A DNA stretch of 64,000 nucleotides from positions 1 through 64,000 of the forward strand of contig NZ_JABFVK010000076.1 in NCBI RefSeq assembly GCF_013362815.1, given 5' to 3'. The notes under the pieces were generated by a model that saw only the letters and a list, made by a program, of their open reading frames with translations, was not told the origin of the DNA and ran no database searches. This document shows positions 1-64,000 of this stretch, one piece after another (position 1 is the first letter of the stretch; the number at the start of each line of letters is the position of its first letter). The position numbers were made by a program, and so were the translations under genes. The DNA comes from Hamadaea sp. (GTDB taxonomy: Bacteria; Actinomycetota; Actinomycetes; Mycobacteriales; Micromonosporaceae).

Positions 1-1781
1 AGTTTGTCGCCGAACTTGGCGAACCACTCGGTGATCTGCGGAATCTCGGCCTTCCACTCCTCGGGGTCCACCGCCAGGGCGGCGGCCAGATCAGCCGGGT
101 CGAGGTCGAGGCCCGAGACGTCGAGCGCCTCCGGCGTCGGGACGTACCCGACCGGCGTCTCGACGGCGTCCGCCCGGCCTTCCAGCCGCTCGACGACCCA
201 CTTCAGCACGCGGGAGTTCTCGCCGTATCCCGGCCAGAGGAACTGACCCTCGTCCCCCCGGCGGAACCAGTTGACGTAGAAGATCTTCGGGAGCTTGGCC
301 GCGTCCGGCGTCTCGCCGCCGCCCTTGCCCATCGCGATCCAGTGCCGGAAGTAGTCACCGGCGTTGTAGCCGATGAAGGGCAGCATCGCCATCGGGTCAC
401 GGCGGACGACGCCGACCTGGCCGACCGCGGCCGCGGTCGTCTCGGACGACAGCGTCGCGCCCTGGAACACGCCGTGCACCCAGTCACGGGCCTCGCTGAC
501 CAGCGGAATCGTGGTCTTCCGGCGGCCACCGAACAGGATGGCGTCGATCGGCACGCCCATCGGGTCCTCATAGGAGTCTGCCAGGATGGGGCACTGCTTG
601 ATCGGGGTGCAGAACCGCGAGTTCGGGTGGCTCGACAGCTCGCCGGACTCCGGCGTCCAGTCGTTGCCGTGCCAGTCGATCAGGTGCGCGGGCGGCTCGC
701 CCATGCCCTCCCACCAGATGTCACCGTCGTCGGTCAGGGCGACGTTGGTGAACAGCGAATTGCCCTTGGCGATGGTACGCATCGCGTTCGGGTTGGTCTT
801 GTAATCCGTTCCCGGCGCGACTCCGAACAGGCCGTACTCGGGGTTGACGGCGTACAGCCGGCCGTCGGCGCCGAACCGCATCCAGGCGATGTCGTCGCCG
901 AGCGTCTCGACCTTCCAGCCCGGGATGGTCGGCTCCAGCATCGCGAGATTGGTCTTGCCACAGGCACTCGGGAACGCCCCGGTGACGTGGTAGACCTTCC
1001 CCTCCGGGCTGGTCAGCCGCATGATCAGCATGTGCTCGGCGAGCCAGCCCTCGTCCCGGCCCATGACCGAGCCGATCCGCAGCGAGTAGCACTTCTTGCC
1101 CAGCAAGGAGTTGCCGCCGTAGCCGGAGCCGTAGCTCCAGATCAGCCGCTCCTCGGGGAACTGGGTGATGTACTTCGTCTGGCTGCACGGCCACGGGACG
1201 TCTTCCTGGCCGGGCTGCAGCGGAGCGCCGACGGAGTGCAGCGCGTGCACGAACTCGGCGTCGTCGCCCATCGCCTCCAGCACGTGCGCACCCATCCGGG
1301 TCATCACGCGCATCGAGGCCACCACGTACGCCGAGTCGGTCAGCTCGACGCCGAACATCGGCTTCTCCGCCGTCAGCGGGCCCATGCAGAACGGGATGAC
1401 GTAGAGCGTGCGGCCGGTCATGCAGCCCCGGTAGAGCTCGGTCATGATCTGCTTCATCTCAGCCGGCGCCATCCAGTTGTTGGTGGGGCCGGCGTCCGCC
1501 TCGTCGACGGAGCAGATGAAGGTGCGCTCCTCGACCCGGGCGACGTCCGTCGGGTCGGTGCGGGTCCAGAACGAGTTGGGCTTGATCTCCGGGTTGAGCC
1601 GGACCATGGTGCCCGCCTCGACGAGCTCGTCGGTCAGCCGCGTCCACTCCGCGTCCGAACCGTCGCACCAGACGATCCGGTCGGGGGTGGTCAACTCGGC
1701 GACCTCGCGTACCCAGGCGAGCAGCTTCGGATGGGCGGTCGGGGCGTTCTCCAGCCCCAAGCTGACGGTCGCAGCGGTCAT
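1..1781 (-). CDS. pckG: Phosphoenolpyruvate carboxykinase (GTP), 3' end cut by window edge
   Basis: Converts oxaloacetate plus GTP to PEP, CO2 and GDP, the first committed step of gluconeogenesis, in the cytoplasm. The reading frame starts at an ATG (1781-1779) behind a strong AGGAGAG ribosome binding site and runs off the window after about 593 codons. The family is about 605-612 residues long, so only the last ~15-20 codons are missing. Visible GTP-PEPCK signatures are PFCMGPL near residue 132 and the kinase P-loop FPSACGKTN near residue 270, typical of the GTP-using class and not the ATP class. Upstream, 1782-2187 is a divergent regulatory region shared with a sigma-factor gene and rich in inverted repeats. 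The assignment is secure. Confidence 0.97.
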
Positions 1782-1922
1782 GGCTCTCTCCTATGTGGTC
1801 GACTCTGACCGGGAAGGAAGTCGTGGGGACGGCGCCGAAACCCGGCGGGTGCGACGGGATGGCGCGTTCACCTGAACGTGCCCTCAGCGTAAGCCCTGCT
1901 ACGCCGGTTGAGCCCTTGCCGT

Positions 1923-1942
1923 CTTGTGAAGAACTGCACAAG
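1923..1942. promoter_or_regulatory. 20-bp palindrome upstream of pckG (candidate operator)
   Basis: CTTGTG and CACAAG form perfect 6-bp arms around an 8-bp centre, about 140 bp upstream of the pckG start. The size and symmetry fit a dimeric repressor site. The regulator is unknown, and the function is inference from symmetry and position only. Confidence 0.35.
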
Positions 1943-1949
1943 CTGCGGC

Positions 1950-2003
1950 GTTTGTGCGCACGGACGCTCGTTTCTCCATCCCCGCGCGCGTCCGTGCGCA
2001 AAC
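1950..2003. repeat. Long-loop inverted repeat in the pckG/sigma divergent region
   Basis: A left arm of 17 nt at 1950-1966 pairs with a right arm of 15 nt at 1989-2003, apart from a 2-nt insertion in the left arm. Both arms contain the core GCGCACGGACG or its complement. The loop is about 22 nt. It could be a pair of regulator half-sites or a hairpin in a leader transcript. Confidence 0.5.
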
Positions 2004-2019
2004 CTTGTCGTCGCGCACT

Positions 2020-2081
2020 GTTGATCATGAGGTTGAGGGGTGCGACGCGCCGTCAGTTGGGACCTTGGGTTCATGATCAAC
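2020..2081. repeat. GATC-tipped palindrome, family C copy 1
   Basis: GTTGATCATGA at the left and TCATGATCAAC at the right form perfect 11-bp tips of an imperfect palindrome of 62 bp. Related copies lie at 24446-24519 and 36822-36883. Here it lies between two divergent genes (pckG and the sigma factor), so it is not simply a gene-end terminator. Confidence 0.75.
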
Positions 2082-2187
2082 GCGAGAGGTTACGGGGAAA
2101 TTGGGGGGTTCCCCTGGACGGGGGACGAAGGTTAGGGTTCTGGGGCATATCGGACAACCTGCACTAAGGCTCCCCCCGGAGGCAGCG

Positions 2188-4677
2188 GTGACCGTTCAGA
2201 TCGACTGTGCCCTGAATTCGGACGCGGAGCTGCTGACCCGCGTTCGCGGCGGCGACTCCGACGCGTACGGCGAGCTCTATCGCCGTCATGCGGACGCGGC
2301 GAAGCGCCTCGCCGTCGTCCTCGCCCGGGATCGCGGCGAAGCGGAAGATCTCGCGGCCGAGGCGTTCGCCCGCGTACTCGGCACACTTCGCGCCGGTGGC
2401 GGGCCACAGACTTCGTTTCGGCCCTATTTGCTGACCGTCGTACGCAACGCGTTCTACGACCGCGTACGGCGGAATCAGAAGGTCGAGCCGACGGATGTGA
2501 TCGAGGAGTACGAACGGCCCGAGCCGTACGAGGATCCCTCGATCGCCGCCCTCGAGCGTTCCTACGCCGCCCGTGCGTTCGCCCGGTTGCCCGAACGATG
2601 GCGGGCGGTGCTGTGGCATACGGAGGTCGAAGGCGAGTCGCCGACACAGATCGCGCCGCTGTTCGGGCTCACCGCGAACGCCGTCGCCGTGCTCGCCTTC
2701 CGGGCGCGGGAACGGCTTCGGCAGGGGTACCTCGCCGAGCACATCACGCTGACCGGTTCTCCGCGCTGCCACTGGACCGGTGAGCACCTGCCCGGCTACG
2801 TCCGCGCCGGGCTGGCCGGCCGGGAGCGCACCAAGGTCGAGGACCACCTCGCCGAGTGCGCCGAGTGCCGCCGCCTGCACCGCGAGCTGACCGAGGCGAA
2901 CGTGAGCTTACGGGTGGCGCTCGCGCCGCTGCTCCTAGGCGCGGCGGCGCCTGGCTACCTCGCCTCGCTGGCCGCCAAGGGCGGGCTCGCCGGGGCGTGG
3001 GCGTCGCTGACGGCCGTCGTGGCGGCCTGGTGGCACGGGCTGATCGGCGGCCTCGCCCGGATCGCCGGCGACGCCTGGTGGTGGCTGACGACCCTGCCGA
3101 AACGGCTGGCCCGGCGGTACGGCGGTCCCAACGTCGCGGCGGCGGGCGGGCTCCTCCTCGCGGCCGTCCTCGGCGTGGCCGTCTTCGTCGTCAGCGTCGT
3201 CGCCCACCCGGGACTGCCGCAGTCCAACGGTTCGACCGCCGCCGAGCTGCCCGTCCCGGCTCCGGCCGAGCCGCCGTTGCTGGCGACGACCGCGCCCCAG
3301 CCGACGCTGAACACGAGCCCGTCGCCGCTTCCGGCGCTCTCCCCGACGACGAGTCCGACGGCGAAGCCGCACGCGTCACCCGTCGGCGCGCCGGAGGACG
3401 TCTCGATCACACCGGATCCGGCCGGCTCCTCGTACGTCGCGGGGGCGAAGACGAAACTGCCGCTGGTGTTCAGCCGCACGGAATCCGGTACGCGCACCGA
3501 GGCCTTGACGCTGGCCGACCGCTCCTTTACGCGTACCACCGAGAAGAGCTGGACGTTCGAGCTGGCCTTGCCCACCGGCGTGACCCTCGCGGGCAGTGAC
3601 GCGGGCGACGGCTGGCGCTGTCGCGGCGGCTCGGCCGTGACCTGTACGCGAGCCGAGCCGGGCGCGCGGACGGTGGCGAAAGTGCCGATCCAGATCGGGC
3701 CGCAGGTGACCGGATTCCAGTCGGTCGTGCTGCGCTTCGGCGGCCGGTCGATGCTGTTCCGGCTGCCCATCGCGCCGAAGGACATGTTGACCGCGTTCGC
3801 GGGCACCGGGCGGCTGCGCACCGCGCTCGGCGGCAACGCGCTGCTCAGCTGCCTGCCCCGGCCGGCCTGCCTGAGCTCGGACAACAACGCGCTGACGATG
3901 GTGCCGCTGCTGCCCTCGGCGACCGAACCCGGCCCGCCGTACGGCCTTTTCGCACCCGGCGGGCCGACCACCCCGGACGGGCAGCTGGCCGAACTGGCCG
4001 GTGACAAGGTGGCGAGCGGGGCGCTCGTGGCGGTGCCCCGAGGCGCTCGCGTGCGCTGGGCGGGGCTGATCGTCGGCGGCTCGAAGGCGGTGCCCGACCT
4101 GGTGGTCCTGCACGGACCGGACAGCGGCTGGCACCCCGTCCGGCTGGTGCGGTTCGACGGTCAGGCGTACGCGGACGTGACCCGGCTGCTCCAGGGCGAC
4201 GACGGCGGCGCGTGGTGGGTGGCCGCAGCCGCCGCCGCACTGCCCGGCGGGGTGGGGGCGTACGCGGGCTGGAGCATCTCGGTCGTCTACGAGCAGGCCG
4301 GTGCGCCCCTGAGCGAAGTGGCGGTCCAGCTCGGCCCGACCGCGCTGAACCGGCCGGACTCCGAGGTGACCGTACGCGTCCGCGACCGCGCCCGCGTCGA
4401 GGTGGGCCTCGCGCTGTGGGAAGGCGATCGGGGGCTGACCGGAGACCGCCTCCTCATCGGCAAACACGTGGTCGCCGACAACCTCGCGCGCGGCGAAAGC
4501 GCTAGCGCTCGTGCGGTGGCCTGCGCCTCCGGCGGTTCCTGCGACTGGCGTACGCCGGGCGTCGACGTGCTGCACTTCGAGGGCCGGGCCGACGGGGGAG
4601 GCATCTCGTTGCGCTCCGGCGGCGATCCGCTCGTGCTCGGCCTCCTCGCGTACTCGCAAGAAGTCGACTCCCGGTAG
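2188..4677 (+). CDS. ECF-like sigma factor fused to zinc-finger anti-sigma-like region, membrane span and extracytoplasmic domain
   Basis: 829 residues from a GTG start chosen because GGAGG (2178-2182) lies 5 nt upstream; a longer frame reaches 2101 without a ribosome site. The order is sigma region 2 (about residues 24-90), sigma region 4 helix-turn-helix (about 131-180), an HLAECAECRRLH zinc-binding motif as in ZAS anti-sigma factors (about 221-232), a single transmembrane helix (about 317-342), a Pro/Ser/Thr-rich linker, and about 420 residues of beta-rich extracytoplasmic sequence. Ordinary ECF sigma factors are about 170-200 residues with the anti-sigma factor on a separate gene. Here both appear in one polypeptide, which suggests a membrane-tethered factor released by proteolysis or working as a membrane sensor; that mechanism is inference. 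Confidence 0.85.
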   Translation: MTVQIDCALNSDAELLTRVRGGDSDAYGELYRRHADAAKRLAVVLARDRGEAEDLAAEAFARVLGTLRAGGGPQTSFRPYLLTVVRNAFYDRVRRNQKVEPTDVIEEYERPEPYEDPSIAALERSYAARAFARLPERWRAVLWHTEVEGESPTQIAPLFGLTANAVAVLAFRARERLRQGYLAEHITLTGSPRCHWTGEHLPGYVRAGLAGRERTKVEDHLAECAECRRLHRELTEANVSLRVALAPLLLGAAAPGYLASLAAKGGLAGAWASLTAVVAAWWHGLIGGLARIAGDAWWWLTTLPKRLARRYGGPNVAAAGGLLLAAVLGVAVFVVSVVAHPGLPQSNGSTAAELPVPAPAEPPLLATTAPQPTLNTSPSPLPALSPTTSPTAKPHASPVGAPEDVSITPDPAGSSYVAGAKTKLPLVFSRTESGTRTEALTLADRSFTRTTEKSWTFELALPTGVTLAGSDAGDGWRCRGGSAVTCTRAEPGARTVAKVPIQIGPQVTGFQSVVLRFGGRSMLFRLPIAPKDMLTAFAGTGRLRTALGGNALLSCLPRPACLSSDNNALTMVPLLPSATEPGPPYGLFAPGGPTTPDGQLAELAGDKVASGALVAVPRGARVRWAGLIVGGSKAVPDLVVLHGPDSGWHPVRLVRFDGQAYADVTRLLQGDDGGAWWVAAAAAALPGGVGAYAGWSISVVYEQAGAPLSEVAVQLGPTALNRPDSEVTVRVRDRARVEVGLALWEGDRGLTGDRLLIGKHVVADNLARGESASARAVACASGGSCDWRTPGVDVLHFEGRADGGGISLRSGGDPLVLGLLAYSQEVDSR

Positions 4678-4680
4678 TCT
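4675..4680 (+). promoter_or_regulatory. -10 box TAGTCT, leaderless start of first GtrA gene
   Basis: TAGTCT ends 7 nt before the GTG at 4688 and overlaps the stop codon of the sigma gene. This spacing puts the transcript start at or next to the start codon, and no Shine-Dalgarno sequence is present. Confidence 0.55.
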
Positions 4681-4687
4681 GGGCCTC

Positions 4688-5122
4688 GTGTTCCGATCGC
4701 TCTACAACCGCTTCCAGCATCTGATCCACGAACTGGGCAAGTTCGGGGTGGTCGGCGGGTTGGCGTTCGTCATCGACACGGCGGTCTACAGCGGGCTGCT
4801 GGCGATGGACGTCGAGACCACGGTCGCGAAGATCATCGCCACCGTGATCGCGGCGACCTGCGCCTTCATCGGCAACCGCTTCTGGACCTGGCGGGACCGC
4901 CCGCGATCGGCCCTGCACCGGGAGTACGTCCTCTACTTCACGTTCAACCTGATCGGGCTGGGCATCACGCTGGCCGTCCTCGGCTTCAGCCACTACGTGC
5001 TGGGCTCGGTGTGGCCGGCCTTCCAGACCGACCTGGCCGACCTGATCTCCGCTCAGATCGTCGGGAACGCTGTCGCCACCGTTTTCCGGTTCTGGACCTA
5101 CCGGCGGTTCGTCTTCGCCTGA
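4688..5122 (+). CDS. GtrA family membrane protein
   Basis: 144 residues with four predicted membrane helices. It carries the GtrA signatures KFGVVGG near the N-terminus, GNRFWTW in the middle and FRFWTYRRFVF at the C-terminus. GtrA proteins are linked to transfer of polyprenyl-linked sugars or to cell-surface polysaccharide synthesis, and their exact substrate is generally unknown. The GTG start follows directly after the sigma gene stop, behind a TAGTCT -10 box. A second GtrA paralogue lies 200 bp downstream, so this is a small tandem duplication. Confidence 0.9.
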   Translation: MFRSLYNRFQHLIHELGKFGVVGGLAFVIDTAVYSGLLAMDVETTVAKIIATVIAATCAFIGNRFWTWRDRPRSALHREYVLYFTFNLIGLGITLAVLGFSHYVLGSVWPAFQTDLADLISAQIVGNAVATVFRFWTYRRFVFA

Positions 5123-5311
5123 GCCCGCCGCTTCGCCTGAGCCCGCCGCGCGGGCGGCCGCCGCGCTTGCGGGGCGCGGGCGCTGCGGACCGTGCACACC
5201 ACGCTACAAATCGATGATGTTGGCTGTGTTTCCGCTGTGTGTTGTGTAACGATCCCGGTGATTTGCCCCGCACCCGGGGCCGATCGGTCGGCGGTTCGGG
5301 CAGCCATCCCC

Positions 5312-5317
5312 TAAGGT
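5312..5317 (+). promoter_or_regulatory. -10 box TAAGGT, second GtrA gene
   Basis: TAAGGT ends 7 nt before the GTG at 5325. The overlapping AAGGTAGGTGGG could also serve as a ribosome site on a longer transcript, so leaderless or leadered initiation cannot be decided from sequence. Confidence 0.45.
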
Positions 5318-5324
5318 AGGTGGG

Positions 5325-5912
5325 GTGCGTCTTGTCCGCTTCCTGCCTGAGCGATTCCACCAGCTAGCCCACGAGGCCCTCAAGTTCGGCCTGGTCGGCG
5401 TACTCAACACGCTGATCAACCTGGCCGTCTTCAACGCCCTTCTGGTCGGCATCCACGACGTCGGGCGCGTCAAGGCCAACGTCGTCGCCACCGTCGTCGC
5501 GACGGTGTTCGCGTACATGATGAGCCGCTACTGGACGTTTCGGGACCGGCCCAGCGACCACTCGACGTCGCGCGAGTTCGTCCTATTCGTGATCTTCAAC
5601 CTGATCGGGCTCGGCATCGAGTCGGCGCTCATCGGCACGACCGTGTACATCCTCGGCACCAACAGCATCCTCGCGGTCAACATCGCCAAGGTACTGGGTC
5701 TGGGGATCGGCACCGTCTTCCGGTTCTGGGCATACCGGACGTTCGTCTTCCGGGGCACCCCGGCGACCTCCGAGTCCGAGGCGCTGGCCGCCGCGGCGGC
5801 CACCACCGGCACTCTCGGCGTGGAGGCCACGCTGGAGGAGATCGAGGCGGCGTACTCCGACGGGCTGCTCACCGAGGAGCAGTTCACCGAGCTCACCGCA
5901 GCACAACGCTGA
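5325..5912 (+). CDS. GtrA family membrane protein with SHOCT-like C-terminal tail
   Basis: 195 residues. The first ~140 form a four-helix GtrA domain (KFGLVGV, SRYWTFRDRP, FRFWAYRTFVF) clearly paralogous to the gene at 4688. The added ~45-residue tail is Ala/Thr-rich and ends in an acidic helical segment (EEIEAAYSDGLLTEEQF) resembling a SHOCT motif, a short oligomerisation helix-hairpin found at protein C-termini. The probable role is in export or flipping of polyprenyl-linked sugars. It is convergent with the PH-domain gene at 6017 across a hairpin at 5951-6002. Confidence 0.88.
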   Translation: MRLVRFLPERFHQLAHEALKFGLVGVLNTLINLAVFNALLVGIHDVGRVKANVVATVVATVFAYMMSRYWTFRDRPSDHSTSREFVLFVIFNLIGLGIESALIGTTVYILGTNSILAVNIAKVLGLGIGTVFRFWAYRTFVFRGTPATSESEALAAAAATTGTLGVEATLEEIEAAYSDGLLTEEQFTELTAAQR

Positions 5913-5950
5913 ACGCTTCCGACGGCTTTCAACAAGATCGGCTTTCAACA

Positions 5951-6002
5951 AGATCAGCGGAGTTTTCGTGGGGTCATGACCCCGCAAAAACTCCGCTGAT
6001 CT
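5951..6002. repeat. GATC-tipped palindrome, family D copy 1 (possible bidirectional terminator)
   Basis: AGATCAGCGGAGTTTT pairs with its complement at the other end around an inner GGGGTCATGACCCC palindrome. It lies between convergent genes, so it may end both transcripts, although no T-tract follows. A diverged relative sharing the GATCAGCGGA core lies at 9413-9480. Confidence 0.75.
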
Positions 6003-6016
6003 TCGTCTGGATCGGT

Positions 6017-6538
6017 TTACTTGGTGGGGGCGGCGGGGCGCTCGTCATCGTCGTACGTGTGCGAGTCCCGGTCCGCCTCGACGATCTCGTACAGCGCGGT
6101 CTGAACCCGCTCGACGTGCGGGATGTCCGACAGAACCGACTGGCCGCGTTCACCGGCCGACTCGATGGTCAGCGTCCCGCAGCCGAGCAGCCGCTCGATG
6201 AAGGTCTGGCCCATGGAGTGGTCGTTGATCCGGTTGACCGGGATGTCGCGCCGGTTGCGCGAGAAGACGCCGGTCTGCAGGAGCACGCGCTCGTTGGTGA
6301 AGACGTAGTGCGTCGTCTTCCAGACGAGGTACGGCCACAGGGCCAGCCACACGATGGCGACCAGCGCCAGCGCGCCGACCACGATGAGCCCGATCTGGTT
6401 GATGAAGACCCCGGCCAGGATGGTCGCGGCGATGGCCACGAGGGTGACGAAGACCGGCCGGATCAGCGCTTTCCAGTGCGGGTGCAAATGCATGACGACG
6501 CGCTCGTCTCCGCTGAGCACGTCCTCGGGGAATGCCAC
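6017..6538 (-). CDS. PH domain-containing (bPH2/DUF304) membrane protein
   Basis: 173 residues from a GTG start with AGGAGG 6 nt upstream. Two adjacent hydrophobic helices (about residues 25-70) are followed by a bacterial pleckstrin-homology domain containing the family signatures YVFTNERVLLQTG and GTLTIESAGERG. The C-terminus is charged and hydrophilic. bPH2 proteins are common in actinobacteria and their molecular function is not established. It lies just downstream of birA on the same strand, an arrangement often kept in actinomycetes. Confidence 0.9.
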   Translation of the reverse strand: MAFPEDVLSGDERVVMHLHPHWKALIRPVFVTLVAIAATILAGVFINQIGLIVVGALALVAIVWLALWPYLVWKTTHYVFTNERVLLQTGVFSRNRRDIPVNRINDHSMGQTFIERLLGCGTLTIESAGERGQSVLSDIPHVERVQTALYEIVEADRDSHTYDDDERPAAPTK

Positions 6539-6606
6539 GACTAACCTCCTGATGCTGCTGCTCTCGCAGTCGACGCGCTGAGGTTAGCCTCCGCCGTCCA
6601 GTCGCG

Positions 6607-7377
6607 CTATCGGCCGGTTCGTGGCATTGCCTGGGTATCCGCCCGAAGGTGGACGATGTCGCCGGCCGCCACCGCCTGCCCGGCCACTACCAGTCGCCCC
6701 TCGCTGTCCACTGTGGTGGCACGACCGCGTACCTCTGCGCCGCCGGGCAGGATCGCGCGCACGTCCAGGCCGATCGTCGCGCAGATCTGCTGGTACGCCG
6801 AACGCAGCCCGCACGCCTCGGCGTCGCCGCCGGCCGCCCGCCAAACGGCGTACGCGTCGTCGAGGCGGTCGAGCAGCCCGTGGAGCAGCGCATTGTTGTC
6901 CACAGTGGAACCACCGGACAACGTCAGGGACGTCGGCGGCAGACCGGACGGCGGCGGAGGCGGCAACTGTTCCTCCGTAAGACGAGTGTTGAGCCCGATG
7001 CCGAGCGCGATCGCGCCGGTGCCGGTCGCCTCGGCGAGGATTCCGGCACACTTCTTCCCGCCGACGAGGAGGTCGTTGGGCCACTTGAGCTCGGTCGGCA
7101 CCCCGGCGACCTCGCGTACGGTGTGCGCCAAGGCAACTCCGGCGAGCAGCGGCAGCCACCCGAGCCGGGCGGGCGGGACGTCGGCCGGGCGCAGGAGAAC
7201 GCTGAACCACAGTCCCCCACCGGGCGGCGATTGCCACGTACGCCCCAGCCGCCCCCGCCCGGCTGTCTGCGTACCGGCCGACACCACGAGCCCTTCGGGT
7301 TCGCCCGCCTGGGCGGCCGCCAAGACGTCGGCGTTGGTCGACCCGGTCTCGCGCACTTCGCGTACGAGGAACTTCAT
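6607..7377 (-). CDS. birA: Biotin--[acetyl-CoA carboxylase] ligase
   Basis: 256 residues. It activates biotin with ATP and attaches it to the carboxyl-carrier lysine of biotin-dependent carboxylases. The sequence shows ETGSTNAD, the GRGRLGRTW biotinoyl-AMP loop, KWPNDLLVGGKKCAGIL and GIGLN, all hallmarks of the BPL catalytic domain. There is no N-terminal helix-turn-helix, so this is a monofunctional enzyme and not a repressor. Its substrate is very probably the alpha subunit at 22685. The gene is divergent from the toxin-like gene at 7499, and its -10 box overlaps a TTATCCACA motif. Confidence 0.96.
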   Translation of the reverse strand: MKFLVREVRETGSTNADVLAAAQAGEPEGLVVSAGTQTAGRGRLGRTWQSPPGGGLWFSVLLRPADVPPARLGWLPLLAGVALAHTVREVAGVPTELKWPNDLLVGGKKCAGILAEATGTGAIALGIGLNTRLTEEQLPPPPPSGLPPTSLTLSGGSTVDNNALLHGLLDRLDDAYAVWRAAGGDAEACGLRSAYQQICATIGLDVRAILPGGAEVRGRATTVDSEGRLVVAGQAVAAGDIVHLRADTQAMPRTGR

Positions 7378-7383
7378 CTGACT

Positions 7384-7389
7384 AAGTTA
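7384..7389 (-). promoter_or_regulatory. -10 box TAACTT for birA
   Basis: On the minus strand TAACTT ends 6 nt before the birA ATG, giving a leaderless transcript. The box overlaps the 12-bp motif at 7386-7397, so a protein bound there would block birA transcription. Confidence 0.5.
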
Positions 7390-7397
7390 TCCACAGG
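7386..7397. promoter_or_regulatory. GTTATCCACAGG motif, copy 1
   Basis: An exact 12-bp sequence that recurs at 11783-11794 and 24573-24584. It contains TTATCCACA, the E. coli DnaA-box consensus. All three copies lie upstream of a WXG/type VII-like gene, here 101 bp before the GTG at 7499. Its role as a regulatory site is inferred from recurrence and position. Confidence 0.5.
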
Positions 7398-7498
7398 CGG
7401 CGCGGACGTGGTTGCGGCCGTCCCGATCGCTTCCGTAGCGTCATCTGCGCACCGCGGTCCTGGGGAGGCGCTTGCGGTGCGACGGGGGAGGATCGCAA

Positions 7499-8728
7499 GT
7501 GACCAATCCGCTGGTGGCGCAGACGCAATCCTCGACCACCTGGTACACCGGCCTCGGCCTGATCGAAGATGTCGCGCAGATCTCCGACGGCATCTCCAAC
7601 GACAGCTGGGTCGACGGCACGCTCGGCACCGTCGGTGGTGCGCTCGACGTCGTCGGGCTGGTCGTCGACCCGCTGGGGTCGCTGGTCGCGTGGGGCGTCT
7701 CGTGGCTTATGGAGCACGTCAAGCCGCTGAAGGAGGCGCTCGACTGGCTCGCCGGCAACCCCGACGAGATCTCGGCGCACGCCCAGACCTGGGAAAACGT
7801 CGCCAAGCACGTCCTGGACGCGCAGAAGTACTACGCCGACGCGGTGCGGATCGAGACAGCGGGATGGGTCGGCCCTTCCGGGGACGCGTACCGGCAGCAC
7901 GCAGGCACGCAGCTGACCGTGCTGGAGGGCATCAGCAAAGGGGCTCACGGCATCCACTACGCCGTCATGGGCGCCGGCCTGATCGTCGGTCTGGTCCGGG
8001 GCATCGTCCGCGACCTGATCGCCCAGTTCGTCGGTACGCTCGCCGCCCGCCTGCCGCAATGGCTGGCCGAAGCGGGGCTGACCCTGGGCCTGGCGACGCC
8101 GGTGGTCATCGGCCAGGTCGTGAGCCTGGTGACGACCTGGGTCAACAAGATCCAGAAGTTCGTCCGGGCACTGTTGTCGAGCCTCAAGAAGCTCATCCCG
8201 ATGGTCAAGAAGCTCGGCGAGATCCTCGATCAGCTGAAGGCGCTGCTGAGCAAGCTCTCCCGGAGCAACCCGCTGACCCGCAACGCCGACGACCTACCCG
8301 GTGGCCGACCGGCCCGGCTCGCCAACGAGGACTTCGACCCGGCCACCTGGGAGCCGACCGTCCAGCACCGGCCGGGCGCCACCGCGATCGGCAACGACCC
8401 GAACACGCTCAACGCGTACTCCTACATCCAGACCGAGGACGGCGTGCACCAGGTGGTCATCCACGGCCGCCCGTCGGGCTTCCCGCACGACATGACGCCG
8501 GCCGAGGTGGCCGCGATCATCAAGTCCAACCCGGACTACGTCCCGGGCACCCCCGTACGCATGGTGACCTGCTACGGCGGCAACATGAACATGGCGATGG
8601 CGGCCGAGTTGAAGACGACCGTGCACGGCTACAATCAGACGCTCATCGTGAATCCTGACGGCAGTTTCGTCTCAGGCGGCCAATGGCAGACGTTCGACTG
8701 GGAGAAGGACTCGTGGATGCTCGACTGA
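7499..8728 (+). CDS. WXG-like N-terminal, toxin-candidate C-terminal protein
   Basis: 409 residues. The GTG start is chosen because GGAGGA (7486-7491) lies 7 nt upstream. The N-terminal ~150 residues are helical and contain a WVGPSGDAYRQH segment, like the W-x-G turn of WXG100/LXG proteins exported by type VII systems. Residues ~155-215 are a long hydrophobic region and ~215-270 are Lys-rich. The last ~135 residues form a separate alpha/beta domain with PVRMVTCYGGNMNMAMAAEL, a pattern seen at the C-termini of polymorphic toxins. I cannot name the toxin family or its active site. The next gene overlaps it by 16 bp and looks like an immunity protein. It lies between birA and the carboxylase beta gene. 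Confidence 0.7.
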   Translation: MTNPLVAQTQSSTTWYTGLGLIEDVAQISDGISNDSWVDGTLGTVGGALDVVGLVVDPLGSLVAWGVSWLMEHVKPLKEALDWLAGNPDEISAHAQTWENVAKHVLDAQKYYADAVRIETAGWVGPSGDAYRQHAGTQLTVLEGISKGAHGIHYAVMGAGLIVGLVRGIVRDLIAQFVGTLAARLPQWLAEAGLTLGLATPVVIGQVVSLVTTWVNKIQKFVRALLSSLKKLIPMVKKLGEILDQLKALLSKLSRSNPLTRNADDLPGGRPARLANEDFDPATWEPTVQHRPGATAIGNDPNTLNAYSYIQTEDGVHQVVIHGRPSGFPHDMTPAEVAAIIKSNPDYVPGTPVRMVTCYGGNMNMAMAAELKTTVHGYNQTLIVNPDGSFVSGGQWQTFDWEKDSWMLD

Positions 8729-9399
8729 AGTTCTTCGGGTTCTACGCGGATCTGCCCTACGTCGCCGGCGCCGCCGTCTCCGCCGACGAACTCCTCGCCG
8801 AACCGCACCCGGCCGATGACAAGTCCCGGGTCGTGGCGTACCTCCAGGGCGGCGCGCCGATCACCGTCGTGCCGGGATTCCAGCGTGATCCGCGGAGCGA
8901 CCGGGAACTGCCGGGTGGGGCGAGCGTCTACACCGACGGCGAGTGGGCCTGGCCGCACATCGCGGCGTACCTCGTCGAGCGCTATGACCTGGCGGTCCCC
9001 GCGGAGTTCGCCGAGCACATGCGCGCCCGGGGATTCGAGCCCGCCACGCCCGATCGCCGGCAGGTGATCGACCTGTTCCACGAGCATCAGGGAATGCTGT
9101 CGCCCCGCCCGGAGCCGCCGTTGCCGGAAGGCGCCGTGCGCTTGTCCGTCCTACTGGTCAAGCAGGTCGAGGACACGGGTAAGCAAGCCGTGGTCACCAT
9201 CGCGGCGGATCTGCTGACCGGCGCGTTGCCGGTGGGTGCCCAGCTCACCGCCCCCGGCTCCACGGAGCCGCTGACGGTCGCCGGGATCCGGCTCCAGGAC
9301 GGCCCGGCCGAGGCGCTCGCCGAGGGTCAGAAGGGCATCGTGCGGCTGCGGGGTGCGGCCGCGAGCGCGCTCCGGGGCGGCGACGTCCTCACGGCCTGA
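8713..9399 (+). CDS. Probable immunity protein with EF-Tu domain II-like C-terminal barrel
   Basis: 228 residues. The GTG start overlaps the end of the toxin-like gene by 16 bp, with GGAG at 8701. The N-terminal ~115 residues contain VYTDGEWAWPHIAAYLVERY, a pattern found in actinobacterial immunity-like proteins next to toxins. After a short linker the last ~80 residues (KQVEDTGKQAVVTI, then LRGAAASALRGGDVL) resemble domain II of translational GTPases, with the G-x-L-x-VG and RG-x-VL positions of that beta-barrel. No GTPase domain is present. The overlap indicates translational coupling, as expected for a toxin-immunity pair. Confidence 0.6.
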   Translation: MDARLKFFGFYADLPYVAGAAVSADELLAEPHPADDKSRVVAYLQGGAPITVVPGFQRDPRSDRELPGGASVYTDGEWAWPHIAAYLVERYDLAVPAEFAEHMRARGFEPATPDRRQVIDLFHEHQGMLSPRPEPPLPEGAVRLSVLLVKQVEDTGKQAVVTIAADLLTGALPVGAQLTAPGSTEPLTVAGIRLQDGPAEALAEGQKGIVRLRGAAASALRGGDVLTA

Positions 9400-9412
9400 G
9401 CCGCTTGCTTCG

Positions 9413-9480
9413 ATGATCAACGGAGAAAACGCGGTGCGATGACACCTGTGCGATGACACCGCGAAACTTCCGCTGATCAT
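9413..9480. repeat. GATC-tipped palindrome, family D copy 2
   Basis: ATGATCA and TGATCAT tips enclose imperfect arms containing CGGAGAAAACGCGGTG and its near complement; GCGATGACACC/TGCGATGACACC is directly repeated in the centre. It lies between the immunity-like gene and the carboxylase beta gene, both on the plus strand. Confidence 0.65.
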
Positions 9481-9533
9481 GGCCCTCCGATGGCGATGGC
9501 CCGCATCACAGCGACCGGCAGCCGAACGATCGT

Positions 9534-9539
9534 TAGGAT
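9534..9539 (+). promoter_or_regulatory. -10 box TAGGAT for carboxylase beta gene
   Basis: TAGGAT ends 6 nt before the ATG at 9546 with no ribosome binding site in between, indicating a leaderless transcript independent of the upstream toxin-immunity pair. Confidence 0.55.
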
Positions 9540-9545
9540 CTCGGC

Positions 9546-11123
<1,578 letters not shown>

Positions 11124-11126
11124 CGC

Positions 11127-11741
11127 TCAGAGCCGGTCCACCTGAGCTGCGGCGATGCGGCGTACCTCGGTCTCGGTGAGCTGTGTGCCGGTGACCGTCG
11201 CGACCGTGGCGCCGCGGCGTACGACCGCGGTCCACCACTGGCGGGCCGATTCGGTGCCCTGCACGTGGTCGCTGCGCACCATCAGCGAATCGTCCCCGGC
11301 GAACCCTTCGGCCTCGACGGTATGGCTGGCCAGCACCGTGCCGTCGTCGTAGCGCGGGCACACCGCGATCACCCTGCGTACGTCGGCCAGGGCCTGCTCG
11401 GCCCAGCTGTCCGCGTACACCTCGAGGATCAGCCGCACCTCGCGACCGTGACCTTGGGTGAAGGCCGCGGCGCGGGCGGCGACCCGGTGGCGTTGCGCGG
11501 GGTAGTCGGCGGCGACGTAGCCCGGGCACCCACTCACCGCGAAGGACCAGCCCAGTTCATGCTCAGCTGGTACGCTGACCGGCCGCCACCCGGCGCCGGG
11601 GATGTCGCGGCGAGCGAGCAGATCCGCCGCGTGCGTGGAGCCGGCGCTGACGGTCGGCGCGGCCGTCCCCGTCGTACGCGGTTCGCACCCGGCCGTCGCG
11701 GCGAGCACGAGAACGGCCAGGACCAGCGTGCGTAATGCCAC
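11127..11741 (-). CDS. Predicted lipoprotein of unknown function
   Basis: 204 residues. The N-terminus has a hydrophobic signal sequence ending in the lipobox LAATAGC, so Cys18-19 is expected to be lipidated and the protein anchored outside the membrane. The mature part has three further cysteines and resembles small extracellular sensor-type domains of actinobacteria, but I cannot assign a family. It is convergent with the carboxylase beta gene (3-bp gap) and divergent from the type VII cargo gene at 11874, sharing a promoter region that holds the second GTTATCCACAGG motif. Confidence 0.75.
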   Translation of the reverse strand: MALRTLVLAVLVLAATAGCEPRTTGTAAPTVSAGSTHAADLLARRDIPGAGWRPVSVPAEHELGWSFAVSGCPGYVAADYPAQRHRVAARAAAFTQGHGREVRLILEVYADSWAEQALADVRRVIAVCPRYDDGTVLASHTVEAEGFAGDDSLMVRSDHVQGTESARQWWTAVVRRGATVATVTGTQLTETEVRRIAAAQVDRL

Positions 11742-11782
11742 GTAGGGCTAACGCGCATCGCCGTTACCAGCAACGCTCAATA

Positions 11783-11794
11783 GTTATCCACAGG
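11783..11794. promoter_or_regulatory. GTTATCCACAGG motif, copy 2
   Basis: Identical to the 12-mers at 7386 and 24573. It lies 79 bp upstream of the ATG at 11874, in a divergent intergenic region. Confidence 0.5.
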
Positions 11795-11873
11795 TGTCCC
11801 ACTGGGTAGCACCTCGTTGCCTTGGCAAAGTATCCTCAGCATCGATCGCTCGAACATTGGGGAGGGTCTGGCG

Positions 11874-13253
11874 ATGCTTGACGCGGGTGGCGGTGGCGGT
11901 GGCGGTGGTACCAACTGGTGGAGCATGGACACGCCCACCATGTGGGCGCACATCAGTGATATCGACACCGAACCGATGTGGAAGCAGGCCAGTGGCTGGC
12001 AGAAGGCCATCGACCTCGCGTCCACGAACCTTTATCGATTGAAGGATTTCCGGGAGCAGCTAGTCACGGCGTGGCCGCCGGAGAAGAGCGAAGCCTCCCA
12101 GGCATACGTCACCAAGCTCGACGAGCTGATCAAGAGCGTCCAGGACGTGTACGACGGGGCGGTCACCAACAAGACCAGCGCCACCAACCTGGCCTCCGCG
12201 ATCGGCGAGGCGAAGTACAAGGTCAAGCCGCTGTACGACGAGTGGCTGAAGAACCTTGGCACGCAGTCGACCTACGACCAGAATCTCGCTGCCAAGAAGT
12301 CGCAGCTCGCCGACACGTACGGCGCTGACTCCGGTAGCTACAAGAGCGCCCTGTCGGCGTGGCAGCGGTCCAATCCGGACCCGAGTGTCGCGTCCAAACA
12401 GGAGGCTCTCGACAACCAGGCGCGGACCGCGATGTCGAACCTGAGCACCGATCTGGTGGTCAGCAAGGGCAACATGGTGGAGCCGCAGCCCTACACGCCG
12501 CCGACGCTCGCGGGCAAGCCGCGTGACGACGGCGGCGGCGACAGCGGCAGCACCGGATCGACCGGCTCCACCGGCTCCTCGAACTCCTTCAGCAGCAGCT
12601 CGAGCTCGATGCCGCCGGTGGTTCCGATGCCGTCCTACATCCCGCCGTCGCAGCCGTCGCTGACGGGTAGCACCTACGTGCCGACCCCGACCGCGCCGAC
12701 GCCCATGCCGACGGCGCCGACCCTGCCAGGCGCGCCGCCGACCGGTCCGATCGGCATGCCGCCCGCGGTTCCGCCCGTGGGCCCGCAGGGCGTCATCAAG
12801 CCGAACCTGCCGCCGACGACGACGGGCCGCCCCGGTCCGCTCGGCCCCAATGTGCTGGGCCAGGGCAAGGTTCCGAACGGTCTGCCGGGCGGCGGGCGTC
12901 CGCTCGTCGGCCCGCAGGGCATCATCGGTGGTCAGCCGGGCGGTCGTCCGGGCGCCGGTGGTCTGACCAGTCGCGGAGTCAACCCGGCCGGCGGTGTCAT
13001 CGGCGGCCGTGGTGGCGCAGCCGGTGGCCCCGGTGCGGCCGGACGCGGCGGTGCAGGCGTGGCCGGTGGCCGTGGCGCGGGCATGGTCGGCGCCGGTGCC
13101 GGCGGCCGTGGCCGCAAGGGCGAGGACGAGCACGGCAACGAGTGGGATCCGGACAACCCGTGGGAGGTCGCGGAGGGCGTCAACCCGGTCGTCGATGCTC
13201 CAGGCGACACGGGCCCCATCGACCCCGGTCCCGCGATCGGCGGCCGCTGGTGA
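11874..13253 (+). CDS. WXG100-like type VII secretion-associated protein with Pro/Gly-rich tail
   Basis: 459 residues. ATG 11874 is preferred over an upstream TTG at 11817 because GGGGAGGG lies 7 nt upstream. A Gly8 run at residues 5-12 follows the start. Residues ~20-210 are predicted almost wholly helical, with tryptophans (WWSMDTPTMW, MWKQASGWQKA) and a YDEWLKNLG turn as in ESX/PE-PPE-type cargo. From ~220 the sequence becomes Ser/Gly- then Pro/Gly-rich low complexity, ending in an acidic D/P/G segment. The stop codon overlaps the mycosin start as GTGA, so the two are translationally coupled. It is likely exported by, or part of, a type VII system; core Ecc genes are not in this window. 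Confidence 0.75.
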   Translation: MLDAGGGGGGGGTNWWSMDTPTMWAHISDIDTEPMWKQASGWQKAIDLASTNLYRLKDFREQLVTAWPPEKSEASQAYVTKLDELIKSVQDVYDGAVTNKTSATNLASAIGEAKYKVKPLYDEWLKNLGTQSTYDQNLAAKKSQLADTYGADSGSYKSALSAWQRSNPDPSVASKQEALDNQARTAMSNLSTDLVVSKGNMVEPQPYTPPTLAGKPRDDGGGDSGSTGSTGSTGSSNSFSSSSSSMPPVVPMPSYIPPSQPSLTGSTYVPTPTAPTPMPTAPTLPGAPPTGPIGMPPAVPPVGPQGVIKPNLPPTTTGRPGPLGPNVLGQGKVPNGLPGGGRPLVGPQGIIGGQPGGRPGAGGLTSRGVNPAGGVIGGRGGAAGGPGAAGRGGAGVAGGRGAGMVGAGAGGRGRKGEDEHGNEWDPDNPWEVAEGVNPVVDAPGDTGPIDPGPAIGGRW

Positions 13254-14440
13254 GGTTGCTGCACCGGTCGGCGCTGGTGGCGCTGGCGGCTACGGCCGTC
13301 CTCGCGCCGTCCGCGCCGGCCGCGGCACACGGTCCCAACATCCGGGCCCAGCAGTGGCATCTCGGCTTTCTGAAGATCGCCGAAGCGCAGCAGATCTCGC
13401 AAGGCGAGGGGATCACCGTCGCGGTGATCGACACCGGCGTGGCCGATCATCCGGACCTGTCCGGCAACGTCCTGACCGGCGTCGACGTGATCGCCGGCGG
13501 CACCGGCAACGGCCGGGCCGACGATGACGGGCACGGCACCGGCATGGCTGGGATCATCGCCGCGCACGGCCACGGCACCGGCAACCGCGACGGCGCGCTG
13601 GGGATCGCCCCCAAGGCGAAGATCCTCCCCATCCGCATGAGCGTCGGAACGGGCTCGAAAGCGGTCGAAGGCGGCGACAAGCCGGTCGCCGAGGGCATCC
13701 GGTGGGCGATCAAGAACGGCGCGAAGATCATCAACATCTCGCAGTCCGTGGGCGATCTCGAGACGCTGCGCGCGGTCAACGAGGCGCAGGCGGCCGGGGT
13801 GCTGATCTTCGCCGCGGCCGGGAACACCGACGCGCACGACACGGGCGTACAGGTGCCGGCTCGGTATCCCTGGGCGGTCGCGGTGGGTGGTCTCGACAAG
13901 TCGGGCAACCATCTCTCGACGTCGATCACCGGAGCCGAGGTGGAGCTCACCGCGCCCGCGGAGAAGATCTACAGCGACAACAAGGGCGGCATCTGGCGCT
14001 ACGGCACCGGGACGAGCGACTCGACCGCGATCGTCTCCGGCGTCGCGGCCTTGGTCTGGTCGAAGTTCCCGCAGCTGTCGGCGGCCGAAGTGCTCCACCG
14101 GCTGGAGGCCACCGCGACGGACAAGGGCGATCCCGGCCGCGACCCGGTCTACGGGTTCGGCGCGATCGACCCCGTCAAGGCGTTGACCGCCGAGGTCGCC
14201 CCGTCGGCCGAGCCGAGCAAGTCGGCCAGCCCGCTGCCCACCTACAGCCCTCGGTCGCCCGAGCCGCTGGCGGAACCTTCCTCCAGCAACGTCGGACTGC
14301 TGGTGGCGTTGGCCATCGGCGGTCTCGTCCTCTTGGCGATCATCGCGTTGGTGCTGTTCCTGGCGCTGCGCCCCCGGCGATCGACCGGCCCGCCGGCCGG
14401 TCCACCGCCACCCACGTGGCCGAACGGCCCGAGACCATGA
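13250..14440 (+). CDS. mycP: Type VII secretion-associated serine protease (mycosin)
   Basis: 396 residues, GTG start in a 4-bp overlap with the previous gene. An N-terminal signal peptide ends near AAAHG. The S8 domain has an intact triad: Asp61 in VIDTGV, His95 in GHGTGMAG and Ser256 in GTSDSTAIVSG, with the oxyanion Asn in AAAGNT. The usual proline after the serine motif is alanine. A Pro/Ser linker and a C-terminal transmembrane helix (about 350-375) with a short cytoplasmic tail complete the mycosin layout. Mycosins are membrane-anchored proteases needed for type VII secretion. Compare the second, serine-less copy at 18096. Confidence 0.93.
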   Translation: MRLLHRSALVALAATAVLAPSAPAAAHGPNIRAQQWHLGFLKIAEAQQISQGEGITVAVIDTGVADHPDLSGNVLTGVDVIAGGTGNGRADDDGHGTGMAGIIAAHGHGTGNRDGALGIAPKAKILPIRMSVGTGSKAVEGGDKPVAEGIRWAIKNGAKIINISQSVGDLETLRAVNEAQAAGVLIFAAAGNTDAHDTGVQVPARYPWAVAVGGLDKSGNHLSTSITGAEVELTAPAEKIYSDNKGGIWRYGTGTSDSTAIVSGVAALVWSKFPQLSAAEVLHRLEATATDKGDPGRDPVYGFGAIDPVKALTAEVAPSAEPSKSASPLPTYSPRSPEPLAEPSSSNVGLLVALAIGGLVLLAIIALVLFLALRPRRSTGPPAGPPPPTWPNGPRP

Positions 14441-14468
14441 CTGCTATCCGAGCGACGGAGGTGTGACC

Positions 14469-15047
14469 ATGACGGATCCGAACGACAAGCTGCTGTACGA
14501 CCCGAGGCTCTACCACAACCTGCCCCCGGAGGACCGCCCGTCGCAGTTCATCAGCGACTACAAGGACATCCAGATCAACGTCAAGGATCTGGACTCGTTC
14601 GCCAAGTCGTTGCAGACCGAACTGGAGCAGAACTACCTGCCCCACCGCGACAAGGTGGCCGAAGAACTGTCCGTCGGCGACGTGTACACCAACGAGAGCT
14701 TCACCGAGTTCATCGAGGCTCTGCAGCGGCATACCGAGATTCGCCAGGTGACCCTGAACCGGCTGTTCGACCACGGCACCGGGACCGGCACGTTGTCCGA
14801 GGCGGCCACGATCATCAGCTCCAACTACGGCGCTGCCGACGCGTACTCGGCGGCCACGGCGAAGAGCGTCGACAACGTCATGACCCAGGGACCGACGACG
14901 ACCGAGACTCCGGTCAACACGAACACCCAGGTGCGTACCGACCCGCAGGTCTACGTTCCGGGCACGGACACGACCGTCACGGTTCCGCAGGACACCAGCA
15001 ATACGCAGAGTGGCTCGCAGGACGACGGCACCTCCGTCACCGGCTGA
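14469..15047 (+). CDS. Type VII-associated helical protein of unknown function
   Basis: 192 residues. ATG 14469 is preferred over GTG 14463 because GGAGG (14457-14461) lies 7 nt upstream of it. The first ~135 residues are predicted helical with SYNYGAADAYSAA-like helix ends and no signal peptide; the last ~55 are Thr/Asp/Gln-rich and disordered. It is the last gene of the group with the cargo and mycosin genes (28 bp behind the mycosin) and ends at a strong terminator, so the three form one operon. A role as a secreted helical-hairpin protein is inferred from context. I do not recognise the family. Confidence 0.7.
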   Translation: MTDPNDKLLYDPRLYHNLPPEDRPSQFISDYKDIQINVKDLDSFAKSLQTELEQNYLPHRDKVAEELSVGDVYTNESFTEFIEALQRHTEIRQVTLNRLFDHGTGTGTLSEAATIISSNYGAADAYSAATAKSVDNVMTQGPTTTETPVNTNTQVRTDPQVYVPGTDTTVTVPQDTSNTQSGSQDDGTSVTG

Positions 15048-15063
15048 CCGCGTACGCCGCGCG

Positions 15064-15099
15064 AAGGGCGCGTTCCCCACTGGGGAGCGCGCCCTTTCT
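15064..15099 (+). terminator. Rho-independent-type terminator of the mycosin operon
   Basis: AAGGGCGCGTTCCCC and GGGAGCGCGCCCTTT form a 14-15 bp GC-rich stem with a short loop and a brief T run, directly after the stop at 15047. Confidence 0.8.
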
Positions 15100-15149
15100 G
15101 TGATCGGGATCGCAGCCCCCGGGCCGGACGCGGGCGGCAGAATGAGGGC

Positions 15150-15353
15150 ATGACGAGCGCTTCCGCCGAATCGCCGGTGATCACCGTGGTCCACGGCAAT
15201 CCCACGGCCGAGCAGGTCGCGGCCCTGGTCGGGGCCCTCGTCAGCCTCGCTCCGGCAGCGGCCCCCGTCGTCGAGCCGCAGCGCAGCGCGTGGTGGGCCA
15301 GCGGTCTTCCAGCCGGTCCCCGTGGTTGGCGCGAGTCCGGCCTGCCCCGCTGA
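15150..15353 (+). CDS. accE: Acyl-CoA carboxylase epsilon subunit
   Basis: 67 residues. Small epsilon subunits bind and stimulate the alpha/beta acyl-CoA carboxylase complexes of actinobacteria. The family is recognised here by VVHGNPTAEQVAALVGAL at the N-terminus and the highly conserved C-terminal SAWWASGLPAGPRGWRESG. ATG 15150 follows a weak CAGAAT -10-like box by 6 nt. It lies directly upstream of maf, as in other actinomycetes, but is separated from the beta-subunit gene by about 4 kb. Confidence 0.9.
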   Translation: MTSASAESPVITVVHGNPTAEQVAALVGALVSLAPAAAPVVEPQRSAWWASGLPAGPRGWRESGLPR

Positions 15354-15372
15354 ACGGCGGACGCCCGGCGGT

Positions 15373-15378
15373 TAGCCT
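15373..15378 (+). promoter_or_regulatory. -10 box TAGCCT for maf
   Basis: TAGCCT ends 6 nt before the ATG at 15385, consistent with a leaderless transcript. Confidence 0.5.
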
Positions 15379-15384
15379 GAGCCC

Positions 15385-16008
15385 ATGAACCTCGTCCTCG
15401 CCTCGGCCAGTCCGGCCCGCCTGACCTTGCTCACCTCCGCCGGAATGGACCCGTACGTCGTGGTCAGCGGGGTCGACGAGGACGCCGTGGAAGCAACCAG
15501 CGCGGAGACTTTGTGCGCGACGCTCGCCCGGCTCAAGGCCAACGCCGTCGCGACTCGCATCCGCTCCGGTGAGCTCGGCGACGGCCTGCCCGCCGGGAAC
15601 ACCATCGTTCTCGGCTGCGACTCGCTGCTCGCCTTCGACGGCGAGATCCTGGGCAAGCCGGACGGTCCCGAGGAGGCCCGTAAGCGCTGGCAGGCGATGC
15701 GGGGGCGAAGCGGCGTACTGCACACCGGGCACTGCCTGATCGATCTCGGCAACGACCACGCGGTCGAAGAGGTCGCCTCGACCGTCGTGCACTTCGCCGA
15801 CATCACCGACGAGGAGCTCGACGCGTACGTGGCCAGCGGCGAGCCGCTCGGCGTGGCCGGAGCGTTCAAAATGGACGGTTTAGGTGGGCCGTTCGTGGAG
15901 CGGATCGACGGCGACCCCAGCACGATCATCGGACTGTCCCTGCCGGTGCTGCGACACCTGCTGGCCCGGCTGGACCTGACGGTCATGTCCCTGTGGAGGC
16001 GTTCATGA
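15385..16008 (+). CDS. maf: Maf-like nucleoside triphosphate pyrophosphatase
   Basis: 207 residues. Maf proteins hydrolyse non-canonical or pyrimidine (d)NTPs to the monophosphate and PPi. Landmarks are the N-terminal LASASPARLTLL phosphate-binding segment, LGCDSLL with the catalytic Asp, LGKP, and FKMDGLGGPFVERIDGD near the C-terminus. The stop codon overlaps the next start as ATGA (16005-16008), so it is coupled to the methyltransferase gene. Confidence 0.94.
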   Translation: MNLVLASASPARLTLLTSAGMDPYVVVSGVDEDAVEATSAETLCATLARLKANAVATRIRSGELGDGLPAGNTIVLGCDSLLAFDGEILGKPDGPEEARKRWQAMRGRSGVLHTGHCLIDLGNDHAVEEVASTVVHFADITDEELDAYVASGEPLGVAGAFKMDGLGGPFVERIDGDPSTIIGLSLPVLRHLLARLDLTVMSLWRRS

Positions 16009-16667
16009 GCAAGCGATCCCTGACCCTCGATGCCGAACTGCACGAGTACCTGGTCGCCCACGGAACTCCGCCCGACGACCTGGTCGCCGAGCTGATCGAG
16101 GAGACGCAGGCCGCCCTCGGCTCGCTCTCCGGGATGCAGATCTCCCCGGAGCAGGCCTCCTTCTTCACGCTTCTCGCCCGGCTGCTCGGCGTACGCACGG
16201 CGGTGGAGGTCGGCACGTTCACCGGCCTGTCGAGCCTCGCCGTCGCCCGGGGTATGCCGCCAGGCTCCAGCCTGATCTGCTTCGACATCTCGGCCGAGTA
16301 CACCGCGATCGCCCAGCGTTACTGGGAGCGGGCCGGGTTGGACGACCGGATCGAACTCCGCCTCGGGCCGGCTCAGGAGGGCCTGAACCACCTGCCCACC
16401 GAGCCGCATCTGGACTGGGCGTTCATCGACGCCGACAAGGAGGGCTACCCGGGCTATTGGGAGGCTCTGGTCCCCCGGATGCGGCCGGGCGGCCTCATCG
16501 TGGTCGACAACGTGCTGCGCGGCGGAACCGTCATCGACCCGCCGGCCGAGCAGAACTCGGCGACGGCCGCCATCGTCGCCTTCAACGACATGGTCGTCGC
16601 CGACAAGCGTGTCGAGCCGGTCATGCTGCCCGTCGGGGACGGTCTGACGCTCGCTCGGAAGCGCTGA
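16005..16667 (+). CDS. Class I SAM-dependent O-methyltransferase (methyltransferase 3/COMT family)
   Basis: 220 residues from ATG 16005, with GGAGG at 15995-15999. SAM-binding motif I is VEVGTFTGLSSLA; the metal-binding acid segment is DWAFIDADKEGY, and VVDNVLRGG follows, all diagnostic of the cation-dependent catechol/caffeoyl-CoA O-methyltransferase family. The natural acceptor is unknown. It is coupled to maf and convergent with the MFS gene, separated by a GATC-tipped palindrome. Confidence 0.92.
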   Translation: MSKRSLTLDAELHEYLVAHGTPPDDLVAELIEETQAALGSLSGMQISPEQASFFTLLARLLGVRTAVEVGTFTGLSSLAVARGMPPGSSLICFDISAEYTAIAQRYWERAGLDDRIELRLGPAQEGLNHLPTEPHLDWAFIDADKEGYPGYWEALVPRMRPGGLIVVDNVLRGGTVIDPPAEQNSATAAIVAFNDMVVADKRVEPVMLPVGDGLTLARKR

Positions 16668-16687
16668 GCGGTCCGCCCTTGGGCACC

Positions 16688-16742
16688 GGATCACGGTTCT
16701 GGGTCGAATCTTGGGGTGAGATTCGACCGCGAACCCTGATCC
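16688..16742. repeat. GATC-tipped palindrome, family B copy 1
   Basis: GGATCACGGTTC at the left and GAACCCTGATCC at the right tip a 55-bp palindrome whose inner arms are GGTCGAATCT and AGATTCGACC. Family B also occurs at 21849-21912, 40251-40316 and 53115-53173. This copy is between convergent genes. Confidence 0.8.
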
Positions 16743-16746
16743 AGCA

Positions 16747-16840
16747 CCGAGGCGGGCGCGTCAGGCGGGCGCGTCAGGCGGGCTGGGGCTCCAGCGCAAG
16801 CGCCGAGGCGGGCGCGTCAGGCGGGCTGCGGCTCCAGCGC
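16747..16840. repeat. Short duplication of the 3' end of the MFS gene
   Basis: A segment of about 38 bp (CCGAGGCGGGCGCGTCAGGC to CTCCAGCGC) occurs twice: 16803-16840, where it forms the end of the MFS coding region and its flank, and 16747-16797, outside the gene with an extra internal 13-bp repeat and one G/C difference. A recent slippage-type duplication is the simplest explanation. Confidence 0.75.
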
Positions 16841-18010
16841 GGCCGACGGAACGGGCTGGGTCATCGCCCGGCCCAGTCGCCAGGCGAGCGCACCCGCGAC
16901 GACCAGCAGCACCGGCACGATCAGGAAGGCCAGGCGTACGCCGACGAGGTCGGCCGTCGCGCCGAGCACGAGCGGTCCCGCGCCGAAGCTGATCCCCATC
17001 GAGTAGGAGGCGACCGCCGCCGCGCGGTCGGGCTGGTCCGGGACGACCTTGAGGGCCAGCGCGATCGCGATGGGGTAATGCATGGCGTTGCCCAGTCCGA
17101 GCAGGAGCAGCCCGGCGACGGCGACGGCGGGTGACGTCGTCGTCCAGAAGACTGCGAAGCCTGCCGCGCTGGTCAGCAGGGCGACGAAGTAGAGCCGCAG
17201 CGGTGCGATTCGCAGGGAAAGCCGCGCTCCGACGAACCGGCCGAGGAACATCCCCGCGACGATCGCCGAGATCGCCTGGGCGGCCCCGCCGACGCTCATC
17301 CCGTCCCGGTCGCGCAGCAGGTCGGCGGCCCACAGCGACAGGCCCGCCTCGACCGATCCGGTGACCGCCATCATCACCCAGGCCAGCTGGTACGCCCGCC
17401 CGAGCGGCCGTCGCCCGCCCGCACCCCGGGCGGCCACGACTTCGCCGGCTGGAAGGCGTACCCGTGAAAAGAACGCGACCAGCGCGATCGCCCCGATAAC
17501 CGCGACCAGAGTGAGCATGCCGGGCCGCCACCCCGCGCCCGCACTAACCGTGAGGCCGATGACGAACGGGGCGACGAGGCCTGCGCCGGTGGCGACCGCG
17601 TTGGCCTCGGTGATCGCGGCCGGAGCCGCCGCACCGTGCCGTTCGTTGAGCGCGGCCACCACGCCGGTGATCAGCACGATGCCGAAGATCGTGATGATCC
17701 CCGCGAGCGGCAACGTGAACTCCAGGCCCCGCAGGGCGGCGAAGGCGACGACGCAGGCCACGACCCCGGCGAGCGAACCCCAGATGGCGTGACCGCGGCC
17801 GAAGCGCCGCAGGAGGAACGGGGCGACGGCTCCGCCGATCATCGAACCGGCCGCCATCGCGGTGCTGTGCAGGCCGGCGACCGCGCTCGACACGTGGTTC
17901 TCGTCCCGCAGCAACGGCACGACCGGCCCGAACCCGTAGAGGAAGTAGCCCCACGCCCCGAGCTGGGCGTAGATGAGCCAGGTGACACGGTCGCGGAGCA
18001 GGTGGGGCAC
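16817..18010 (-). CDS. Major facilitator superfamily transporter
   Basis: 397 residues with about 12 predicted membrane helices in two halves, a charged central loop near residue 200, and an MFS motif A-like segment LLRRFGRG after the second helix. The GTG start lies 6 nt behind a TAGCGT box. No substrate-specific motif is recognisable; the sequence resembles actinobacterial MFS permeases annotated as drug or metabolite exporters. Its 3' end has been partly duplicated just downstream. Confidence 0.88.
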   Translation of the reverse strand: MPHLLRDRVTWLIYAQLGAWGYFLYGFGPVVPLLRDENHVSSAVAGLHSTAMAAGSMIGGAVAPFLLRRFGRGHAIWGSLAGVVACVVAFAALRGLEFTLPLAGIITIFGIVLITGVVAALNERHGAAAPAAITEANAVATGAGLVAPFVIGLTVSAGAGWRPGMLTLVAVIGAIALVAFFSRVRLPAGEVVAARGAGGRRPLGRAYQLAWVMMAVTGSVEAGLSLWAADLLRDRDGMSVGGAAQAISAIVAGMFLGRFVGARLSLRIAPLRLYFVALLTSAAGFAVFWTTTSPAVAVAGLLLLGLGNAMHYPIAIALALKVVPDQPDRAAAVASYSMGISFGAGPLVLGATADLVGVRLAFLIVPVLLVVAGALAWRLGRAMTQPVPSAALEPQPA

Positions 18011-18016
18011 GAATCC

Positions 18017-18022
18017 ACGCTA
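18017..18022 (-). promoter_or_regulatory. -10 box TAGCGT for the MFS gene
   Basis: On the minus strand TAGCGT ends 6 nt before the GTG start at 18010, a leaderless arrangement. Confidence 0.5.
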
Positions 18023-18095
18023 CGCAGCGGCGATCCGATCCTCAGTGGGTCGAACGGCCAGGCCCGCTATGAGCTTGACCACCTCGGGCGGCCGA

Positions 18096-19766
18096 TCAGC
18101 GGCCGTCCTCCCGCCGTTCCACCGTCGGGAAGGTGGCCGTGTCGTAGATGCTCGGCTGGCCTTCTTCCGTCGTGTCCCCGGGGAACGCGAACCGCGGCTG
18201 GGGAATCGACATCGTGGGCTGGTTGAGCGCCTGCGCGTCGACCGGCGCCCGGTGTGCCATCGGCTGCGCCGCCTGTGCCTGCGCCGCCGGTGCCTGAGCC
18301 GTCTGTGCTTGGGCCGGCGGCTGGTACGCCTGCTGTGCGGGCTGCTGTGGGCGGTGCACCGGCAGCTGCTGGGTCTGATCGGCCGCTCGCTGGTACTGCG
18401 CGGGTGCCGCTTGCTGGTACTGCTCCGCCGCGGGCTGTTGCGGCTGCGCCGTCGCGGGCTGGTACTGCGCGGGCGCTGGGATCTGGTAGTGCGTCGGCTG
18501 GGTCGCTACCGGGGTCGGCTGGACGGTCGGCTGCGCCGCCACCGGCGCCGGGAGCTGGACCTGCTGCGGAGCCCACGGCGAGGTCGGCGGCGCCGGTCCG
18601 GCCATCGCCGGGGAACCGCCCCGGCCACGCCGCATGATCAGCACCACGCCGGTGGCGAGGAGGAGCAGGAAGACGAGACCGCCACCGATGCCGAGGGCCG
18701 GCATCATCGATCCACCGGTGTCCTTGGTGTCCGCCACCGGCTCGGCGATCGCCGACTCGGTCGCCGCAGCCTCCTCGGTCGGAGTCAGGCTCGGGCTCGC
18801 CGAGGGACTGGCCGACGGGGACGGCGACGCGATCACCTGGGCCGCGGCCAGCGAGTTCGCCGCGTTCACGATGCCGTAGCCGTACTGGTTGTCCTTGCCC
18901 TTCGCGCCCTTGTCGGTCGCGCCCTTCTGCATCGCCGTCAGCACTTCGGCGAGCTTCATCTTGGGGTACTTGGCCCAGACGAGCGCCGCGACGCCGACCG
19001 TGACCGCGCTGGCGTCACCGGTCGACACCGGCGTGACGTACTTGCCCGCGACCTTGTCCAAGCTGATCATGCCGCTGCCGGGGGCGGCGAAGTCCACCTT
19101 CGCGCCCGCGACGTAGAGCGGGTCGAACTTGCCGCTCTGATCGACGCCGGTGACGGCCACGACGCCGGGCCATGAGGCGGGCGGCATGATCTGCTTGTCG
19201 TAGGTCGTGTTCCCGGTCGCGGCGACGACCATGACACCGGCCGCGACAGCCTTGGCGACCGCGTCCATCGTCGCCTGATCACCCTGGTACGCCGGGAGGT
19301 GGATGATCTTCGCGCCCTTCTTCCGGGCGTACGCGATCGCCTTGGCCACGGTGTCGTCGGTCGGCCAGTGCGAACGATCGACGGCCACCCGCAGCGGCAG
19401 GATCCGCGCGCTCGGGGAGACGCCGAGGAGACCCAGGCCGGTGCCGTGACCCCGGCCGGAGATGAGCCCGGCGATGAAGGTCCCATGGCCGTCGGTGTCG
19501 ATCTGCCCGTTGCCACCGGCCGCAGTCGTGTAGTCCATGCCCGTCAGCACCCGGTCTTTCAAGTCCTCATGGACGAAGACTCCGGTGTCGATGACGGCGA
19601 CGGTCACCCCGCGCCCCTGGGTGATCTTGTGCGCGGTCGCCACCTTCAAGCTGCTCAGCCACCACTGGGCGGACCGCGTCGCGTCAGCCGCCACCGCCGG
19701 CGCAGCGGGCAGCACGAGTGCGGCCACAACGGCCGTGATCAGCACGGACTTGGCCTGCCACCGCAT
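18096..19766 (-). CDS. Mycosin-like S8 subtilase homologue lacking the catalytic serine
   Basis: 556 residues. The second ATG of a pair (19766) is chosen because GGGGAGG lies 5 nt upstream. A signal peptide is followed by a subtilase fold with Asp60 (VIDTGV), His94 (DGHGTF) and the oxyanion Asn (AATGNT) intact. At the serine position, where the paralogue at 13250 has GTSDSTAIVSG, this protein reads STGDASAVTVG, so the nucleophile is Gly250. A Pro/Ser linker and one membrane helix are followed by an unusual ~190-residue cytoplasmic tail rich in Gln, Pro and Ala. It is probably a non-proteolytic structural or regulatory mycosin homologue. Confidence 0.88.
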   Translation of the reverse strand: MRWQAKSVLITAVVAALVLPAAPAVAADATRSAQWWLSSLKVATAHKITQGRGVTVAVIDTGVFVHEDLKDRVLTGMDYTTAAGGNGQIDTDGHGTFIAGLISGRGHGTGLGLLGVSPSARILPLRVAVDRSHWPTDDTVAKAIAYARKKGAKIIHLPAYQGDQATMDAVAKAVAAGVMVVAATGNTTYDKQIMPPASWPGVVAVTGVDQSGKFDPLYVAGAKVDFAAPGSGMISLDKVAGKYVTPVSTGDASAVTVGVAALVWAKYPKMKLAEVLTAMQKGATDKGAKGKDNQYGYGIVNAANSLAAAQVIASPSPSASPSASPSLTPTEEAAATESAIAEPVADTKDTGGSMMPALGIGGGLVFLLLLATGVVLIMRRGRGGSPAMAGPAPPTSPWAPQQVQLPAPVAAQPTVQPTPVATQPTHYQIPAPAQYQPATAQPQQPAAEQYQQAAPAQYQRAADQTQQLPVHRPQQPAQQAYQPPAQAQTAQAPAAQAQAAQPMAHRAPVDAQALNQPTMSIPQPRFAFPGDTTEEGQPSIYDTATFPTVERREDGR

Positions 19767-19940
19767 CATGACCTCCCCAGCGCGGCCCCTCGAGCCTGTC
19801 GTCGGTGGACGCAGAAGCGCCGCAGGGCAGACTACCCCGCGGCGCAAAACGGCGGCCACGCGTGGCGCTCGCGCTCGCTGCGCTGGACGTTCGGCGCTCG
19901 CCCCGCTTGCGCGGCCGCTGCGCTCGGCGCCCTCAGCTGC

Positions 19941-19994
19941 GGATCACGGATATCCATGCTTCCCGAGCCCAGGAAGCATGGATATCCGTGATCC
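19941..19994. repeat. GATC-tipped palindrome, family A copy 1
   Basis: Two perfect 23-bp arms (19941-19963 and 19972-19994), beginning GGATCACGGATATCC, flank an 8-nt loop. It lies downstream of the ABC permease stop and upstream of the mycosin-like gene on the same strand. The rest of 19770-20047 shows no gene. Confidence 0.85.
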
Positions 19995-20047
19995 GGTCGC
20001 ATCCCAACACGGCATCCCAACACGGCGGCCCGGGCGACCACTGTGGA

Positions 20048-20803
20048 CTAACGGACGGACTTCGCGAACTCCCGGGCGGCCCAAACCACGGTGAGCACGG
20101 TCAGCAAGCCGACGATGGTCAGCCCCTGCCAGACGTGGTCGGTGCCGGGGTGCCCGTTGAACAGGTCGCGTACGCCGTCGACCGCCCACGAGAACGGGTT
20201 CCACTTGGCGACGTTCTTCAGCCATTGCGGCGCGAACGCCAGGGGCAGCAGGATGCCGGCCGTCAGCAGGATCGGCTGGCTGACCGTCTGGAGCAGCGGC
20301 GCCAATGCGTCCTCACTGCGTACCTTGAGCGCGACGGCGGCCGACACCGCCGAGCACAACATGGCTATCAGCGCCAGCATCAGGTACGCGACCAGCACGT
20401 TCTGCAGCTCGACGGAGAGACCGAACGGCAGCGCGATCAGAGTGATCATGATGCCTTGGACCAGCAGCGTCACGACATCGCGAAGCGACCGCCCCAGCAT
20501 CAGGGCGAGCCGGCTGACCGGAGTGACGCGGCTTCGTTCGATGACGCCCGCCCGCATCTCGGCGATGAGCCCGAAGCCGGAGAACAGCGCCCCGAAGATG
20601 GCCAGCATGACCAGCAGACCGGGCACGAAGACCTGGTACGCCTCGGCGTTGGTGCGTACGCCGAGAGCCGGTTTGAGCAGCGGCGCGAACAGCAGCAGAT
20701 ACAACAGCGGCTGCAGTACGCCGACGACCACCCAGACCGGATTGCGCAGCAGAAGGAGGATCTGACGGCTGAAAACCAGCCACGTGTCACGGAGGATCTT
20801 CAT
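20048..20803 (-). CDS. ABC-2 type transporter permease (DrrB-like)
   Basis: 251 residues with six predicted membrane helices, an N-terminal DTWLVFSRQ amphipathic segment and the ABC-2 signature region RVTPVSRLALMLGRSLRD after the second helix. It starts 2 bp after the ATPase stop, behind a GGAGAG ribosome site, so permease and ATPase are made together. DrrAB-type pairs export drugs, lipids or antibiotics; the substrate here is unknown. A PadR regulator gene lies upstream of the pair. Confidence 0.92.
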   Translation of the reverse strand: MKILRDTWLVFSRQILLLLRNPVWVVVGVLQPLLYLLLFAPLLKPALGVRTNAEAYQVFVPGLLVMLAIFGALFSGFGLIAEMRAGVIERSRVTPVSRLALMLGRSLRDVVTLLVQGIMITLIALPFGLSVELQNVLVAYLMLALIAMLCSAVSAAVALKVRSEDALAPLLQTVSQPILLTAGILLPLAFAPQWLKNVAKWNPFSWAVDGVRDLFNGHPGTDHVWQGLTIVGLLTVLTVVWAAREFAKSVR

Positions 20804-20805
20804 CG

Positions 20806-21759
20806 TCAGCTCTCCCGCAGGGTTCGGCCGGTCTTGGTGAGGAACACGTCGTCGAGGCTGGGCCGGTGCAACTCGATCGTCCCGATCCCGACGCCGCCGC
20901 TGTCGAGCGATCGCAGGATCAGCGGAATCGCGCTGCCCGCCTCGTCGACGTAGAGACGCAGGCCGTCGTCCATCGTCTCCAGCTTGCGGACGAACTCGGC
21001 GCTGCCGAGCACCTCCGCACCCCGGGCGACGTCGGTGAGGCCGATGTTCACCACGTCACCCGAGATCTCCTGCTTCAGGGAGTCCGGCGTGCCTTCGGCG
21101 ACGACCTGACCGTGATCCATGATCGCGATGCGGTCACAGAGTGCGTCGGCTTCTTCGAGGTAATGCGTCGTGAGGAAGACCGTCATGCTCTCGTCGCGGA
21201 GGCGGCGTACCTCGTCCCACATGTGCGCGCGGCTCTGCGGGTCGAGTCCGGTCGTCGGCTCGTCGAGGAAGACGATCTTGGGCTGGTGGATGATGCCGAG
21301 CGCGATGTCCACGCGGCGGCGCTGGCCCCCTGAGTACGTCTTGCACTTGCGGTCGGCGTACTCCGAGAGCTGGAACGCGTCGAGGACCGCTGCGGCCCGG
21401 CGCTTCGCCTCGGCCTTGCTCACGCCGTACATCCGGGCGTGGAGGATGAGCTCCTCGCGCCCGCTCGACTCGTCCCACGTGCTGCCGCCCTGAGCGACGT
21501 AGCCGATGCGGCGGCGCACCTCGCCCGGATCACGTCGCAGGTCGGCGCCCGCGACGACGGCCGAACCGCCGTCCGGCGTGATCAGGGTGGCGAGCATGCG
21601 AAGGGTGGTGGTCTTGCCCGCGCCGTTGGGACCGAGGAAGCCGAAGATCTCGCCGGGCGCGACCGCGAGGTCGACCCCCCGGACGGCTTCCACCGTCTTC
21701 GTCTCGCGACCCTGGCGCGACCGGAAGGACTTCTTCAGCCCATGGGTCTCGATCATCAT
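20806..21759 (-). CDS. ABC transporter ATP-binding protein (DrrA-like)
   Basis: 317 residues from ATG 21759 (a GTG at 21768 is possible). Walker A is GPNGAGKTT, the signature motif is YSGGQRRRVDIALG, and Walker B is KIVFLDEPTTGLD, with a switch His in LTTHYLEEAD. The ~90-residue C-terminal extension is typical of DrrA/daunorubicin-resistance ATPases. It energises the permease encoded immediately downstream. Its promoter region holds two perfect palindromes, one between the -35 and -10 boxes, indicating repression, probably by the PadR protein encoded at 21967. Confidence 0.95.
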   Translation of the reverse strand: MMIETHGLKKSFRSRQGRETKTVEAVRGVDLAVAPGEIFGFLGPNGAGKTTTLRMLATLITPDGGSAVVAGADLRRDPGEVRRRIGYVAQGGSTWDESSGREELILHARMYGVSKAEAKRRAAAVLDAFQLSEYADRKCKTYSGGQRRRVDIALGIIHQPKIVFLDEPTTGLDPQSRAHMWDEVRRLRDESMTVFLTTHYLEEADALCDRIAIMDHGQVVAEGTPDSLKQEISGDVVNIGLTDVARGAEVLGSAEFVRKLETMDDGLRLYVDEAGSAIPLILRSLDSGGVGIGTIELHRPSLDDVFLTKTGRTLRES

Positions 21760-21768
21760 GGGCAGCAC

Positions 21769-21796
21769 AGTATCGCGTTATGACGCGAGCGGTCAA
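21769..21796 (-). promoter_or_regulatory. Promoter of the ABC operon with embedded operator
   Basis: On the minus strand TTGACC (21796-21791) is followed after 16 nt by GATACT (21774-21769). TCGCGT and ACGCGA at 21773-21778 and 21783-21788 form a perfect inverted repeat with a 4-nt centre lying between the two boxes. A TCAAACTTG element overlaps the -35 box and recurs upstream of the padR gene. Confidence 0.5.
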
Positions 21797-21813
21797 GTTT
21801 GAATAAAGCCTAT

Positions 21814-21830
21814 AACGCGACTGTCGCGTT
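21814..21830. promoter_or_regulatory. Perfect 17-bp palindrome upstream of the ABC promoter
   Basis: AACGCGAC and GTCGCGTT arms flank one central T. It shares the CGCGA half-site with the palindrome at 21773-21788, suggesting a second binding site of the same repressor. Confidence 0.45.
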
Positions 21831-21848
21831 CAGCGCTGGATCAGGTCG

Positions 21849-21912
21849 GCGCTGGATCAGGGTTCTGGGTCGTATTCCGGTCAAGATTCGACCCAGAACC
21901 CTGATCCAGCGC
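21849..21912. repeat. GATC-tipped palindrome, family B copy 2, with duplicated left tip
   Basis: The tips are GCGCTGGATCAGGG and CCCTGATCCAGCGC, with inner arms related to GGGTCGAATCT/AGATTCGACCC. An extra copy of the left tip (GCGCTGGATCAGG) stands at 21833-21845, the same type of left-arm duplication seen at 40219. A short array of AGCGCCCAA-type repeats follows to 21948. Confidence 0.8.
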
Positions 21913-21966
21913 CCAAAAAGCGCCAAGCGCCCAAGAAGCGCCAAGCGCCAAAGGCGCAGCGCGAAA

Positions 21967-22587
21967 CTAGACGTCCGCAACCTTGTCCCGGTACGCCTTC
22001 CACCCCGCCTCCTCGTCGACCTCGGCACTGGTCCCGGTCATGTAGGAGACGCCGGATTCGATGAGCTCGGCGACCCGCTCGCACCAGACGATCTCCCCTT
22101 CGGCGCGGGCGATCCACAGTTCGAACATCCACTGGACGTGCACGGGCTTGGTGATGTCCGTACGCCCGGTCGCGATCATGTCGCGTAATCCCTGCGTGGT
22201 GACGGTGAGCATGCGACCGCGGTGACGCAGGGCGGCGACCGCCTCTTTGCGGGGCAACGCGGGAAGGAAGGCGAACGCGGCGGTGAACGGATCACTGCCC
22301 GTCTGGATCTCCCACCACTGTTCGCGGAGCATGTTCTCGAAGGCGTCCTTGCCGCGTACGGTGATCTTGTAGGTGGTGCGCTCGGGGCGCGCCCCGACTT
22401 GTTCGGTGGCGACCGCTTCGAGTAGGCCTTCCTCCGTCATCTTCTTGAGCGCGTGGTAGATCGATCCGGGTTGGATCTTGGCCCACTTGTCGGCGTTCCA
22501 ACTCAGCAGCTCACGGCGTACGTCGTAACCGTGGACCGGTTCCATCCAGTTGACCAGTCCGAGGATCATGAGCCGCGTCGTCGACAT
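21967..22587 (-). CDS. PadR family transcriptional regulator
   Basis: 206 residues. The N-terminal winged helix-turn-helix shows the PadR pattern ILGLVNWMEPVHGYDVRREL, IQPGSIYHALKKMTEEGLL and RTTYKITVRGKDAF. The C-terminal helical part (Vir_reg_alpha-like, with several Trp) serves dimerisation and ligand binding. PadR proteins usually repress a nearby exporter, and the next genes downstream are an ABC-2 exporter pair. A 9-bp element (TCAAACTTG) is shared by the two promoters, consistent with control of both units. Confidence 0.93.
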   Translation of the reverse strand: MSTTRLMILGLVNWMEPVHGYDVRRELLSWNADKWAKIQPGSIYHALKKMTEEGLLEAVATEQVGARPERTTYKITVRGKDAFENMLREQWWEIQTGSDPFTAAFAFLPALPRKEAVAALRHRGRMLTVTTQGLRDMIATGRTDITKPVHVQWMFELWIARAEGEIVWCERVAELIESGVSYMTGTSAEVDEEAGWKAYRDKVADV

Positions 22588-22593
22588 GTCCTA

Positions 22594-22599
22594 AGCGTA
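22594..22599 (-). promoter_or_regulatory. -10 box TACGCT for the padR-type gene
   Basis: On the minus strand TACGCT ends 6 nt before the ATG at 22587. The shared TCAAACTTG element (22604-22612, plus strand) lies just upstream, in position for autoregulation. Confidence 0.45.
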
Positions 22600-22671
22600 A
22601 TACTCAAACTTGCTCAACTATCGGGTAGCTTCGGTGAGCGATTGCACAGACCGCGGAAGTGAACGGCCGTT

Positions 22672-22677
22672 TAGACT
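22672..22677 (+). promoter_or_regulatory. -10 box TAGACT for the carboxylase alpha gene
   Basis: TAGACT ends 7 nt before the ATG at 22685 and there is no ribosome binding site, indicating a leaderless transcript. Confidence 0.55.
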
Positions 22678-22684
22678 GCGGCCC

Positions 22685-24436
22685 ATGAGGACAGTGCTGA
22701 TCGCCAACCGGGGTGAGATCGCCGTACGCGTCATCCGCGCCTGCCGGGACGCAGGTCTGCGCAGCGTGGCGGTCTACGCGGAGTCCGACCGCGACGCGCT
22801 GCACGCCAAGCTCGCCGACGAGGCGTACGCCCTGGGTGGCGAGACGGCGGCCGAGACCTATCTGCGCATCGACAAGCTGATCGAGGTCGCCGCGAAGGCG
22901 GGCGCCGACGCCGTCCACCCCGGATACGGGTTCCTCTCCGAGAACGCCGACTTCGCCCAGGCCGTCGCCGACGCCGGGCTGACCTGGATCGGGCCGACCC
23001 CGCAGGCGATCCGCGACCTCGGTGACAAGGTGACCGCCCGGCACATCGCCCAGCGCGCGGGCGCTCCCCTCGTCCCCGGTACGCCGGAGCCGGTCAAGAA
23101 CGCGGCCGAGATCATCACCTTCGCCGAGCAGTACGGGCTGCCCGTCGCGATCAAAGCGGCCTTCGGCGGCGGCGGACGCGGCCTCAAGGTGGCTCGCACA
23201 CTGGAGGAGATCCCGCATCTCTTCGAGTCCGCGACCCGTGAGGCGGTCGCCGCCTTCGGCCGGGGCGAATGCTTCGTCGAGCGCTACCTCGACCGGCCCC
23301 GGCACGTCGAGGCGCAGGTCCTCGCCGACCAGCACGGCAACGTCATCGTCGTCGGCACCCGCGACTGCTCGCTGCAACGCCGTCACCAGAAGCTGGTCGA
23401 GGAGGCCCCGGCTCCGTTCCTCACCGACGAGCAGCGCCGGGCGATCCACGAGTCGGCCAAGGCGATCTGCCGCGAGGCGAACTACCACGGCGCGGGGACT
23501 GTCGAGTACCTCGTCGGGCAGGACGGCACCATCTCGTTCCTCGAGGTCAACACGCGGTTGCAGGTGGAACACCCGGTCAGCGAGGAGACCACCGGCCTCG
23601 ACCTCGTCCGCGAGCAGTTCCGGATCGCTGACGGCGAACCGTTGCGCTTCACCGAGGATCCGCAGCCGCGCGGCCACAGCATCGAGTTCCGCATCAACGG
23701 CGAAGACCCCGGTCGCGGCTTCCTGCCCGCTCCCGGCACGGTCACCGCGCTGACCCTGCCCGCCGGGCCCGGCGTACGGGTCGACACCGGGATCGAGGCC
23801 GGCAGCGTCATCGGCGGCAACTTCGACTCACTGCTGGCCAAGGTGATCGTGACCGGCGCGGGCCGGTCCGAGGCGCTGGAGCGGGCGCGCCGCGTACTCG
23901 ACGAAATGGTCGTCGAGGGCATGGCCACCGTGCTGCCGTTCCATCGGCTCATCGTCCGCGACCCCGCCTTCACCACGGAGCCGTTCACCGTCCACACGCG
24001 ATGGATCGAGACGGAGTGGTCCAACACCGTCGAACCGTTCAGCGCCGCGGCGGGCGTCGAGACGCCCGTGGACGACCGCGCGACCGTGGTGGTCGAGGTC
24101 GATGGCAAGCGCCTACTTGTACGCCTTCCGGCCGGACTGGGCTCGGTGGCTCCGGTCGCGGGTGGGGCCAAAGCAGCGCCCCGGCGCAGCAGTGTGAAGA
24201 AGGGGCAGTCGGCGGCGGCCAGTGGCGACTCCCTGACCGCGCCGATGCAGGGCACCATCGTGAAGATCGTGGTGGCCGAGGGTGACGAGGTAGCCGAGGG
24301 CGATCCCGTCGTCGTGCTCGAAGCCATGAAGATGGAGCAGCCGTTGACCGCGCACAAGGCCGGCAAGATCTCCGGCCTCACCGCGACGGTGGGCGAGGTC
24401 GTTCAGGCCGGCGCCGTCATCTGCACCATCTCCTGA
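22685..24436 (+). CDS. accA: Acyl-CoA carboxylase alpha subunit (biotin carboxylase plus biotin carboxyl carrier)
   Basis: 583 residues. The N-terminal ~445 form a biotin carboxylase: [30 protein letters not shown], the ATP-grasp glycine loop [13 protein letters not shown], and [16 protein letters not shown] with the catalytic Glu/Asn/Arg. After a linker of ~60 residues the C-terminal carrier domain ends with EAMKMEQP, where Lys549 is the biotinylation site. ATP and bicarbonate carboxylate the biotin, which is then used by the beta subunit (9546). In many actinomycetes this gene is near pccB, accE and maf; here it lies 6 kb past maf. Confidence 0.95.
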
Positions 24437-24445
24437 CCCCCGCCG

Positions 24446-24519
24446 CGTCGCGTTGATCATGAACCTAGGGTTCCACTTAAGGCCTTATGTGGAACCCTAG
24501 GTTCATGATCAACGCGACG
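24446..24519. repeat. GATC-tipped palindrome, family C copy 2 (perfect 31-bp arms)
   Basis: Arms at 24446-24476 and 24489-24519 are fully complementary, starting CGTCGCGTTGATCATGAACC. The 12-nt loop TTAAGGCCTTAT is itself nearly palindromic. It follows the carboxylase alpha gene and precedes a WXG-like gene on the same strand. Confidence 0.9.
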
Positions 24520-24572
24520 GGGGCCGGCGGAACCGGGGGGCGGTGGGAGGGGGCCAACGGGGAGGGGGCGCG

Positions 24573-24584
24573 GTTATCCACAGG
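24573..24584. promoter_or_regulatory. GTTATCCACAGG motif, copy 3
   Basis: Identical to the 12-mers at 7386 and 11783, 39 bp before the GTG at 24624. Confidence 0.5.
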
Positions 24585-24611
24585 GGGTGTCGGCGGAGGT
24601 TCGGAACCGGT

Positions 24612-24617
24612 TAGCCT
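24612..24617 (+). promoter_or_regulatory. -10 box TAGCCT for the WXG-like pair
   Basis: TAGCCT ends 6 nt before the GTG at 24624. The 12-bp motif at 24573-24584 lies about 28 bp upstream of this box, near a -35 position. Confidence 0.5.
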
Positions 24618-24623
24618 GCCGGA

Positions 24624-24992
24624 GTGACGGAACCCATCACTGTCGATACGGGGCGGCTGCGGCTGGTCGGCCGCGAGCTGAGCGACCAGTCCCGGGCCGT
24701 CCTGCTACCGGTCTGGGACACACTGAGCCGGCTGGGCATCCCGGCCGATCCGAATGCTGCGGGGGCCGAGGGGTCCGATGTGGCGGCCGGAATGACCACC
24801 TGCCTGACGGCGGTCACCGAAGAACTCCGTCGGTCGGCGGTCGAGTTGCAGGAGATCGGCGACGCCCTCGTGCGCTCGGCCCAAGACTATGAGCAGACCG
24901 ATCGGGAGTCCAAGCGGCTGACCCGCGACATCGTGGACGACCGCGCGGATGTGCCCGTTCCGCATACCGACCCGTCGAGGTGGAAGCTGTGA
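24624..24992 (+). CDS. WXG100/ESX-like helical protein
   Basis: 122 residues from a GTG. It is predicted to be an antiparallel helical hairpin: helix 1 about 8-45, a loop with Pro/Gly/Ala, helix 2 about 55-105 ending VRSAQDYEQTDRESK. The Y-E-x-x-D (YEQTD) end of helix 2 matches the YxxxD/E-like export signal context of type VII substrates. No signal peptide is present. The stop overlaps the next start as GTGA, so the two are a translationally coupled pair, as expected for heterodimeric ESX-like proteins. Confidence 0.65.
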   Translation: MTEPITVDTGRLRLVGRELSDQSRAVLLPVWDTLSRLGIPADPNAAGAEGSDVAAGMTTCLTAVTEELRRSAVELQEIGDALVRSAQDYEQTDRESKRLTRDIVDDRADVPVPHTDPSRWKL

Positions 24993-25624
24993 TCATTCCG
25001 CGCGAGACGATGAAGCGGCTCTACGGTGTGGGCGGCGACCTGAGCCGGTTGCCGGTCGGGCCCGAGTCCATCGATCAGCTGAACCGCCTGGTGGCGGCGG
25101 CGGCCACGCTGACCAGCCGAGTCTCGGTGACCGAACTCGACGAGGCGTACGCCGCCCTGCTGCAGAGCCCGGAGACGGTCGACGAGGCGGACCAGATCGT
25201 CGACGCCACCGAACGGGAGTTGACCAAACTCTGGGCCGGCACCGCGAGCCAGCGTGCCGCAGTCGACCTGACCGGCGCGCGCGCCCGGCTGGCCCGGATC
25301 CGGGCCGCCTCCCTGGCGACGACGACGGCCCTGGAGAAGCTGGACAGCCAGGTCGCCGAGGTCGACGGGGTGATCCGCCAGGGCAGCCAGCACCTGGCCG
25401 AGGCCGGCAGACTCCTTCCCGCGGTCGCCTCGGCCGCCGGGCAGTACGGCGACCGGGTGCAGTTCGAGCAGCTCTTCGAGCAGGCCCGGACGGCGGCGGT
25501 CAACGGAGCGGCGCTGGTCTTCCAGGCGTACCGGCGGTTCGACGAGGTCTGCGCGTCGGCCAAGGGCACCCTGGAGAAGATCGCCCGCGAGGTCGGAAAC
25601 CCGGACGTCGTCACCGCCTCTCCC

Positions 25625-25627
<3 letters not shown>
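24989..25627 (+). CDS. Helical partner of the WXG-like protein
   Basis: 212 residues from GTG 24989 (a GTG at 24980 is an alternative), overlapping the previous gene by 4 bp. The sequence is predicted helical throughout, Ala/Arg/Glu-rich with heptad-like spacing (about residues 70-135), suggesting a coiled coil. I do not recognise a named family. Pairing with the WXG-like gene suggests a partner, chaperone or co-exported protein. A -10 box for the next gene directly follows its stop, so the operon ends here. Confidence 0.65.
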
Positions 25628-27076
<1,449 letters not shown>

Positions 27077-27160
27077 TCGCGTTGTAGCCAGTGCCGGTTG
27101 TGCGGGCTCCGACAACTTCGTCCGCACCGGCGGCGTCCTGCAGGGCATGAAGGCAAGGGC

Positions 27161-28033
27161 ATGGTAGCCACCGTGATCGCAACCGGCATGGTCACCCGAA
27201 ACGACGTCGAGGCCGCCGCCGCGCGTACCCGTAACGTCGTCCGGCATACGCCGCTGACGCTGGTGGAATCGGGCGTCTTCCCGGCCACCGTGATGCTGAA
27301 ACTCGAGCAACTCCAGCACGCGGGCGGCTATCCGGTGCGGGGCGTGTTCAACCAGGTCATCGCCGGGTTGGAACGCCGCACCTTCGACCCGGACGCCGGT
27401 CTGGTCGCGGCGTACACCCCGGCGGTGGCGGCCGCCGTCGTCCACGTCGCCCGGCGACTCGACCTGCCCGTGACGGTCTTCGCACCCGCCTCTGCGGAAG
27501 CGAACGCGTCGACCACGCTCACAGTGGACGGTACGCTCGCCGACGCCCAGCTAGAGGCGGAACGCCACGCGCTCGCGACCGGCGGTCTGCACTGCCCCGG
27601 CCTCAGTCCGGAGTGCTGGGCGCAGATGGTCGCCGGGGCGGGCACGGTGGGGCTGGAACTGTGGACGCAGACGCTCGGGCAGCTCGACACCGTCGTCGTC
27701 CCCGAACGCGCCACCGCGCTGACCGCCGGGATCACCGCCGCCCTGGCCAGCCACGTACGCGTCGTCGAAGCGGTCAGTTCGCCCGAGCTGTGCGCGGTCG
27801 CTCGCCACGATTTGTGGGAGGAACGCCGCATCGCCGTCGACGACGTGGCCGCCTGCGCGTACGCGTACCTGCGGGAGGGGTATCGCCCGTCCGTCGGCGA
27901 ACGGGTCGCCGTCGTGCTGAGCAGCGCCGACACCGCTCCGTCGCTCATCGTTCGGCCGACTTCCGAGCCGACTTCGGAGGTCGGCCCGACTTCCGAGCCG
28001 ATTGCTCCGACATTGTCTGTATTGTCTGCTTAG
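27161..28033 (+). CDS. Threonine dehydratase-like (PLP fold II) protein without the PLP lysine
   Basis: 290 residues from ATG 27161, preceded by AAGGCAAGGGC. The N-terminus follows serine/threonine dehydratases (RTRNVVRHTPL, KLEQLQHAGGYPVRGVFNQ), but the canonical GSFKxRG reads GGYPVRG, with Pro58 at the PLP-lysine position. The usual Ser-x-Gly-Asn-His loop is AAYTPAVAAAV and the C-terminal glycine-rich phosphate loop is VPERATALTAGI. All three PLP contacts are therefore lost while the frame stays open, so this is probably a non-catalytic homologue. The C-terminus is a Pro/Ser/Thr repeat encoded by a small palindromic duplication (about 27957-28005). Confidence 0.75.
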   Translation: MVATVIATGMVTRNDVEAAAARTRNVVRHTPLTLVESGVFPATVMLKLEQLQHAGGYPVRGVFNQVIAGLERRTFDPDAGLVAAYTPAVAAAVVHVARRLDLPVTVFAPASAEANASTTLTVDGTLADAQLEAERHALATGGLHCPGLSPECWAQMVAGAGTVGLELWTQTLGQLDTVVVPERATALTAGITAALASHVRVVEAVSSPELCAVARHDLWEERRIAVDDVAACAYAYLREGYRPSVGERVAVVLSSADTAPSLIVRPTSEPTSEVGPTSEPIAPTLSVLSA

Positions 28034-28036
28034 GAT
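28031..28036 (+). promoter_or_regulatory. -10 box TAGGAT for the methyltransferase gene
   Basis: TAGGAT begins with the stop codon of the previous gene and ends 6 nt before the ATG at 28043. Confidence 0.5.
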
Positions 28037-28042
28037 GGCGCC

Positions 28043-28990
28043 ATGACGCAGGCCGATTCGCCCTCCACCCTCGGCACCACCATCGATTACGACGCCAACG
28101 GCTACGACTATCAGCAGTACTGGCAAGGCCGGGACTACGAACTCTGGGCCGAAGACCGGGCGCTGCGCCGGCTGGTGCCCCGGCTGGGTGCGTACCGGTG
28201 GTTCGTGGACCTCGGCGGCGCGTTCGGCCGCAACTCGGGCTACTACCTCCCGAACGCCGACCGCGCGGTGATCCTCGACTACTCCGCGACCAACCTCACC
28301 AACGCCGCACGCCGCCATCCCGAGGCGGTCGCCTCCGGCCGGCTCGGCCTCGTCCGGTGCGACCTCAACGCCATCCCGTTCGCCGATCTGGCCTTCGACA
28401 GTGGGATGGTCATCCGCGTACTGCACCACCTGTCCGACGTCGACGGCGCGCTCGCCGAGATGGGCCGCATCGTCCGGTCGTCGTGGCTGGTCGACGTGCC
28501 GATCAAGCACCACCTGCTCGGTCTCGTCCGGGGCGCCGCGACCGGCCGTCTCCGGCAGATCCGCTCGGCCGAGCCGCTGATCACCGGGGCGAGCGACGAG
28601 AAGTACTTCAACTTCCAGCTGGACGCCGTCCGGGACCGGCTGACCGGCATCGGCTTCCAGACCCGCCTCGGCGCCAGCGCCAACAACTTCCGCCGTTGGG
28701 AGAGCCGGGTCCCCGACCAGGTCGCCCGGTACGCCCGCCCGCTCGTCCAAGGCATGGAAGCCGCGACGCAGGGCCTCGGCAAGGGCTGGCTGGGCCCGTC
28801 CCAGCTCGTCCTCGCCACCCGGGTGCCCGCCGTCGACTCGCCGTACGCCCCGTCTGCCGACGAGTCGTTCACCGATCGCATGGCGTGCCCGTCCTGCCGC
28901 GGCGCGCTCGCCTTCTCGGCGGACAGTGCTACCTGCTCGCCCTGCTCACGGAGCTATCCGAAGTCCGGCCCGTTCTGGGACTTCGTCTAG
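28043..28990 (+). CDS. Class I SAM-dependent methyltransferase with C-terminal zinc ribbon
   Basis: 315 residues. SAM-binding motif I is FVDLGGAFGRNSGYY; the acidic ribose-binding position is VILDYSATNL, and motif IV-V is DSGMVIRVLHHLSD. After a helical ~150-residue insert, the last ~30 residues (ACPSCRGAL and CSPCSRSYP) form a Trm112-like four-cysteine zinc ribbon, expected for binding metal or partners. Similar ribbon-containing methyltransferases modify quinones, antibiotics or RNA; the substrate here is unknown. Convergent with the transglutaminase gene across a family A palindrome. Confidence 0.85.
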   Translation: MTQADSPSTLGTTIDYDANGYDYQQYWQGRDYELWAEDRALRRLVPRLGAYRWFVDLGGAFGRNSGYYLPNADRAVILDYSATNLTNAARRHPEAVASGRLGLVRCDLNAIPFADLAFDSGMVIRVLHHLSDVDGALAEMGRIVRSSWLVDVPIKHHLLGLVRGAATGRLRQIRSAEPLITGASDEKYFNFQLDAVRDRLTGIGFQTRLGASANNFRRWESRVPDQVARYARPLVQGMEAATQGLGKGWLGPSQLVLATRVPAVDSPYAPSADESFTDRMACPSCRGALAFSADSATCSPCSRSYPKSGPFWDFV

Positions 28991-29005
28991 GCGCCCGTTA
29001 CCTGG

Positions 29006-29061
29006 AGATCACGGTTATGCAGGCTTCCTAAGAGCCCGGGAAGCCTGCATAACCGTGATCT
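29006..29061. repeat. GATC-tipped palindrome, family A copy 2
   Basis: Arms of 23 bp at 29006-29028 and 29039-29061, beginning AGATCACGGTTATGCAGG, are perfectly complementary with a 10-nt loop. Compared with copy 1 (19941), several arm positions differ but both arms changed together, preserving pairing. It lies between convergent genes. Confidence 0.85.
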
Positions 29062-29066
29062 GGTGC

Positions 29067-29915
29067 CTACCGGAGGCGGGTGATGGTCACCGCGACCTGC
29101 TGTCCGGTCCCGCCCGCACCGGCGAACACCCCTTTGAGGGGTGGGACGTCGCCGTAGTCGCGACCTCGGCCGACGAGGACGTGACGTTCCCCGATGGGTA
29201 CGCCGTTCGTCGGGTCGAACGAGCGCCACTCGCCGGACCACCACTCGATCCAGGCATGGCTCTGCCCGACCACCCGTTCCCCCAGTGCGGCGTTCGGCGT
29301 CGGGTGCAGATACCCGGAGACGTAGCGTGCTGGTACGCCCATCGCCCGGAGCAGGGCGATCGCCAGGTGCGAGATGTCCTGGCATACGCCTTGGCGCTGG
29401 CGCCAGACCTGGACGGCGTCGGTGAGCACGCCCGTCGTTCCGGGCACGTATTCGATCTCTGTGCGGAGCATCTCGCAGACCGCTCGGGCGGCTTCGTCCG
29501 GCGTACGGTGAGAGCGGCGCAGTTCGGTCGCCGTCTCGGTGAGTTCGGCGTCCAGCGCTGTCCGGGGCGTGGACAACAGCAGTTCGGCCCATCGGTCGGT
29601 GATCGCTGGGGCGTTCACCTCCGCCCAACCTGGGCCGTCAGCGTGGACCGCAGCGGGGCTGGAGGTCTCCACCACCGATTCGGCCACGACTTCCAGGGTC
29701 GCGTGCGGAACGTGCACGTCGAACGCGGTGACCAAGGTGCCCCAGTAATCGTGGTACTGAAAGGTCCGCGCCGAGGGCCGGACGGCAACCGAGGATTGCA
29801 GGACGATCTGGCGGGCGTCGGTGCCGGGGACCATCCGGGCCTCGTTGTAGGAGGAGACCACCGGACCGGCGTATTCGAACCCGGTGTGGTGCTCGACGCG
29901 TACTCGCCAGCCCAT
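29067..29915 (-). CDS. Transglutaminase-like cysteine protease family protein
   Basis: 282 residues. The N-terminal half is a beta-rich transglutaminase N domain (RVEHHTGFEYAGPVV). The catalytic core shows the Cys in RQGVCQDISHLAIALLRAMG (about residue 175), the His in GQSHAWIEWW and the Asp in FDPTNG, as in COG1305 proteins. ATG 29915 overlaps the previous stop by 1 nt (TGATG), so it is coupled to the alpha-E gene. This trio (ATP-grasp, alpha-E, transglutaminase) is a widely conserved bacterial cassette predicted to form and cleave peptide bonds; its substrate is unknown. Confidence 0.92.
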   Translation of the reverse strand: MGWRVRVEHHTGFEYAGPVVSSYNEARMVPGTDARQIVLQSSVAVRPSARTFQYHDYWGTLVTAFDVHVPHATLEVVAESVVETSSPAAVHADGPGWAEVNAPAITDRWAELLLSTPRTALDAELTETATELRRSHRTPDEAARAVCEMLRTEIEYVPGTTGVLTDAVQVWRQRQGVCQDISHLAIALLRAMGVPARYVSGYLHPTPNAALGERVVGQSHAWIEWWSGEWRSFDPTNGVPIGERHVLVGRGRDYGDVPPLKGVFAGAGGTGQQVAVTITRLR

Positions 29916-30853
29916 CACGCCACCGCCTTCGCGCTCCAGGCGACTGCCGCAGTCTGCCGGAAGTATCGGCCCGAGACCGCCTCGTTCACCTGGGAGCAGC
30001 TCCGCTCCAGGCCGGCGAGGACGGCCGGGAGGTCGTCGAGCAAGTGATCCGGCGACCGGTACGCGAGATCGGTGCGGGCGCGGCCGAGGATGCGCTGTGC
30101 TTCGGTGCCGACACCGACGCGGCCCCGGCCCGGCTCCAACTCGGCCAGGCAGTTCTCGGCACTGACCAGCGCGGCCAGCACCGATCGCGGGAACAACCGG
30201 TCCAGCAGCAGGAACTCGGCTGCGTGCCGATCGCTCAGCGACCCGCGGTACGTCCGTAGATAGGTCTCCCAAGCGCCGCAACTTCGGAGCAGCATCAGCC
30301 AGCTCGGGATGCTGCCGCCGGCTCGCGTATGCGTCGACAGCAGGCGGGCGGTCATGTCGACCCGTTCCACACTCCGGCCGAGCACCAGGAACAGCCAGCC
30401 TTCGTCACGGCTCATCGTGGCGTCCGCCAACCCGGCCAGCACGCTGCATCTTTCGCGTACCCATTGGAAGAAGGCGTGCACGCCGCGGACCTCGATCCGC
30501 GCGCGGGCGTCGCCCAGACCGAGCCACGTGGTGTTGAGGCATTCCCACATCTCGGAGCTGACGGTCTCGCGGCAGCCGCGGGCGTTCTCCCGCGCGGCGG
30601 CGAGCGCGCCGAGGACCGAGCTGGGGTCGCCGCGGTCGAGGCCGAGCCGTTCGACGACGGCGGTCAGACCCACGGCCTCCTGCGCGACCTGCACGCCCAT
30701 GACGGACAGCAGGGAGCGGCAGGCCCGCTCCTCGTCGGTCCACGGATCCTGCAGCATCCGGTGCAGGTGGACGTCGAGAATGCGCGCGGTGTCCTCGGCC
30801 CGCTCGACGTAGCGGCCGATCCAGTAGAGCGACTCGGCGATGCGGCTCAGCAC
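29915..30853 (-). CDS. Alpha-E domain-containing protein (DUF403)
   Basis: 312 residues, GTG start. It begins with the family signature MLSRIAESLYWIGRYVERAEDTAR and is predicted entirely alpha-helical, with RDEGWLFLVLGRSVERVDMTARLL in the middle, a second copy of the E-R-x-D/E pattern. The role is unknown; it is always found beside circularly permuted ATP-grasp enzymes, here overlapping that gene by 7 bp and the transglutaminase gene by 1 bp, so the three proteins are probably produced in fixed proportion. Confidence 0.92.
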   Translation of the reverse strand: MLSRIAESLYWIGRYVERAEDTARILDVHLHRMLQDPWTDEERACRSLLSVMGVQVAQEAVGLTAVVERLGLDRGDPSSVLGALAAARENARGCRETVSSEMWECLNTTWLGLGDARARIEVRGVHAFFQWVRERCSVLAGLADATMSRDEGWLFLVLGRSVERVDMTARLLSTHTRAGGSIPSWLMLLRSCGAWETYLRTYRGSLSDRHAAEFLLLDRLFPRSVLAALVSAENCLAELEPGRGRVGVGTEAQRILGRARTDLAYRSPDHLLDDLPAVLAGLERSCSQVNEAVSGRYFRQTAAVAWSAKAVA

Positions 30854-32412
30854 GACGTCACCGCCTGCTGCTGTTGCTGTTGCTGCTGCGCCAGGCCGCC
30901 GATGCCCGGGCCGGGATCCGGGAGGGCCGATTCCAGCGGCGGCGGCTCGGGCGCGCGCTGCATGGGCACCGGCATCCCGGACTCCGTGACCACCCAGGTG
31001 TCCTTGGAACCGCCGCCCTGGCTGGAGTTCACCACCAGCGCACCCTCCGGCAACGCCACCCGGGTGAGCCCGCCCGGCAGGACCGATATGGTCGTGCCGT
31101 CGTTCACCGCGAACGGCCGCAGATCGACGTGCCGCGGCCGCAACCGGTCGCCGATCAGCGTCGGCACGGTCGACAGGCGTACCTCGCGTTGTGCGATCCA
31201 GCCGCGCGGGTCGACCTCGATCCGCTGGGCGACCGCCGCCAACTGCTCCTCGGTCGCGGCCGAGCCGATCACGATGCCCGCGCCGCCCGACCCGTCGACC
31301 GGCTTGAGCACGAGCTGATCCAACCGGCTCAGCACGTCGGCGCGAACCTCCGGGTCGTCCAGCCGATAAGTCTCCACATTGGGCAGAATCGGCTCTTCGT
31401 TGAGGTAGTAGCGGATGAGGTCCGGCACGTACGTGTAGAGCAGCTTGTCGTCGGCGACGCCGTTGCCCACGGCGTTCGCGAGCGTCACCTTGCCCGCGCG
31501 CGCCGCGTTGAGCAGCCCGGCACAGCCCAGCACCGAATCCGCGCGGAACTGCACCGGATCGAGGAACTCGTCGTCGACCCGCCGGTAGATCACGTCCACC
31601 CGCCGCTCACCCGCCGTCGTGCGCATGGCCACCTCATTGCCCACGCAGATCAGGTCCCGGCCCTCGACCAGCTCGACGCCCATCTCCCGGGCCAGCAACG
31701 CGTGCTCGAAATAAGCAGAGTTGTGTACGCCGGGAGTCAGCACCACGACCGTCGGTTCGTCCATCCCCGACGCCGCCCGCAATGCTCGCAGCAACAGCGC
31801 CGGGTACGCCTCGACCGGCTGAATGCGGGTGGCCGCGAATACCTCGGGCAGTACGTGGGCCATCGCACGACGGTTCTCCATCACGTAGGAGACCCCGGAC
31901 GGGATGCGTACGTTGTCCTCCAGGACTCGGAAGTCGCCTTGTTCGTCGCGGATCAAGTCCACGCCCGCCACGTGGACGCGTACGCCGTTGGCGGGGACGA
32001 CTCCGGCCGCCTCTCGGTGAAAGTGGGCACTCGTCACCACGAGACGGCGCGGCACCACCCCGTCGGCGAGCACCTGACCCGGTCCGTAGACGTCGGCCAG
32101 AAACGCCTCCAGCGCGCGTACGCGTTGGACCACACCGGATTCGACGTGCCGCCACTGAGCGGCGGCGATGATCCGGGGGATGATGTCGAGCGGGAACGGC
32201 CGCTCGACGCCGCCGAGAGCGAACGTGATGCCCTGGTCGAGGAAGGCCCGGGCCAGCACGTCGGCCCGGACCCGCAGATCGCTGCCGGCGAGCGGCCGCA
32301 AGGTGGCGTGCAACGCGTCGTAGTCGGCGCGGGGAAGACCGGGGGCGTCGAACATCTCGTCCCAGACGGTCCCGGGCGCGCCGAGCGGGTAGTCCTCGAA
32401 AAGGTCCGCCAT
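30847..32412 (-). CDS. Circularly permuted type 2 ATP-grasp protein
   Basis: 521 residues. Features of the COG2308 family include VLTPGVHNSAYFEHALLA, DVIYRRVDDEFLDP, VANAVGNG-like LANAVGNGVADDKLLYTYVP and LVLKPVDGSGGAGIVIG (nucleotide-binding strand and glycine loop). ATP-grasp enzymes ligate a carboxylate to an amine. The extreme C-terminus carries eight consecutive glutamines before AVTSC; this CAG/CAA run lies in the 7-bp-overlap zone with the alpha-E gene and is unusual in a bacterial enzyme. The ATG lies 6 nt behind a TAGCGT box. Confidence 0.93.
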   Translation of the reverse strand: MADLFEDYPLGAPGTVWDEMFDAPGLPRADYDALHATLRPLAGSDLRVRADVLARAFLDQGITFALGGVERPFPLDIIPRIIAAAQWRHVESGVVQRVRALEAFLADVYGPGQVLADGVVPRRLVVTSAHFHREAAGVVPANGVRVHVAGVDLIRDEQGDFRVLEDNVRIPSGVSYVMENRRAMAHVLPEVFAATRIQPVEAYPALLLRALRAASGMDEPTVVVLTPGVHNSAYFEHALLAREMGVELVEGRDLICVGNEVAMRTTAGERRVDVIYRRVDDEFLDPVQFRADSVLGCAGLLNAARAGKVTLANAVGNGVADDKLLYTYVPDLIRYYLNEEPILPNVETYRLDDPEVRADVLSRLDQLVLKPVDGSGGAGIVIGSAATEEQLAAVAQRIEVDPRGWIAQREVRLSTVPTLIGDRLRPRHVDLRPFAVNDGTTISVLPGGLTRVALPEGALVVNSSQGGGSKDTWVVTESGMPVPMQRAPEPPPLESALPDPGPGIGGLAQQQQQQQQAVTSC

Positions 32413-32418
32413 GCCCAG

Positions 32419-32424
32419 ACGCTA
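32419..32424 (-). promoter_or_regulatory. -10 box TAGCGT for the ATP-grasp cassette
   Basis: On the minus strand TAGCGT ends 6 nt before the ATG at 32412, so the three-gene cassette probably begins as a leaderless transcript. Confidence 0.5.
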
Positions 32425-32490
32425 CGCGCAGTGCGTTGCAAATAGGTAAATCCGCTCACGTCGTGGACGCGTTTTGCGTTCGCTCCGGCG

Positions 32491-33894
32491 CTAGTCGGTC
32501 TGGTGCTGCATGAGCTGCCGAGCGGCCTCGGCGATGGAGCCGGACAGCGACGGGTAGATCGTGATGGTGTGCGCGACCTGATCCACCGTGAGGTGGTTCT
32601 CCACCGCCAAGGCGATCGGCATGATCAGCTCGCTGGCCTTGGGCGACACCACGACGCCGCCGACGACCTGCCCGGAGGCGGGCCGGCAGAAGAGCTTGAT
32701 GAAGCCGTCCTCGATGCCGGCCATCTTCGCCCGGGCGTTGCCGCTCAGCGGCAGCATGACCTCCCGGGCCGGTACCTTTCCGCTGATCACCGCCTCCTGG
32801 CTCACGCCGACGGTGGCCAGCTCGGGATCGGTGAAAACGTTGGCCGCGACCGTCTTGAGGCGCAGCGGCGCGACGGCCTCACCCAGCGCGTGCCACATGG
32901 CGATCCGGCCCTGCATCGCCGCCACACTGGCGAGCGGCAGTACGCCGGTGCAGTCGCCGGCGGCGTAGATGCCGGGCACGTTCGTCCGGGAGACGCGGTC
33001 CACCGAGACGTAGCCGCCCGGTGCGACGGCGACGCCGTACTCGACCAGCCCCAGGTCGGCGGTGTTCGGCACCGACCCCACTGCCATCAGGCAGTGCGAA
33101 CCGGTCACGGTGCGGCCGTCGGCCAACGCCACCTCGACCGTGTCGCCGACACGGCGTACGGCCGAGGCTCTGGAATTGTTCATGATCTGCATGCCGCGGG
33201 CCCGGAAGACCCGCTCGATGGCCATGGCCGCGTCAGCGTCTTCGTGCGGCATGACGCGGTCGCGGCTGGAGACCAGGGTGACCTGCACCCCCATGGCCAG
33301 GTACGCCGACGCGAACTCGGCGCCGGTGACGCCGGAGCCCACCACGATCAGATGCTCGGGCAGGGCGGGCAGGTCGTAGACCTGACGCCAGGTCAGGATG
33401 CGCTCGCCGTCCGGCTCGGCGTCGGCGAGGATGCGCGGCGTCGCCCCGGTCGCGATGAGCACCGTCCCGGCATCGATCGAATACTCTGCGTGATCGCCGG
33501 AGGGCTTGATGTGGATCTTGTGCCGATGGCCGAGGGAGTCCTCACCGAGCCGCGCGCGTCCGTGAACGACGCTTACGCCCGCCTTTATCAACTTGGTATG
33601 AATGTCCGTCGACTGCGCGGCGGCGAGACGCTTCACCCGTTCGTGCACGGCCGGCGCGTCGACGGTGATGGCTTCCAGCCCGTCCGAGTGGATGCCGAAC
33701 CCTTCGGTGTCGCGATAGCCGGTGACCACGTCTGAGCTGGCGATGAAGGTCTTCGACGGTACGCAGTCGTGCAGGACGCAGGCACCGCCTGCGCCGTCCG
33801 CCTCGACCACGGTGACATCCGCGTCGAGTTGCGCGGCGACGAGCGCCGCCTCATAGCCGGCCGGTCCCCCACCGATGATCACAATCCGGTTCAC
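32491..33894 (-). CDS. lpdA: NAD(P)H quinone reductase / flavoprotein disulphide reductase family (LpdA-like)
   Basis: 467 residues from GTG 33894 behind AGGGGAAA. An N-terminal FAD-binding GGGPAGYEAA, the CxxxxC pair (Cys39, Cys44 in GGACVLHDCVPSK), an NAD(P)-binding GSGVTGAEFAS and GIYAAGDCTG give the class I disulphide reductase fold. The C-terminal catalytic His-Glu pair of true dihydrolipoamide dehydrogenases is absent: the segment reads ITIYPSLSGSIAEAA, with Tyr and Gly at those positions. That is also a feature of the M. tuberculosis LpdA (Rv3303c) type, described as a quinone reductase. Unlike that protein, both redox cysteines are present here. Confidence 0.85.
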   Translation of the reverse strand: MNRIVIIGGGPAGYEAALVAAQLDADVTVVEADGAGGACVLHDCVPSKTFIASSDVVTGYRDTEGFGIHSDGLEAITVDAPAVHERVKRLAAAQSTDIHTKLIKAGVSVVHGRARLGEDSLGHRHKIHIKPSGDHAEYSIDAGTVLIATGATPRILADAEPDGERILTWRQVYDLPALPEHLIVVGSGVTGAEFASAYLAMGVQVTLVSSRDRVMPHEDADAAMAIERVFRARGMQIMNNSRASAVRRVGDTVEVALADGRTVTGSHCLMAVGSVPNTADLGLVEYGVAVAPGGYVSVDRVSRTNVPGIYAAGDCTGVLPLASVAAMQGRIAMWHALGEAVAPLRLKTVAANVFTDPELATVGVSQEAVISGKVPAREVMLPLSGNARAKMAGIEDGFIKLFCRPASGQVVGGVVVSPKASELIMPIALAVENHLTVDQVAHTITIYPSLSGSIAEAARQLMQHQTD

Positions 33895-33996
33895 GGCGAT
33901 TTTCCCCTGTTTGTCCACACGGTCGTCTGAGCGTCTTTCGAGCCCGCGCGACATGCGACACGCCACGCCATATTCTCTCGTACGCCCCAGGCGGAC

Positions 33997-34002
33997 TATC
34001 GT
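33997..34002 (+). promoter_or_regulatory. -10 box TATCGT for the GGCT-like gene
   Basis: TATCGT ends 7 nt before the GTG at 34010, in the divergent gap with the flavin reductase gene. Confidence 0.45.
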
Positions 34003-34009
34003 CATCGCC

Positions 34010-34465
34010 GTGCGTCATTACGCTGCGTACGGCTCCAACCTCGACCCCGCCCGAATGCGAGCCTACTGCCCGCACTCGCCGATGGTCGGCGTGGGCTGGC
34101 TGGAAGGTTGGCGAATCACCTTCGCCGGCGAAGAGGTCATCGGGTGGGAGGGCGCCGTCACGACGATCGTCGAGTCGCCGGGCGACCGTGTCTTCGTGTC
34201 GCTCTACGACGTGCATCCCTGGGACGAGTCGCAACTCGACGAGGTCGAGGGCGTCGTCGCGGGGACCTACCGCAAGCTGCACGTGCGCGTGCACGCGCTG
34301 GACGGGGACGTCACCGCCTGGGTCTACGTCTTCAACGGGTACGAGGGCGGCCTGCCGACGGTCTGGTATCTGAACGAGATCGCGAACGCCGCCGCCAAGG
34401 CCGGCGCCCCCGACGATTACGTCGCGGACCTCCGGGCGCGGCCGACGCGCAACAACTCGATCTGA
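34010..34465 (+). CDS. Gamma-glutamylcyclotransferase-like family protein
   Basis: 151 residues from GTG 34010. It opens with HYAAYGSNLDPARM, the substrate-loop YGSNL motif of the GGCT/AIG2 fold, and continues with EDVHPWDESQLDEVEG-like SLYDVHPWDE and DEVEGVVAGTYRK, in which the Glu of VEG is the general acid-base. The C-terminus has TVWYLNEIANAAAKAG. GGCT enzymes release 5-oxoproline from gamma-glutamyl compounds; the substrate of this subgroup is not established. Convergent with the next gene. Confidence 0.88.
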   Translation: MRHYAAYGSNLDPARMRAYCPHSPMVGVGWLEGWRITFAGEEVIGWEGAVTTIVESPGDRVFVSLYDVHPWDESQLDEVEGVVAGTYRKLHVRVHALDGDVTAWVYVFNGYEGGLPTVWYLNEIANAAAKAGAPDDYVADLRARPTRNNSI

Positions 34466-34466
34466 C

Positions 34467-34491
34467 CCGCCCGCCGGTCAGAAGCGGGCGG
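34467..34491. terminator. Weak hairpin between convergent genes
   Basis: CCGCCCGC (34467-34474) pairs with GCGGGCGG (34484-34491). It overlaps the last codons of the minus-strand gene. There is no T-tract, so termination activity is uncertain. Confidence 0.4.
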
Positions 34492-35242
34492 AGAGGCCGA
34501 GCTGGGCGGGCTGGACCACCCGAGCCAGCCCGACCAGCAGTTCCAGCCATTCGTCGCGTTCCAGGCCCGTGAGGGCGGTCAGCGCACCGGCCACGATCCG
34601 GTCGGCGACCGCGTTTGCCCAGGCGCGCCGCCGGGCCAGGTGCCCGACGGCCGGAAAGGGCGGCTGCCACCCGTACGCCACGGCTCCGGCTTCGCCTTCG
34701 GGTCCGGAGAGCAGCGCCTGAACCGGGGACAGTCCGGCGGCTGCCTGTGCCACCAGGGCGGCCCCGGCCCGCAGTTCGGTGAGCAGGTACAGGCATACGC
34801 CGGCGAGTTCGGCCGGGGCGTCGTCGGGGACGGGCATCCGCCGCCAGGCCGCGTACAGGGGCAGGGCCGACGCGTCGGCATCCCGGAGGACCCGGCCGGT
34901 CAGCACCACGAACCTCGGCAGCCCGGGGAGGCCGGTCAACTCGTCCCGGCCCCAGCGGCAGCATTGCGCCATCCGCTCGGCGGCGATCGCGGGGACCGGC
35001 ATGACCGCCCGGGCCGACTCGTACGCGTCGCGTACGGCATCGGGGTGGATCAAGCCCATCGCCGCCGCCGCGACGTGGGAGTCGACGTCGCCGAGCGCGC
35101 CCGCCCGGCCGGCGACGGTGAACACCCAGGCCGACAGCCCCAGTTCCCGGGCATGCCGCAGGGTACGCGGGCACCGCGTCCACGCGCTCCCCAACGCCTC
35201 GATGCTTGGACGGCTGGCGGCCGCGGTCTGCTCCGGCGTCAC
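34478..35242 (-). CDS. SCO6745-like helical protein
   Basis: 254 residues from GTG 35242. Predicted nearly all helical. The pattern VAGRAGALGDVDSHVAAAAMGLIHPDAV followed later by PLYAAWRRMPVPDD and an Leu-rich LLTELRAGAALVAQAA segment resembles actinobacterial proteins of the SCO6745 family, which have no known biochemical role. The typical L-R-E-x-R-G-D motif of that family is replaced by LLTELRAG, so the match is partial. It lies downstream of the MBL hydrolase gene on the same strand with its own TAGTCT box. Confidence 0.55.
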   Translation of the reverse strand: MTPEQTAAASRPSIEALGSAWTRCPRTLRHARELGLSAWVFTVAGRAGALGDVDSHVAAAAMGLIHPDAVRDAYESARAVMPVPAIAAERMAQCCRWGRDELTGLPGLPRFVVLTGRVLRDADASALPLYAAWRRMPVPDDAPAELAGVCLYLLTELRAGAALVAQAAAGLSPVQALLSGPEGEAGAVAYGWQPPFPAVGHLARRRAWANAVADRIVAGALTALTGLERDEWLELLVGLARVVQPAQLGLSARF

Positions 35243-35250
35243 GCCAGAGA

Positions 35251-35256
35251 AGACTA
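35251..35256 (-). promoter_or_regulatory. -10 box TAGTCT for the SCO6745-like gene
   Basis: On the minus strand TAGTCT ends 8 nt before the GTG at 35242. It overlaps the last codons of the upstream MBL gene. Confidence 0.45.
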
Positions 35257-35886
35257 CGCGGTAACCGTCGTGCCCGGCTCGAGGCGGGAATAGGGGGCGA
35301 GGGCGAGCTTGGTGAGGCTGCCGTCCACCACCATGTGCCCGAACTCGTTGAGCAGTCCATCGTGGAGGGCGTACACCTGCCGCGGCGAAATGGCCCGGAT
35401 GAAGTCGACCGACTCCGACGCCTTCAGCCACGGCCCGCTCACCGGCACGAACAACGTCTCGACGTTCGCGCCCTCGGGCACGTCGAACGAATCGCCCGGG
35501 TGGTACACGGAGTCCTCGACGAGGAAGCCGAGGTTGGGCACCGGCGTCACCTCCGGATGCAGCAACGCGTGCAGCCCGCCGTAGGCCTTCACCCCGAAGC
35601 CGGCGGCGGAGAAGGCGTCGCCCGAGGACACCGTATGGGTGACGCCTTCCAGCTCGGCGAGCTTGGCGATGACGGCTTCGTGGGCGTACACCGCGACCGA
35701 CGGGCGCTTCGCCAGCGCGTCGGCCAGCTTGCCGACGTCCAGGTGGTCGAAGTGCTCGTGGGTGATCAGGATCGCGTCGACGCCGTCCAGCGCCGCCGGA
35801 TCCGCCCACGGCCCGGGGTCGATCACCAGGACCGCGCCGTCGCGCTCGATCCGGACACAGGAATGCTCGAACTTGGTCACTCTCAC
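35254..35886 (-). CDS. MBL-fold metal-dependent hydrolase
   Basis: 210 residues from a GTG. The metal-binding HxHxDH motif appears as THEHFDHLD (about residues 42-50), preceded by DPGPW and followed by GLHALLHP, VYHPGDSF and ALHDGL, the order of ligands in UlaG-like metallo-beta-lactamase proteins (COG2220). It is expected to be cytoplasmic, with a phosphoester- or lactone-type substrate that cannot be predicted. The start lies 7 nt behind TAAGCT. Confidence 0.9.
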   Translation of the reverse strand: MRVTKFEHSCVRIERDGAVLVIDPGPWADPAALDGVDAILITHEHFDHLDVGKLADALAKRPSVAVYAHEAVIAKLAELEGVTHTVSSGDAFSAAGFGVKAYGGLHALLHPEVTPVPNLGFLVEDSVYHPGDSFDVPEGANVETLFVPVSGPWLKASESVDFIRAISPRQVYALHDGLLNEFGHMVVDGSLTKLALAPYSRLEPGTTVTA

Positions 35887-35893
35887 GCCGATC

Positions 35894-35899
35894 AGCTTA
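35894..35899 (-). promoter_or_regulatory. -10 box TAAGCT for the MBL gene
   Basis: On the minus strand TAAGCT ends 7 nt before the GTG at 35886. Confidence 0.45.
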
Positions 35900-35933
35900 G
35901 GAACCGGCGGCTCCAGGCGCGCGTCATAGGCCC

Positions 35934-36878
35934 ATGTTGGTACGCCGAAAGACCGTAGCGCTCGCGTTGGCGGGCCTGGCGCTGGTGTTCGTCGCAGGTT
36001 GTGGCGCCAGCGATAAGAACTCGTCCGACAGTGGTGGAGCCGCTCCGGCGGTCAACCCGGAGGGCGTTGGGGACCTCGGGGCGAAAACCGCCAACGGGGC
36101 CGATCAGAGCACCACAAGCGGGCAGGGCAGCGGGCAGGTTCCCGAGGTGGGCCGGGCGATCGTCTACAACGGGCAGATCACCGTACGCGTCGACGACGTC
36201 GAGCTGGCCGCGCAACGGGTCCGGTCGGCCGCCACCGGTGTCGGCGGTTTCGTGGGCTCGGAGAAGAGCACCAGCGGGGGTTCCCGGGCGCAGTCCTCGA
36301 TCACGATCCGGGTGCCGGCCGACAAGTTCGACTCGGTCCTGGCCGACGCCGCCAAGCTCGGCAAGGAACTGGACCGCTCGGTGAACGCCGAGGACGTGAC
36401 GGCGACAGTCGTGGACTTGGAAGCCCGGATCAAGGCGCAACAGGCCAGTGTGGACAGCGTACGCCGGATGTTCGCGCAGGCCACGAAGCTCACGGAGATC
36501 GTGCAGCTCGAGCAGGAGCTGTCTCGCCGGCAGGCCGAGCTGGACGCCTTGCTGGCCAAGCAACGCCGCCTCGACGACCTCGTGAAGCTGTCCACCATCA
36601 CGGTGACGCTGGTCGGCCCGGATACGCCCTACGTGGAGCCCAAGACCGAGGATCCGTCGTTCTTCGGCGGGCTGAAGGCCGGCTGGAACACCTTCGTCGT
36701 CATCCTGAAGGTGGCGTCGGCCGTCCTCGGCTTCCTGCTGCCGTTCCTGATCGTCGCGGCCGTCGTCCTGGTGCCGCTCTGGTGGCTGCTCCGGCGTCGC
36801 CGGACCGCCCGACCGGTCGCCGTTGATCAAGGAGTCAAGGACGTCGACACGCCGACAGACGGAACCTTGGGTTCATGA
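35934..36878 (+). CDS. DUF4349 domain lipoprotein
   Basis: 314 residues. A signal sequence ends in the lipobox LVFVAGC. The DUF4349 domain begins with IVYNGQITVRVDDVE, has SSITIRVPADKFD and AEDVTATVVDLEARIKAQQASVDSVRRM, and then a predicted coiled coil (about 165-215). A C-terminal membrane helix (about 250-280) follows with a short basic tail. The last ~18 codons and the stop codon lie within the family C palindrome at 36822-36883, so the natural C-terminus was probably altered by that element. Function unknown. Confidence 0.85.
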   Translation: MLVRRKTVALALAGLALVFVAGCGASDKNSSDSGGAAPAVNPEGVGDLGAKTANGADQSTTSGQGSGQVPEVGRAIVYNGQITVRVDDVELAAQRVRSAATGVGGFVGSEKSTSGGSRAQSSITIRVPADKFDSVLADAAKLGKELDRSVNAEDVTATVVDLEARIKAQQASVDSVRRMFAQATKLTEIVQLEQELSRRQAELDALLAKQRRLDDLVKLSTITVTLVGPDTPYVEPKTEDPSFFGGLKAGWNTFVVILKVASAVLGFLLPFLIVAAVVLVPLWWLLRRRRTARPVAVDQGVKDVDTPTDGTLGS

Positions 36879-36883
36879 TCAAC
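36822..36883. repeat. GATC-tipped palindrome, family C copy 3, overlapping a gene end
   Basis: GTTGATCA and TGATCAAC tips; the right half keeps the family sequence GGAACCTTGGGTTCATGATC while the left half is diverged. The stop codon of the DUF4349 gene (36876-36878) is inside its right arm. Confidence 0.7.
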
Positions 36884-36886
36884 GCT

Positions 36887-36916
36887 TAGGCAGGGGGCTG
36901 ACCCGCCCCCTGCCTA
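36887..36916. terminator. Bidirectional terminator hairpin
   Basis: TAGGCAGGGGGC (36887-36898) and GCCCCCTGCCTA (36905-36916) form a perfect 12-bp stem with a 6-nt loop between the convergent DUF4349 and M20 genes, overlapping the M20 stop codon. Confidence 0.75.
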
Positions 36917-38173
36917 GAAGAAGCTGGACAGAGCCGCGAGCGCCGTGTGGACCATGGTGCGGACGCCGTAGCCGATGCACCGTTCGTCCACGTCGAAGCC
37001 GGACTGGTGGATGTCCAGCTTGACGTCGCTGCCCGGGGTGCTGGTGCCGAGGCGGATCATCGCGCCCGGCACCTGTTCGAGGTAGAAGGCGAAGTCCTCA
37101 CCCCCCATGCTGATCTCGGCCTCGACCACCCGGTCGGCGCCGAGCGCAGCGCCGGCGGCGGCCGCGATGACGGCGGTGGCCATGCGGTCGTTGATGACCG
37201 GTGGCACGCCGCGGGTGTACCGGACGTCGACGCCCGCGCCGGTGGCCGAGACCACGTCCTTGATCAGGTTGGTGATCAGGTCGGGCGCGGCCTGCCAGGC
37301 TTCCTTGTTGAGAATGCGGACGGTCGCCTTGGCCTGTCCCTCGATCGGGATGGCGTTGGCCGCCTCGCCGGCGTGCACCGCGCCGAAGACCATCGAGACC
37401 CCGGCGCGCGGGTCTACCCGGCGGTCCAACAGAGCCGGCGCGTCGACGATCACCCGGGCGAGCGCGTGCACCAGATCGGCGGTGAGGTGCGGCCGGGCCG
37501 TGTGCCCGCCCTTGCCGGTCAGCCGCACCTCGACGGTGTCGGCGGCGGCGGTGAACGGGCCCGAGCGGACTCCGATCAGACCGGCCGGCAGCTGCGGCGC
37601 GCAGTGCAGCGCGTAGATCGCCGCGACGTCCTTCAACGCCCCGGCTGAGATCATCTCCGGCGCGCCCGAGGGGAACTTCTCCTCGGACGGCTGGAACACC
37701 AGCCGCACCCGACCGGGCAGCTCACCGCGCTGGTCGAGCTGGGCCAGCGCGAGGCCGACACCCAGCAGAACCGTGGTGTGGACGTCGTGGCCGCAGGCGT
37801 GCGCGGCGCCCGGAACTTGGCTGCGGTAGGGCACGTCCTTGGTGTCCGGCAGCGGCAACGCATCGAGATCGGCCCGCAACGCGATGACCCGGTCACCGGT
37901 GCCGATGTCGCACAGGAGCCCATTGCCGCGCGGCAGGAACTTGGGCTGCAGGCCGGCGACGGCCAGCTCCCGGGCGACCAGGGCTGCGGTCTCGAACTCG
38001 TGACCGGACAGTTCCGGGTGCGCGTGAATGTGACGGCGTACGGCGACGAGCTCCGCGCCTCGGGCGGCAAGCCAGCGGTCGAGTTGACCGGGTAGCGGAT
38101 CGGCCCCAGGCAAAGTCTCGGGCCAAGTCGACGTAAGCGTGCTGCTCTCCGGCAGCGTTAGCGCACTCGTCAC
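36914..38173 (-). CDS. M20 family amidohydrolase (hippurate/N-acyl amino acid hydrolase type)
   Basis: 419 residues if the GTG at 38173 is used. No ribosome site supports it, and the frame stays open to an ATG at 38329 preceded by GTAAGGG, so the start is uncertain. Metal-binding and catalytic motifs are RRHIHAHPELSGHEFET, ACGHDVHTT, VFQPSEE and GGEDFAFYLEQVPG, diagnostic of the M20D amidohydrolases, which cleave N-acyl or indole-acetyl amino acid conjugates. The dimerisation domain (GKGGHTARPHLTADLV) is present. The natural substrate is unknown. Confidence 0.88.
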   Translation of the reverse strand: MTSALTLPESSTLTSTWPETLPGADPLPGQLDRWLAARGAELVAVRRHIHAHPELSGHEFETAALVARELAVAGLQPKFLPRGNGLLCDIGTGDRVIALRADLDALPLPDTKDVPYRSQVPGAAHACGHDVHTTVLLGVGLALAQLDQRGELPGRVRLVFQPSEEKFPSGAPEMISAGALKDVAAIYALHCAPQLPAGLIGVRSGPFTAAADTVEVRLTGKGGHTARPHLTADLVHALARVIVDAPALLDRRVDPRAGVSMVFGAVHAGEAANAIPIEGQAKATVRILNKEAWQAAPDLITNLIKDVVSATGAGVDVRYTRGVPPVINDRMATAVIAAAAGAALGADRVVEAEISMGGEDFAFYLEQVPGAMIRLGTSTPGSDVKLDIHQSGFDVDERCIGYGVRTMVHTALAALSSFF

Positions 38174-38568
38174 GGCAAGATCTCGATCTCGATTGACAGT
38201 GGGACAAACCTCGACAAGCCTAGCCCCAGACCCGTAACTCTGCGCAACGTCATTGCGGTAGCGGTTGCGTCGCTGAGTGTCACGTCCTCCCAGGTAGAGA
38301 GACTCCGTGGCAGTTTTCGTCGTCGGCATAGACCCTTACACCTCTCACAACGCGTGACGGCTGTGGATGTGACGCACACCCGGTCGACCGGTTACGCGGT
38401 TCCCCCGCAATGTCACCTGACGTGGGTATTCCGTCGGGTTCCCCAGGCACGATCACTCTTTCCCCGGTACGCGCGTCGCACACCTGGTGCGAGTAGTCGA
38501 CTGAGTGGAGGTTCAGGGAAGCCGTCCGAGCGACCGCCGACGACGAATCGTCCGACCGGACGCCTCGA
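38174..38568. other. 395-bp gap between acyl-CoA mutase and M20 genes
   Basis: No coding sequence with actinobacterial codon bias is visible. It contains the 12-14 bp palindrome ACCGGTCGACCGGT (about 38388-38401) and an ATCGAGATCGAGATC direct repeat just upstream of the M20 start (minus strand). It probably carries the M20 promoter and a long leader. A c-di-AMP riboswitch was considered and not supported. Confidence 0.5.
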
Positions 38569-40143
38569 TCAGAACCGATCGGCCGGGCGGTATGTCCCCC
38601 ACACGTCGCGGAGAGCGTGACAGACCTCGCCGACGGTCGCCCGGGCAGCCAGCGCCTCTTTCATCGGATAGAGGATGTTCTCGGTGCCCTCGGCGGCCTT
38701 CTTCAGCTGAGCGAGCGCGCTGGAAACCGTGCTGTTGTCCCGATCCCGGCGCACTGCGGCGAGCCGGTCGGCCTGCGCCTGCTCGATCGTCGGATCGACT
38801 CGGAGCGGCTCATAGGGCTCCTCTTCGTCCAGCGTGAACCGGTTCACGCCGACGACGGTGCGCTCGCCGGAGTCGATCTCCTGAGCCACCCGGTACGCCG
38901 AAGCCTCGATCTCCCGCTTCTGGAAGCCGGCCTCGATGGCGTCCACGGAGGAGCCGTACTCGAAGACGCGCTGGATCAACTCGTCGGCGGCCTGCTCGAT
39001 CTCGTCGGTGAGCGCCTCGACGACGTAGGAACCGGCGAACGGGTCGACCGTGGCGGTCAGATCCGTTTCATAGGCCAGGATCTGCTGCGTACGCAGGGCC
39101 AGGCGAGCCGCCTTCGCCGTGGGCAGCGCGATCGCCTCGTCGTACGAATTCGTGTGCAGGGACTGCGTACCACCGAGGACCGCGCCCAAACCCTGCACCG
39201 CGACCCGGACGAGGTTGACCTCGGGCTGCTGCGCGGTGAGCTGCACGCCCGCGGTCTGCGTGTGGAACCGCAGCATCCAGGACTTCGGGTCCTTCGCGCC
39301 GAACTCCTCGCGCATGATCCGGGCCCAGATCCGGCGGGCCGCCCGGAACTTGGCGACCTCCTCCAGCAGGGTCGTACGCGCGACGAAGAAGAACGACAAC
39401 CGGGGCGCGAAGTCGTCGACGGCGAGCCCGGCCGCGATCGCCGCCCGCACGTACTCGATGCCGTTGGCCAGCGTGAACGCGATCTCCTGCACGGGCGTCG
39501 CGCCCGCCTCGGCCATGTGGTAGCCGCTGATCGAGATCGTGTTCCACTTCGGGACCTCGGCCCGGCAGTACGCGAACGTGTCCGCCACCAGCCGCAGCGA
39601 CGGCTTCGGCGGGAAGATGTAGGTACCTCGGGCGATGTACTCCTTCAGGATGTCGTTCTGGATCGTCCCGTTGAGCGCCTTGCCCGGTACGCCCGACTTC
39701 TCCGCCACCAGCTGGTAGAGCAACAGGAGAACGCTGCCGGGGGCATTGATCGTCATACTCGTCGACACCTTGTCGAGCGGTATGCCGTCGAACAGCACGC
39801 CCATGTCCTCGACCGAGTCGATCGCGACGCCCACCTTGCCGACCTCGCCGTGCGCGATCGGCTCGTCGGAGTCGTAGCCCATCTGCGTAGGCAGGTCGAA
39901 GGCGACCGAGAGGCCCATCGTCCCCGCCGCAAGCAGCTGGTGATAGCGGGCGTTGGACTCCGCCGCGGTGCCGAACCCGGCGTACTGCCGCATCGTCCAC
40001 GGTCGCGTCGTGTACATCGTCGGATAGACGCCCCGGGTGAACGGATACTCGCCCGGCTGCTCCTCTACGCGTTCCGGCACGTCAGAGGACCCGTAGACGG
40101 GCTTGAGCGGGAAGCCGGACTCGCTTAGCCGACGTTCAGTCAT
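38569..40143 (-). CDS. Methylmalonyl-CoA mutase family large subunit without B12 domain
   Basis: 524 residues from ATG 40143, 7 nt behind a TACGAT box. The substrate-binding barrel is complete: [55 protein letters not shown] and [17 protein letters not shown]. The ~130-residue C-terminal cobalamin-binding domain of one-chain mutases is absent, so the protein must pair with a separate B12-binding subunit, which is not encoded in this window. Possible substrates are methylmalonyl-, isobutyryl- or another acyl-CoA; I cannot decide between them. It could turn the carboxylase product over to succinyl-CoA. Confidence 0.88.
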
Positions 40144-40150
40144 ACCGCTG

Positions 40151-40156
40151 ATCGTA
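40151..40156 (-). promoter_or_regulatory. -10 box TACGAT for the acyl-CoA mutase gene
   Basis: On the minus strand TACGAT ends 7 nt before the ATG at 40143. Confidence 0.45.
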
Positions 40157-40218
40157 GGATGCGCCGCCCGGACGGCGGATGAGGTCTTTCCCACAGGCTG
40201 TTCTACAACTCCTTTCGG

Positions 40219-40316
40219 GCGCTGGATCAGGGTTCCGGGAACTCCTTCGGGCGCTGGATCAGGGTTCCGGGCCGAAATCTTGGGTCAAGATTCGACCGCG
40301 AACCCTGATCCAGCGC
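40219..40316. repeat. GATC-tipped palindrome, family B copy 3, with tandemly duplicated left arm
   Basis: The palindrome proper is 40251-40316, with tips GCGCTGGATCAGGGTTC and its complement. Its left arm with flank (about 32 bp, starting AACTCCTT) is duplicated immediately upstream, giving an extra tip at 40219-40238. It lies in the divergent gap between the mutase and kinase genes; the rest of 40144-40501 shows no gene. Confidence 0.85.
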
Positions 40317-40501
40317 GAAAGCGGGCCGAGCACGGCGGAGCGCGGCCGAGCGGGCGGCCGGTGACGGAGAGTGGTCACTCGGCTCGGCTTTCATTTGCCA
40401 CATTTCTCACGCAGAATGGGGCGGTTGGCCGATCCCCACCCCGGGTACCCAGGCCCGTCCGACCGGCCACTGCACACAGTTCCCCACGAGACGGCGGCAA
40501 A

Positions 40502-42280
40502 GTGACTACCCCCATGCCCACCACCTGGAACAGCTCCCCCGGCGACGGACGAGCGGCGCCGGGCACCGTGATCGGCGGGCGCTACTCCCTGCGTACCTCG
40601 ATCGGCACCGGCGGCATGGGCACGGTCTGGCGTGCCTCCGACACCCTGCTGCGGCGGGATGTCGCCGTGAAGGAGGTCGTCTGCCCGCCCGGGATGGCGG
40701 CGACCGACCGGGACGCGATGTACGAGCGGACGATGCGGGAGGCGCGCGCCGCCGCCGCGCTGGCGCACCCGAGCGTCGTCCAGGTCTACGACGTCGTCAC
40801 CGAGGGCGGCCGGCCGTGGATCGTGATGGAACTGCTCGACGCTCGCAGCCTGGCCGACATGGTCATCGAGGGCGGTCCGCTGGCTCCGCGTACGGTGGCC
40901 AAGATCGGCGTGGCCCTGCTCGGCGCGCTCGAGGTGGCTCACGCGGCCGGCGTGCTGCATCGCGATGTGAAGCCCGCCAATGTGCTGATCTGCCAGGACG
41001 GCCGCTGCGTGCTCACCGACTTCGGCGTTGCCCGGATGCCCAGCGACGTGCAGCTCACGACGCCGGGGATGGTGCTGGGCTCGCCGCACTTCATCTCGCC
41101 GGAGCGGGCCATGGGGCACGCCTTCGGGCCGCCCAGCGACCTGTTCTCGCTCGGCGTCACGCTGTTCACCGCGGTCGAGGGGCGTCCGCCGTTCGACAAG
41201 GGCGATCCGCTGGCCACCATGCACGCAGTCGTCGAGGAGCCGCCCGCGCCGATGCAGCTGGCCGGGCCGCTCACGGAGGTCCTCGGCGGGCTGCTGATCA
41301 AGGACCCGGGCCGCCGCTGGGACGTCGCGCGGGCCCGGGTGACCCTTCGTGAGCTGCTCGCCAACGACCTGGCCCAGCAGCCCAGCACGCCCAGCTACAC
41401 CGACCCGTGGTCGGTCATGCCGACGCCGCAGGGCCAGTGGACCGACCCGACCGCGGTCGCGCCGACCAGCCCGCCCGTCGCGACCAAGCCGCCCAAGCAG
41501 GTCGGCGGCCGGGCGCTGCTGGCCACCGGTGACATGCCGCAGTTCCCCGGGGGCGGCAACCTGCCGCCGGGTCCGCCGATGGGCGGGACGATGCAGGCCA
41601 CCGGTGCGATGCCGCAGTTGCCGACCGGCGCGATGCCGCCCGTTCAGCGCTCTGCCGGCTCGGTCGCCGACAAGGTCCGCGGGCTGCCCAAGGGCGCTCG
41701 GATCGGGCTGGCCGCCGGGGTCGCCGCCGTGGTCCTGATCGGCGCGATCGTCATCGCGAGCAATCTGTTCGGCGGCTCGGGCACGCCCGAGGCGAACGGC
41801 ACCTCGCCGGGGCCACAGCCGAGCGCCAGCGCGCCGGCGAGCCCGCAGGCCCAGCCGGTGGTCTACACCGGCAAGGGCTACAAGATCACCTTCCCCATCG
41901 GCTGGAAGAAGGGCAGCGGCGTCGCCAACGGCATCGAGTATCGCGATCCGAAGGTGTCCAACCGCTACGTGCGCGTCCAGGTCTACAGCGGGAAGAACGT
42001 CGAGAGCGCGGTCAACTCGAAGGTCACCGATCTGCAGAAGACGAGCACCTGCGAGACCTACGAGCAGGTCGGCATCACGCCGACGACGCTCGCCGCGCAG
42101 GAAGGCAGCCAGCTGGAGTACCTGTGCACGCCGAAGGGCATGGACCAGCGCCACGGCACGTACACGGTGATCACTTCGGGCGGCAAGACCTACCGCATCC
42201 AGACCTCGACCGAGGCCAGCGACTGGGACGAGGCGAAGACGGTCTTCGAGGAGATCGCGCAGAGTTTCGCGCTCATCTAG
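40502..42280 (+). CDS. Serine/threonine protein kinase, PknB-type transmembrane
   Basis: 592 residues from GTG 40502; ATG 40514 is an alternative and neither has a clear ribosome site. The kinase domain (about 17-275) shows GTGGMGTVW (glycine loop), VAVKEVV (Lys), HRDVKPANVL (catalytic loop) and TDFGVAR. A Pro/Gly/Met-rich juxtamembrane segment (about 290-390) leads to one membrane helix (about 400-425). The extracellular ~150 residues are a compact domain with two cysteines (TSTCETY, YLCTPKG) and no PASTA repeats, so the sensed signal is not muropeptide by the usual module. It phosphorylates unknown cytoplasmic proteins. Confidence 0.92.
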   Translation: MTTPMPTTWNSSPGDGRAAPGTVIGGRYSLRTSIGTGGMGTVWRASDTLLRRDVAVKEVVCPPGMAATDRDAMYERTMREARAAAALAHPSVVQVYDVVTEGGRPWIVMELLDARSLADMVIEGGPLAPRTVAKIGVALLGALEVAHAAGVLHRDVKPANVLICQDGRCVLTDFGVARMPSDVQLTTPGMVLGSPHFISPERAMGHAFGPPSDLFSLGVTLFTAVEGRPPFDKGDPLATMHAVVEEPPAPMQLAGPLTEVLGGLLIKDPGRRWDVARARVTLRELLANDLAQQPSTPSYTDPWSVMPTPQGQWTDPTAVAPTSPPVATKPPKQVGGRALLATGDMPQFPGGGNLPPGPPMGGTMQATGAMPQLPTGAMPPVQRSAGSVADKVRGLPKGARIGLAAGVAAVVLIGAIVIASNLFGGSGTPEANGTSPGPQPSASAPASPQAQPVVYTGKGYKITFPIGWKKGSGVANGIEYRDPKVSNRYVRVQVYSGKNVESAVNSKVTDLQKTSTCETYEQVGITPTTLAAQEGSQLEYLCTPKGMDQRHGTYTVITSGGKTYRIQTSTEASDWDEAKTVFEEIAQSFALI

Positions 42281-42314
42281 GACACCACCACCGGCGCTGT
42301 GCTAAAAATCGCCC

Positions 42315-44006
42315 ATGACCGACCACACCGCGCCAGACTCCTCGCTGCCCGAGTCGCTGGCGGCCACCGTCCGCGCCTGGATCGCCGACGATCCGGAACC
42401 GGCCGACCGCGACGAACTGTCCGCGCTGCTCGAGGCCGGTGACACCGCCGAGCTCGCCGACCGGTTCGCCGGGCCGTTGACCTTCGGGACGGCTGGTCTC
42501 CGCGGCCCCCTGCGGGCCGGTCCCAACGGCATGAATCTCGCAGTCGTACGCCAGGCGGCGGCGGGCTTGGTCAGTTGGTTGCGGACCAACGACACGACGG
42601 CGGAGGAGCCGCTCGTCATCGGCTACGACGCTCGGCGGGGCTCGAAGCAGTTCGCGGAGGAGACCGCGCGGGTGGCCACCGGCGCGGGACTGCGCGCCCT
42701 GGTGATGCCGCGGAACCTGCCGACGCCGCTGCTCGCCTTCGCCGTACGCCATCTCGGCGGGTGCGCCGGAGTCATGGTGACCGCGTCGCACAACCCGCCG
42801 CAGGACAACGGCTACAAGGTCTATCTGGGCGCTCGCCTCGGCGGCGACCTGGGCGCCGGAGCGCAGATCGTCCCGCCCGTCGACGGGGAGATCTCCGAGC
42901 GGATCGCCGCCGTGACGAAGCTCGCCGACGTGCCCCTCGGCGACACCGGGGAACTGCTCGACGAGTCCATCGTCACGGCGTACCTGGATCGGGCGGCCGC
43001 CGTCGTCGACCCGGACGGGCCCCGTGACCTCGTCGTGGCGTACACCCCGATGCACGGAGTCGGCGGGCAGGTGGCGGCCGACGCGTTCGTCCGGGCCGGC
43101 TTCGCCGAGCCGCACCATGTGGACGCGCAGTGGACCCCGGACGGCACCTTCCCGACGGTCAGCTTCCCGAACCCGGAGGAGCCCGGCGCGATGGACCGGG
43201 TGATCGCGCTGGCCAAGCAGGTGAACGCCGACATCGCGATCGCCAGCGACCCCGACGCCGACCGGTGCGCCGTCGCGATCCCCGCTCCTACCGCCCCCGG
43301 CGGCTGGCGGATGCTGCGCGGTGACGAGGTCGGCGTACTGCTCGCCGATCACCTCATGCGACGGGGCCGCCGTGGCACGTACGCCACCACGATCGTCTCG
43401 TCGTCGCTGCTCAAGACGCTGACGGCGGAACGCGGGCTCGGCTACGCCGAGACCCTGACCGGGTTCAAGTGGATCTCCCGATCCGCCGCCGATCTGTGCT
43501 TCGGCTACGAGGAAGCCCTGGGCTACTGCGTGGACCCCGACGGCGTACGCGACAAGGACGGGATCACGGCCGCCCTGGTGGTGGCCGAGTTGGCCGCCGG
43601 ATTGAAGGCCGAACTGCGTACGCTCGCCGACCGGCTCGACGAGATCGCCGGACAGCACGGCGTCTACGCCACCGATCAGCTCTCCGTACGCGTCGACGAC
43701 CTCACCGAGATCTCCGACGCCATGGCGCGGCTGCGATCGAAGACCCCGACGACGTTGCTGGACGAACCGGTCAGCTCCGCCGAGGACCTGCTCCCCGAGG
43801 CCGACGTCGTGATCCTGCGTACTTCCGAATGCCGGGTGGTGGTGCGGCCCTCCGGAACGGAGCCGAAGCTCAAGGCGTACCTGGAGGTGCGAGAACCGGT
43901 CGCGGAAGGCGACCTGGCCGCGGCCCGGGAACGCGCGAGCGCCGCCCTGACCGCCCTGCGCACCGAAACCGCCGCGGCTCTGGGCATCTGGTCGGTCGCA
44001 CCATGA
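42315..44006 (+). CDS. Phospho-sugar mutase (phosphoglucomutase/phosphomannomutase family)
   Basis: 563 residues, the long form common in actinobacteria. FGTAGLRGPLRAGPNGMN opens the first domain; VTASHNPPQDNGYKVY holds the phosphoserine (about residue 157), SDPDADRCAVA binds the metal, and RPSGTEPKLKAYLEV binds substrate phosphate. It interconverts hexose or pentose 1- and 6(5)-phosphates. Location directly upstream of upp and near deoC is compatible with a role as a phosphopentomutase-like enzyme in nucleoside breakdown, but sequence alone does not settle this. Confidence 0.92.
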   Translation: MTDHTAPDSSLPESLAATVRAWIADDPEPADRDELSALLEAGDTAELADRFAGPLTFGTAGLRGPLRAGPNGMNLAVVRQAAAGLVSWLRTNDTTAEEPLVIGYDARRGSKQFAEETARVATGAGLRALVMPRNLPTPLLAFAVRHLGGCAGVMVTASHNPPQDNGYKVYLGARLGGDLGAGAQIVPPVDGEISERIAAVTKLADVPLGDTGELLDESIVTAYLDRAAAVVDPDGPRDLVVAYTPMHGVGGQVAADAFVRAGFAEPHHVDAQWTPDGTFPTVSFPNPEEPGAMDRVIALAKQVNADIAIASDPDADRCAVAIPAPTAPGGWRMLRGDEVGVLLADHLMRRGRRGTYATTIVSSSLLKTLTAERGLGYAETLTGFKWISRSAADLCFGYEEALGYCVDPDGVRDKDGITAALVVAELAAGLKAELRTLADRLDEIAGQHGVYATDQLSVRVDDLTEISDAMARLRSKTPTTLLDEPVSSAEDLLPEADVVILRTSECRVVVRPSGTEPKLKAYLEVREPVAEGDLAAARERASAALTALRTETAAALGIWSVAP

Positions 44007-44016
44007 CAGTGAACGG

Positions 44017-44022
44017 TAGGTT
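44017..44022 (+). promoter_or_regulatory. -10 box TAGGTT for upp
   Basis: TAGGTT ends 8 nt before the GTG at 44031; upp may therefore be transcribed without the upstream mutase gene. Confidence 0.45.
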
Positions 44023-44030
44023 GTGAAGCC

Positions 44031-44663
44031 GTGGACGTACTCGTAGTTGATCATCCGCTCGCCCAGTCCCGGCTGACCGCCATGCGGGACGCCCGCACCG
44101 ACTCCGCGACCTTCCGGGCCGCCCTGCACGAGCTCAGCACGATGCTCGCGTACGAGGCCGCCCGCTCCTTCGCGGCGCAGAAGTACCCGGTGCAGACTCC
44201 GGTCGCGACCGCCCAGGGCACCAAGCTCGCCAGCCCGCCGCTCATCGTGCCGGTGCTGCGCGCCGGGCTCGGCATGGCCGACGCCGTACTGAACCTGCTC
44301 CCGGAGTCGTCGATGGGCTTCGTCGGGCTCGCCCGCGACGAGCACACCTACGAACCGCGGGCGTACATGGAGTCGCTTCCGGCCGACCTACGCGGCCTGC
44401 CGGTGCTGGTCCTCGACCCGATGCTGGCCACCGGCGGCTCGCTGGAGCACTGCTGCCGGCTGCTGGTCGACCGGGGCTGCACCGACATCACCGTGCTGAG
44501 CGTCATCTGCGCGCCCGAGGGCATCGCCCGGCTGGAGCGCTCGGGGCTGCCGATCCGCCTGGTCACCGCCAGCGTCGACGAGCGGCTCAACGAGCAGATG
44601 TTCATCGTCCCGGGTCTGGGCGACGCCGGGGACCGCCAATTCGGCGGCATGCCCCGCTTCTAA
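44031..44663 (+). CDS. upp: Uracil phosphoribosyltransferase
   Basis: 210 residues, GTG start. It makes UMP from uracil and PRPP in pyrimidine salvage. Diagnostic segments are VDHPLAQSRLTAMRD at the N-terminus, VPVLRAGLGMADAV, the PRPP loop LDPMLATGGSLEHC and the uracil-binding C-terminus PGLGDAGDRQFGG. Length and motif order match the family fully. Confidence 0.96.
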   Translation: MDVLVVDHPLAQSRLTAMRDARTDSATFRAALHELSTMLAYEAARSFAAQKYPVQTPVATAQGTKLASPPLIVPVLRAGLGMADAVLNLLPESSMGFVGLARDEHTYEPRAYMESLPADLRGLPVLVLDPMLATGGSLEHCCRLLVDRGCTDITVLSVICAPEGIARLERSGLPIRLVTASVDERLNEQMFIVPGLGDAGDRQFGGMPRF

Positions 44664-44697
44664 CCCCACCCCGCCCTTTCCGCTCGCCCTCTCCGCC

Positions 44698-44787
44698 CGC
44701 ACCCTTCCCCGCCGCACCCTTCCCCACCGCACCCTTCCCCACCGCACCCTTCCCCGCCGCACCCTTCCCCACCGCACCCTTCCCCGC
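44698..44787. repeat. Tandem array, six copies of a 15-bp unit
   Basis: Six head-to-tail copies of CGCACCCTTCCCC(G/A)C, varying only at one position (G or A). It directly abuts the left arm of the long inverted repeat. Confidence 0.9.
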
Positions 44788-44788
44788 C

Positions 44789-44968
44789 GATCATGAACTA
44801 TCGGCCATGATCGGCCGACGTGTCGTGTTCCAAGCTCCCTGATCAACTCCGCATCACCATGATCGACATCCACCTCGTCTAGCCGAAGTCGATCAGGCAC
44901 TCGGGGGAGTGATCATGCCGGCGGGGACACGACACGCCGGTCGATCATGGCGACAAGTTCATGATCGC
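44789..44968. repeat. Long imperfect inverted repeat (~180 bp)
   Basis: A left arm starting GATCATGAACT (44789-44832) and a right arm ending AGTTCATGATC (44923-44966) share blocks GATCATGAACT, GCCATGATCG and CGTGTCGTGT in inverted order. The central ~90 bp has further GATC-containing half-palindromes. The right arm runs directly into the 24-bp array. Confidence 0.85.
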
Positions 44969-45096
44969 GCGGAAAGGACCGGGGCTGATCGCGCGGACAG
45001 GACGGGGGCAGATCGCGCGGAAAGGAGGGGGGAGATCGCGCGGAAAGGACGGGGGCAGATCGCGCGGACAGGACGGGGGCAGATCGCGCGGAAAGC
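44963..45096. repeat. Tandem array, about 5.5 copies of a 24-bp unit
   Basis: The unit is GATCGCGCGGAAAGGACGGG plus GGCA; copies begin at 44963, 44987, 45011, 45034, 45058 and 45082. They alternate GGAAAG and GGACAG. The array is G-rich on the plus strand. Confidence 0.9.
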
Positions 45097-45136
45097 AGCT
45101 GAGGGTGAGCGGCGGCGGAGCCGAGGCGGGCGGAGA

Positions 45137-45142
45137 TAGGCT
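45137..45142 (+). promoter_or_regulatory. -10 box TAGGCT for deoC
   Basis: TAGGCT ends 7 nt before the ATG at 45150, downstream of the 24-bp array. Confidence 0.5.
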
Positions 45143-45149
45143 TTCGGGC

Positions 45150-46097
45150 ATGACAGTCACCGCACCCGCCACCGACCAGGTGACCGGGTCGAACGCGACC
45201 TTGCGGGCGTTCCTGCACGGGCTGCCCGGCGTGGACAAGGTGGGAGCCGACGCCCGCGCCGCCGCGCTCGGCACCCGTTCGATCAAGACGTCGTCGAAGG
45301 TGTTCGCGATCGACCTCGCGATCAGCATGGTCGACCTGACGACGCTGGAGGGCGCGGACACTCCGGGCAAGGTCCGGGCGCTGGCGACCAAGGCGCTGCG
45401 GCCGGATCCGCTCGACCCGAGTTGCCCGGCCGCGGCCGCCGTCTGCGTCTACCCGTCGATGGTCGCCGACGTGCGGGAGATCGTGGCGGGGTCCACGGTC
45501 AAGATCGCCAGCGTGGCCACGGCGTTCCCGGCGGGGCAGGCGTCGCTGAGGGTCAAGATCGACGACGTACGCGACGCGGTGGCCGCCGGCGCGGACGAGA
45601 TCGACATGGTGATCAACCGGGGTTCTTTCCTGGCCGGCCGCTACCTCGAGGTGTTCGAGGAGATCGTGGCGGTCAAGGAGGCCTGCGGCGACGCCCGGCT
45701 CAAGGTGATCATGGAGACCGGCGAGCTGGTGACCTACGACAACGTACGCCGGGCGTCGTGGCTGTCCATGCTCGCCGGGGCGGACTTCATCAAGACGTCG
45801 ACGGGCAAGATCTCGCCGGCCGCCACACCGCCGGTGACCCTGATCATGCTGGAGGCCGTTCGGGACTTCCTGGCGACGACCGGCCGGAAGGTCGGCGTGA
45901 AGCCCGCCGGAGGCATCCGGACGTCGAAGGACGCGATCAAGTACCTCGTGCTCGTCAACGAGACGGCCGGCGACGGCTGGCTGGACCCGCACTGGTTCCG
46001 GTTCGGCGCCTCGTCGCTGCTCAACGACCTGCTGCTGCAGCGCAACAAGATGAAGACCGGGCATTACTCCGGTCCCGACTACGTCACTCTGGACTGA
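45150..46097 (+). CDS. deoC: Deoxyribose-phosphate aldolase
   Basis: 315 residues, the long actinobacterial form (E. coli DeoC is about 260). It splits 2-deoxyribose 5-phosphate to glyceraldehyde 3-phosphate and acetaldehyde. KIASVATAFPAGQ carries the proton-relay region, EIDMVINRGSFL the Asp, GADFIKTSTGK the Schiff-base Lys and VKPAGGIRT the second Lys. The two aldehyde dehydrogenases downstream (5-bp and overlapping spacing) could oxidise the acetaldehyde released. ATG 45150 follows a -10 box by 7 nt. Confidence 0.95.
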   Translation: MTVTAPATDQVTGSNATLRAFLHGLPGVDKVGADARAAALGTRSIKTSSKVFAIDLAISMVDLTTLEGADTPGKVRALATKALRPDPLDPSCPAAAAVCVYPSMVADVREIVAGSTVKIASVATAFPAGQASLRVKIDDVRDAVAAGADEIDMVINRGSFLAGRYLEVFEEIVAVKEACGDARLKVIMETGELVTYDNVRRASWLSMLAGADFIKTSTGKISPAATPPVTLIMLEAVRDFLATTGRKVGVKPAGGIRTSKDAIKYLVLVNETAGDGWLDPHWFRFGASSLLNDLLLQRNKMKTGHYSGPDYVTLD

Positions 46098-46102
46098 GCG
46101 TC

Positions 46103-47533
46103 ATGGCTGTTTTCGAGTACGCGCCCGCGCCCGAGTCGCGTGCGATCGTCAACCTGAAGCCCTCGTACGGGCTGTTCATCGACGGTGAGTTCGTCGAGGG
46201 CACGGAGACGTTCAAGTCGATCTCCCCCGCGTCGGAGGAGGTGCTCGCCGAGGTCGCGAACGCGACCGAGGCCGACGTCGACCGAGCGGTCGCGGCGGCG
46301 CGGCGGGCGTACGAGAAGGTCTGGGGGCCGATGTCGGGGGCGGAGCGGGCCAAGTACCTGTTCCGGATCGCCCGGCTGATCCAGGAGCGCAGCCGCGAGC
46401 TGGCCGTGCTGGAGTCGCTGGACAACGGCAAGCCGATCCGCGAGTCCCGGGACGTCGACCTGCCGCTGGTGGCCGCGCACTTCTTCTACTACGCGGGCTG
46501 GGCGGACAAGCTCGACCATGCCGGCTACGGCCCGAACCCGAAGCCGCACGGCGTCGCCGGGCAGATCATCCCGTGGAACTTCCCGCTGCTCATGCTCGCG
46601 TGGAAGATCGCGCCCGCGCTCGCTGCCGGGAACACCGTGGTGCTCAAGCCGGCTGAGACGACTCCGCTGACGGCGTTGCTGTTCGCCGAGATCTGCCAGC
46701 AGGCCGACCTGCCGCCGGGCGTGGTCAACATCGTCACGGGCGCGGGTGCGACCGGGGCGGCGCTGGTCAACCACCCGGACGTCGACAAGGTCGCGTTCAC
46801 CGGGTCGACCGAGGTCGGCCGGATCATCGCCAAGGCGGTGGCCGGGACGAAGAAGAAGGTCACCCTGGAACTGGGCGGCAAGGCGGCCAACATCGTCTTC
46901 GAGGACGCGGCGATCGACCAGGCGGTCGAGGGCATCGTCAACGGGATCTTCTTCAACCAGGGGCACGTCTGCTGCGCCGGGTCGCGGCTGCTCGTCCAGG
47001 AGTCGGTGGCCGACGAGGTGCTGGAGTCGCTCAAGCGCCGGATGGCGACCTTGCGGCTCGGCGACCCGCTCGACAAGAACACCGACATCGGCGCGATCAA
47101 CTCGGCCGAGCAGCTGGCCCGGATCAAGGAGCTGACGGCGGCCGGTTCGCAGGAGGGCGCCGAGGTCTGGTCGCCGCCGTGTGAGCTGCCCGCGCGCGGA
47201 TTCTGGTTCGCGCCGACGATCTTCACCGGCGTGTCGCAGGCTCATCGGATCGCCCGCGAGGAGATCTTCGGCCCGGTCCTGTCGGTGCTGACCTTCCGAA
47301 CCCCGGCCGAGGCCATCGAGAAGGCCAACAACACGCCGTACGGACTGTCCGCCGGGATCTGGACCGAGAAGGGCTCCCGCATCCTCGCCGTCGCCGACCA
47401 GCTGCGCGCCGGGGTGGTCTGGGCCAACACCTTCAACAAGTTCGACCCGACGTCGCCGTTCGGCGGTTACAAGGAGTCCGGTTACGGTCGCGAAGGCGGC
47501 CGCCACGGCCTGGAGGCGTACCTTGCCCACTAA
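46103..47533 (+). CDS. Aldehyde dehydrogenase
   Basis: 476 residues from ATG 46103, 5 bp after the deoC stop. NAD(P)-dependent oxidation of an aldehyde to the acid. IIPWNFPLLMLAWKIAPALAAGNTVVLKPAE is the cofactor-binding part of the family, FTGSTEVGR the nucleotide loop, LELGGKAANIVF holds the general base Glu and NQGHVCCAGSRLLV the catalytic cysteines (about residue 287). Operon position suggests that acetaldehyde from DeoC is the substrate. Confidence 0.94.
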   Translation: MAVFEYAPAPESRAIVNLKPSYGLFIDGEFVEGTETFKSISPASEEVLAEVANATEADVDRAVAAARRAYEKVWGPMSGAERAKYLFRIARLIQERSRELAVLESLDNGKPIRESRDVDLPLVAAHFFYYAGWADKLDHAGYGPNPKPHGVAGQIIPWNFPLLMLAWKIAPALAAGNTVVLKPAETTPLTALLFAEICQQADLPPGVVNIVTGAGATGAALVNHPDVDKVAFTGSTEVGRIIAKAVAGTKKKVTLELGGKAANIVFEDAAIDQAVEGIVNGIFFNQGHVCCAGSRLLVQESVADEVLESLKRRMATLRLGDPLDKNTDIGAINSAEQLARIKELTAAGSQEGAEVWSPPCELPARGFWFAPTIFTGVSQAHRIAREEIFGPVLSVLTFRTPAEAIEKANNTPYGLSAGIWTEKGSRILAVADQLRAGVVWANTFNKFDPTSPFGGYKESGYGREGGRHGLEAYLAH

Positions 47534-48434
47534 GGACAGCGCTACCAAGGACAGCGCTCGGCTCGCGGTCCGGAAGACCTACAAGCTCTTCATCGGGGGC
47601 GCGTTCCCGCGCAGCGAGTCCGGCCGCAGCTACGTCGTCACCGATGCGAAGGGTCAGTTCGTGGCCAACGCCTCCCAAGCCTCCCGCAAGGACGCACGCG
47701 ACGCCGTACTGGCGGCTCGGGGCGCTGTCGCCAAGTGGTCCGGCGCGACGGCGTACAACCGGGGTCAGATCTTGTATCGCGTGGCCGAAATGCTCGAGGG
47801 TCGCCGCGAGCAGTTCGTCGCGGAACTGCGGGCTTTCGGGGTGAGCGCGACCGCGGCCACGCTCGAGGTCGACGCGGCGATCGATCGATGGGTTTGGTAC
47901 GCGGGCTGGAGCGACAAGGTCGCGCAGGTCGTGGGCGGGGCGAACCCGGTGGCCGGGCCGTTCTTCAACATCTCCGCGCCCGAGCCGACGGGCGTCGTCG
48001 CGCTGGTGGCCCCGCGTGAGCCCGCGCTGTTGGGGCTGGTCAGCGTGGTGGCACCCGCAATCGTCACCGGCAACACAGTGGTGGTGATCGCGAGCGAGCC
48101 GCGGCCGACGCCGGCGATCACGCTGGCCGAGGTACTGGCCACATCGGACCTGCCGGGCGGCGTGGTGAACATCCTGACCGGCTCGCCGGCCGAGATCGCG
48201 CCCTGGCTGGCCTCGCACTCCGACGTGAACGGCCTGGACCTGGCCGGGATCGAAGACGCCCAGCTCGCGACGGATCTGGAGATCGCGGCGGCCGACACGC
48301 TCAAGCGCCTGGTACGCCCGGCTGCGGTGGACTGGACCGCCGACCCCGGCTTGAGCCGGATGACGCCGTTCCTGGAGACCAAGACGGTCTGGCACCCGAA
48401 GAGCTTCGAGGGCGCGAAGGGCACGGCCTACTAG
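47523..48434 (+). CDS. Aldehyde dehydrogenase-like protein lacking the catalytic half
   Basis: 303 residues. The TTG start is supported by GGAGG (47512-47516) 6 nt upstream and overlaps the previous gene by 11 bp. The first ~230 residues follow an ALDH N-terminal/cofactor domain (KTYKLFIGGAFPR, GVVALVAPREPALLGL, VVNILTGSP), but the sequence then ends in a short unrelated tail: there is no FTGS loop, no base glutamate and no catalytic cysteine. It is therefore an intact short paralogue, not a frameshift, probably a structural or regulatory partner of the full-length enzyme. Its start has an in-frame AAGGACAGCGCT duplication. Confidence 0.85.
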   Translation: MPTKDSATKDSARLAVRKTYKLFIGGAFPRSESGRSYVVTDAKGQFVANASQASRKDARDAVLAARGAVAKWSGATAYNRGQILYRVAEMLEGRREQFVAELRAFGVSATAATLEVDAAIDRWVWYAGWSDKVAQVVGGANPVAGPFFNISAPEPTGVVALVAPREPALLGLVSVVAPAIVTGNTVVVIASEPRPTPAITLAEVLATSDLPGGVVNILTGSPAEIAPWLASHSDVNGLDLAGIEDAQLATDLEIAAADTLKRLVRPAAVDWTADPGLSRMTPFLETKTVWHPKSFEGAKGTAY

Positions 48435-48520
48435 CCGTCTCCACCTAGGGGATGTGATTTGGGGGACTCGTCGGGGGGATTCCCGATCCGTGGGAGAAGG
48501 CTGGTAAGTAGCTTGATCCC

Positions 48521-49744
48521 GTGAGTGTCCTGGAGATCGCGCGGTTGCAGTTCGCGACCACCACCATCATCCATTTCCTGTTCGTCCTGCTGACGCTGGG
48601 ACTGGTGACGCTGCTGGTCGTGTTGCAGACGACCTGGGCGATCACGAAGAAGCCGATCTACGAGCGGCATACCCGATTCTGGGGTCGCCTCTACGTGATC
48701 AACTACTTCCTCGGCATCGCCACCGGGGTGGTCCTGGAGTTGCAGTTCGGCACGAACTGGAGCGGGTTGTCGCACTATCTCGGCAACGTCTTCGGCGCTC
48801 CGCTCGCGATGGAGACGATCGTCGCGTTCTTCCTGGAGTCGACCTTCCTCGGACTCTGGATCTTCGGCTGGGGCCGGCTGAACCGCTGGGTGCATACCGC
48901 GCTGATCTGGCTGGTGGCGCTGACCGCGTACGCGAGTGTCTTCTGGATCATGGCGGCCAACTCGTTCCTCCAGCACCCGGTCGGCTACGCCAAGGGCGCC
49001 GACGGCGTCATCCGGCTCACCGATGTCGGCGCGCTCCTCACCAACGGCTCCTTCGTCATGGCGCTCCCCCACGTCGTGTCCGCCGGGATCGCCGTCGGCG
49101 GCTTCGTGATGGCCGGCATCAGCGCGTGGCACTTCACCCGGCGTACGCCGGAAGTGGAGTTCTTCCGCAAGTCGTTGCGGCTCGGCGTGGTGACGGCGGC
49201 CATCGGCGGATTCTTCGTGGTGGGCTTCGGCTACGCCCAGTTCGGCTTCGTCTCCGACCTCCAGCCGACGAAGTTCGGCGACGACGCGGCGAAAGCCGCG
49301 GCGGTCACGGACTTCACCGCGCGCTTCGGTGCCGGCGATTATTCGCTGCCGGTGTACGCAAGTGTCGGCCTCGGCTTCATGATCCTGATCGGCAACCTGT
49401 TGCCCTTGGTGATGTTCTTCATCCCACTGTTCTTCCGGGACTGGATCATCCGCTGGCGGTTCCCGCTTTACCTGCTGCTCCTGGCGATCCCGCTGCCGTT
49501 CCTGGCCGCCATCCTCGGCTGGCTGTTCCGGGAGGGCGGACGGCAGCCGTTCGCGGCCTACGGACTGCTCCGCTTGGAGGACGCGATCACTCCGGGCGGC
49601 TCACCCGGTGGGATGCTGACGGCGTACGTGGTCTTCACGGCGATCCTCGTCGCGCTGGCGATCACCGACTGGGTGCTGATCGCCCGCGCCGCCCATCGCG
49701 GCCCGGTGGAACCCGCCCCCGACGCCCTGAACCCGCTGGCCTAA
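48521..49744 (+). CDS. cydA: Cytochrome bd-type oxidase subunit I, short form
   Basis: 407 residues from GTG 48521; family members are usually 440-520. About nine membrane helices are predicted. RLQFATTTIIHFLFV carries the first haem His, LPHVVSAG the second, and REGGRQPFAAYG is the GRQPW region with Trp replaced by Phe. The Q-loop is short (DLQPTKFGDDAAKAAAV); the Lys of QPxK is kept, but the usual downstream Glu is not. Subunit I of a membrane quinol oxidase reducing oxygen to water; quinol use is likely but the altered residues leave room for a variant. Confidence 0.88.
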   Translation: MSVLEIARLQFATTTIIHFLFVLLTLGLVTLLVVLQTTWAITKKPIYERHTRFWGRLYVINYFLGIATGVVLELQFGTNWSGLSHYLGNVFGAPLAMETIVAFFLESTFLGLWIFGWGRLNRWVHTALIWLVALTAYASVFWIMAANSFLQHPVGYAKGADGVIRLTDVGALLTNGSFVMALPHVVSAGIAVGGFVMAGISAWHFTRRTPEVEFFRKSLRLGVVTAAIGGFFVVGFGYAQFGFVSDLQPTKFGDDAAKAAAVTDFTARFGAGDYSLPVYASVGLGFMILIGNLLPLVMFFIPLFFRDWIIRWRFPLYLLLLAIPLPFLAAILGWLFREGGRQPFAAYGLLRLEDAITPGGSPGGMLTAYVVFTAILVALAITDWVLIARAAHRGPVEPAPDALNPLA

Positions 49745-49754
49745 GGAACCCGTG

Positions 49755-50435
49755 ATGACTGTTCTGCTCGCGCTGCTTTTCGGCGGCTACTTCGTCCTGG
49801 GTGGACTCGACTACGGCGTCGCCCTGGTCTCGCGAGGGCGCGCCGACCTCGACCGGGTCGCCCCACTCTTCCTCGGCAACGAGGTGTGGCTGGTGGGCGC
49901 AGTCGGCCTCCTCTTCGGGGCGTTCCCGTTGATGGAGGGCGAACTGTTGTCGCAGCAACGCGTACCGGTCGGGGTGGCTCTGCTCGGCGTCGTGATGGTG
50001 CTCTCGGCGTACGGGATGCGGCTGTTCCGGCGCAAGCCCGGCGGGGTCGGCGTACTGGACGGGGTGGCTCGCATCGGTGGGGCGCTGGCCCTGATCGGCT
50101 GGGGCGCGGCGCTGGGCGGGATCTGGCAGGGCGGCTCCTTCCACGTCAGCCTGCTGACCGGCGCGTGCTCGCTCGGTCTGCTGGCGCTGGGCGGGCTGCA
50201 CGGTTGGGCCTTCCTGAACCGGCACTGGATCGTGCTCGGTGTGACGAGCGCCGCGATCCTGGCGCTGACCGTCGCGGCGGGCAGTGTCGTGGATTGGCAG
50301 CCGGCCGACTCGGCGACCCTGGATCTGGTCCGGCCGACCGCGTACGCCCTGCTCCCGCTCGTGCTGCTGGCTCAGGCGGCGACCTGGTGGATGTTCCGTA
50401 CGCGACACCCCCGCCAGGCTCCCGTGGTGAGCTGA
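49755..50435 (+). CDS. cydB: Cytochrome bd-type oxidase subunit II, short form
   Basis: 226 residues from ATG 49755 (AAGGAA 6 nt upstream), against ~335-380 in common CydB proteins. It begins FGGYFVLGGLDYGVALV and APLFLGNEVWLVGAVGLLFGAFP, matching conserved segments of the first two helices, and about seven helices are predicted instead of nine. The frame is intact to a natural stop, so this is a short subfamily and not a broken gene. Functions as the partner of CydA; spacing of 10 bp shows an operon. Confidence 0.88.
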   Translation: MTVLLALLFGGYFVLGGLDYGVALVSRGRADLDRVAPLFLGNEVWLVGAVGLLFGAFPLMEGELLSQQRVPVGVALLGVVMVLSAYGMRLFRRKPGGVGVLDGVARIGGALALIGWGAALGGIWQGGSFHVSLLTGACSLGLLALGGLHGWAFLNRHWIVLGVTSAAILALTVAAGSVVDWQPADSATLDLVRPTAYALLPLVLLAQAATWWMFRTRHPRQAPVVS

Positions 50436-50458
50436 GCCGGATCTGCTTCACTGCCAGC

Positions 50459-52135
50459 ATGCGGCCTTTCGATCCTCGGCTGCTCCGGGCGGCTCCGGCG
50501 GCCCGGGGTGACGCGGCGCTGCTCGCGGCGTCCGGCGTCGGCGTGGCAGTGGCCGCGGTCGGTTCGGCGTACGCCTTGGCGCGGACGCTCGCGGCGGCCG
50601 CGGACGGCCGGTTGGACACGGCCGCCCTGGCCGGCTTCGTCGTCGCGCTCGGTCTACGCGCACTGCTCGCCGCGGCGAGCGGGCTGGCCGCGGCCCGCAT
50701 GTCGGCCACGGTCAAGGCGCAGCTCCGCCACGATCTGCTCCAGGCGGTCGGCGACCGGGGCCCGGCCTGGCTCACCGGGCAACGCGCGGGCGAGCTGGCG
50801 ACCCTCACCGGTCGGGGGCTCGACGCGCTCGACGGCTACTTCACCGGCTACCTGCCGCAGTTGATCCTCGGCGTCACCGTCCCGGCGGCGGTGCTGATCA
50901 CCCTGGCGTTCAGCGATCTGACGAGCGCGATCATCGTCCTCGTAACACTGCCGCTGCTGCCGATCTTCGGCATCCTCATCGGGTGGCAGACCCAGTCCGC
51001 CACGGAGAAGCAGTGGCGGCGACTGCAGCTGCTCGGCGGCCATTTCCTGGACATGGTGGCGGGCCTGCCCACGCTGCGCGCCTTCGGCCGCGCGCAGGCT
51101 CAAGTCACCGCAGTACGCAAAATGGCCGACCAGCATCGGATCGCCACGATGCAGACGTTGCGGATCGCCTTCCTCTCGGCGCTCGTGCTGGAACTCGTCG
51201 GCACCATCTCGGTCGCCCTCGTCGCGGTGCCGGTCGGGCTCCGGCTGCTCAGCGGCGGCCTCACTCTTTCCACCGCGCTGCTCGTGCTGCTGCTCACCCC
51301 CGAGGCGTACGCCCCGCTCCGGGCGGCGGGCAGCCGGTTCCACGCCAGCATGGAAGGGCTGACCGCGCTCGACCAGGCGTTCACCCTGATCGGCTCGGCT
51401 CAAGATCAGCACCAGATCACGGATACGCAGGCTTCCGAGGCCTCAGATGGCCTGCGTAACCGTGATCTGCAGGAAAAGACAGTGGCGCGGCTCGACCGCG
51501 TGACGGTCGAGTACGAGCGGGGACCGGCGCTTAACGACGTCAGCCTCGACATCCGGCGCGGCGATCGGATCGCGCTCGTCGGCCCGAGCGGCGGCGGCAA
51601 GACCACCCTCGTCGGGCTGCTGCTCGGCTTCGTCACGCCGACGTCGGGAGCCGTGCTCCGGTCGGCGGAAGACCTCGAAGTGTGGCGACGCAAACTCGCC
51701 TGGGTACCGCAGAAGGCCCACCTCTTCGCGGCCACCCTCGCCGAGAACATCGCTCTCGGTGCACCCGACGCGACTCAGGTCGAGATCGAGGCCGCCGCGA
51801 AAGCCGCCCATCTCGACGAGGTCGTCGCCAGCCTGCCGGCCGGACTCGACACGCCCCTCGGCGAGCGCGGTCACGGCCTGTCCAGCGGGGAACGTCAGCG
51901 ACTTGCCCTGGCCCGCGCCTTTCTGCGTACTCATAGTGAATTGATCTTGTTGGACGAGCCGACCTCGCGCCTGGACGCGAAGAGCGAGCAGGCGGTGATC
52001 GACGCGACCGAACGCCTGGTCGCGGGCCGGACCGCGGTGTTCGTGGCGCATCGGCCCGCGATGCTGCGGCTGGCCACGCGGATCATCCACGTCGAGGACG
52101 GACGCCTGACCGAACGCGCGGCGGTGACGGCATGA
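50459..52135 (+). CDS. cydD: Thiol reductant ABC exporter subunit CydD, with in-frame palindromic insert
   Basis: 558 residues. A six-helix membrane domain (1-320) is followed by an ATPase domain (about 345-558) with Walker A GPSGGGKTT, signature LSSGERQRLALA and Walker B LILLDEPTSRLD. CydDC is a heterodimeric exporter of thiols (and haem-linked functions) needed to assemble bd oxidase, consistent with cydAB upstream. Codons for about residues 319-337 (TDTQASEASDGL...) are a family A palindrome (51413-51469), placed between the membrane and ATPase domains without disturbing the frame. ATG 50459 lies 23 bp after cydB. Confidence 0.93.
   Translation: MRPFDPRLLRAAPAARGDAALLAASGVGVAVAAVGSAYALARTLAAAADGRLDTAALAGFVVALGLRALLAAASGLAAARMSATVKAQLRHDLLQAVGDRGPAWLTGQRAGELATLTGRGLDALDGYFTGYLPQLILGVTVPAAVLITLAFSDLTSAIIVLVTLPLLPIFGILIGWQTQSATEKQWRRLQLLGGHFLDMVAGLPTLRAFGRAQAQVTAVRKMADQHRIATMQTLRIAFLSALVLELVGTISVALVAVPVGLRLLSGGLTLSTALLVLLLTPEAYAPLRAAGSRFHASMEGLTALDQAFTLIGSAQDQHQITDTQASEASDGLRNRDLQEKTVARLDRVTVEYERGPALNDVSLDIRRGDRIALVGPSGGGKTTLVGLLLGFVTPTSGAVLRSAEDLEVWRRKLAWVPQKAHLFAATLAENIALGAPDATQVEIEAAAKAAHLDEVVASLPAGLDTPLGERGHGLSSGERQRLALARAFLRTHSELILLDEPTSRLDAKSEQAVIDATERLVAGRTAVFVAHRPAMLRLATRIIHVEDGRLTERAAVTA
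51413..51469. repeat. GATC-tipped palindrome, family A copy 3, inside cydD
   Basis: CAGATCACGGATACGCAGGC and its complement near the right end (one mismatch) with an ~16-nt centre. It is 57 bp, a multiple of three, and is translated as part of the CydD linker. It is related to the intergenic copies at 19941 and 29006. Confidence 0.85.
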
Positions 52136-53826
52136 GGTGGGATCTATTTCGGCCGATGCTGTGGCGTCTGGGCGGCGCAGGGCTACTCGCGACCGTCACG
52201 GAACTGTCCGGCCTGGGGCTCATGGCCACCGCGACGTGGCTGCTCATGACCGCGGCCGGCCAGCCGCCGATCACCGCGCTCACCGTCGCCATCGTCACGG
52301 TCCGGGCGCTGGCGATCTCTCGGGGAGCTTTCCGGTACGCCGAACGCCTCGCCGGGCACGACGCCGTGCTTCGCATCGTGACCGAGGTACGCGCGCGGGT
52401 GTTCGCGAACCTCGCGAGCCGGCCTGAACTAGTCGCACGCCGGGGTGACGCACTGTCGCGCATGGTCTCCGATGTGGACGCCGTGCAGGACCTCGTCGTA
52501 CGCGTAGCGCTCCCGGCCTTCGCGGCGACGCTGGCCGGTGTGGTGGCGGTGGCCGCCGCGATCGCCGTCGACCCGCTCGCCGGACTCGTCCTCGCGGTAG
52601 GTCTCCTGATCTGCGGCCTGCTCCTCCCGGGCCTGGCTGCCCGGTTGACCGCCTCCGCCAGCGCGACCTTGGCCCCGCTACGGGCGGCGTACTCGGTCGC
52701 CACCATCGACCTCGTGCACGGGGCGGCCGACCTGGCCGCGTTCGGGGCGCGCGCGTCCTTCGAACAATCCGCCGCAGCCACCGCATCCGAGCTGGCCGCA
52801 GTGGAGAAGCGCCTGGCGCGGCAGGCCCTCGGCGTCGACCTCCTCGGTTCGCTCGTGATCGCCGCTACCGCTGCCGGTGTGGTGCTCGTTGCGCTCGCGC
52901 GCGACGTCCCCGGGGTGTGGATCGGCGTGCTCGCCGTCGGCACTCTCGCCGCCGGCGAGATCGCCTTGTCGCTGGTCGCTGCCGCTCGGAAGCGCTCCGA
53001 GATCTCCGGGGCGCTCGCTCGCCTTCGGCCGCTCCTCTCCCCCGTGCCGTCCGGCGCTTCGGCCGCGTCCGCCGCTCCGGGCGCGTCCGCCGCTCCGGCC
53101 GCGCAAGATCCGCGCTGGATCAGGGATCAGGGTCGAATCTTGGTCCAAGATTCGACCGAGAACCCTGATCCAGGGCCGATGCCACCGACGCCGCCAACGC
53201 CGCAGGCGATGGAGCTGGACGCCGTAACGGTCCGCTACCGGGAAGGTGGCGCACCCGCGCTCGAACACTTCTCACTCAGCCTGCCGCCGGGGTCGAAGAC
53301 CGCCCTCGTCGGCCCGAGCGGAGCCGGCAAGTCCACAGTGCTCGGTCTCCTCGCCGGTGCGATCCAACCCAGCGACGGCGTGGTTCGGTACGCCGGCGAG
53401 CCGCTGCCGGAGGAGGCGTACGAGCTGGTGGGTGGGCTTTTCGCCGATGCCGCCGTGTTCCATGCGAGCGTGCTGGAGAACGTGACCCTGGGACGTCCGT
53501 CCACGATGGAGGAACGCGCCGCCGCCGCCGAGGCCGCAGGGCTGCTCGACTGGATCGAAGCGCAGCCGGACGGCTGGGACACGCTGGTCGGCGAGGAGGG
53601 CGCGGCGATGTCGGGCGGTCAGCGGCAACGGCTGACGCTGGCGCGAGCACTGCTCCACGCGCCGCCGGTGCTGGTGCTGGACGAACCGACCGAAGGCCTC
53701 GATCCGGTGCACGCCGACGAGGTGCTGCGCCGAGTGCTCGCGTACGCGGGCGACCGGACGGTTGTCCTGGTCACGCACCGGACGGCCGAGACGAGCGCTT
53801 TCGACACGGTCGTCCGGCTCACGTGA
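52132..53826 (+). CDS. cydC: Thiol reductant ABC exporter subunit CydC, with in-frame palindromic insert
   Basis: 564 residues; ATG overlaps the cydD stop (ATGA). Six membrane helices (1-300), an Ala/Ser-rich linker, and an ATPase domain (about 360-564) with Walker A GPSGAGKST, signature MSGGQRQRLTLA, Walker B VLVLDEPTEGLD and switch His VTHRT. It forms the exporter with CydD. The linker includes a GAS-AAP repeat (residues ~305-322) and a translated family B palindrome (53115-53173) that encodes about WIRDQGRILVQDSTENPDP. Confidence 0.93.
   Translation: MRWDLFRPMLWRLGGAGLLATVTELSGLGLMATATWLLMTAAGQPPITALTVAIVTVRALAISRGAFRYAERLAGHDAVLRIVTEVRARVFANLASRPELVARRGDALSRMVSDVDAVQDLVVRVALPAFAATLAGVVAVAAAIAVDPLAGLVLAVGLLICGLLLPGLAARLTASASATLAPLRAAYSVATIDLVHGAADLAAFGARASFEQSAAATASELAAVEKRLARQALGVDLLGSLVIAATAAGVVLVALARDVPGVWIGVLAVGTLAAGEIALSLVAAARKRSEISGALARLRPLLSPVPSGASAASAAPGASAAPAAQDPRWIRDQGRILVQDSTENPDPGPMPPTPPTPQAMELDAVTVRYREGGAPALEHFSLSLPPGSKTALVGPSGAGKSTVLGLLAGAIQPSDGVVRYAGEPLPEEAYELVGGLFADAAVFHASVLENVTLGRPSTMEERAAAAEAAGLLDWIEAQPDGWDTLVGEEGAAMSGGQRQRLTLARALLHAPPVLVLDEPTEGLDPVHADEVLRRVLAYAGDRTVVLVTHRTAETSAFDTVVRLT
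53115..53173. repeat. GATC-tipped palindrome, family B copy 4, inside cydC
   Basis: CTGGATCAGGG and CCCTGATCCAG tips, with inner arms GGTCGAATCTTGG and its complement; GGATCAGG is partly duplicated at the left tip, as in copies 2 and 3. It is wholly within the coding region of cydC. Confidence 0.85.
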
Positions 53827-53887
53827 TCATCCATAGACAACCCGCGTGACCGATGCGCGCAGTAATCCGCCGGTCACATACTGAGGC

Positions 53888-55588
53888 ATGGACAGCCCGC
53901 TCCTGACGCGGATCCGCGACTCCGTGATCGGTGACGACCAGGTCATGTGGGGCCCCTACGGCCCCCGCCGAGTCACGTACGCGGACTACACCGCGTCCGG
54001 CCGAGCGCTGAGCTTCCTCGAGGACTTCGTCCGGGACGAGGTCCTGCCCCGGTACGCGAACACGCATACGGAGTCCTCGGGCACCGGACGGCAGACGACC
54101 CGCCTGCGGGAGGACGCGCGGCGGATCATCCACGACGCGGTCGGCGGCGACGAGAACACCGTGGTGATCTTCGCCGGCTCGGGGTCGACCGGAGCGATCG
54201 ACAAGATGGTCGGCATCCTCGGCATCCGCCTGCCCGCCGAACTGGACGACCGCTACGAGCTGCGCGACCGCATCCCGGCGGCCGAGCGGCCAGTGGTGTT
54301 CATCGGGCCGTTCGAGCACCACTCGAACGAGTTGGCGTGGCGGGAGTCGATCGCCGACGTCGTGGTTATCCCGGAGGACCACGACGGTCACATCGACGCC
54401 GAGGCGCTGGAGCGCGAGCTCGTCCGGTACGCCGACCGCCCCCTCAAGATCGGTTCGTTCTCGGCGGCGTCCAACGTGACCGGCATCGTCAGCGACACCC
54501 ACGGCATCTCCGATCTGCTGCATCGGCACGGCGCGCTGTCGTTCTGGGACTTCGCGGCGGCCGCGCCCTATGTCGAGATCGAGATGTCCGGGCGATGTAC
54601 CAAGTACCCCCAGGCCTTCAAGGACGCGATCTTCCTCTCCCCGCACAAGTTCGTCGGCGGACCGGGCAGTTCGGGCGTCCTCGTCGTGCGGCGCGAGCTG
54701 CTGCGCAATCGCGTACCGACGGTTCCCGGCGGCGGCACGGTGGACTACGTCAACGCCGTCGAGCACCACTACCTGTCCGACCCGGCGCACCGCGAGGAGG
54801 GCGGCACCCCGGCCATCGTCGGCGACATCCGCGCCGGGCTGGTCTTCCAGCTCAAGGAGGCGGTCGGCGCCGGGGTCATCCGGGCCCAGGAGGAGGACTT
54901 CCTGCGCCGGGCCATCGCGTCCTGGCGGCACGACCCGCACCTAGAGGTGCTCGGCAATCTCGAGGCCGAGCGCCTCTCGATCGTCTCCTTTGTCGTACGC
55001 GCGCCGACCCGCAAGTATCTGCACCACAACTACGTGGTGGCGCTTCTCAACGACCTGTTCGGCATCCAGTCCCGGGGCGGCTGCTCCTGTGCCGGACCAT
55101 ACGGTCATCGACTGCTCGGCATCGACCTCGACCGGTCGCACCGGTTCGAGCAGGAGATCCTCGCCGGGTGCGAAGGGATCAAGCCGGGCTGGGTCCGGGT
55201 CAGCTTCAACTACTTCATCTCCGAGGCGGTGTACCAATACATCGTCGAAGCGGTGCACCTCGTGGCGGCGTACGGGTGGCGGCTGCTCCCCGACTACCGG
55301 TTCGACGCGCGTACGGGGTTGTGGCGGCACTCGGACGGCATCGTCGAACCGCCGCTGCGGCTGGACCGGCTGCGCTATGACGCGACCGGGCGACTGCGGC
55401 ATCCGACCCAGCACGAGCGCGCTCCCGAGAGCGCTCTGCCCGACTATCTCGCGTACGCCCGCGAGGTCTTCGACAAGCACGCCGACCGTGCGTACGCCCA
55501 GGGCACCGCCGGCGCCGGGGTCTCCCCCCGGTTCGAGGAGTTGCGCTGGTTCGAGCTCCCCGACGAATGCCTGGTCACGGCGCGCTGA
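53888..55588 (+). CDS. PLP-dependent aminotransferase class V (SufS/NifS-like)
   Basis: 566 residues. The fold type I core (about 20-430) shows YADYTASGRALSFLED, AGSGSTGAIDKM (PLP phosphate), FEHHSNELAWRES, FWDFAAAAPY (Asp) and LSPHKFVGGPGSSG with the PLP Lys near residue 252; SRGGCSCAGPYGHRLLG holds cysteines at the position of the cysteine-desulphurase active site. The ~130-residue C-terminal extension is not part of classical SufS. It may be a cysteine desulphurase or a lyase of the Egt/isopenicillin epimerase-like group. Not in an obvious operon. Confidence 0.85.
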   Translation: MDSPLLTRIRDSVIGDDQVMWGPYGPRRVTYADYTASGRALSFLEDFVRDEVLPRYANTHTESSGTGRQTTRLREDARRIIHDAVGGDENTVVIFAGSGSTGAIDKMVGILGIRLPAELDDRYELRDRIPAAERPVVFIGPFEHHSNELAWRESIADVVVIPEDHDGHIDAEALERELVRYADRPLKIGSFSAASNVTGIVSDTHGISDLLHRHGALSFWDFAAAAPYVEIEMSGRCTKYPQAFKDAIFLSPHKFVGGPGSSGVLVVRRELLRNRVPTVPGGGTVDYVNAVEHHYLSDPAHREEGGTPAIVGDIRAGLVFQLKEAVGAGVIRAQEEDFLRRAIASWRHDPHLEVLGNLEAERLSIVSFVVRAPTRKYLHHNYVVALLNDLFGIQSRGGCSCAGPYGHRLLGIDLDRSHRFEQEILAGCEGIKPGWVRVSFNYFISEAVYQYIVEAVHLVAAYGWRLLPDYRFDARTGLWRHSDGIVEPPLRLDRLRYDATGRLRHPTQHERAPESALPDYLAYAREVFDKHADRAYAQGTAGAGVSPRFEELRWFELPDECLVTAR

Positions 55589-55734
55589 CCCCTGGCGGAC
55601 TGCACTCCTGGCGGCTCGCGCGAACGCTCCCCGGCGCGCCTTGTGGACTTCTCGCCGATCCGGGCGCACGGACCGTGCGCCCAACGACTAGGGTTGTGCG
55701 TTGAGTCACCGACGGGACAGTCCAGGAGGCCGCT

Positions 55735-56646
55735 GTGGCGGAGGAACCCACCGAGTTCTGGGGCGAATTGGCCATCGACCCGGTCGAGATCGCCCTGCCG
55801 CGGGGGAGCGGTTTCACGCTGCGGGCCTATCGGTCGTCGACCGCTTTCGCCCCGACCGACGTCTCCGAGCGGCCGGAGGACGACGATCCCTTCGCCCGTA
55901 AGCCGGACGCCGTACTCGAGGACGACGAGGAAGAGCTTCCCGACTTCGACGAGGAGGAGCTGACCCGGCAGGCGCTCGGTCAGTCCGACGAGTCCGACGA
56001 TGAAGACTCGGAGTCCGACGACGAGGACGGCAAGGGCGGCAAGTCCCTCAAGGCCTCCGACACGAGCGTCGACCTCGAGCCCGTCGACGACGAGTCCGCC
56101 GAGTCTTCCGAGAGCGAAGAGGAAGACGACGAAGAAGCGGACGAGGAGGCGGAGGACGTCGAAGAGGTCCCGCTGTTCCTCACGCACAAGGGCAGACTGC
56201 TGCTCTTCAAGAGCGCGGAAGGCCTCGTCGAGTTCGTGAAGTCCGGCGCTCCGAACGACATGACGCAGCTGCCCGAGTGGGAGCGGCTCACCGAGGAGCT
56301 CGACGTCGACCAGGTCGAGCCGGCCGAGGACGACACCTACGAGCTCGACCTCGTCGTGGAGAACCTGCGCGGCGGGCACGACGCGTGGGACTCGGCTCTG
56401 ATCCTCAGTGCCGGCGAGGTCTCCCGGGACCTCGCCTACTCCCTGCGCCTCAACGACGTGCTGGGCATGCTGTCCCCCGGTTCACCGCTGGACGACCTCG
56501 ACGAGGCGCTCCGGTCGGCGAGTTCGGGTGGCGTCGGCGGGTTCCTGGCCAAGCGGCGGGTCCGCAAAATCGGGGCACAACAGGCAAGTCTCGGCTGGCG
56601 TACGGTGATCGGCAAGATCTCCGGCATCGTGGACTGGCGCGACTGA
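55735..56646 (+). CDS. Highly acidic protein of unknown function
   Basis: 303 residues; GTG 55735 with AGGAGG (55724-55729). A TAGGGT -10 box at 55689 suggests a short leader. The first ~50 residues are conserved-looking (GELAIDPVEIALPRGSGFTLRAYR), about 50-145 is Asp/Glu/Ser-rich and disordered, and ~145-303 is a folded domain (PLFLTHKGRLLLFKSAEGLVEFV, ending WRTVIGKISGIVDWRD). Similar actinobacterial proteins have carried the automatic label DNA primase, but no primase motif is visible. It lies 58 bp upstream of the large Pro-rich protein, so the two may be expressed together. Confidence 0.7.
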   Translation: MAEEPTEFWGELAIDPVEIALPRGSGFTLRAYRSSTAFAPTDVSERPEDDDPFARKPDAVLEDDEEELPDFDEEELTRQALGQSDESDDEDSESDDEDGKGGKSLKASDTSVDLEPVDDESAESSESEEEDDEEADEEAEDVEEVPLFLTHKGRLLLFKSAEGLVEFVKSGAPNDMTQLPEWERLTEELDVDQVEPAEDDTYELDLVVENLRGGHDAWDSALILSAGEVSRDLAYSLRLNDVLGMLSPGSPLDDLDEALRSASSGGVGGFLAKRRVRKIGAQQASLGWRTVIGKISGIVDWRD

Positions 56647-56704
56647 CAGTTCCAAGGCAGCATCAAACCTTGGCACGCGACAGTCCCGGGAGGAGGACAA
56701 CGCC

Positions 56705-59062
56705 GTGGCGCTCGTTCGGGTGTATTGCGGTTTGGCTTCGGCCGACACAGGTGTGGCCGGCGACGAAGGCTGGCTGACCGCTGCCGTCGTCGACGATTCA
56801 GGCCGGTTGCTCGAGGTCTGCGAGATCGGTGACGACGCGAACGGGTATGCGACGCTGAGCAGCCTGCTCGCGGAACGCTCCAGTGCGCCGTCCGGCGTGG
56901 CGGTCGCCGCCGACAGCGACGACCACCTCGTCACGATGCTGCTGACGACGGCCGGCCGGCCGTTGTCGGTCGTCGACGACGACGCGGCCGACGACTACGC
57001 CGAGCGGTTCGCCGACGACGAGTCTCAGGAGGAGATCGAGTCGGAGCCGGCCGAGCGCCGGGCCGTCGGTCTCGCTCGGGCACTCCAGGCTGGTGCGCTG
57101 TCGGCCCAGGCCGGTCCGGCGCCGCGGGACCTGGCGGGGCTCAAGCCCGTGCTCTCCGCCCATTCCGCGCTGACGCACGGCCGCCACGGCGCGGCCGGAG
57201 CCCTCCGCGAGGTTCTTCGCGAGCTCTATCCGGCGGCGCTTCGGGCGTACCCGGATCCGGCCGAGCCGGTGGCGCTGACCATTCTGGACCTCCTCCCCGA
57301 ACCCGGGCTGCTGGCCGCCCCGGCCACCGGCCGTAACCGCGAGACCGCGCTCGCCGTCGACTCCGTGGCCGCCCAGGTGGCCGCGTCCGGCGTCACCGAC
57401 CACGCCACCGCCCTCGAAGCGGTGACCGCGTTGCGGGTCGCGATCGCGGAGACGCCGCGTCGTGGCGGCGTCACCAAGCACCTGACCAGCGCGATCGCCG
57501 AAACCGTACGCCAGGCCGTGGCCGCCGTCCGGGCCTGCGACGCCGCCTGCGCCGCCCTGATCGAGTCGGTCGCAGCCCGCGTCGCGACTCCGGCTCCGGC
57601 CAAGGGCCGCCGGGTCACGACGCCGATCACGCCGTTGCGGGCCGTCCGGGAGGCCCCGGAGCCGGCCACCCGGGTTCCGGCCGCGCGCCGCAATCGGGCG
57701 CCGCTGGCCCCGGTCTCGGCGAGCCCGACACCCGCGGCTCCAGTCACGGCGAGCGCTCCCGTCTCGGCGAGCCCCATGCCCGGCGTACCTGTCTCGGCCG
57801 CTCCGGTCTCGGCCACTCCGGTTTCGCCGGCCGCTCCGGTCTCACCGGCCGCGCCGCTGCCGCCCGGCTTCGAGCCGACTCCGGCGGTGGGCGTACCGAT
57901 GGTGCAGCCGACTGCCGCTCAGCAAGTGATTCAGCCACCACCGGCCACCCAGCGAAAGCCTGTTTCGCAGCCGCAGCCCGTCGCCCAACCGGTGGTACAG
58001 CCGACGGCCCAACCAGTTGCGCAACCGGCTCCGCAGCCGGTCGCGGTCGCGCACACCGCGCCGCCGCAGCCGATGACCAACCAGCCGCTGGCGACGCCCC
58101 AGCCGGTCGGGCAGCCGATGCCGAGTCCAGTGCCATCACAGCGCATGCCGCACGAGTCCGAGCCGCTGCCCACCCGGGCGACCCCGGCCGACACGGGCGC
58201 GCCGTTCGTCCCGAAGCTCAGCCAGGCCGCGATCAACAACGCGCGGGCCGAGAGACTGTCCGCTCCACCGGTCGAAACCTTGACCGCGCTGGACGAGCAG
58301 GGCGCAGGCGCTGCCGCGGCGGAGATCGTGTTCCCGCTGAGCCGCCCCGGATCGGCCGCCAACGGCGAGGTGCCGGGTGCCCGTTCGACCTGGCCGCTGC
58401 TCGGTGAGCGGGAGGAGCCCGAGGCGTACGCCCCGGAGCCCGAGCCGGTCCGTGACTTCGGCACCGGCGGCTACGACAAGGTCACGCCGCCGTGGCTGGC
58501 CGACGACCTCAAGCTGCCCGAACCACCGGCTCTACGGCTGGTCGACGCCGCCGCGCTCGACGAACCGCTGCCGAGCCGGGCCCGCCGCGGTCACGACCCG
58601 CTGGACGCGAACGCTCCGATGCCCGACGACGCCGACGGCGACCTGCTGATCTTCTCGACCGTCCGGTCCGCCTGGTTCACCGGGCAGGCCGACGAAGCGG
58701 TCGAGGACGAGCCGACCTGGAACTCCGAGATGGACCTGGGCTGGCGGGCCGCCGAGCACGCCTCGCACCCCGACATCGCCGAGCAGACCCGCGCCGGGCT
58801 GCCGAAGCGCGTACCGCAGGCCAACTTGGTGCCGGGCTCGCCGATCGCGGCTCCCGAACGCCCGCTGCGCATCGTCCGCGACCCGCAGCGCCTGGCTCAG
58901 CACACCTCGGGCTACTTCCGGGGCTGGCGGCGGGGCCAGGAGGTCAACGGGTACGCCGTCGGCGGCCGTCCGGGCCGGGAAGCGGCCGGCGGCTGGGACT
59001 TCAGCCGGGACGGCGACGATCGCGACGACTACGGCTACCGGACCGCGGGATACGGCAGGTAG
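56705..59062 (+). CDS. Large Pro-rich protein with IS110-transposase-like N-terminus and CvnA-like C-terminal tail
   Basis: 785 residues; GTG 56705 behind GGGAGGAGG. Residues 1-~110 resemble the RuvC-like start of IS110 transposases (VYCGLASADT, AAVVDDSGRLLEVCEI, VAVAADSDDHLV), but the acidic catalytic residues of that fold are not evident. An Ala-rich helical part (to ~330) and a Pro/Val/Gln-rich disordered region with PVSAxP-type repeats (to ~540) follow. The last ~160 residues contain LLIFSTVRSAWF and GLPKRVPQANLVPG (from residue 698), motifs also present in the C-terminus of the sensor kinase at 61883. There are no terminal repeats, so it is not a mobile element. Confidence 0.75.
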   Translation: MALVRVYCGLASADTGVAGDEGWLTAAVVDDSGRLLEVCEIGDDANGYATLSSLLAERSSAPSGVAVAADSDDHLVTMLLTTAGRPLSVVDDDAADDYAERFADDESQEEIESEPAERRAVGLARALQAGALSAQAGPAPRDLAGLKPVLSAHSALTHGRHGAAGALREVLRELYPAALRAYPDPAEPVALTILDLLPEPGLLAAPATGRNRETALAVDSVAAQVAASGVTDHATALEAVTALRVAIAETPRRGGVTKHLTSAIAETVRQAVAAVRACDAACAALIESVAARVATPAPAKGRRVTTPITPLRAVREAPEPATRVPAARRNRAPLAPVSASPTPAAPVTASAPVSASPMPGVPVSAAPVSATPVSPAAPVSPAAPLPPGFEPTPAVGVPMVQPTAAQQVIQPPPATQRKPVSQPQPVAQPVVQPTAQPVAQPAPQPVAVAHTAPPQPMTNQPLATPQPVGQPMPSPVPSQRMPHESEPLPTRATPADTGAPFVPKLSQAAINNARAERLSAPPVETLTALDEQGAGAAAAEIVFPLSRPGSAANGEVPGARSTWPLLGEREEPEAYAPEPEPVRDFGTGGYDKVTPPWLADDLKLPEPPALRLVDAAALDEPLPSRARRGHDPLDANAPMPDDADGDLLIFSTVRSAWFTGQADEAVEDEPTWNSEMDLGWRAAEHASHPDIAEQTRAGLPKRVPQANLVPGSPIAAPERPLRIVRDPQRLAQHTSGYFRGWRRGQEVNGYAVGGRPGREAAGGWDFSRDGDDRDDYGYRTAGYGR

Positions 59063-59180
59063 CATTCGAACCTCTTCGGGCGGGCCCGGTCGTGAAGTAA
59101 CCCACACGGCGCGGGCTTGACCTTACATGCGGCGGGGCGAGAGCATACGCCAGCAGCAGTATCAGGTTCGGAGGCGGTTC

Positions 59181-60383
59181 ATGAGTGTCACCCGGCGCGG
59201 ATTCCTTTCGCTGGGAGCCGCGGTGGCGGCGGGATCGGCGCTCACCGGATGCGGCGTGCTCGACCGGTCGTCGGCGACGGCGACCGAGAACAAGGTGATG
59301 AACTCGGATCCGATCCGGGTGGGTGCGACGCTGGAGCTCTCGGGTGGCTCGGCCGCCTCGGGCCGGCTGCAGGAGCGGGCCATCGCGATCGCCCTGGCCG
59401 AGCTCAACGTCGACGGCGTACGCGTCGGTGACAGCTATCGCAAGCTCGAGGTCGTCACCCGGGACAACCAGGGCAACGGCGCGACGGCGACCGACATCGC
59501 CGAGGAGTTCGCCGGGATGGGCGTGGCCGCCATCATCGGCGGGCTCAGCCCGGAAGCCGCGTTCGCGACCCTCAAGGTGGCCGAGGCGAAGCACGTCCCC
59601 TACCTGTCGTTCTGCGGGGCCGACGCGATCTCGATCCCGCTGAGCACCCGGAAGTTCACCTATAAGCTCGCCCCCAACGCCTCCGATGTCGCGACCCGCC
59701 TCGCCCGGCGCATCCGCGCGGCCGGCCAGAAGGACGTCGTGGTGCTCTCCACCGACGACACGCTGGCCGGTGACGGCGTACGCGCGACGAAGGCGGCCCT
59801 GGCCGCGGCGAACCGCGATCTGGTGGACACCGTCGAACTTCCCGCCTCGGGCAAGGACTTCGCCGGAGCGGCCGCCCGGGCGGTGGAGAAGAAGCCGGAC
59901 GCCGTCATCGTCTGGACCTCCCCCGCCAACGCCGTACGCGTCGTGCAGGCGCTCAGGGACACCGACGAGAACCCGGCGATCTACCTGCCGCCGACGGCGA
60001 TCGACGACGACACACTCAAGGACGACAACGCCTCCGTGATGGAAGGCGTCTTCGTCCTCTACTCGCCGGTGCTGGCCGGTGCCCCGTTCATCGTGAACAC
60101 CGCGAGCGGCCGGGAGACTCGGCTGTTCGTCAACCGATACAACCAGGAATACGGCGCGTTCAGCGGATGCATGCCGTACGCCGCCGACGCGCTGGCGCTC
60201 GTGGCAGCCGCCGCACGGCGGGTCTCCACCGTGGAGGGGCGGCGGTTGCGGGGTGCGCTGGAGTCCACGCCTTACGACGGCGTCGCCGGGGCGTACGGTT
60301 TCAGCCCCATCGACCACGGCGGCATGGCCCCCGAGGTACTCGCGATCTTCCAGGCGAAGGGTCAGGGCTGGCAGCGCCTCTGA
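59181..60383 (+). CDS. Tat-exported lipoprotein, ABC-type branched-chain amino acid/ligand-binding protein
   Basis: 400 residues; ATG 59181 with GGAGG at 59170-59174. The N-terminus has a twin-arginine motif TRRGFLSLG and a lipobox ALTGC, so it should be exported folded and lipid-anchored. The mature part is a type I periplasmic-binding fold (DPIRVGATLELSGGSA, VTRDNQGNGATATDIAEE, GLSPEAAFATLKVAEAKHVPYLSF), like LivJ/amide-binding receptors. No transporter permease is nearby; adjacent are a roadblock/GTPase signalling operon and the Pro-rich protein, so it may act as a sensory ligand-binding protein. Confidence 0.88.
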   Translation: MSVTRRGFLSLGAAVAAGSALTGCGVLDRSSATATENKVMNSDPIRVGATLELSGGSAASGRLQERAIAIALAELNVDGVRVGDSYRKLEVVTRDNQGNGATATDIAEEFAGMGVAAIIGGLSPEAAFATLKVAEAKHVPYLSFCGADAISIPLSTRKFTYKLAPNASDVATRLARRIRAAGQKDVVVLSTDDTLAGDGVRATKAALAAANRDLVDTVELPASGKDFAGAAARAVEKKPDAVIVWTSPANAVRVVQALRDTDENPAIYLPPTAIDDDTLKDDNASVMEGVFVLYSPVLAGAPFIVNTASGRETRLFVNRYNQEYGAFSGCMPYAADALALVAAAARRVSTVEGRRLRGALESTPYDGVAGAYGFSPIDHGGMAPEVLAIFQAKGQGWQRL

Positions 60384-60403
60384 CCTACTACCTCCGCACA
60401 ACG

Positions 60404-60434
60404 AAGAGCGGCCCCCGCGAGGGAGGCCGCTCTT
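60404..60434. terminator. Bidirectional terminator
   Basis: AAGAGCGGCC and GGCCGCTCTT are perfect 10-bp arms with an 11-nt loop, between the convergent lipoprotein and GTPase genes. Confidence 0.8.
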
Positions 60435-60451
60435 GTCGTTTGTCGCCGACG

Positions 60452-61039
60452 TCAGGCCGGGATACCGGTCCGCGTCCGCCGCATGCTCAGCACGTACTCC
60501 ACCAGGCCGATGAGGACCTGCTTGGTGGACTCCCGGCCCCGGGCGTCGCACGGGAGCACCGGAACCTCCGGGGAGATCGCGAGCGCATCGCGAACGTCCT
60601 GCTCGGAGTGGTATTGCGTGCCGTCGAAACAGTTGATCGCGACCACGTACGGCAGCTTGCGGTGCTCGAAGAAGTCGATCGCCGCGAAGCAGTCGGCCAG
60701 CCGTCGGGTGTCGACCAGCACGACCGCGCCGATCGCACCCCGCACCAGCTCGTCCCACATGAACCAGAACCGCGTCTGGCCGGGCGTGCCGAACAAGTAC
60801 AGGATCAGGTCGCGATCGATCGAGATCCGGCCGAAGTCCATGGCGACCGTGGTCGTCGTCTTGCCCGGCACCTGGCGCGTGTCGTCGACCCCCACGCCCG
60901 CGGACGTCATGATCGCCTCGGTGGTCAGGGGGGTGATCTCCGATACCGACCCGACCAGCGTGGTCTTACCCACGCCGAAGCCACCGGCGATGACGATCTT
61001 CGCCGAGGTCACCCGTCCCGCGTTAGGACGGTGCGACAT
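60452..61039 (-). CDS. Small GTPase-like ATP/GTP-binding protein (CvnD type)
   Basis: 195 residues from ATG 61039 with GGAGG 7 nt upstream. P-loop GGFGVGKTTLVGSVSE, a switch region with TTTVAMDFGRI, G3-like LFGTPGQTRFWFMWDELVRGA (G-x-P-G-Q) and NCFDGTQYH. This DUF-type GTPase family (MglA-related) works with roadblock and DUF742 proteins in actinobacterial conservons, coupling a sensor kinase-like protein to cell responses. It is last in the operon, 1 bp behind the DUF742 stop. Confidence 0.93.
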   Translation of the reverse strand: MSHRPNAGRVTSAKIVIAGGFGVGKTTLVGSVSEITPLTTEAIMTSAGVGVDDTRQVPGKTTTTVAMDFGRISIDRDLILYLFGTPGQTRFWFMWDELVRGAIGAVVLVDTRRLADCFAAIDFFEHRKLPYVVAINCFDGTQYHSEQDVRDALAISPEVPVLPCDARGRESTKQVLIGLVEYVLSMRRTRTGIPA

Positions 61040-61040
61040 T

Positions 61041-61415
61041 TCAGAGCCTCCGAAGTCCACTCAGCACCCTCTCCAGCAACTCAGTGCCTACTGCGTCATT
61101 GGTCTCGAACGAGGTCGGCTCATAGACCGCGACGAGACCATCTGCGGCCATATCAGCGATGAGAACCCGCGCCACGCCGAGCGGCAGCTGCATCCGCGCC
61201 GCGATCTCGGCCAGGGACTGCAGGCGGCCGTCACACAGTGAGGCGATGTGCTGGTGCTCCCGGCCCTGCGCGCCCTTGGTCGACTGGGCCGACCGGCCTC
61301 GCATGGTCGTCTCCACCAGCGCTTCGATCGCGATCTCCAGCTTGGGCCGGGTGCGACCTCGGGTAACGGCATACGGCCGAACCAGCGCACCGGTCGGTTC
61401 TTCTCGTTCAACCAT
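61041..61415 (-). CDS. DUF742 protein (CvnC type)
   Basis: 124 residues. LVRPYAVTRGRTRPKLEIAIEALVETT opens the domain, and EHQHIASLCDGRLQSLAEIAARMQLPLGVARVLIADMAADGLVAVYEP is a winged-helix-like half with the conserved LP-x-G-V-A-R-V-L segment. Family members sit between roadblock and GTPase genes and are thought to be an adaptor in this signalling unit; DNA binding has not been shown. A GGAAGGGGG sequence lies about 10 nt upstream of the ATG. Confidence 0.93.
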   Translation of the reverse strand: MVEREEPTGALVRPYAVTRGRTRPKLEIAIEALVETTMRGRSAQSTKGAQGREHQHIASLCDGRLQSLAEIAARMQLPLGVARVLIADMAADGLVAVYEPTSFETNDAVGTELLERVLSGLRRL

Positions 61416-61481
61416 CTAGCCGTTCACCCCCTTCCAAACCCGCTGTGGACCCTCCACCGCGGGTTCGTACCGCGCGCGTCC

Positions 61482-61886
61482 TCAGTTGAGCATGCCCGCC
61501 GCCGCCCGCGGAGCCGGCGTGAGCGCGTCGCCCACCCGGTCCACCAGCAGCGCCATCTCATAGCCGACCTGACCGACGTCGCAGCTGCGCGCGGCGAGAA
61601 CGGCGAACGAGGAACCGTCCGAAATGGACATCAGGAACAGGAACCCGTTGTCCATCTCCACGACGGTCTGGAGGACGGCTCCGCCCTCGAAGCACCGCGC
61701 GGCGCCCTGCGTCAGGCTGACCAGGCCGGAGGAGATCGCCGCCAACTGGTCGGCTCGGTCCCGCGGCAGGTCACGTGACGACGCCAGGAGCAGGCCGTCG
61801 GCGGAGACTGCGACCGCGTGGGCGACTCCCGGGACGCGATCCGCGAAGTTGGCCAGAAGCCAACCCAGATCCTGCGTTGATGTCAT
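61482..61886 (-). CDS. Roadblock/LC7 domain protein (CvnB type)
   Basis: 134 residues; ATG overlaps the stop of the histidine kinase gene (ATGA, 61883-61886). It begins [32 protein letters not shown], the roadblock fold start, and has [11 protein letters not shown]-type [21 protein letters not shown]. Roadblock proteins bind and regulate the small GTPase encoded downstream (MglB/MglA-like). Gene order kinase, roadblock, DUF742, GTPase is that of streptomycete conservons. Confidence 0.94.
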
Positions 61887-64000
61887 GCCTCATGCTCCTT
61901 GCCACCTTGCCGCCCGTTCGGGTGCGAACCAGCGGTCGAGTCATCGTCTTTCTGCTGCGTACGGCCTCGCTGCACACCGCGGTGGTATGCGGAGAGCAGG
62001 CCGCGAACCCCTTCGGGCGTACGCCGCTCGAGCGTCGTGCCACCCTTGTCCACACCGCCGGGAACCAGCTGCGCCATCGGAACCCGCTTGGGCAGGCCGG
62101 AGCCGGTCACCTCGCCGGCGTCTTCGTTCGTGGCCGAAGCGGCGGCGGACGCCGCCTTCCAGCCGTCGTCGGCGATCGTCTGCCAGCTCGGCGCATACGG
62201 CGCCGGAACCGTGTAGCCCGTGGGCCGGTCATTGCTCCCCATGCCTGCACTACCCGCCATCGTGCTCGAACGCTGTTGCTCCGCGCCGTTCCACGAGCCC
62301 CCGCCGGCGACCGTCGGATACTGCTCGGTCGCAGGGACGGTGGCGTACTGCCCGGTGGGTGCGGCGTCGGTGATCCGCGGCATCTGCGCGGTCGCAGAGG
62401 CGTCCGCGGCGTCGGCCAGCTCACCGGCGGCCGGCTTGCGCGTGCGGAACCAGGCCGATTCGAGCTCCCGGAAGATCGGCAGCTCCATCGTCTCGTCGGC
62501 GGGCGGCACCGGGCGCTCCGGCATCGCCGGGGCGGGCGGCACGTAGGCCAGGGTCGGCCGCGGTTCCGGCTCGGCCGGCGGAGCGGGCGGCGGGTAACCG
62601 CCCGGCGTCCGGTCGGTGGGGCGCTGCGGCAGCGCGTCACCGATGGACGGAGTGACCGGGATGTTGGGCGTCGTCGGCATGGTGACCGGCGGCCAGACCG
62701 GCAGCGAGGGCGCGGCCGGGGAGGCGCTCGCCGGGCCGCTGACGGGCGTCGAGCTGACCGGGGCCGAGCTGACCGGAGCGGAGCTCACCGGTACGCCGCT
62801 GACCGGATATCCGCTGACCGGCGCGCCACTGACGGGGTATCCGCTGACCGGGACGCTGCTGATCGGCGGCGTTCCCGTGGTCGGCATCGCCTCGGGCGAG
62901 GTCGGCATCTGGCGGGGGATGCCGATGCCGTCCGACATGAGCTCGCCGTCGACCGTCCAGTTCTCGTGCGGGCGGCGCGTCGGCAGCGGGTCGATGCCGG
63001 GTGCGGCGGGCGAGCCGTTGACCGGGCCGGCCGAACGGCCGTTGGCTCCGGTGAGGTCGGACCAGGCCGGCATCGAGCGGCCGTTGACCGGCTCCGGCAT
63101 CGGCGGGACCGATGGAGCGGCCGGCGCCTCGAAGACGCGGGGCGGCGGCTGGTCGTACGCCGGACGGGACGGAGTCTGCCGCTGCGACGGCGGAGTCTGC
63201 CGCTGCACCGGACCGCTTTCCAAGGCCAGCGGCTGGGCGAACGGCGACCGCGGCGGCGTCTGAGCCGGCTGCGGCTGCGGGGTGACGGCCCGGTTCGGCG
63301 CCTGACCACGCCCGGACAGCGCCCGCGGCACGAGCACCGACTGCGGCAGCGTGACGTCGGCGATGGTGCCCCGGTCGGTGGCCGGCCGCAGCTCGGTCTT
63401 GACGCCGTGGCGGGCGGCCAGCCGCGCGACCACGACGAGGCCCATCATCCGGGAGACGGCCACGTCCACCATGGGCGGCGTGGCGAGCCGCTCGTTGATG
63501 TCGGCCAGCATCTCGTTCGAGATGCCGATGCCCTGGTCCTCGACGTAGAGCACGGCGCGGTCGCCGACCCGCCGCGCCTCGACCATGACGATCGAGTCCG
63601 GCGGCGAGAACGCGGTCGCGTTGTCGAACAGCTCGGCGACGAGGTGGACGAGGTCGTTGACGGCGTGCGAGGCGACCTCGATGTCCCGGTCGACCGTGCC
63701 GAACTCGATGCGCGTGTAGTGCTCGACCTCGGACTGCGCGGCCCGCAGCACGTCCACCAGGGACGCCGGGTCGCGCTGGACGCGGGTCGAGTCGGCGCCC
63801 GCCAGCACCAGGAGGTTTTCGTCGTTACGGCGCATCCGGGTGGCCAGGTGGTCGAGCTGGAACAACTCGGCCAGCCGGTCCGGGTCCTCTTCGCCGCGCT
63901 CCAGCCGGTCGAGGTGACCGATGAGCCGGTCGACCAGGATCTGCGACCGACGGGCGAGGTTGACGAACATCGTGGCGACCGAGGACCGCAGGGCGGCCTG
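61883..64000 (-). CDS. Nitrate/nitrite sensor-like histidine kinase (CvnA type), 5' part outside the window
   Basis: About 706 C-terminal codons are visible; the frame continues across 64000. The visible part starts in the dimerisation helix ([39 protein letters not shown] with the likely phospho-His), then an HATPase domain ([16 protein letters not shown] and [10 protein letters not shown]). A Pro/Ser-rich region with pentapeptide-like xPVSG repeats (encoded about 62730-62870) precedes a C-terminal tail with [27 protein letters not shown] and [16 protein letters not shown]. The stop overlaps the roadblock start. Probably a sensor feeding the roadblock/GTPase unit. Confidence 0.92.

Follow-up and report, generated by a model that had tools for sequence, protein, structure and literature searches.

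Inserts in the linkers of CydD and CydC

The window analysed here, a 64,000-nucleotide stretch of the genome (G000) of a Hamadaea, a soil actinobacterium, contains the neighbouring genes cydD and cydC, each of which carries a palindrome that is translated as part of the protein:

50459..52135, + strand: cydD, 558 aa; ABC_membrane at residues 35-278 and ABC_tran at 358-503 (Pfam)
52132..53826, + strand: cydC, 564 aa; ABC_tran at residues 377-520 (Pfam)
51413..51469, + strand: family A palindrome in cydD, 57 nt, in frame; peptide QITDTQASEASDGLRNRDLQ; 53-nt core at 51415-51467
53108..53180, + strand: family B palindrome in cydC, 73 nt, in frame; peptide (QDPR)WIRDQGRILVQDSTENPDPG; 53-nt core GATCAGGG..CCCTGATC

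The presence of in-frame palindromes in both genes, as in the original prediction, was confirmed. The arms of the cydD inverted repeat (51413-51432/51450-51469) are 20 nt long and 95% complementary; those of the cydC repeat (53108-53143/53145-53180) are 36 nt long and 86% complementary. The cydC palindrome is thus longer than the span of 53115-53173 first assigned to it, and the 5' flank CAAGATCC is found just upstream, as in the extended form of B. The CydD and CydC profiles match solved CydD and CydC chains respectively, in each case among many ABC transporters. The inserts occupy residues 319-337 of CydD and 326-350 of CydC and so precede ABC_tran, which begins at 358 and 377, in agreement with the proposed location in the interdomain linker. 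In Pfam searches ABC_tran lies downstream of the insert in both proteins and the ABC membrane region of CydD lies upstream; the equivalent region of CydC scored below the Pfam cut-off. Two AlphaFold predictions, made from 4 and 3 sequences, had a mean pLDDT of about 40 and are unreliable.

The lengths of these linkers outside Hamadaea range widely, from 10 to 70 aa in CydC (71 loci) and from 14 to 128 aa in CydD (72 loci), and the joint therefore appears to be generally tolerant of insertion. Linkers were cut from 83 loci; the weak hits L122-L140 were excluded, and L064 and L144 are duplicates. The CydD linkers of Planotetraspora (6/6 loci: L085, L095, L096, L101, L105 and L120; e.g. L101:4105-4230) contain in-frame GTGATCATGCAC units at a spacing of 51 nt. 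This unit is a dispersed repeat in all three Planotetraspora genomes searched; in the one other array inspected, the spacing is 52-53 nt. It appears to be another instance, unrelated to that of Hamadaea, of a dispersed repeat occupying the CydD joint.

A dispersed superfamily of palindromes

Four genomes were compared: G000 (7.45 Mb in 124 contigs), G001, G002 (a Hamadaea MAG) and G003 (Hamadaea tsunoensis DSM 44101). Three nucleotide profiles (A, B and C) were used for a census of 2.05 Mb of G000, including the window, in which a codon-usage script called 1799 genes. Absence of the palindromes from the rest of the genome had been named as a sign against repeat insertion; the census found 140 elements (40 A, 62 B and 38 C). 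It is clear that they avoid genes: 129 are intergenic, 7 lie inside called genes (one of them, on contig C44, in a doubtful gene call) and 4 run across a gene end, in sequence that is 87.2% coding. The intergenic elements favour convergent and tandem gaps and shun divergent ones, with 52 convergent, 68 tandem and 9 divergent against 157, 532 and 297 among gaps of at least 60 nt (chi-square p about 2e-13). A loose search of the whole of G000 gave 244 B and 115 A candidates, of which 40 each were scored. Furthermore, 80 strong palindromes were found in 1.26 Mb of G000, 31 of them on contig C56, compared to none in each of three first-order Markov sequences derived from C56.

Families A and B had been described as unrelated, a view that had to be abandoned. 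Both have GATCASGGWT ends and a core of 53 nt, less often 52, running from GATCASGG to CCSTGATC (53 nt in 72 of 95 anchored A/B copies), and A/B mosaic copies exist. On the basis of these shared ends, cores and mosaics, A and B form one superfamily. Family C, mostly 58 nt long with TGATCATG ends, is separate from it. At an E-value of 1e-4 family B was detected in 4/4 Hamadaea genomes and in 0/117 other sampled genomes of the bacterial family; family A has many copies in G000, G001 and G002 but almost none in G003 (one weak match).

The remaining A and B copies of the window are intergenic, as had been noted; they are listed here with family C and with what was seen at each A and B place in G001:

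19937..19994, - strand: family A copy, intergenic; an A/B hybrid (by eye) at the same place in G001
29003..29062, + strand: family A copy, intergenic; family A after the same upstream gene in G001
16684..16746, - strand: family B copy, intergenic; also B in G001
21849..21912, + strand: intergenic copy of family B; G001 lacks an element here
40251..40316, + strand: intergenic copy of family B, accompanied by a partial additional arm (40222-40242); G001 lacks an element here
2020-2082, 24451-24514 and 36821-36884: family C palindromes, one overlapping the end of a gene

When nine window places other than the linkers were compared between G001 and G000, the same family was present at five; profile or clustering assigned three of these, and the two others were C-like on visual inspection. 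One place in G001 has a hybrid, again judged by eye, and the remaining three lack all of these families. The C profile gave no matches in 200 kb of G001, although two elements there were judged C-like by eye. At the empty G001 sites the flanks are too diverged for edges or a target duplication to be defined.

Several further features of the window were recorded. At 24451 a B-like element in G003 takes the place of the family C palindrome of G000. Another palindrome family (AAGATCAGCGGAG..), at 5950-6003, is kept at the same place in G001 despite diverged flanks. One intergenic gap holds two tandem arrays, at 44672-44791 and 44939-45122, with units of 15 nt and of 24 nt (GATCGCGCGGAMAGGACGGGGGCA), and three genes at 29067-32412 were found in G003 and were unmatched in the 200-kb G001 stretch.

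Coding copies and their variation among Hamadaea genomes

The palindromes are not unique to cydDC, since in-frame internal copies also occur in other genes of G000: a B copy in a UvrD/PDDEXK helicase (contig C30; L269:1272-4628, - strand), one lying between the start of an ABC ATPase and its LSGGQ signature (C49), and copies in two multi-span membrane proteins, named by eye (C28 and C108). A further possible case is the FAD oxidoreductase at one end of contig C32, where an open frame runs from the contig edge across the element but the script places the start of the gene after it. C-terminal read-ins were seen on C22, C31, C83 and C26 of G000, and one was seen in G001. All of the genic copies found are placed in linkers, loops or gene ends. 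These in-frame copies are a lower bound, as 150 of 692 and 150 of 309 candidates were scored in G000, and 59 loci and 40 short stretches were inspected. Most long open frames across elements were discarded as antisense or spurious on codon usage.

Ten genic cores from five genes in the four genomes (nine firm, with that of the FAD oxidoreductase possible) are all 53 nt long and read in one codon phase. The C32 and C49 copies are no evidence for this shared phase, as they were found by a peptide query in that phase. In the frame-agnostic 2.05-Mb sample, leaving out the doubtful C44 copy, the hydrophilic open frame is used by 6/6 credible A/B genic copies. Of 95 copies, 61 also have a second open frame, and the idea that coding copies use the hydrophilic frame only was rejected: the B copies in the two membrane proteins (L382:309-375 and L394:307-382), both from outside that sample, are read in the other open frame, as GSGF.VESW..IRP..VIQR.

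The type of palindrome at a given linker differs between genomes. The CydC linker holds B in G000, a B-like element in G003 and A in the other two genomes; that of CydD holds A in G000 and a decayed A in G001; that of the helicase holds B in G000 and A in G001. G003 has no element in either its CydD or its helicase linker, so that empty linkers do exist in a relative. In G002 the contigs with cydD and the helicase gene both break off at the linker, which would agree with the presence of a repeat but proves nothing. Outside the linker, CydC differs by 12.7% between G001 and G002, by about 16% for G000 and by about 29% for G003, on this one gene. Since G001 and G002 are closest on CydC, the simplest history of its linker would be an ancestral B followed by A in the ancestor of these two genomes. 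The CydC element of G003 is 88-92% identical to at least 39 other places in G003 (40 scored of 301 candidates); its identity is 90-92% to three inspected G003 copies and about 70% to the CydC element of G000. Taking the linkers together with the nine window places compared in G001, coding copies seem to turn over much like the others.

The inserted peptides are not visibly constrained, as there is no third-position bias inside the elements. Differences at the three codon positions number 16, 16 and 13 (45 in total) within the elements of three gene pairs, compared to 176, 118 and 489 (783 in total) outside the linkers of the same pairs; the third-position share is thus 13/45 inside and 489/783 outside (Fisher p about 1e-5). 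From these codon counts, purifying selection on the inserts is not apparent. Among the ten genic cores the paired fraction of the arms lies between 0.54 and 1.0; for comparison, the median of 94 intergenic copies is 0.81. The fraction is 0.54 (14/26) in the CydD element of G001 and 0.58 in the G001 helicase. Therefore, the hairpin is not maintained in every genic copy. Strong paired evolution of the arms was also rejected: double arm changes across paralogous copies number 39 in A and 32 in B, against shuffle means of 31.8 and 26.0, and both lie under the shuffle maximum. This slight excess over the shuffles speaks against any strong arm-to-arm correction.

Origin of the inserts and comparison with known repeats

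The inserts are probably copies of the GATCA-ended palindromic superfamily, mobile or copied by conversion, which are tolerated in linkers and loops and perhaps replaced in place by another type. A superfamily with a core of 53 or 52 nt and GATCASGGWT at both ends would spread through the genomes of Hamadaea, or be copied there by conversion. Where it entered a gene it would mostly be lost; copies with an open frame would survive in interdomain linkers, loops and C-termini, where they would be translated as about 20-25 spacer residues. Tolerated insertion of a repeat was one of two explanations originally offered, and the empty G003 linkers, together with the placing of the genic copies in linkers, loops and gene ends, favour it. 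The other, a selected effect in which mRNA hairpins delay ribosomes as they pass from the membrane domain to the ATPase domain of either subunit, or in which the inserted peptide regulates the transporter, is very improbable. It is true that the element is found in both subunits in G000 and G001 and in CydC of all four Hamadaea genomes, and that another dispersed repeat occupies the CydD linkers of Planotetraspora. Of the three firm internal copies that the 2.05-Mb sample contains, two fall in the partner subunits, a heavier clustering than random insertion would predict and a point against the tolerated-insertion reading; the window was chosen for these inserts, yet G001 carries the element in both subunits too. 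Against a selected role, CydD of G003 lacks the element, the arms of the G001 CydD copy have decayed, the codons carry no third-position bias, double arm changes are close to the shuffles, and the same superfamily is found in an unrelated helicase and other proteins. A cydDC-specific role or a selected translational pause thus finds no support, and CydDC function would be unaffected by the inserts.

It is harder to decide how the types came to differ at one linker. Replacement in place would account for the CydC and helicase differences, and it agrees with the gap-free alignment of the CydC A and B peptides within the element (I330, Q339, D340 and D346 are common to all four genomes), with the mosaic copies and with the single hybrid judged by eye at an orthologous site between genes. 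In G001 and G002 the CydC elements have a CAAGAT centre, which also looks B-like and occurs in 1 of 40 sampled A copies of G000; it counts for little, since other A copies of G001, G002 and G000 have CAAGAT too. Alternatively, the two types may be separate insertions into the same permissive linker, a serious possibility that we place a little below an even chance; the wide length ranges of the CydC and CydD linkers would allow it, and at 3 of 9 comparable window places the element is present in G000 and not in G001. Copying between the adjacent cydD and cydC genes by gene conversion, in place of two arrivals from elsewhere, is conceivable given that their inserts share frame and core length, and in G001 the two agree at 49/60 positions in the same frame. 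Such copying is nevertheless unlikely: the types in the two G000 genes differ, there is no clear sharing of flanks, and the inserts of unrelated genes use the same frame, so that a shared frame does not require it. If replacement in place is right, a process recognising the GATCA ends and the fixed 53-nt core might swap palindrome types at fixed sites, both genic and intergenic, via an enzyme or conversion. Coding copies would then track the repeat pool of each species, a concerted evolution running through protein-coding linkers; we put this forward tentatively, as less likely than not.

As no transposase or parent transposon was found, and no target duplication or exact empty site was defined, we infer movement of the repeat rather than observe it. 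There were no matches to the Y1 transposase family PF01797 in G000 (a 97.5% complete draft), with a control positive in 5 of 14 known genomes, and a REP/RAYT origin was rejected on this ground. A search for parent transposon ends gave one lone half-arm and no inverted half-arm pair in 2.05 of 7.45 Mb (28%) of G000. Neither GTAG nor CGTC was seen by eye at the arm ends of A and B copies, which read GATCASGG. Within the literature library searched, no paper on Hamadaea repeats or on actinobacterial coding palindromes was found.

Rickettsia palindromic elements (RPEs) were reportedly described by Ogata et al. in 2000 and 2002. According to one review, RPEs are about 150 bp long and nearly half lie in ORFs (PMC10969869); a second source has them ending in CGTC (PMC3733652). 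Like RPEs, the Hamadaea repeat is a dispersed palindrome that occurs in frame within unrelated genes and is translated there; it differs in its 53-nt core, its arms with GATCA and the proportion of copies that touch genes (11 of 140 sampled). GTAG- and CGTC-tagged REPs, according to PMC3733652, lie mostly between convergent or tandem genes, with a few inside ORFs that include UvrABCD and recBCD genes; REP-tagged repair genes are reported there for other bacteria, and its authors suggest that linkers or loops may tolerate intragenic REPs. The word Actinobacteria is absent from the main text of that paper. The Hamadaea repeat likewise favours convergent and tandem gaps and has a few copies inside ORFs, whereas neither tag was seen at its arm ends and its genome has no Y1/RAYT match. 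Bacterial MITEs, as treated in the review PMC10969869, are also short, high-copy inverted-repeat units that can fuse in frame to genes; in contrast, the Hamadaea element is palindromic almost throughout. No parent transposon was found for it in the 28% of G000 sampled, and no target duplication at the diverged G001 sites.

The Hamadaea linkers offer a natural test of the exchange of short palindromes in place, and suggest that transporter and helicase linkers and loops are safe landing sites; such inserts should not be taken for functional loops. Protein-coding palindromes are best known from Rickettsia, and Hamadaea provides an actinobacterial example in which the peptide is apparently unconstrained, empty sites occur and the repeat type differs at two orthologous linkers. 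By comparison with these systems, the repeat is best read as being of the same general kind as RPEs and intragenic REPs, the difference of type at fixed coding sites being unusual.
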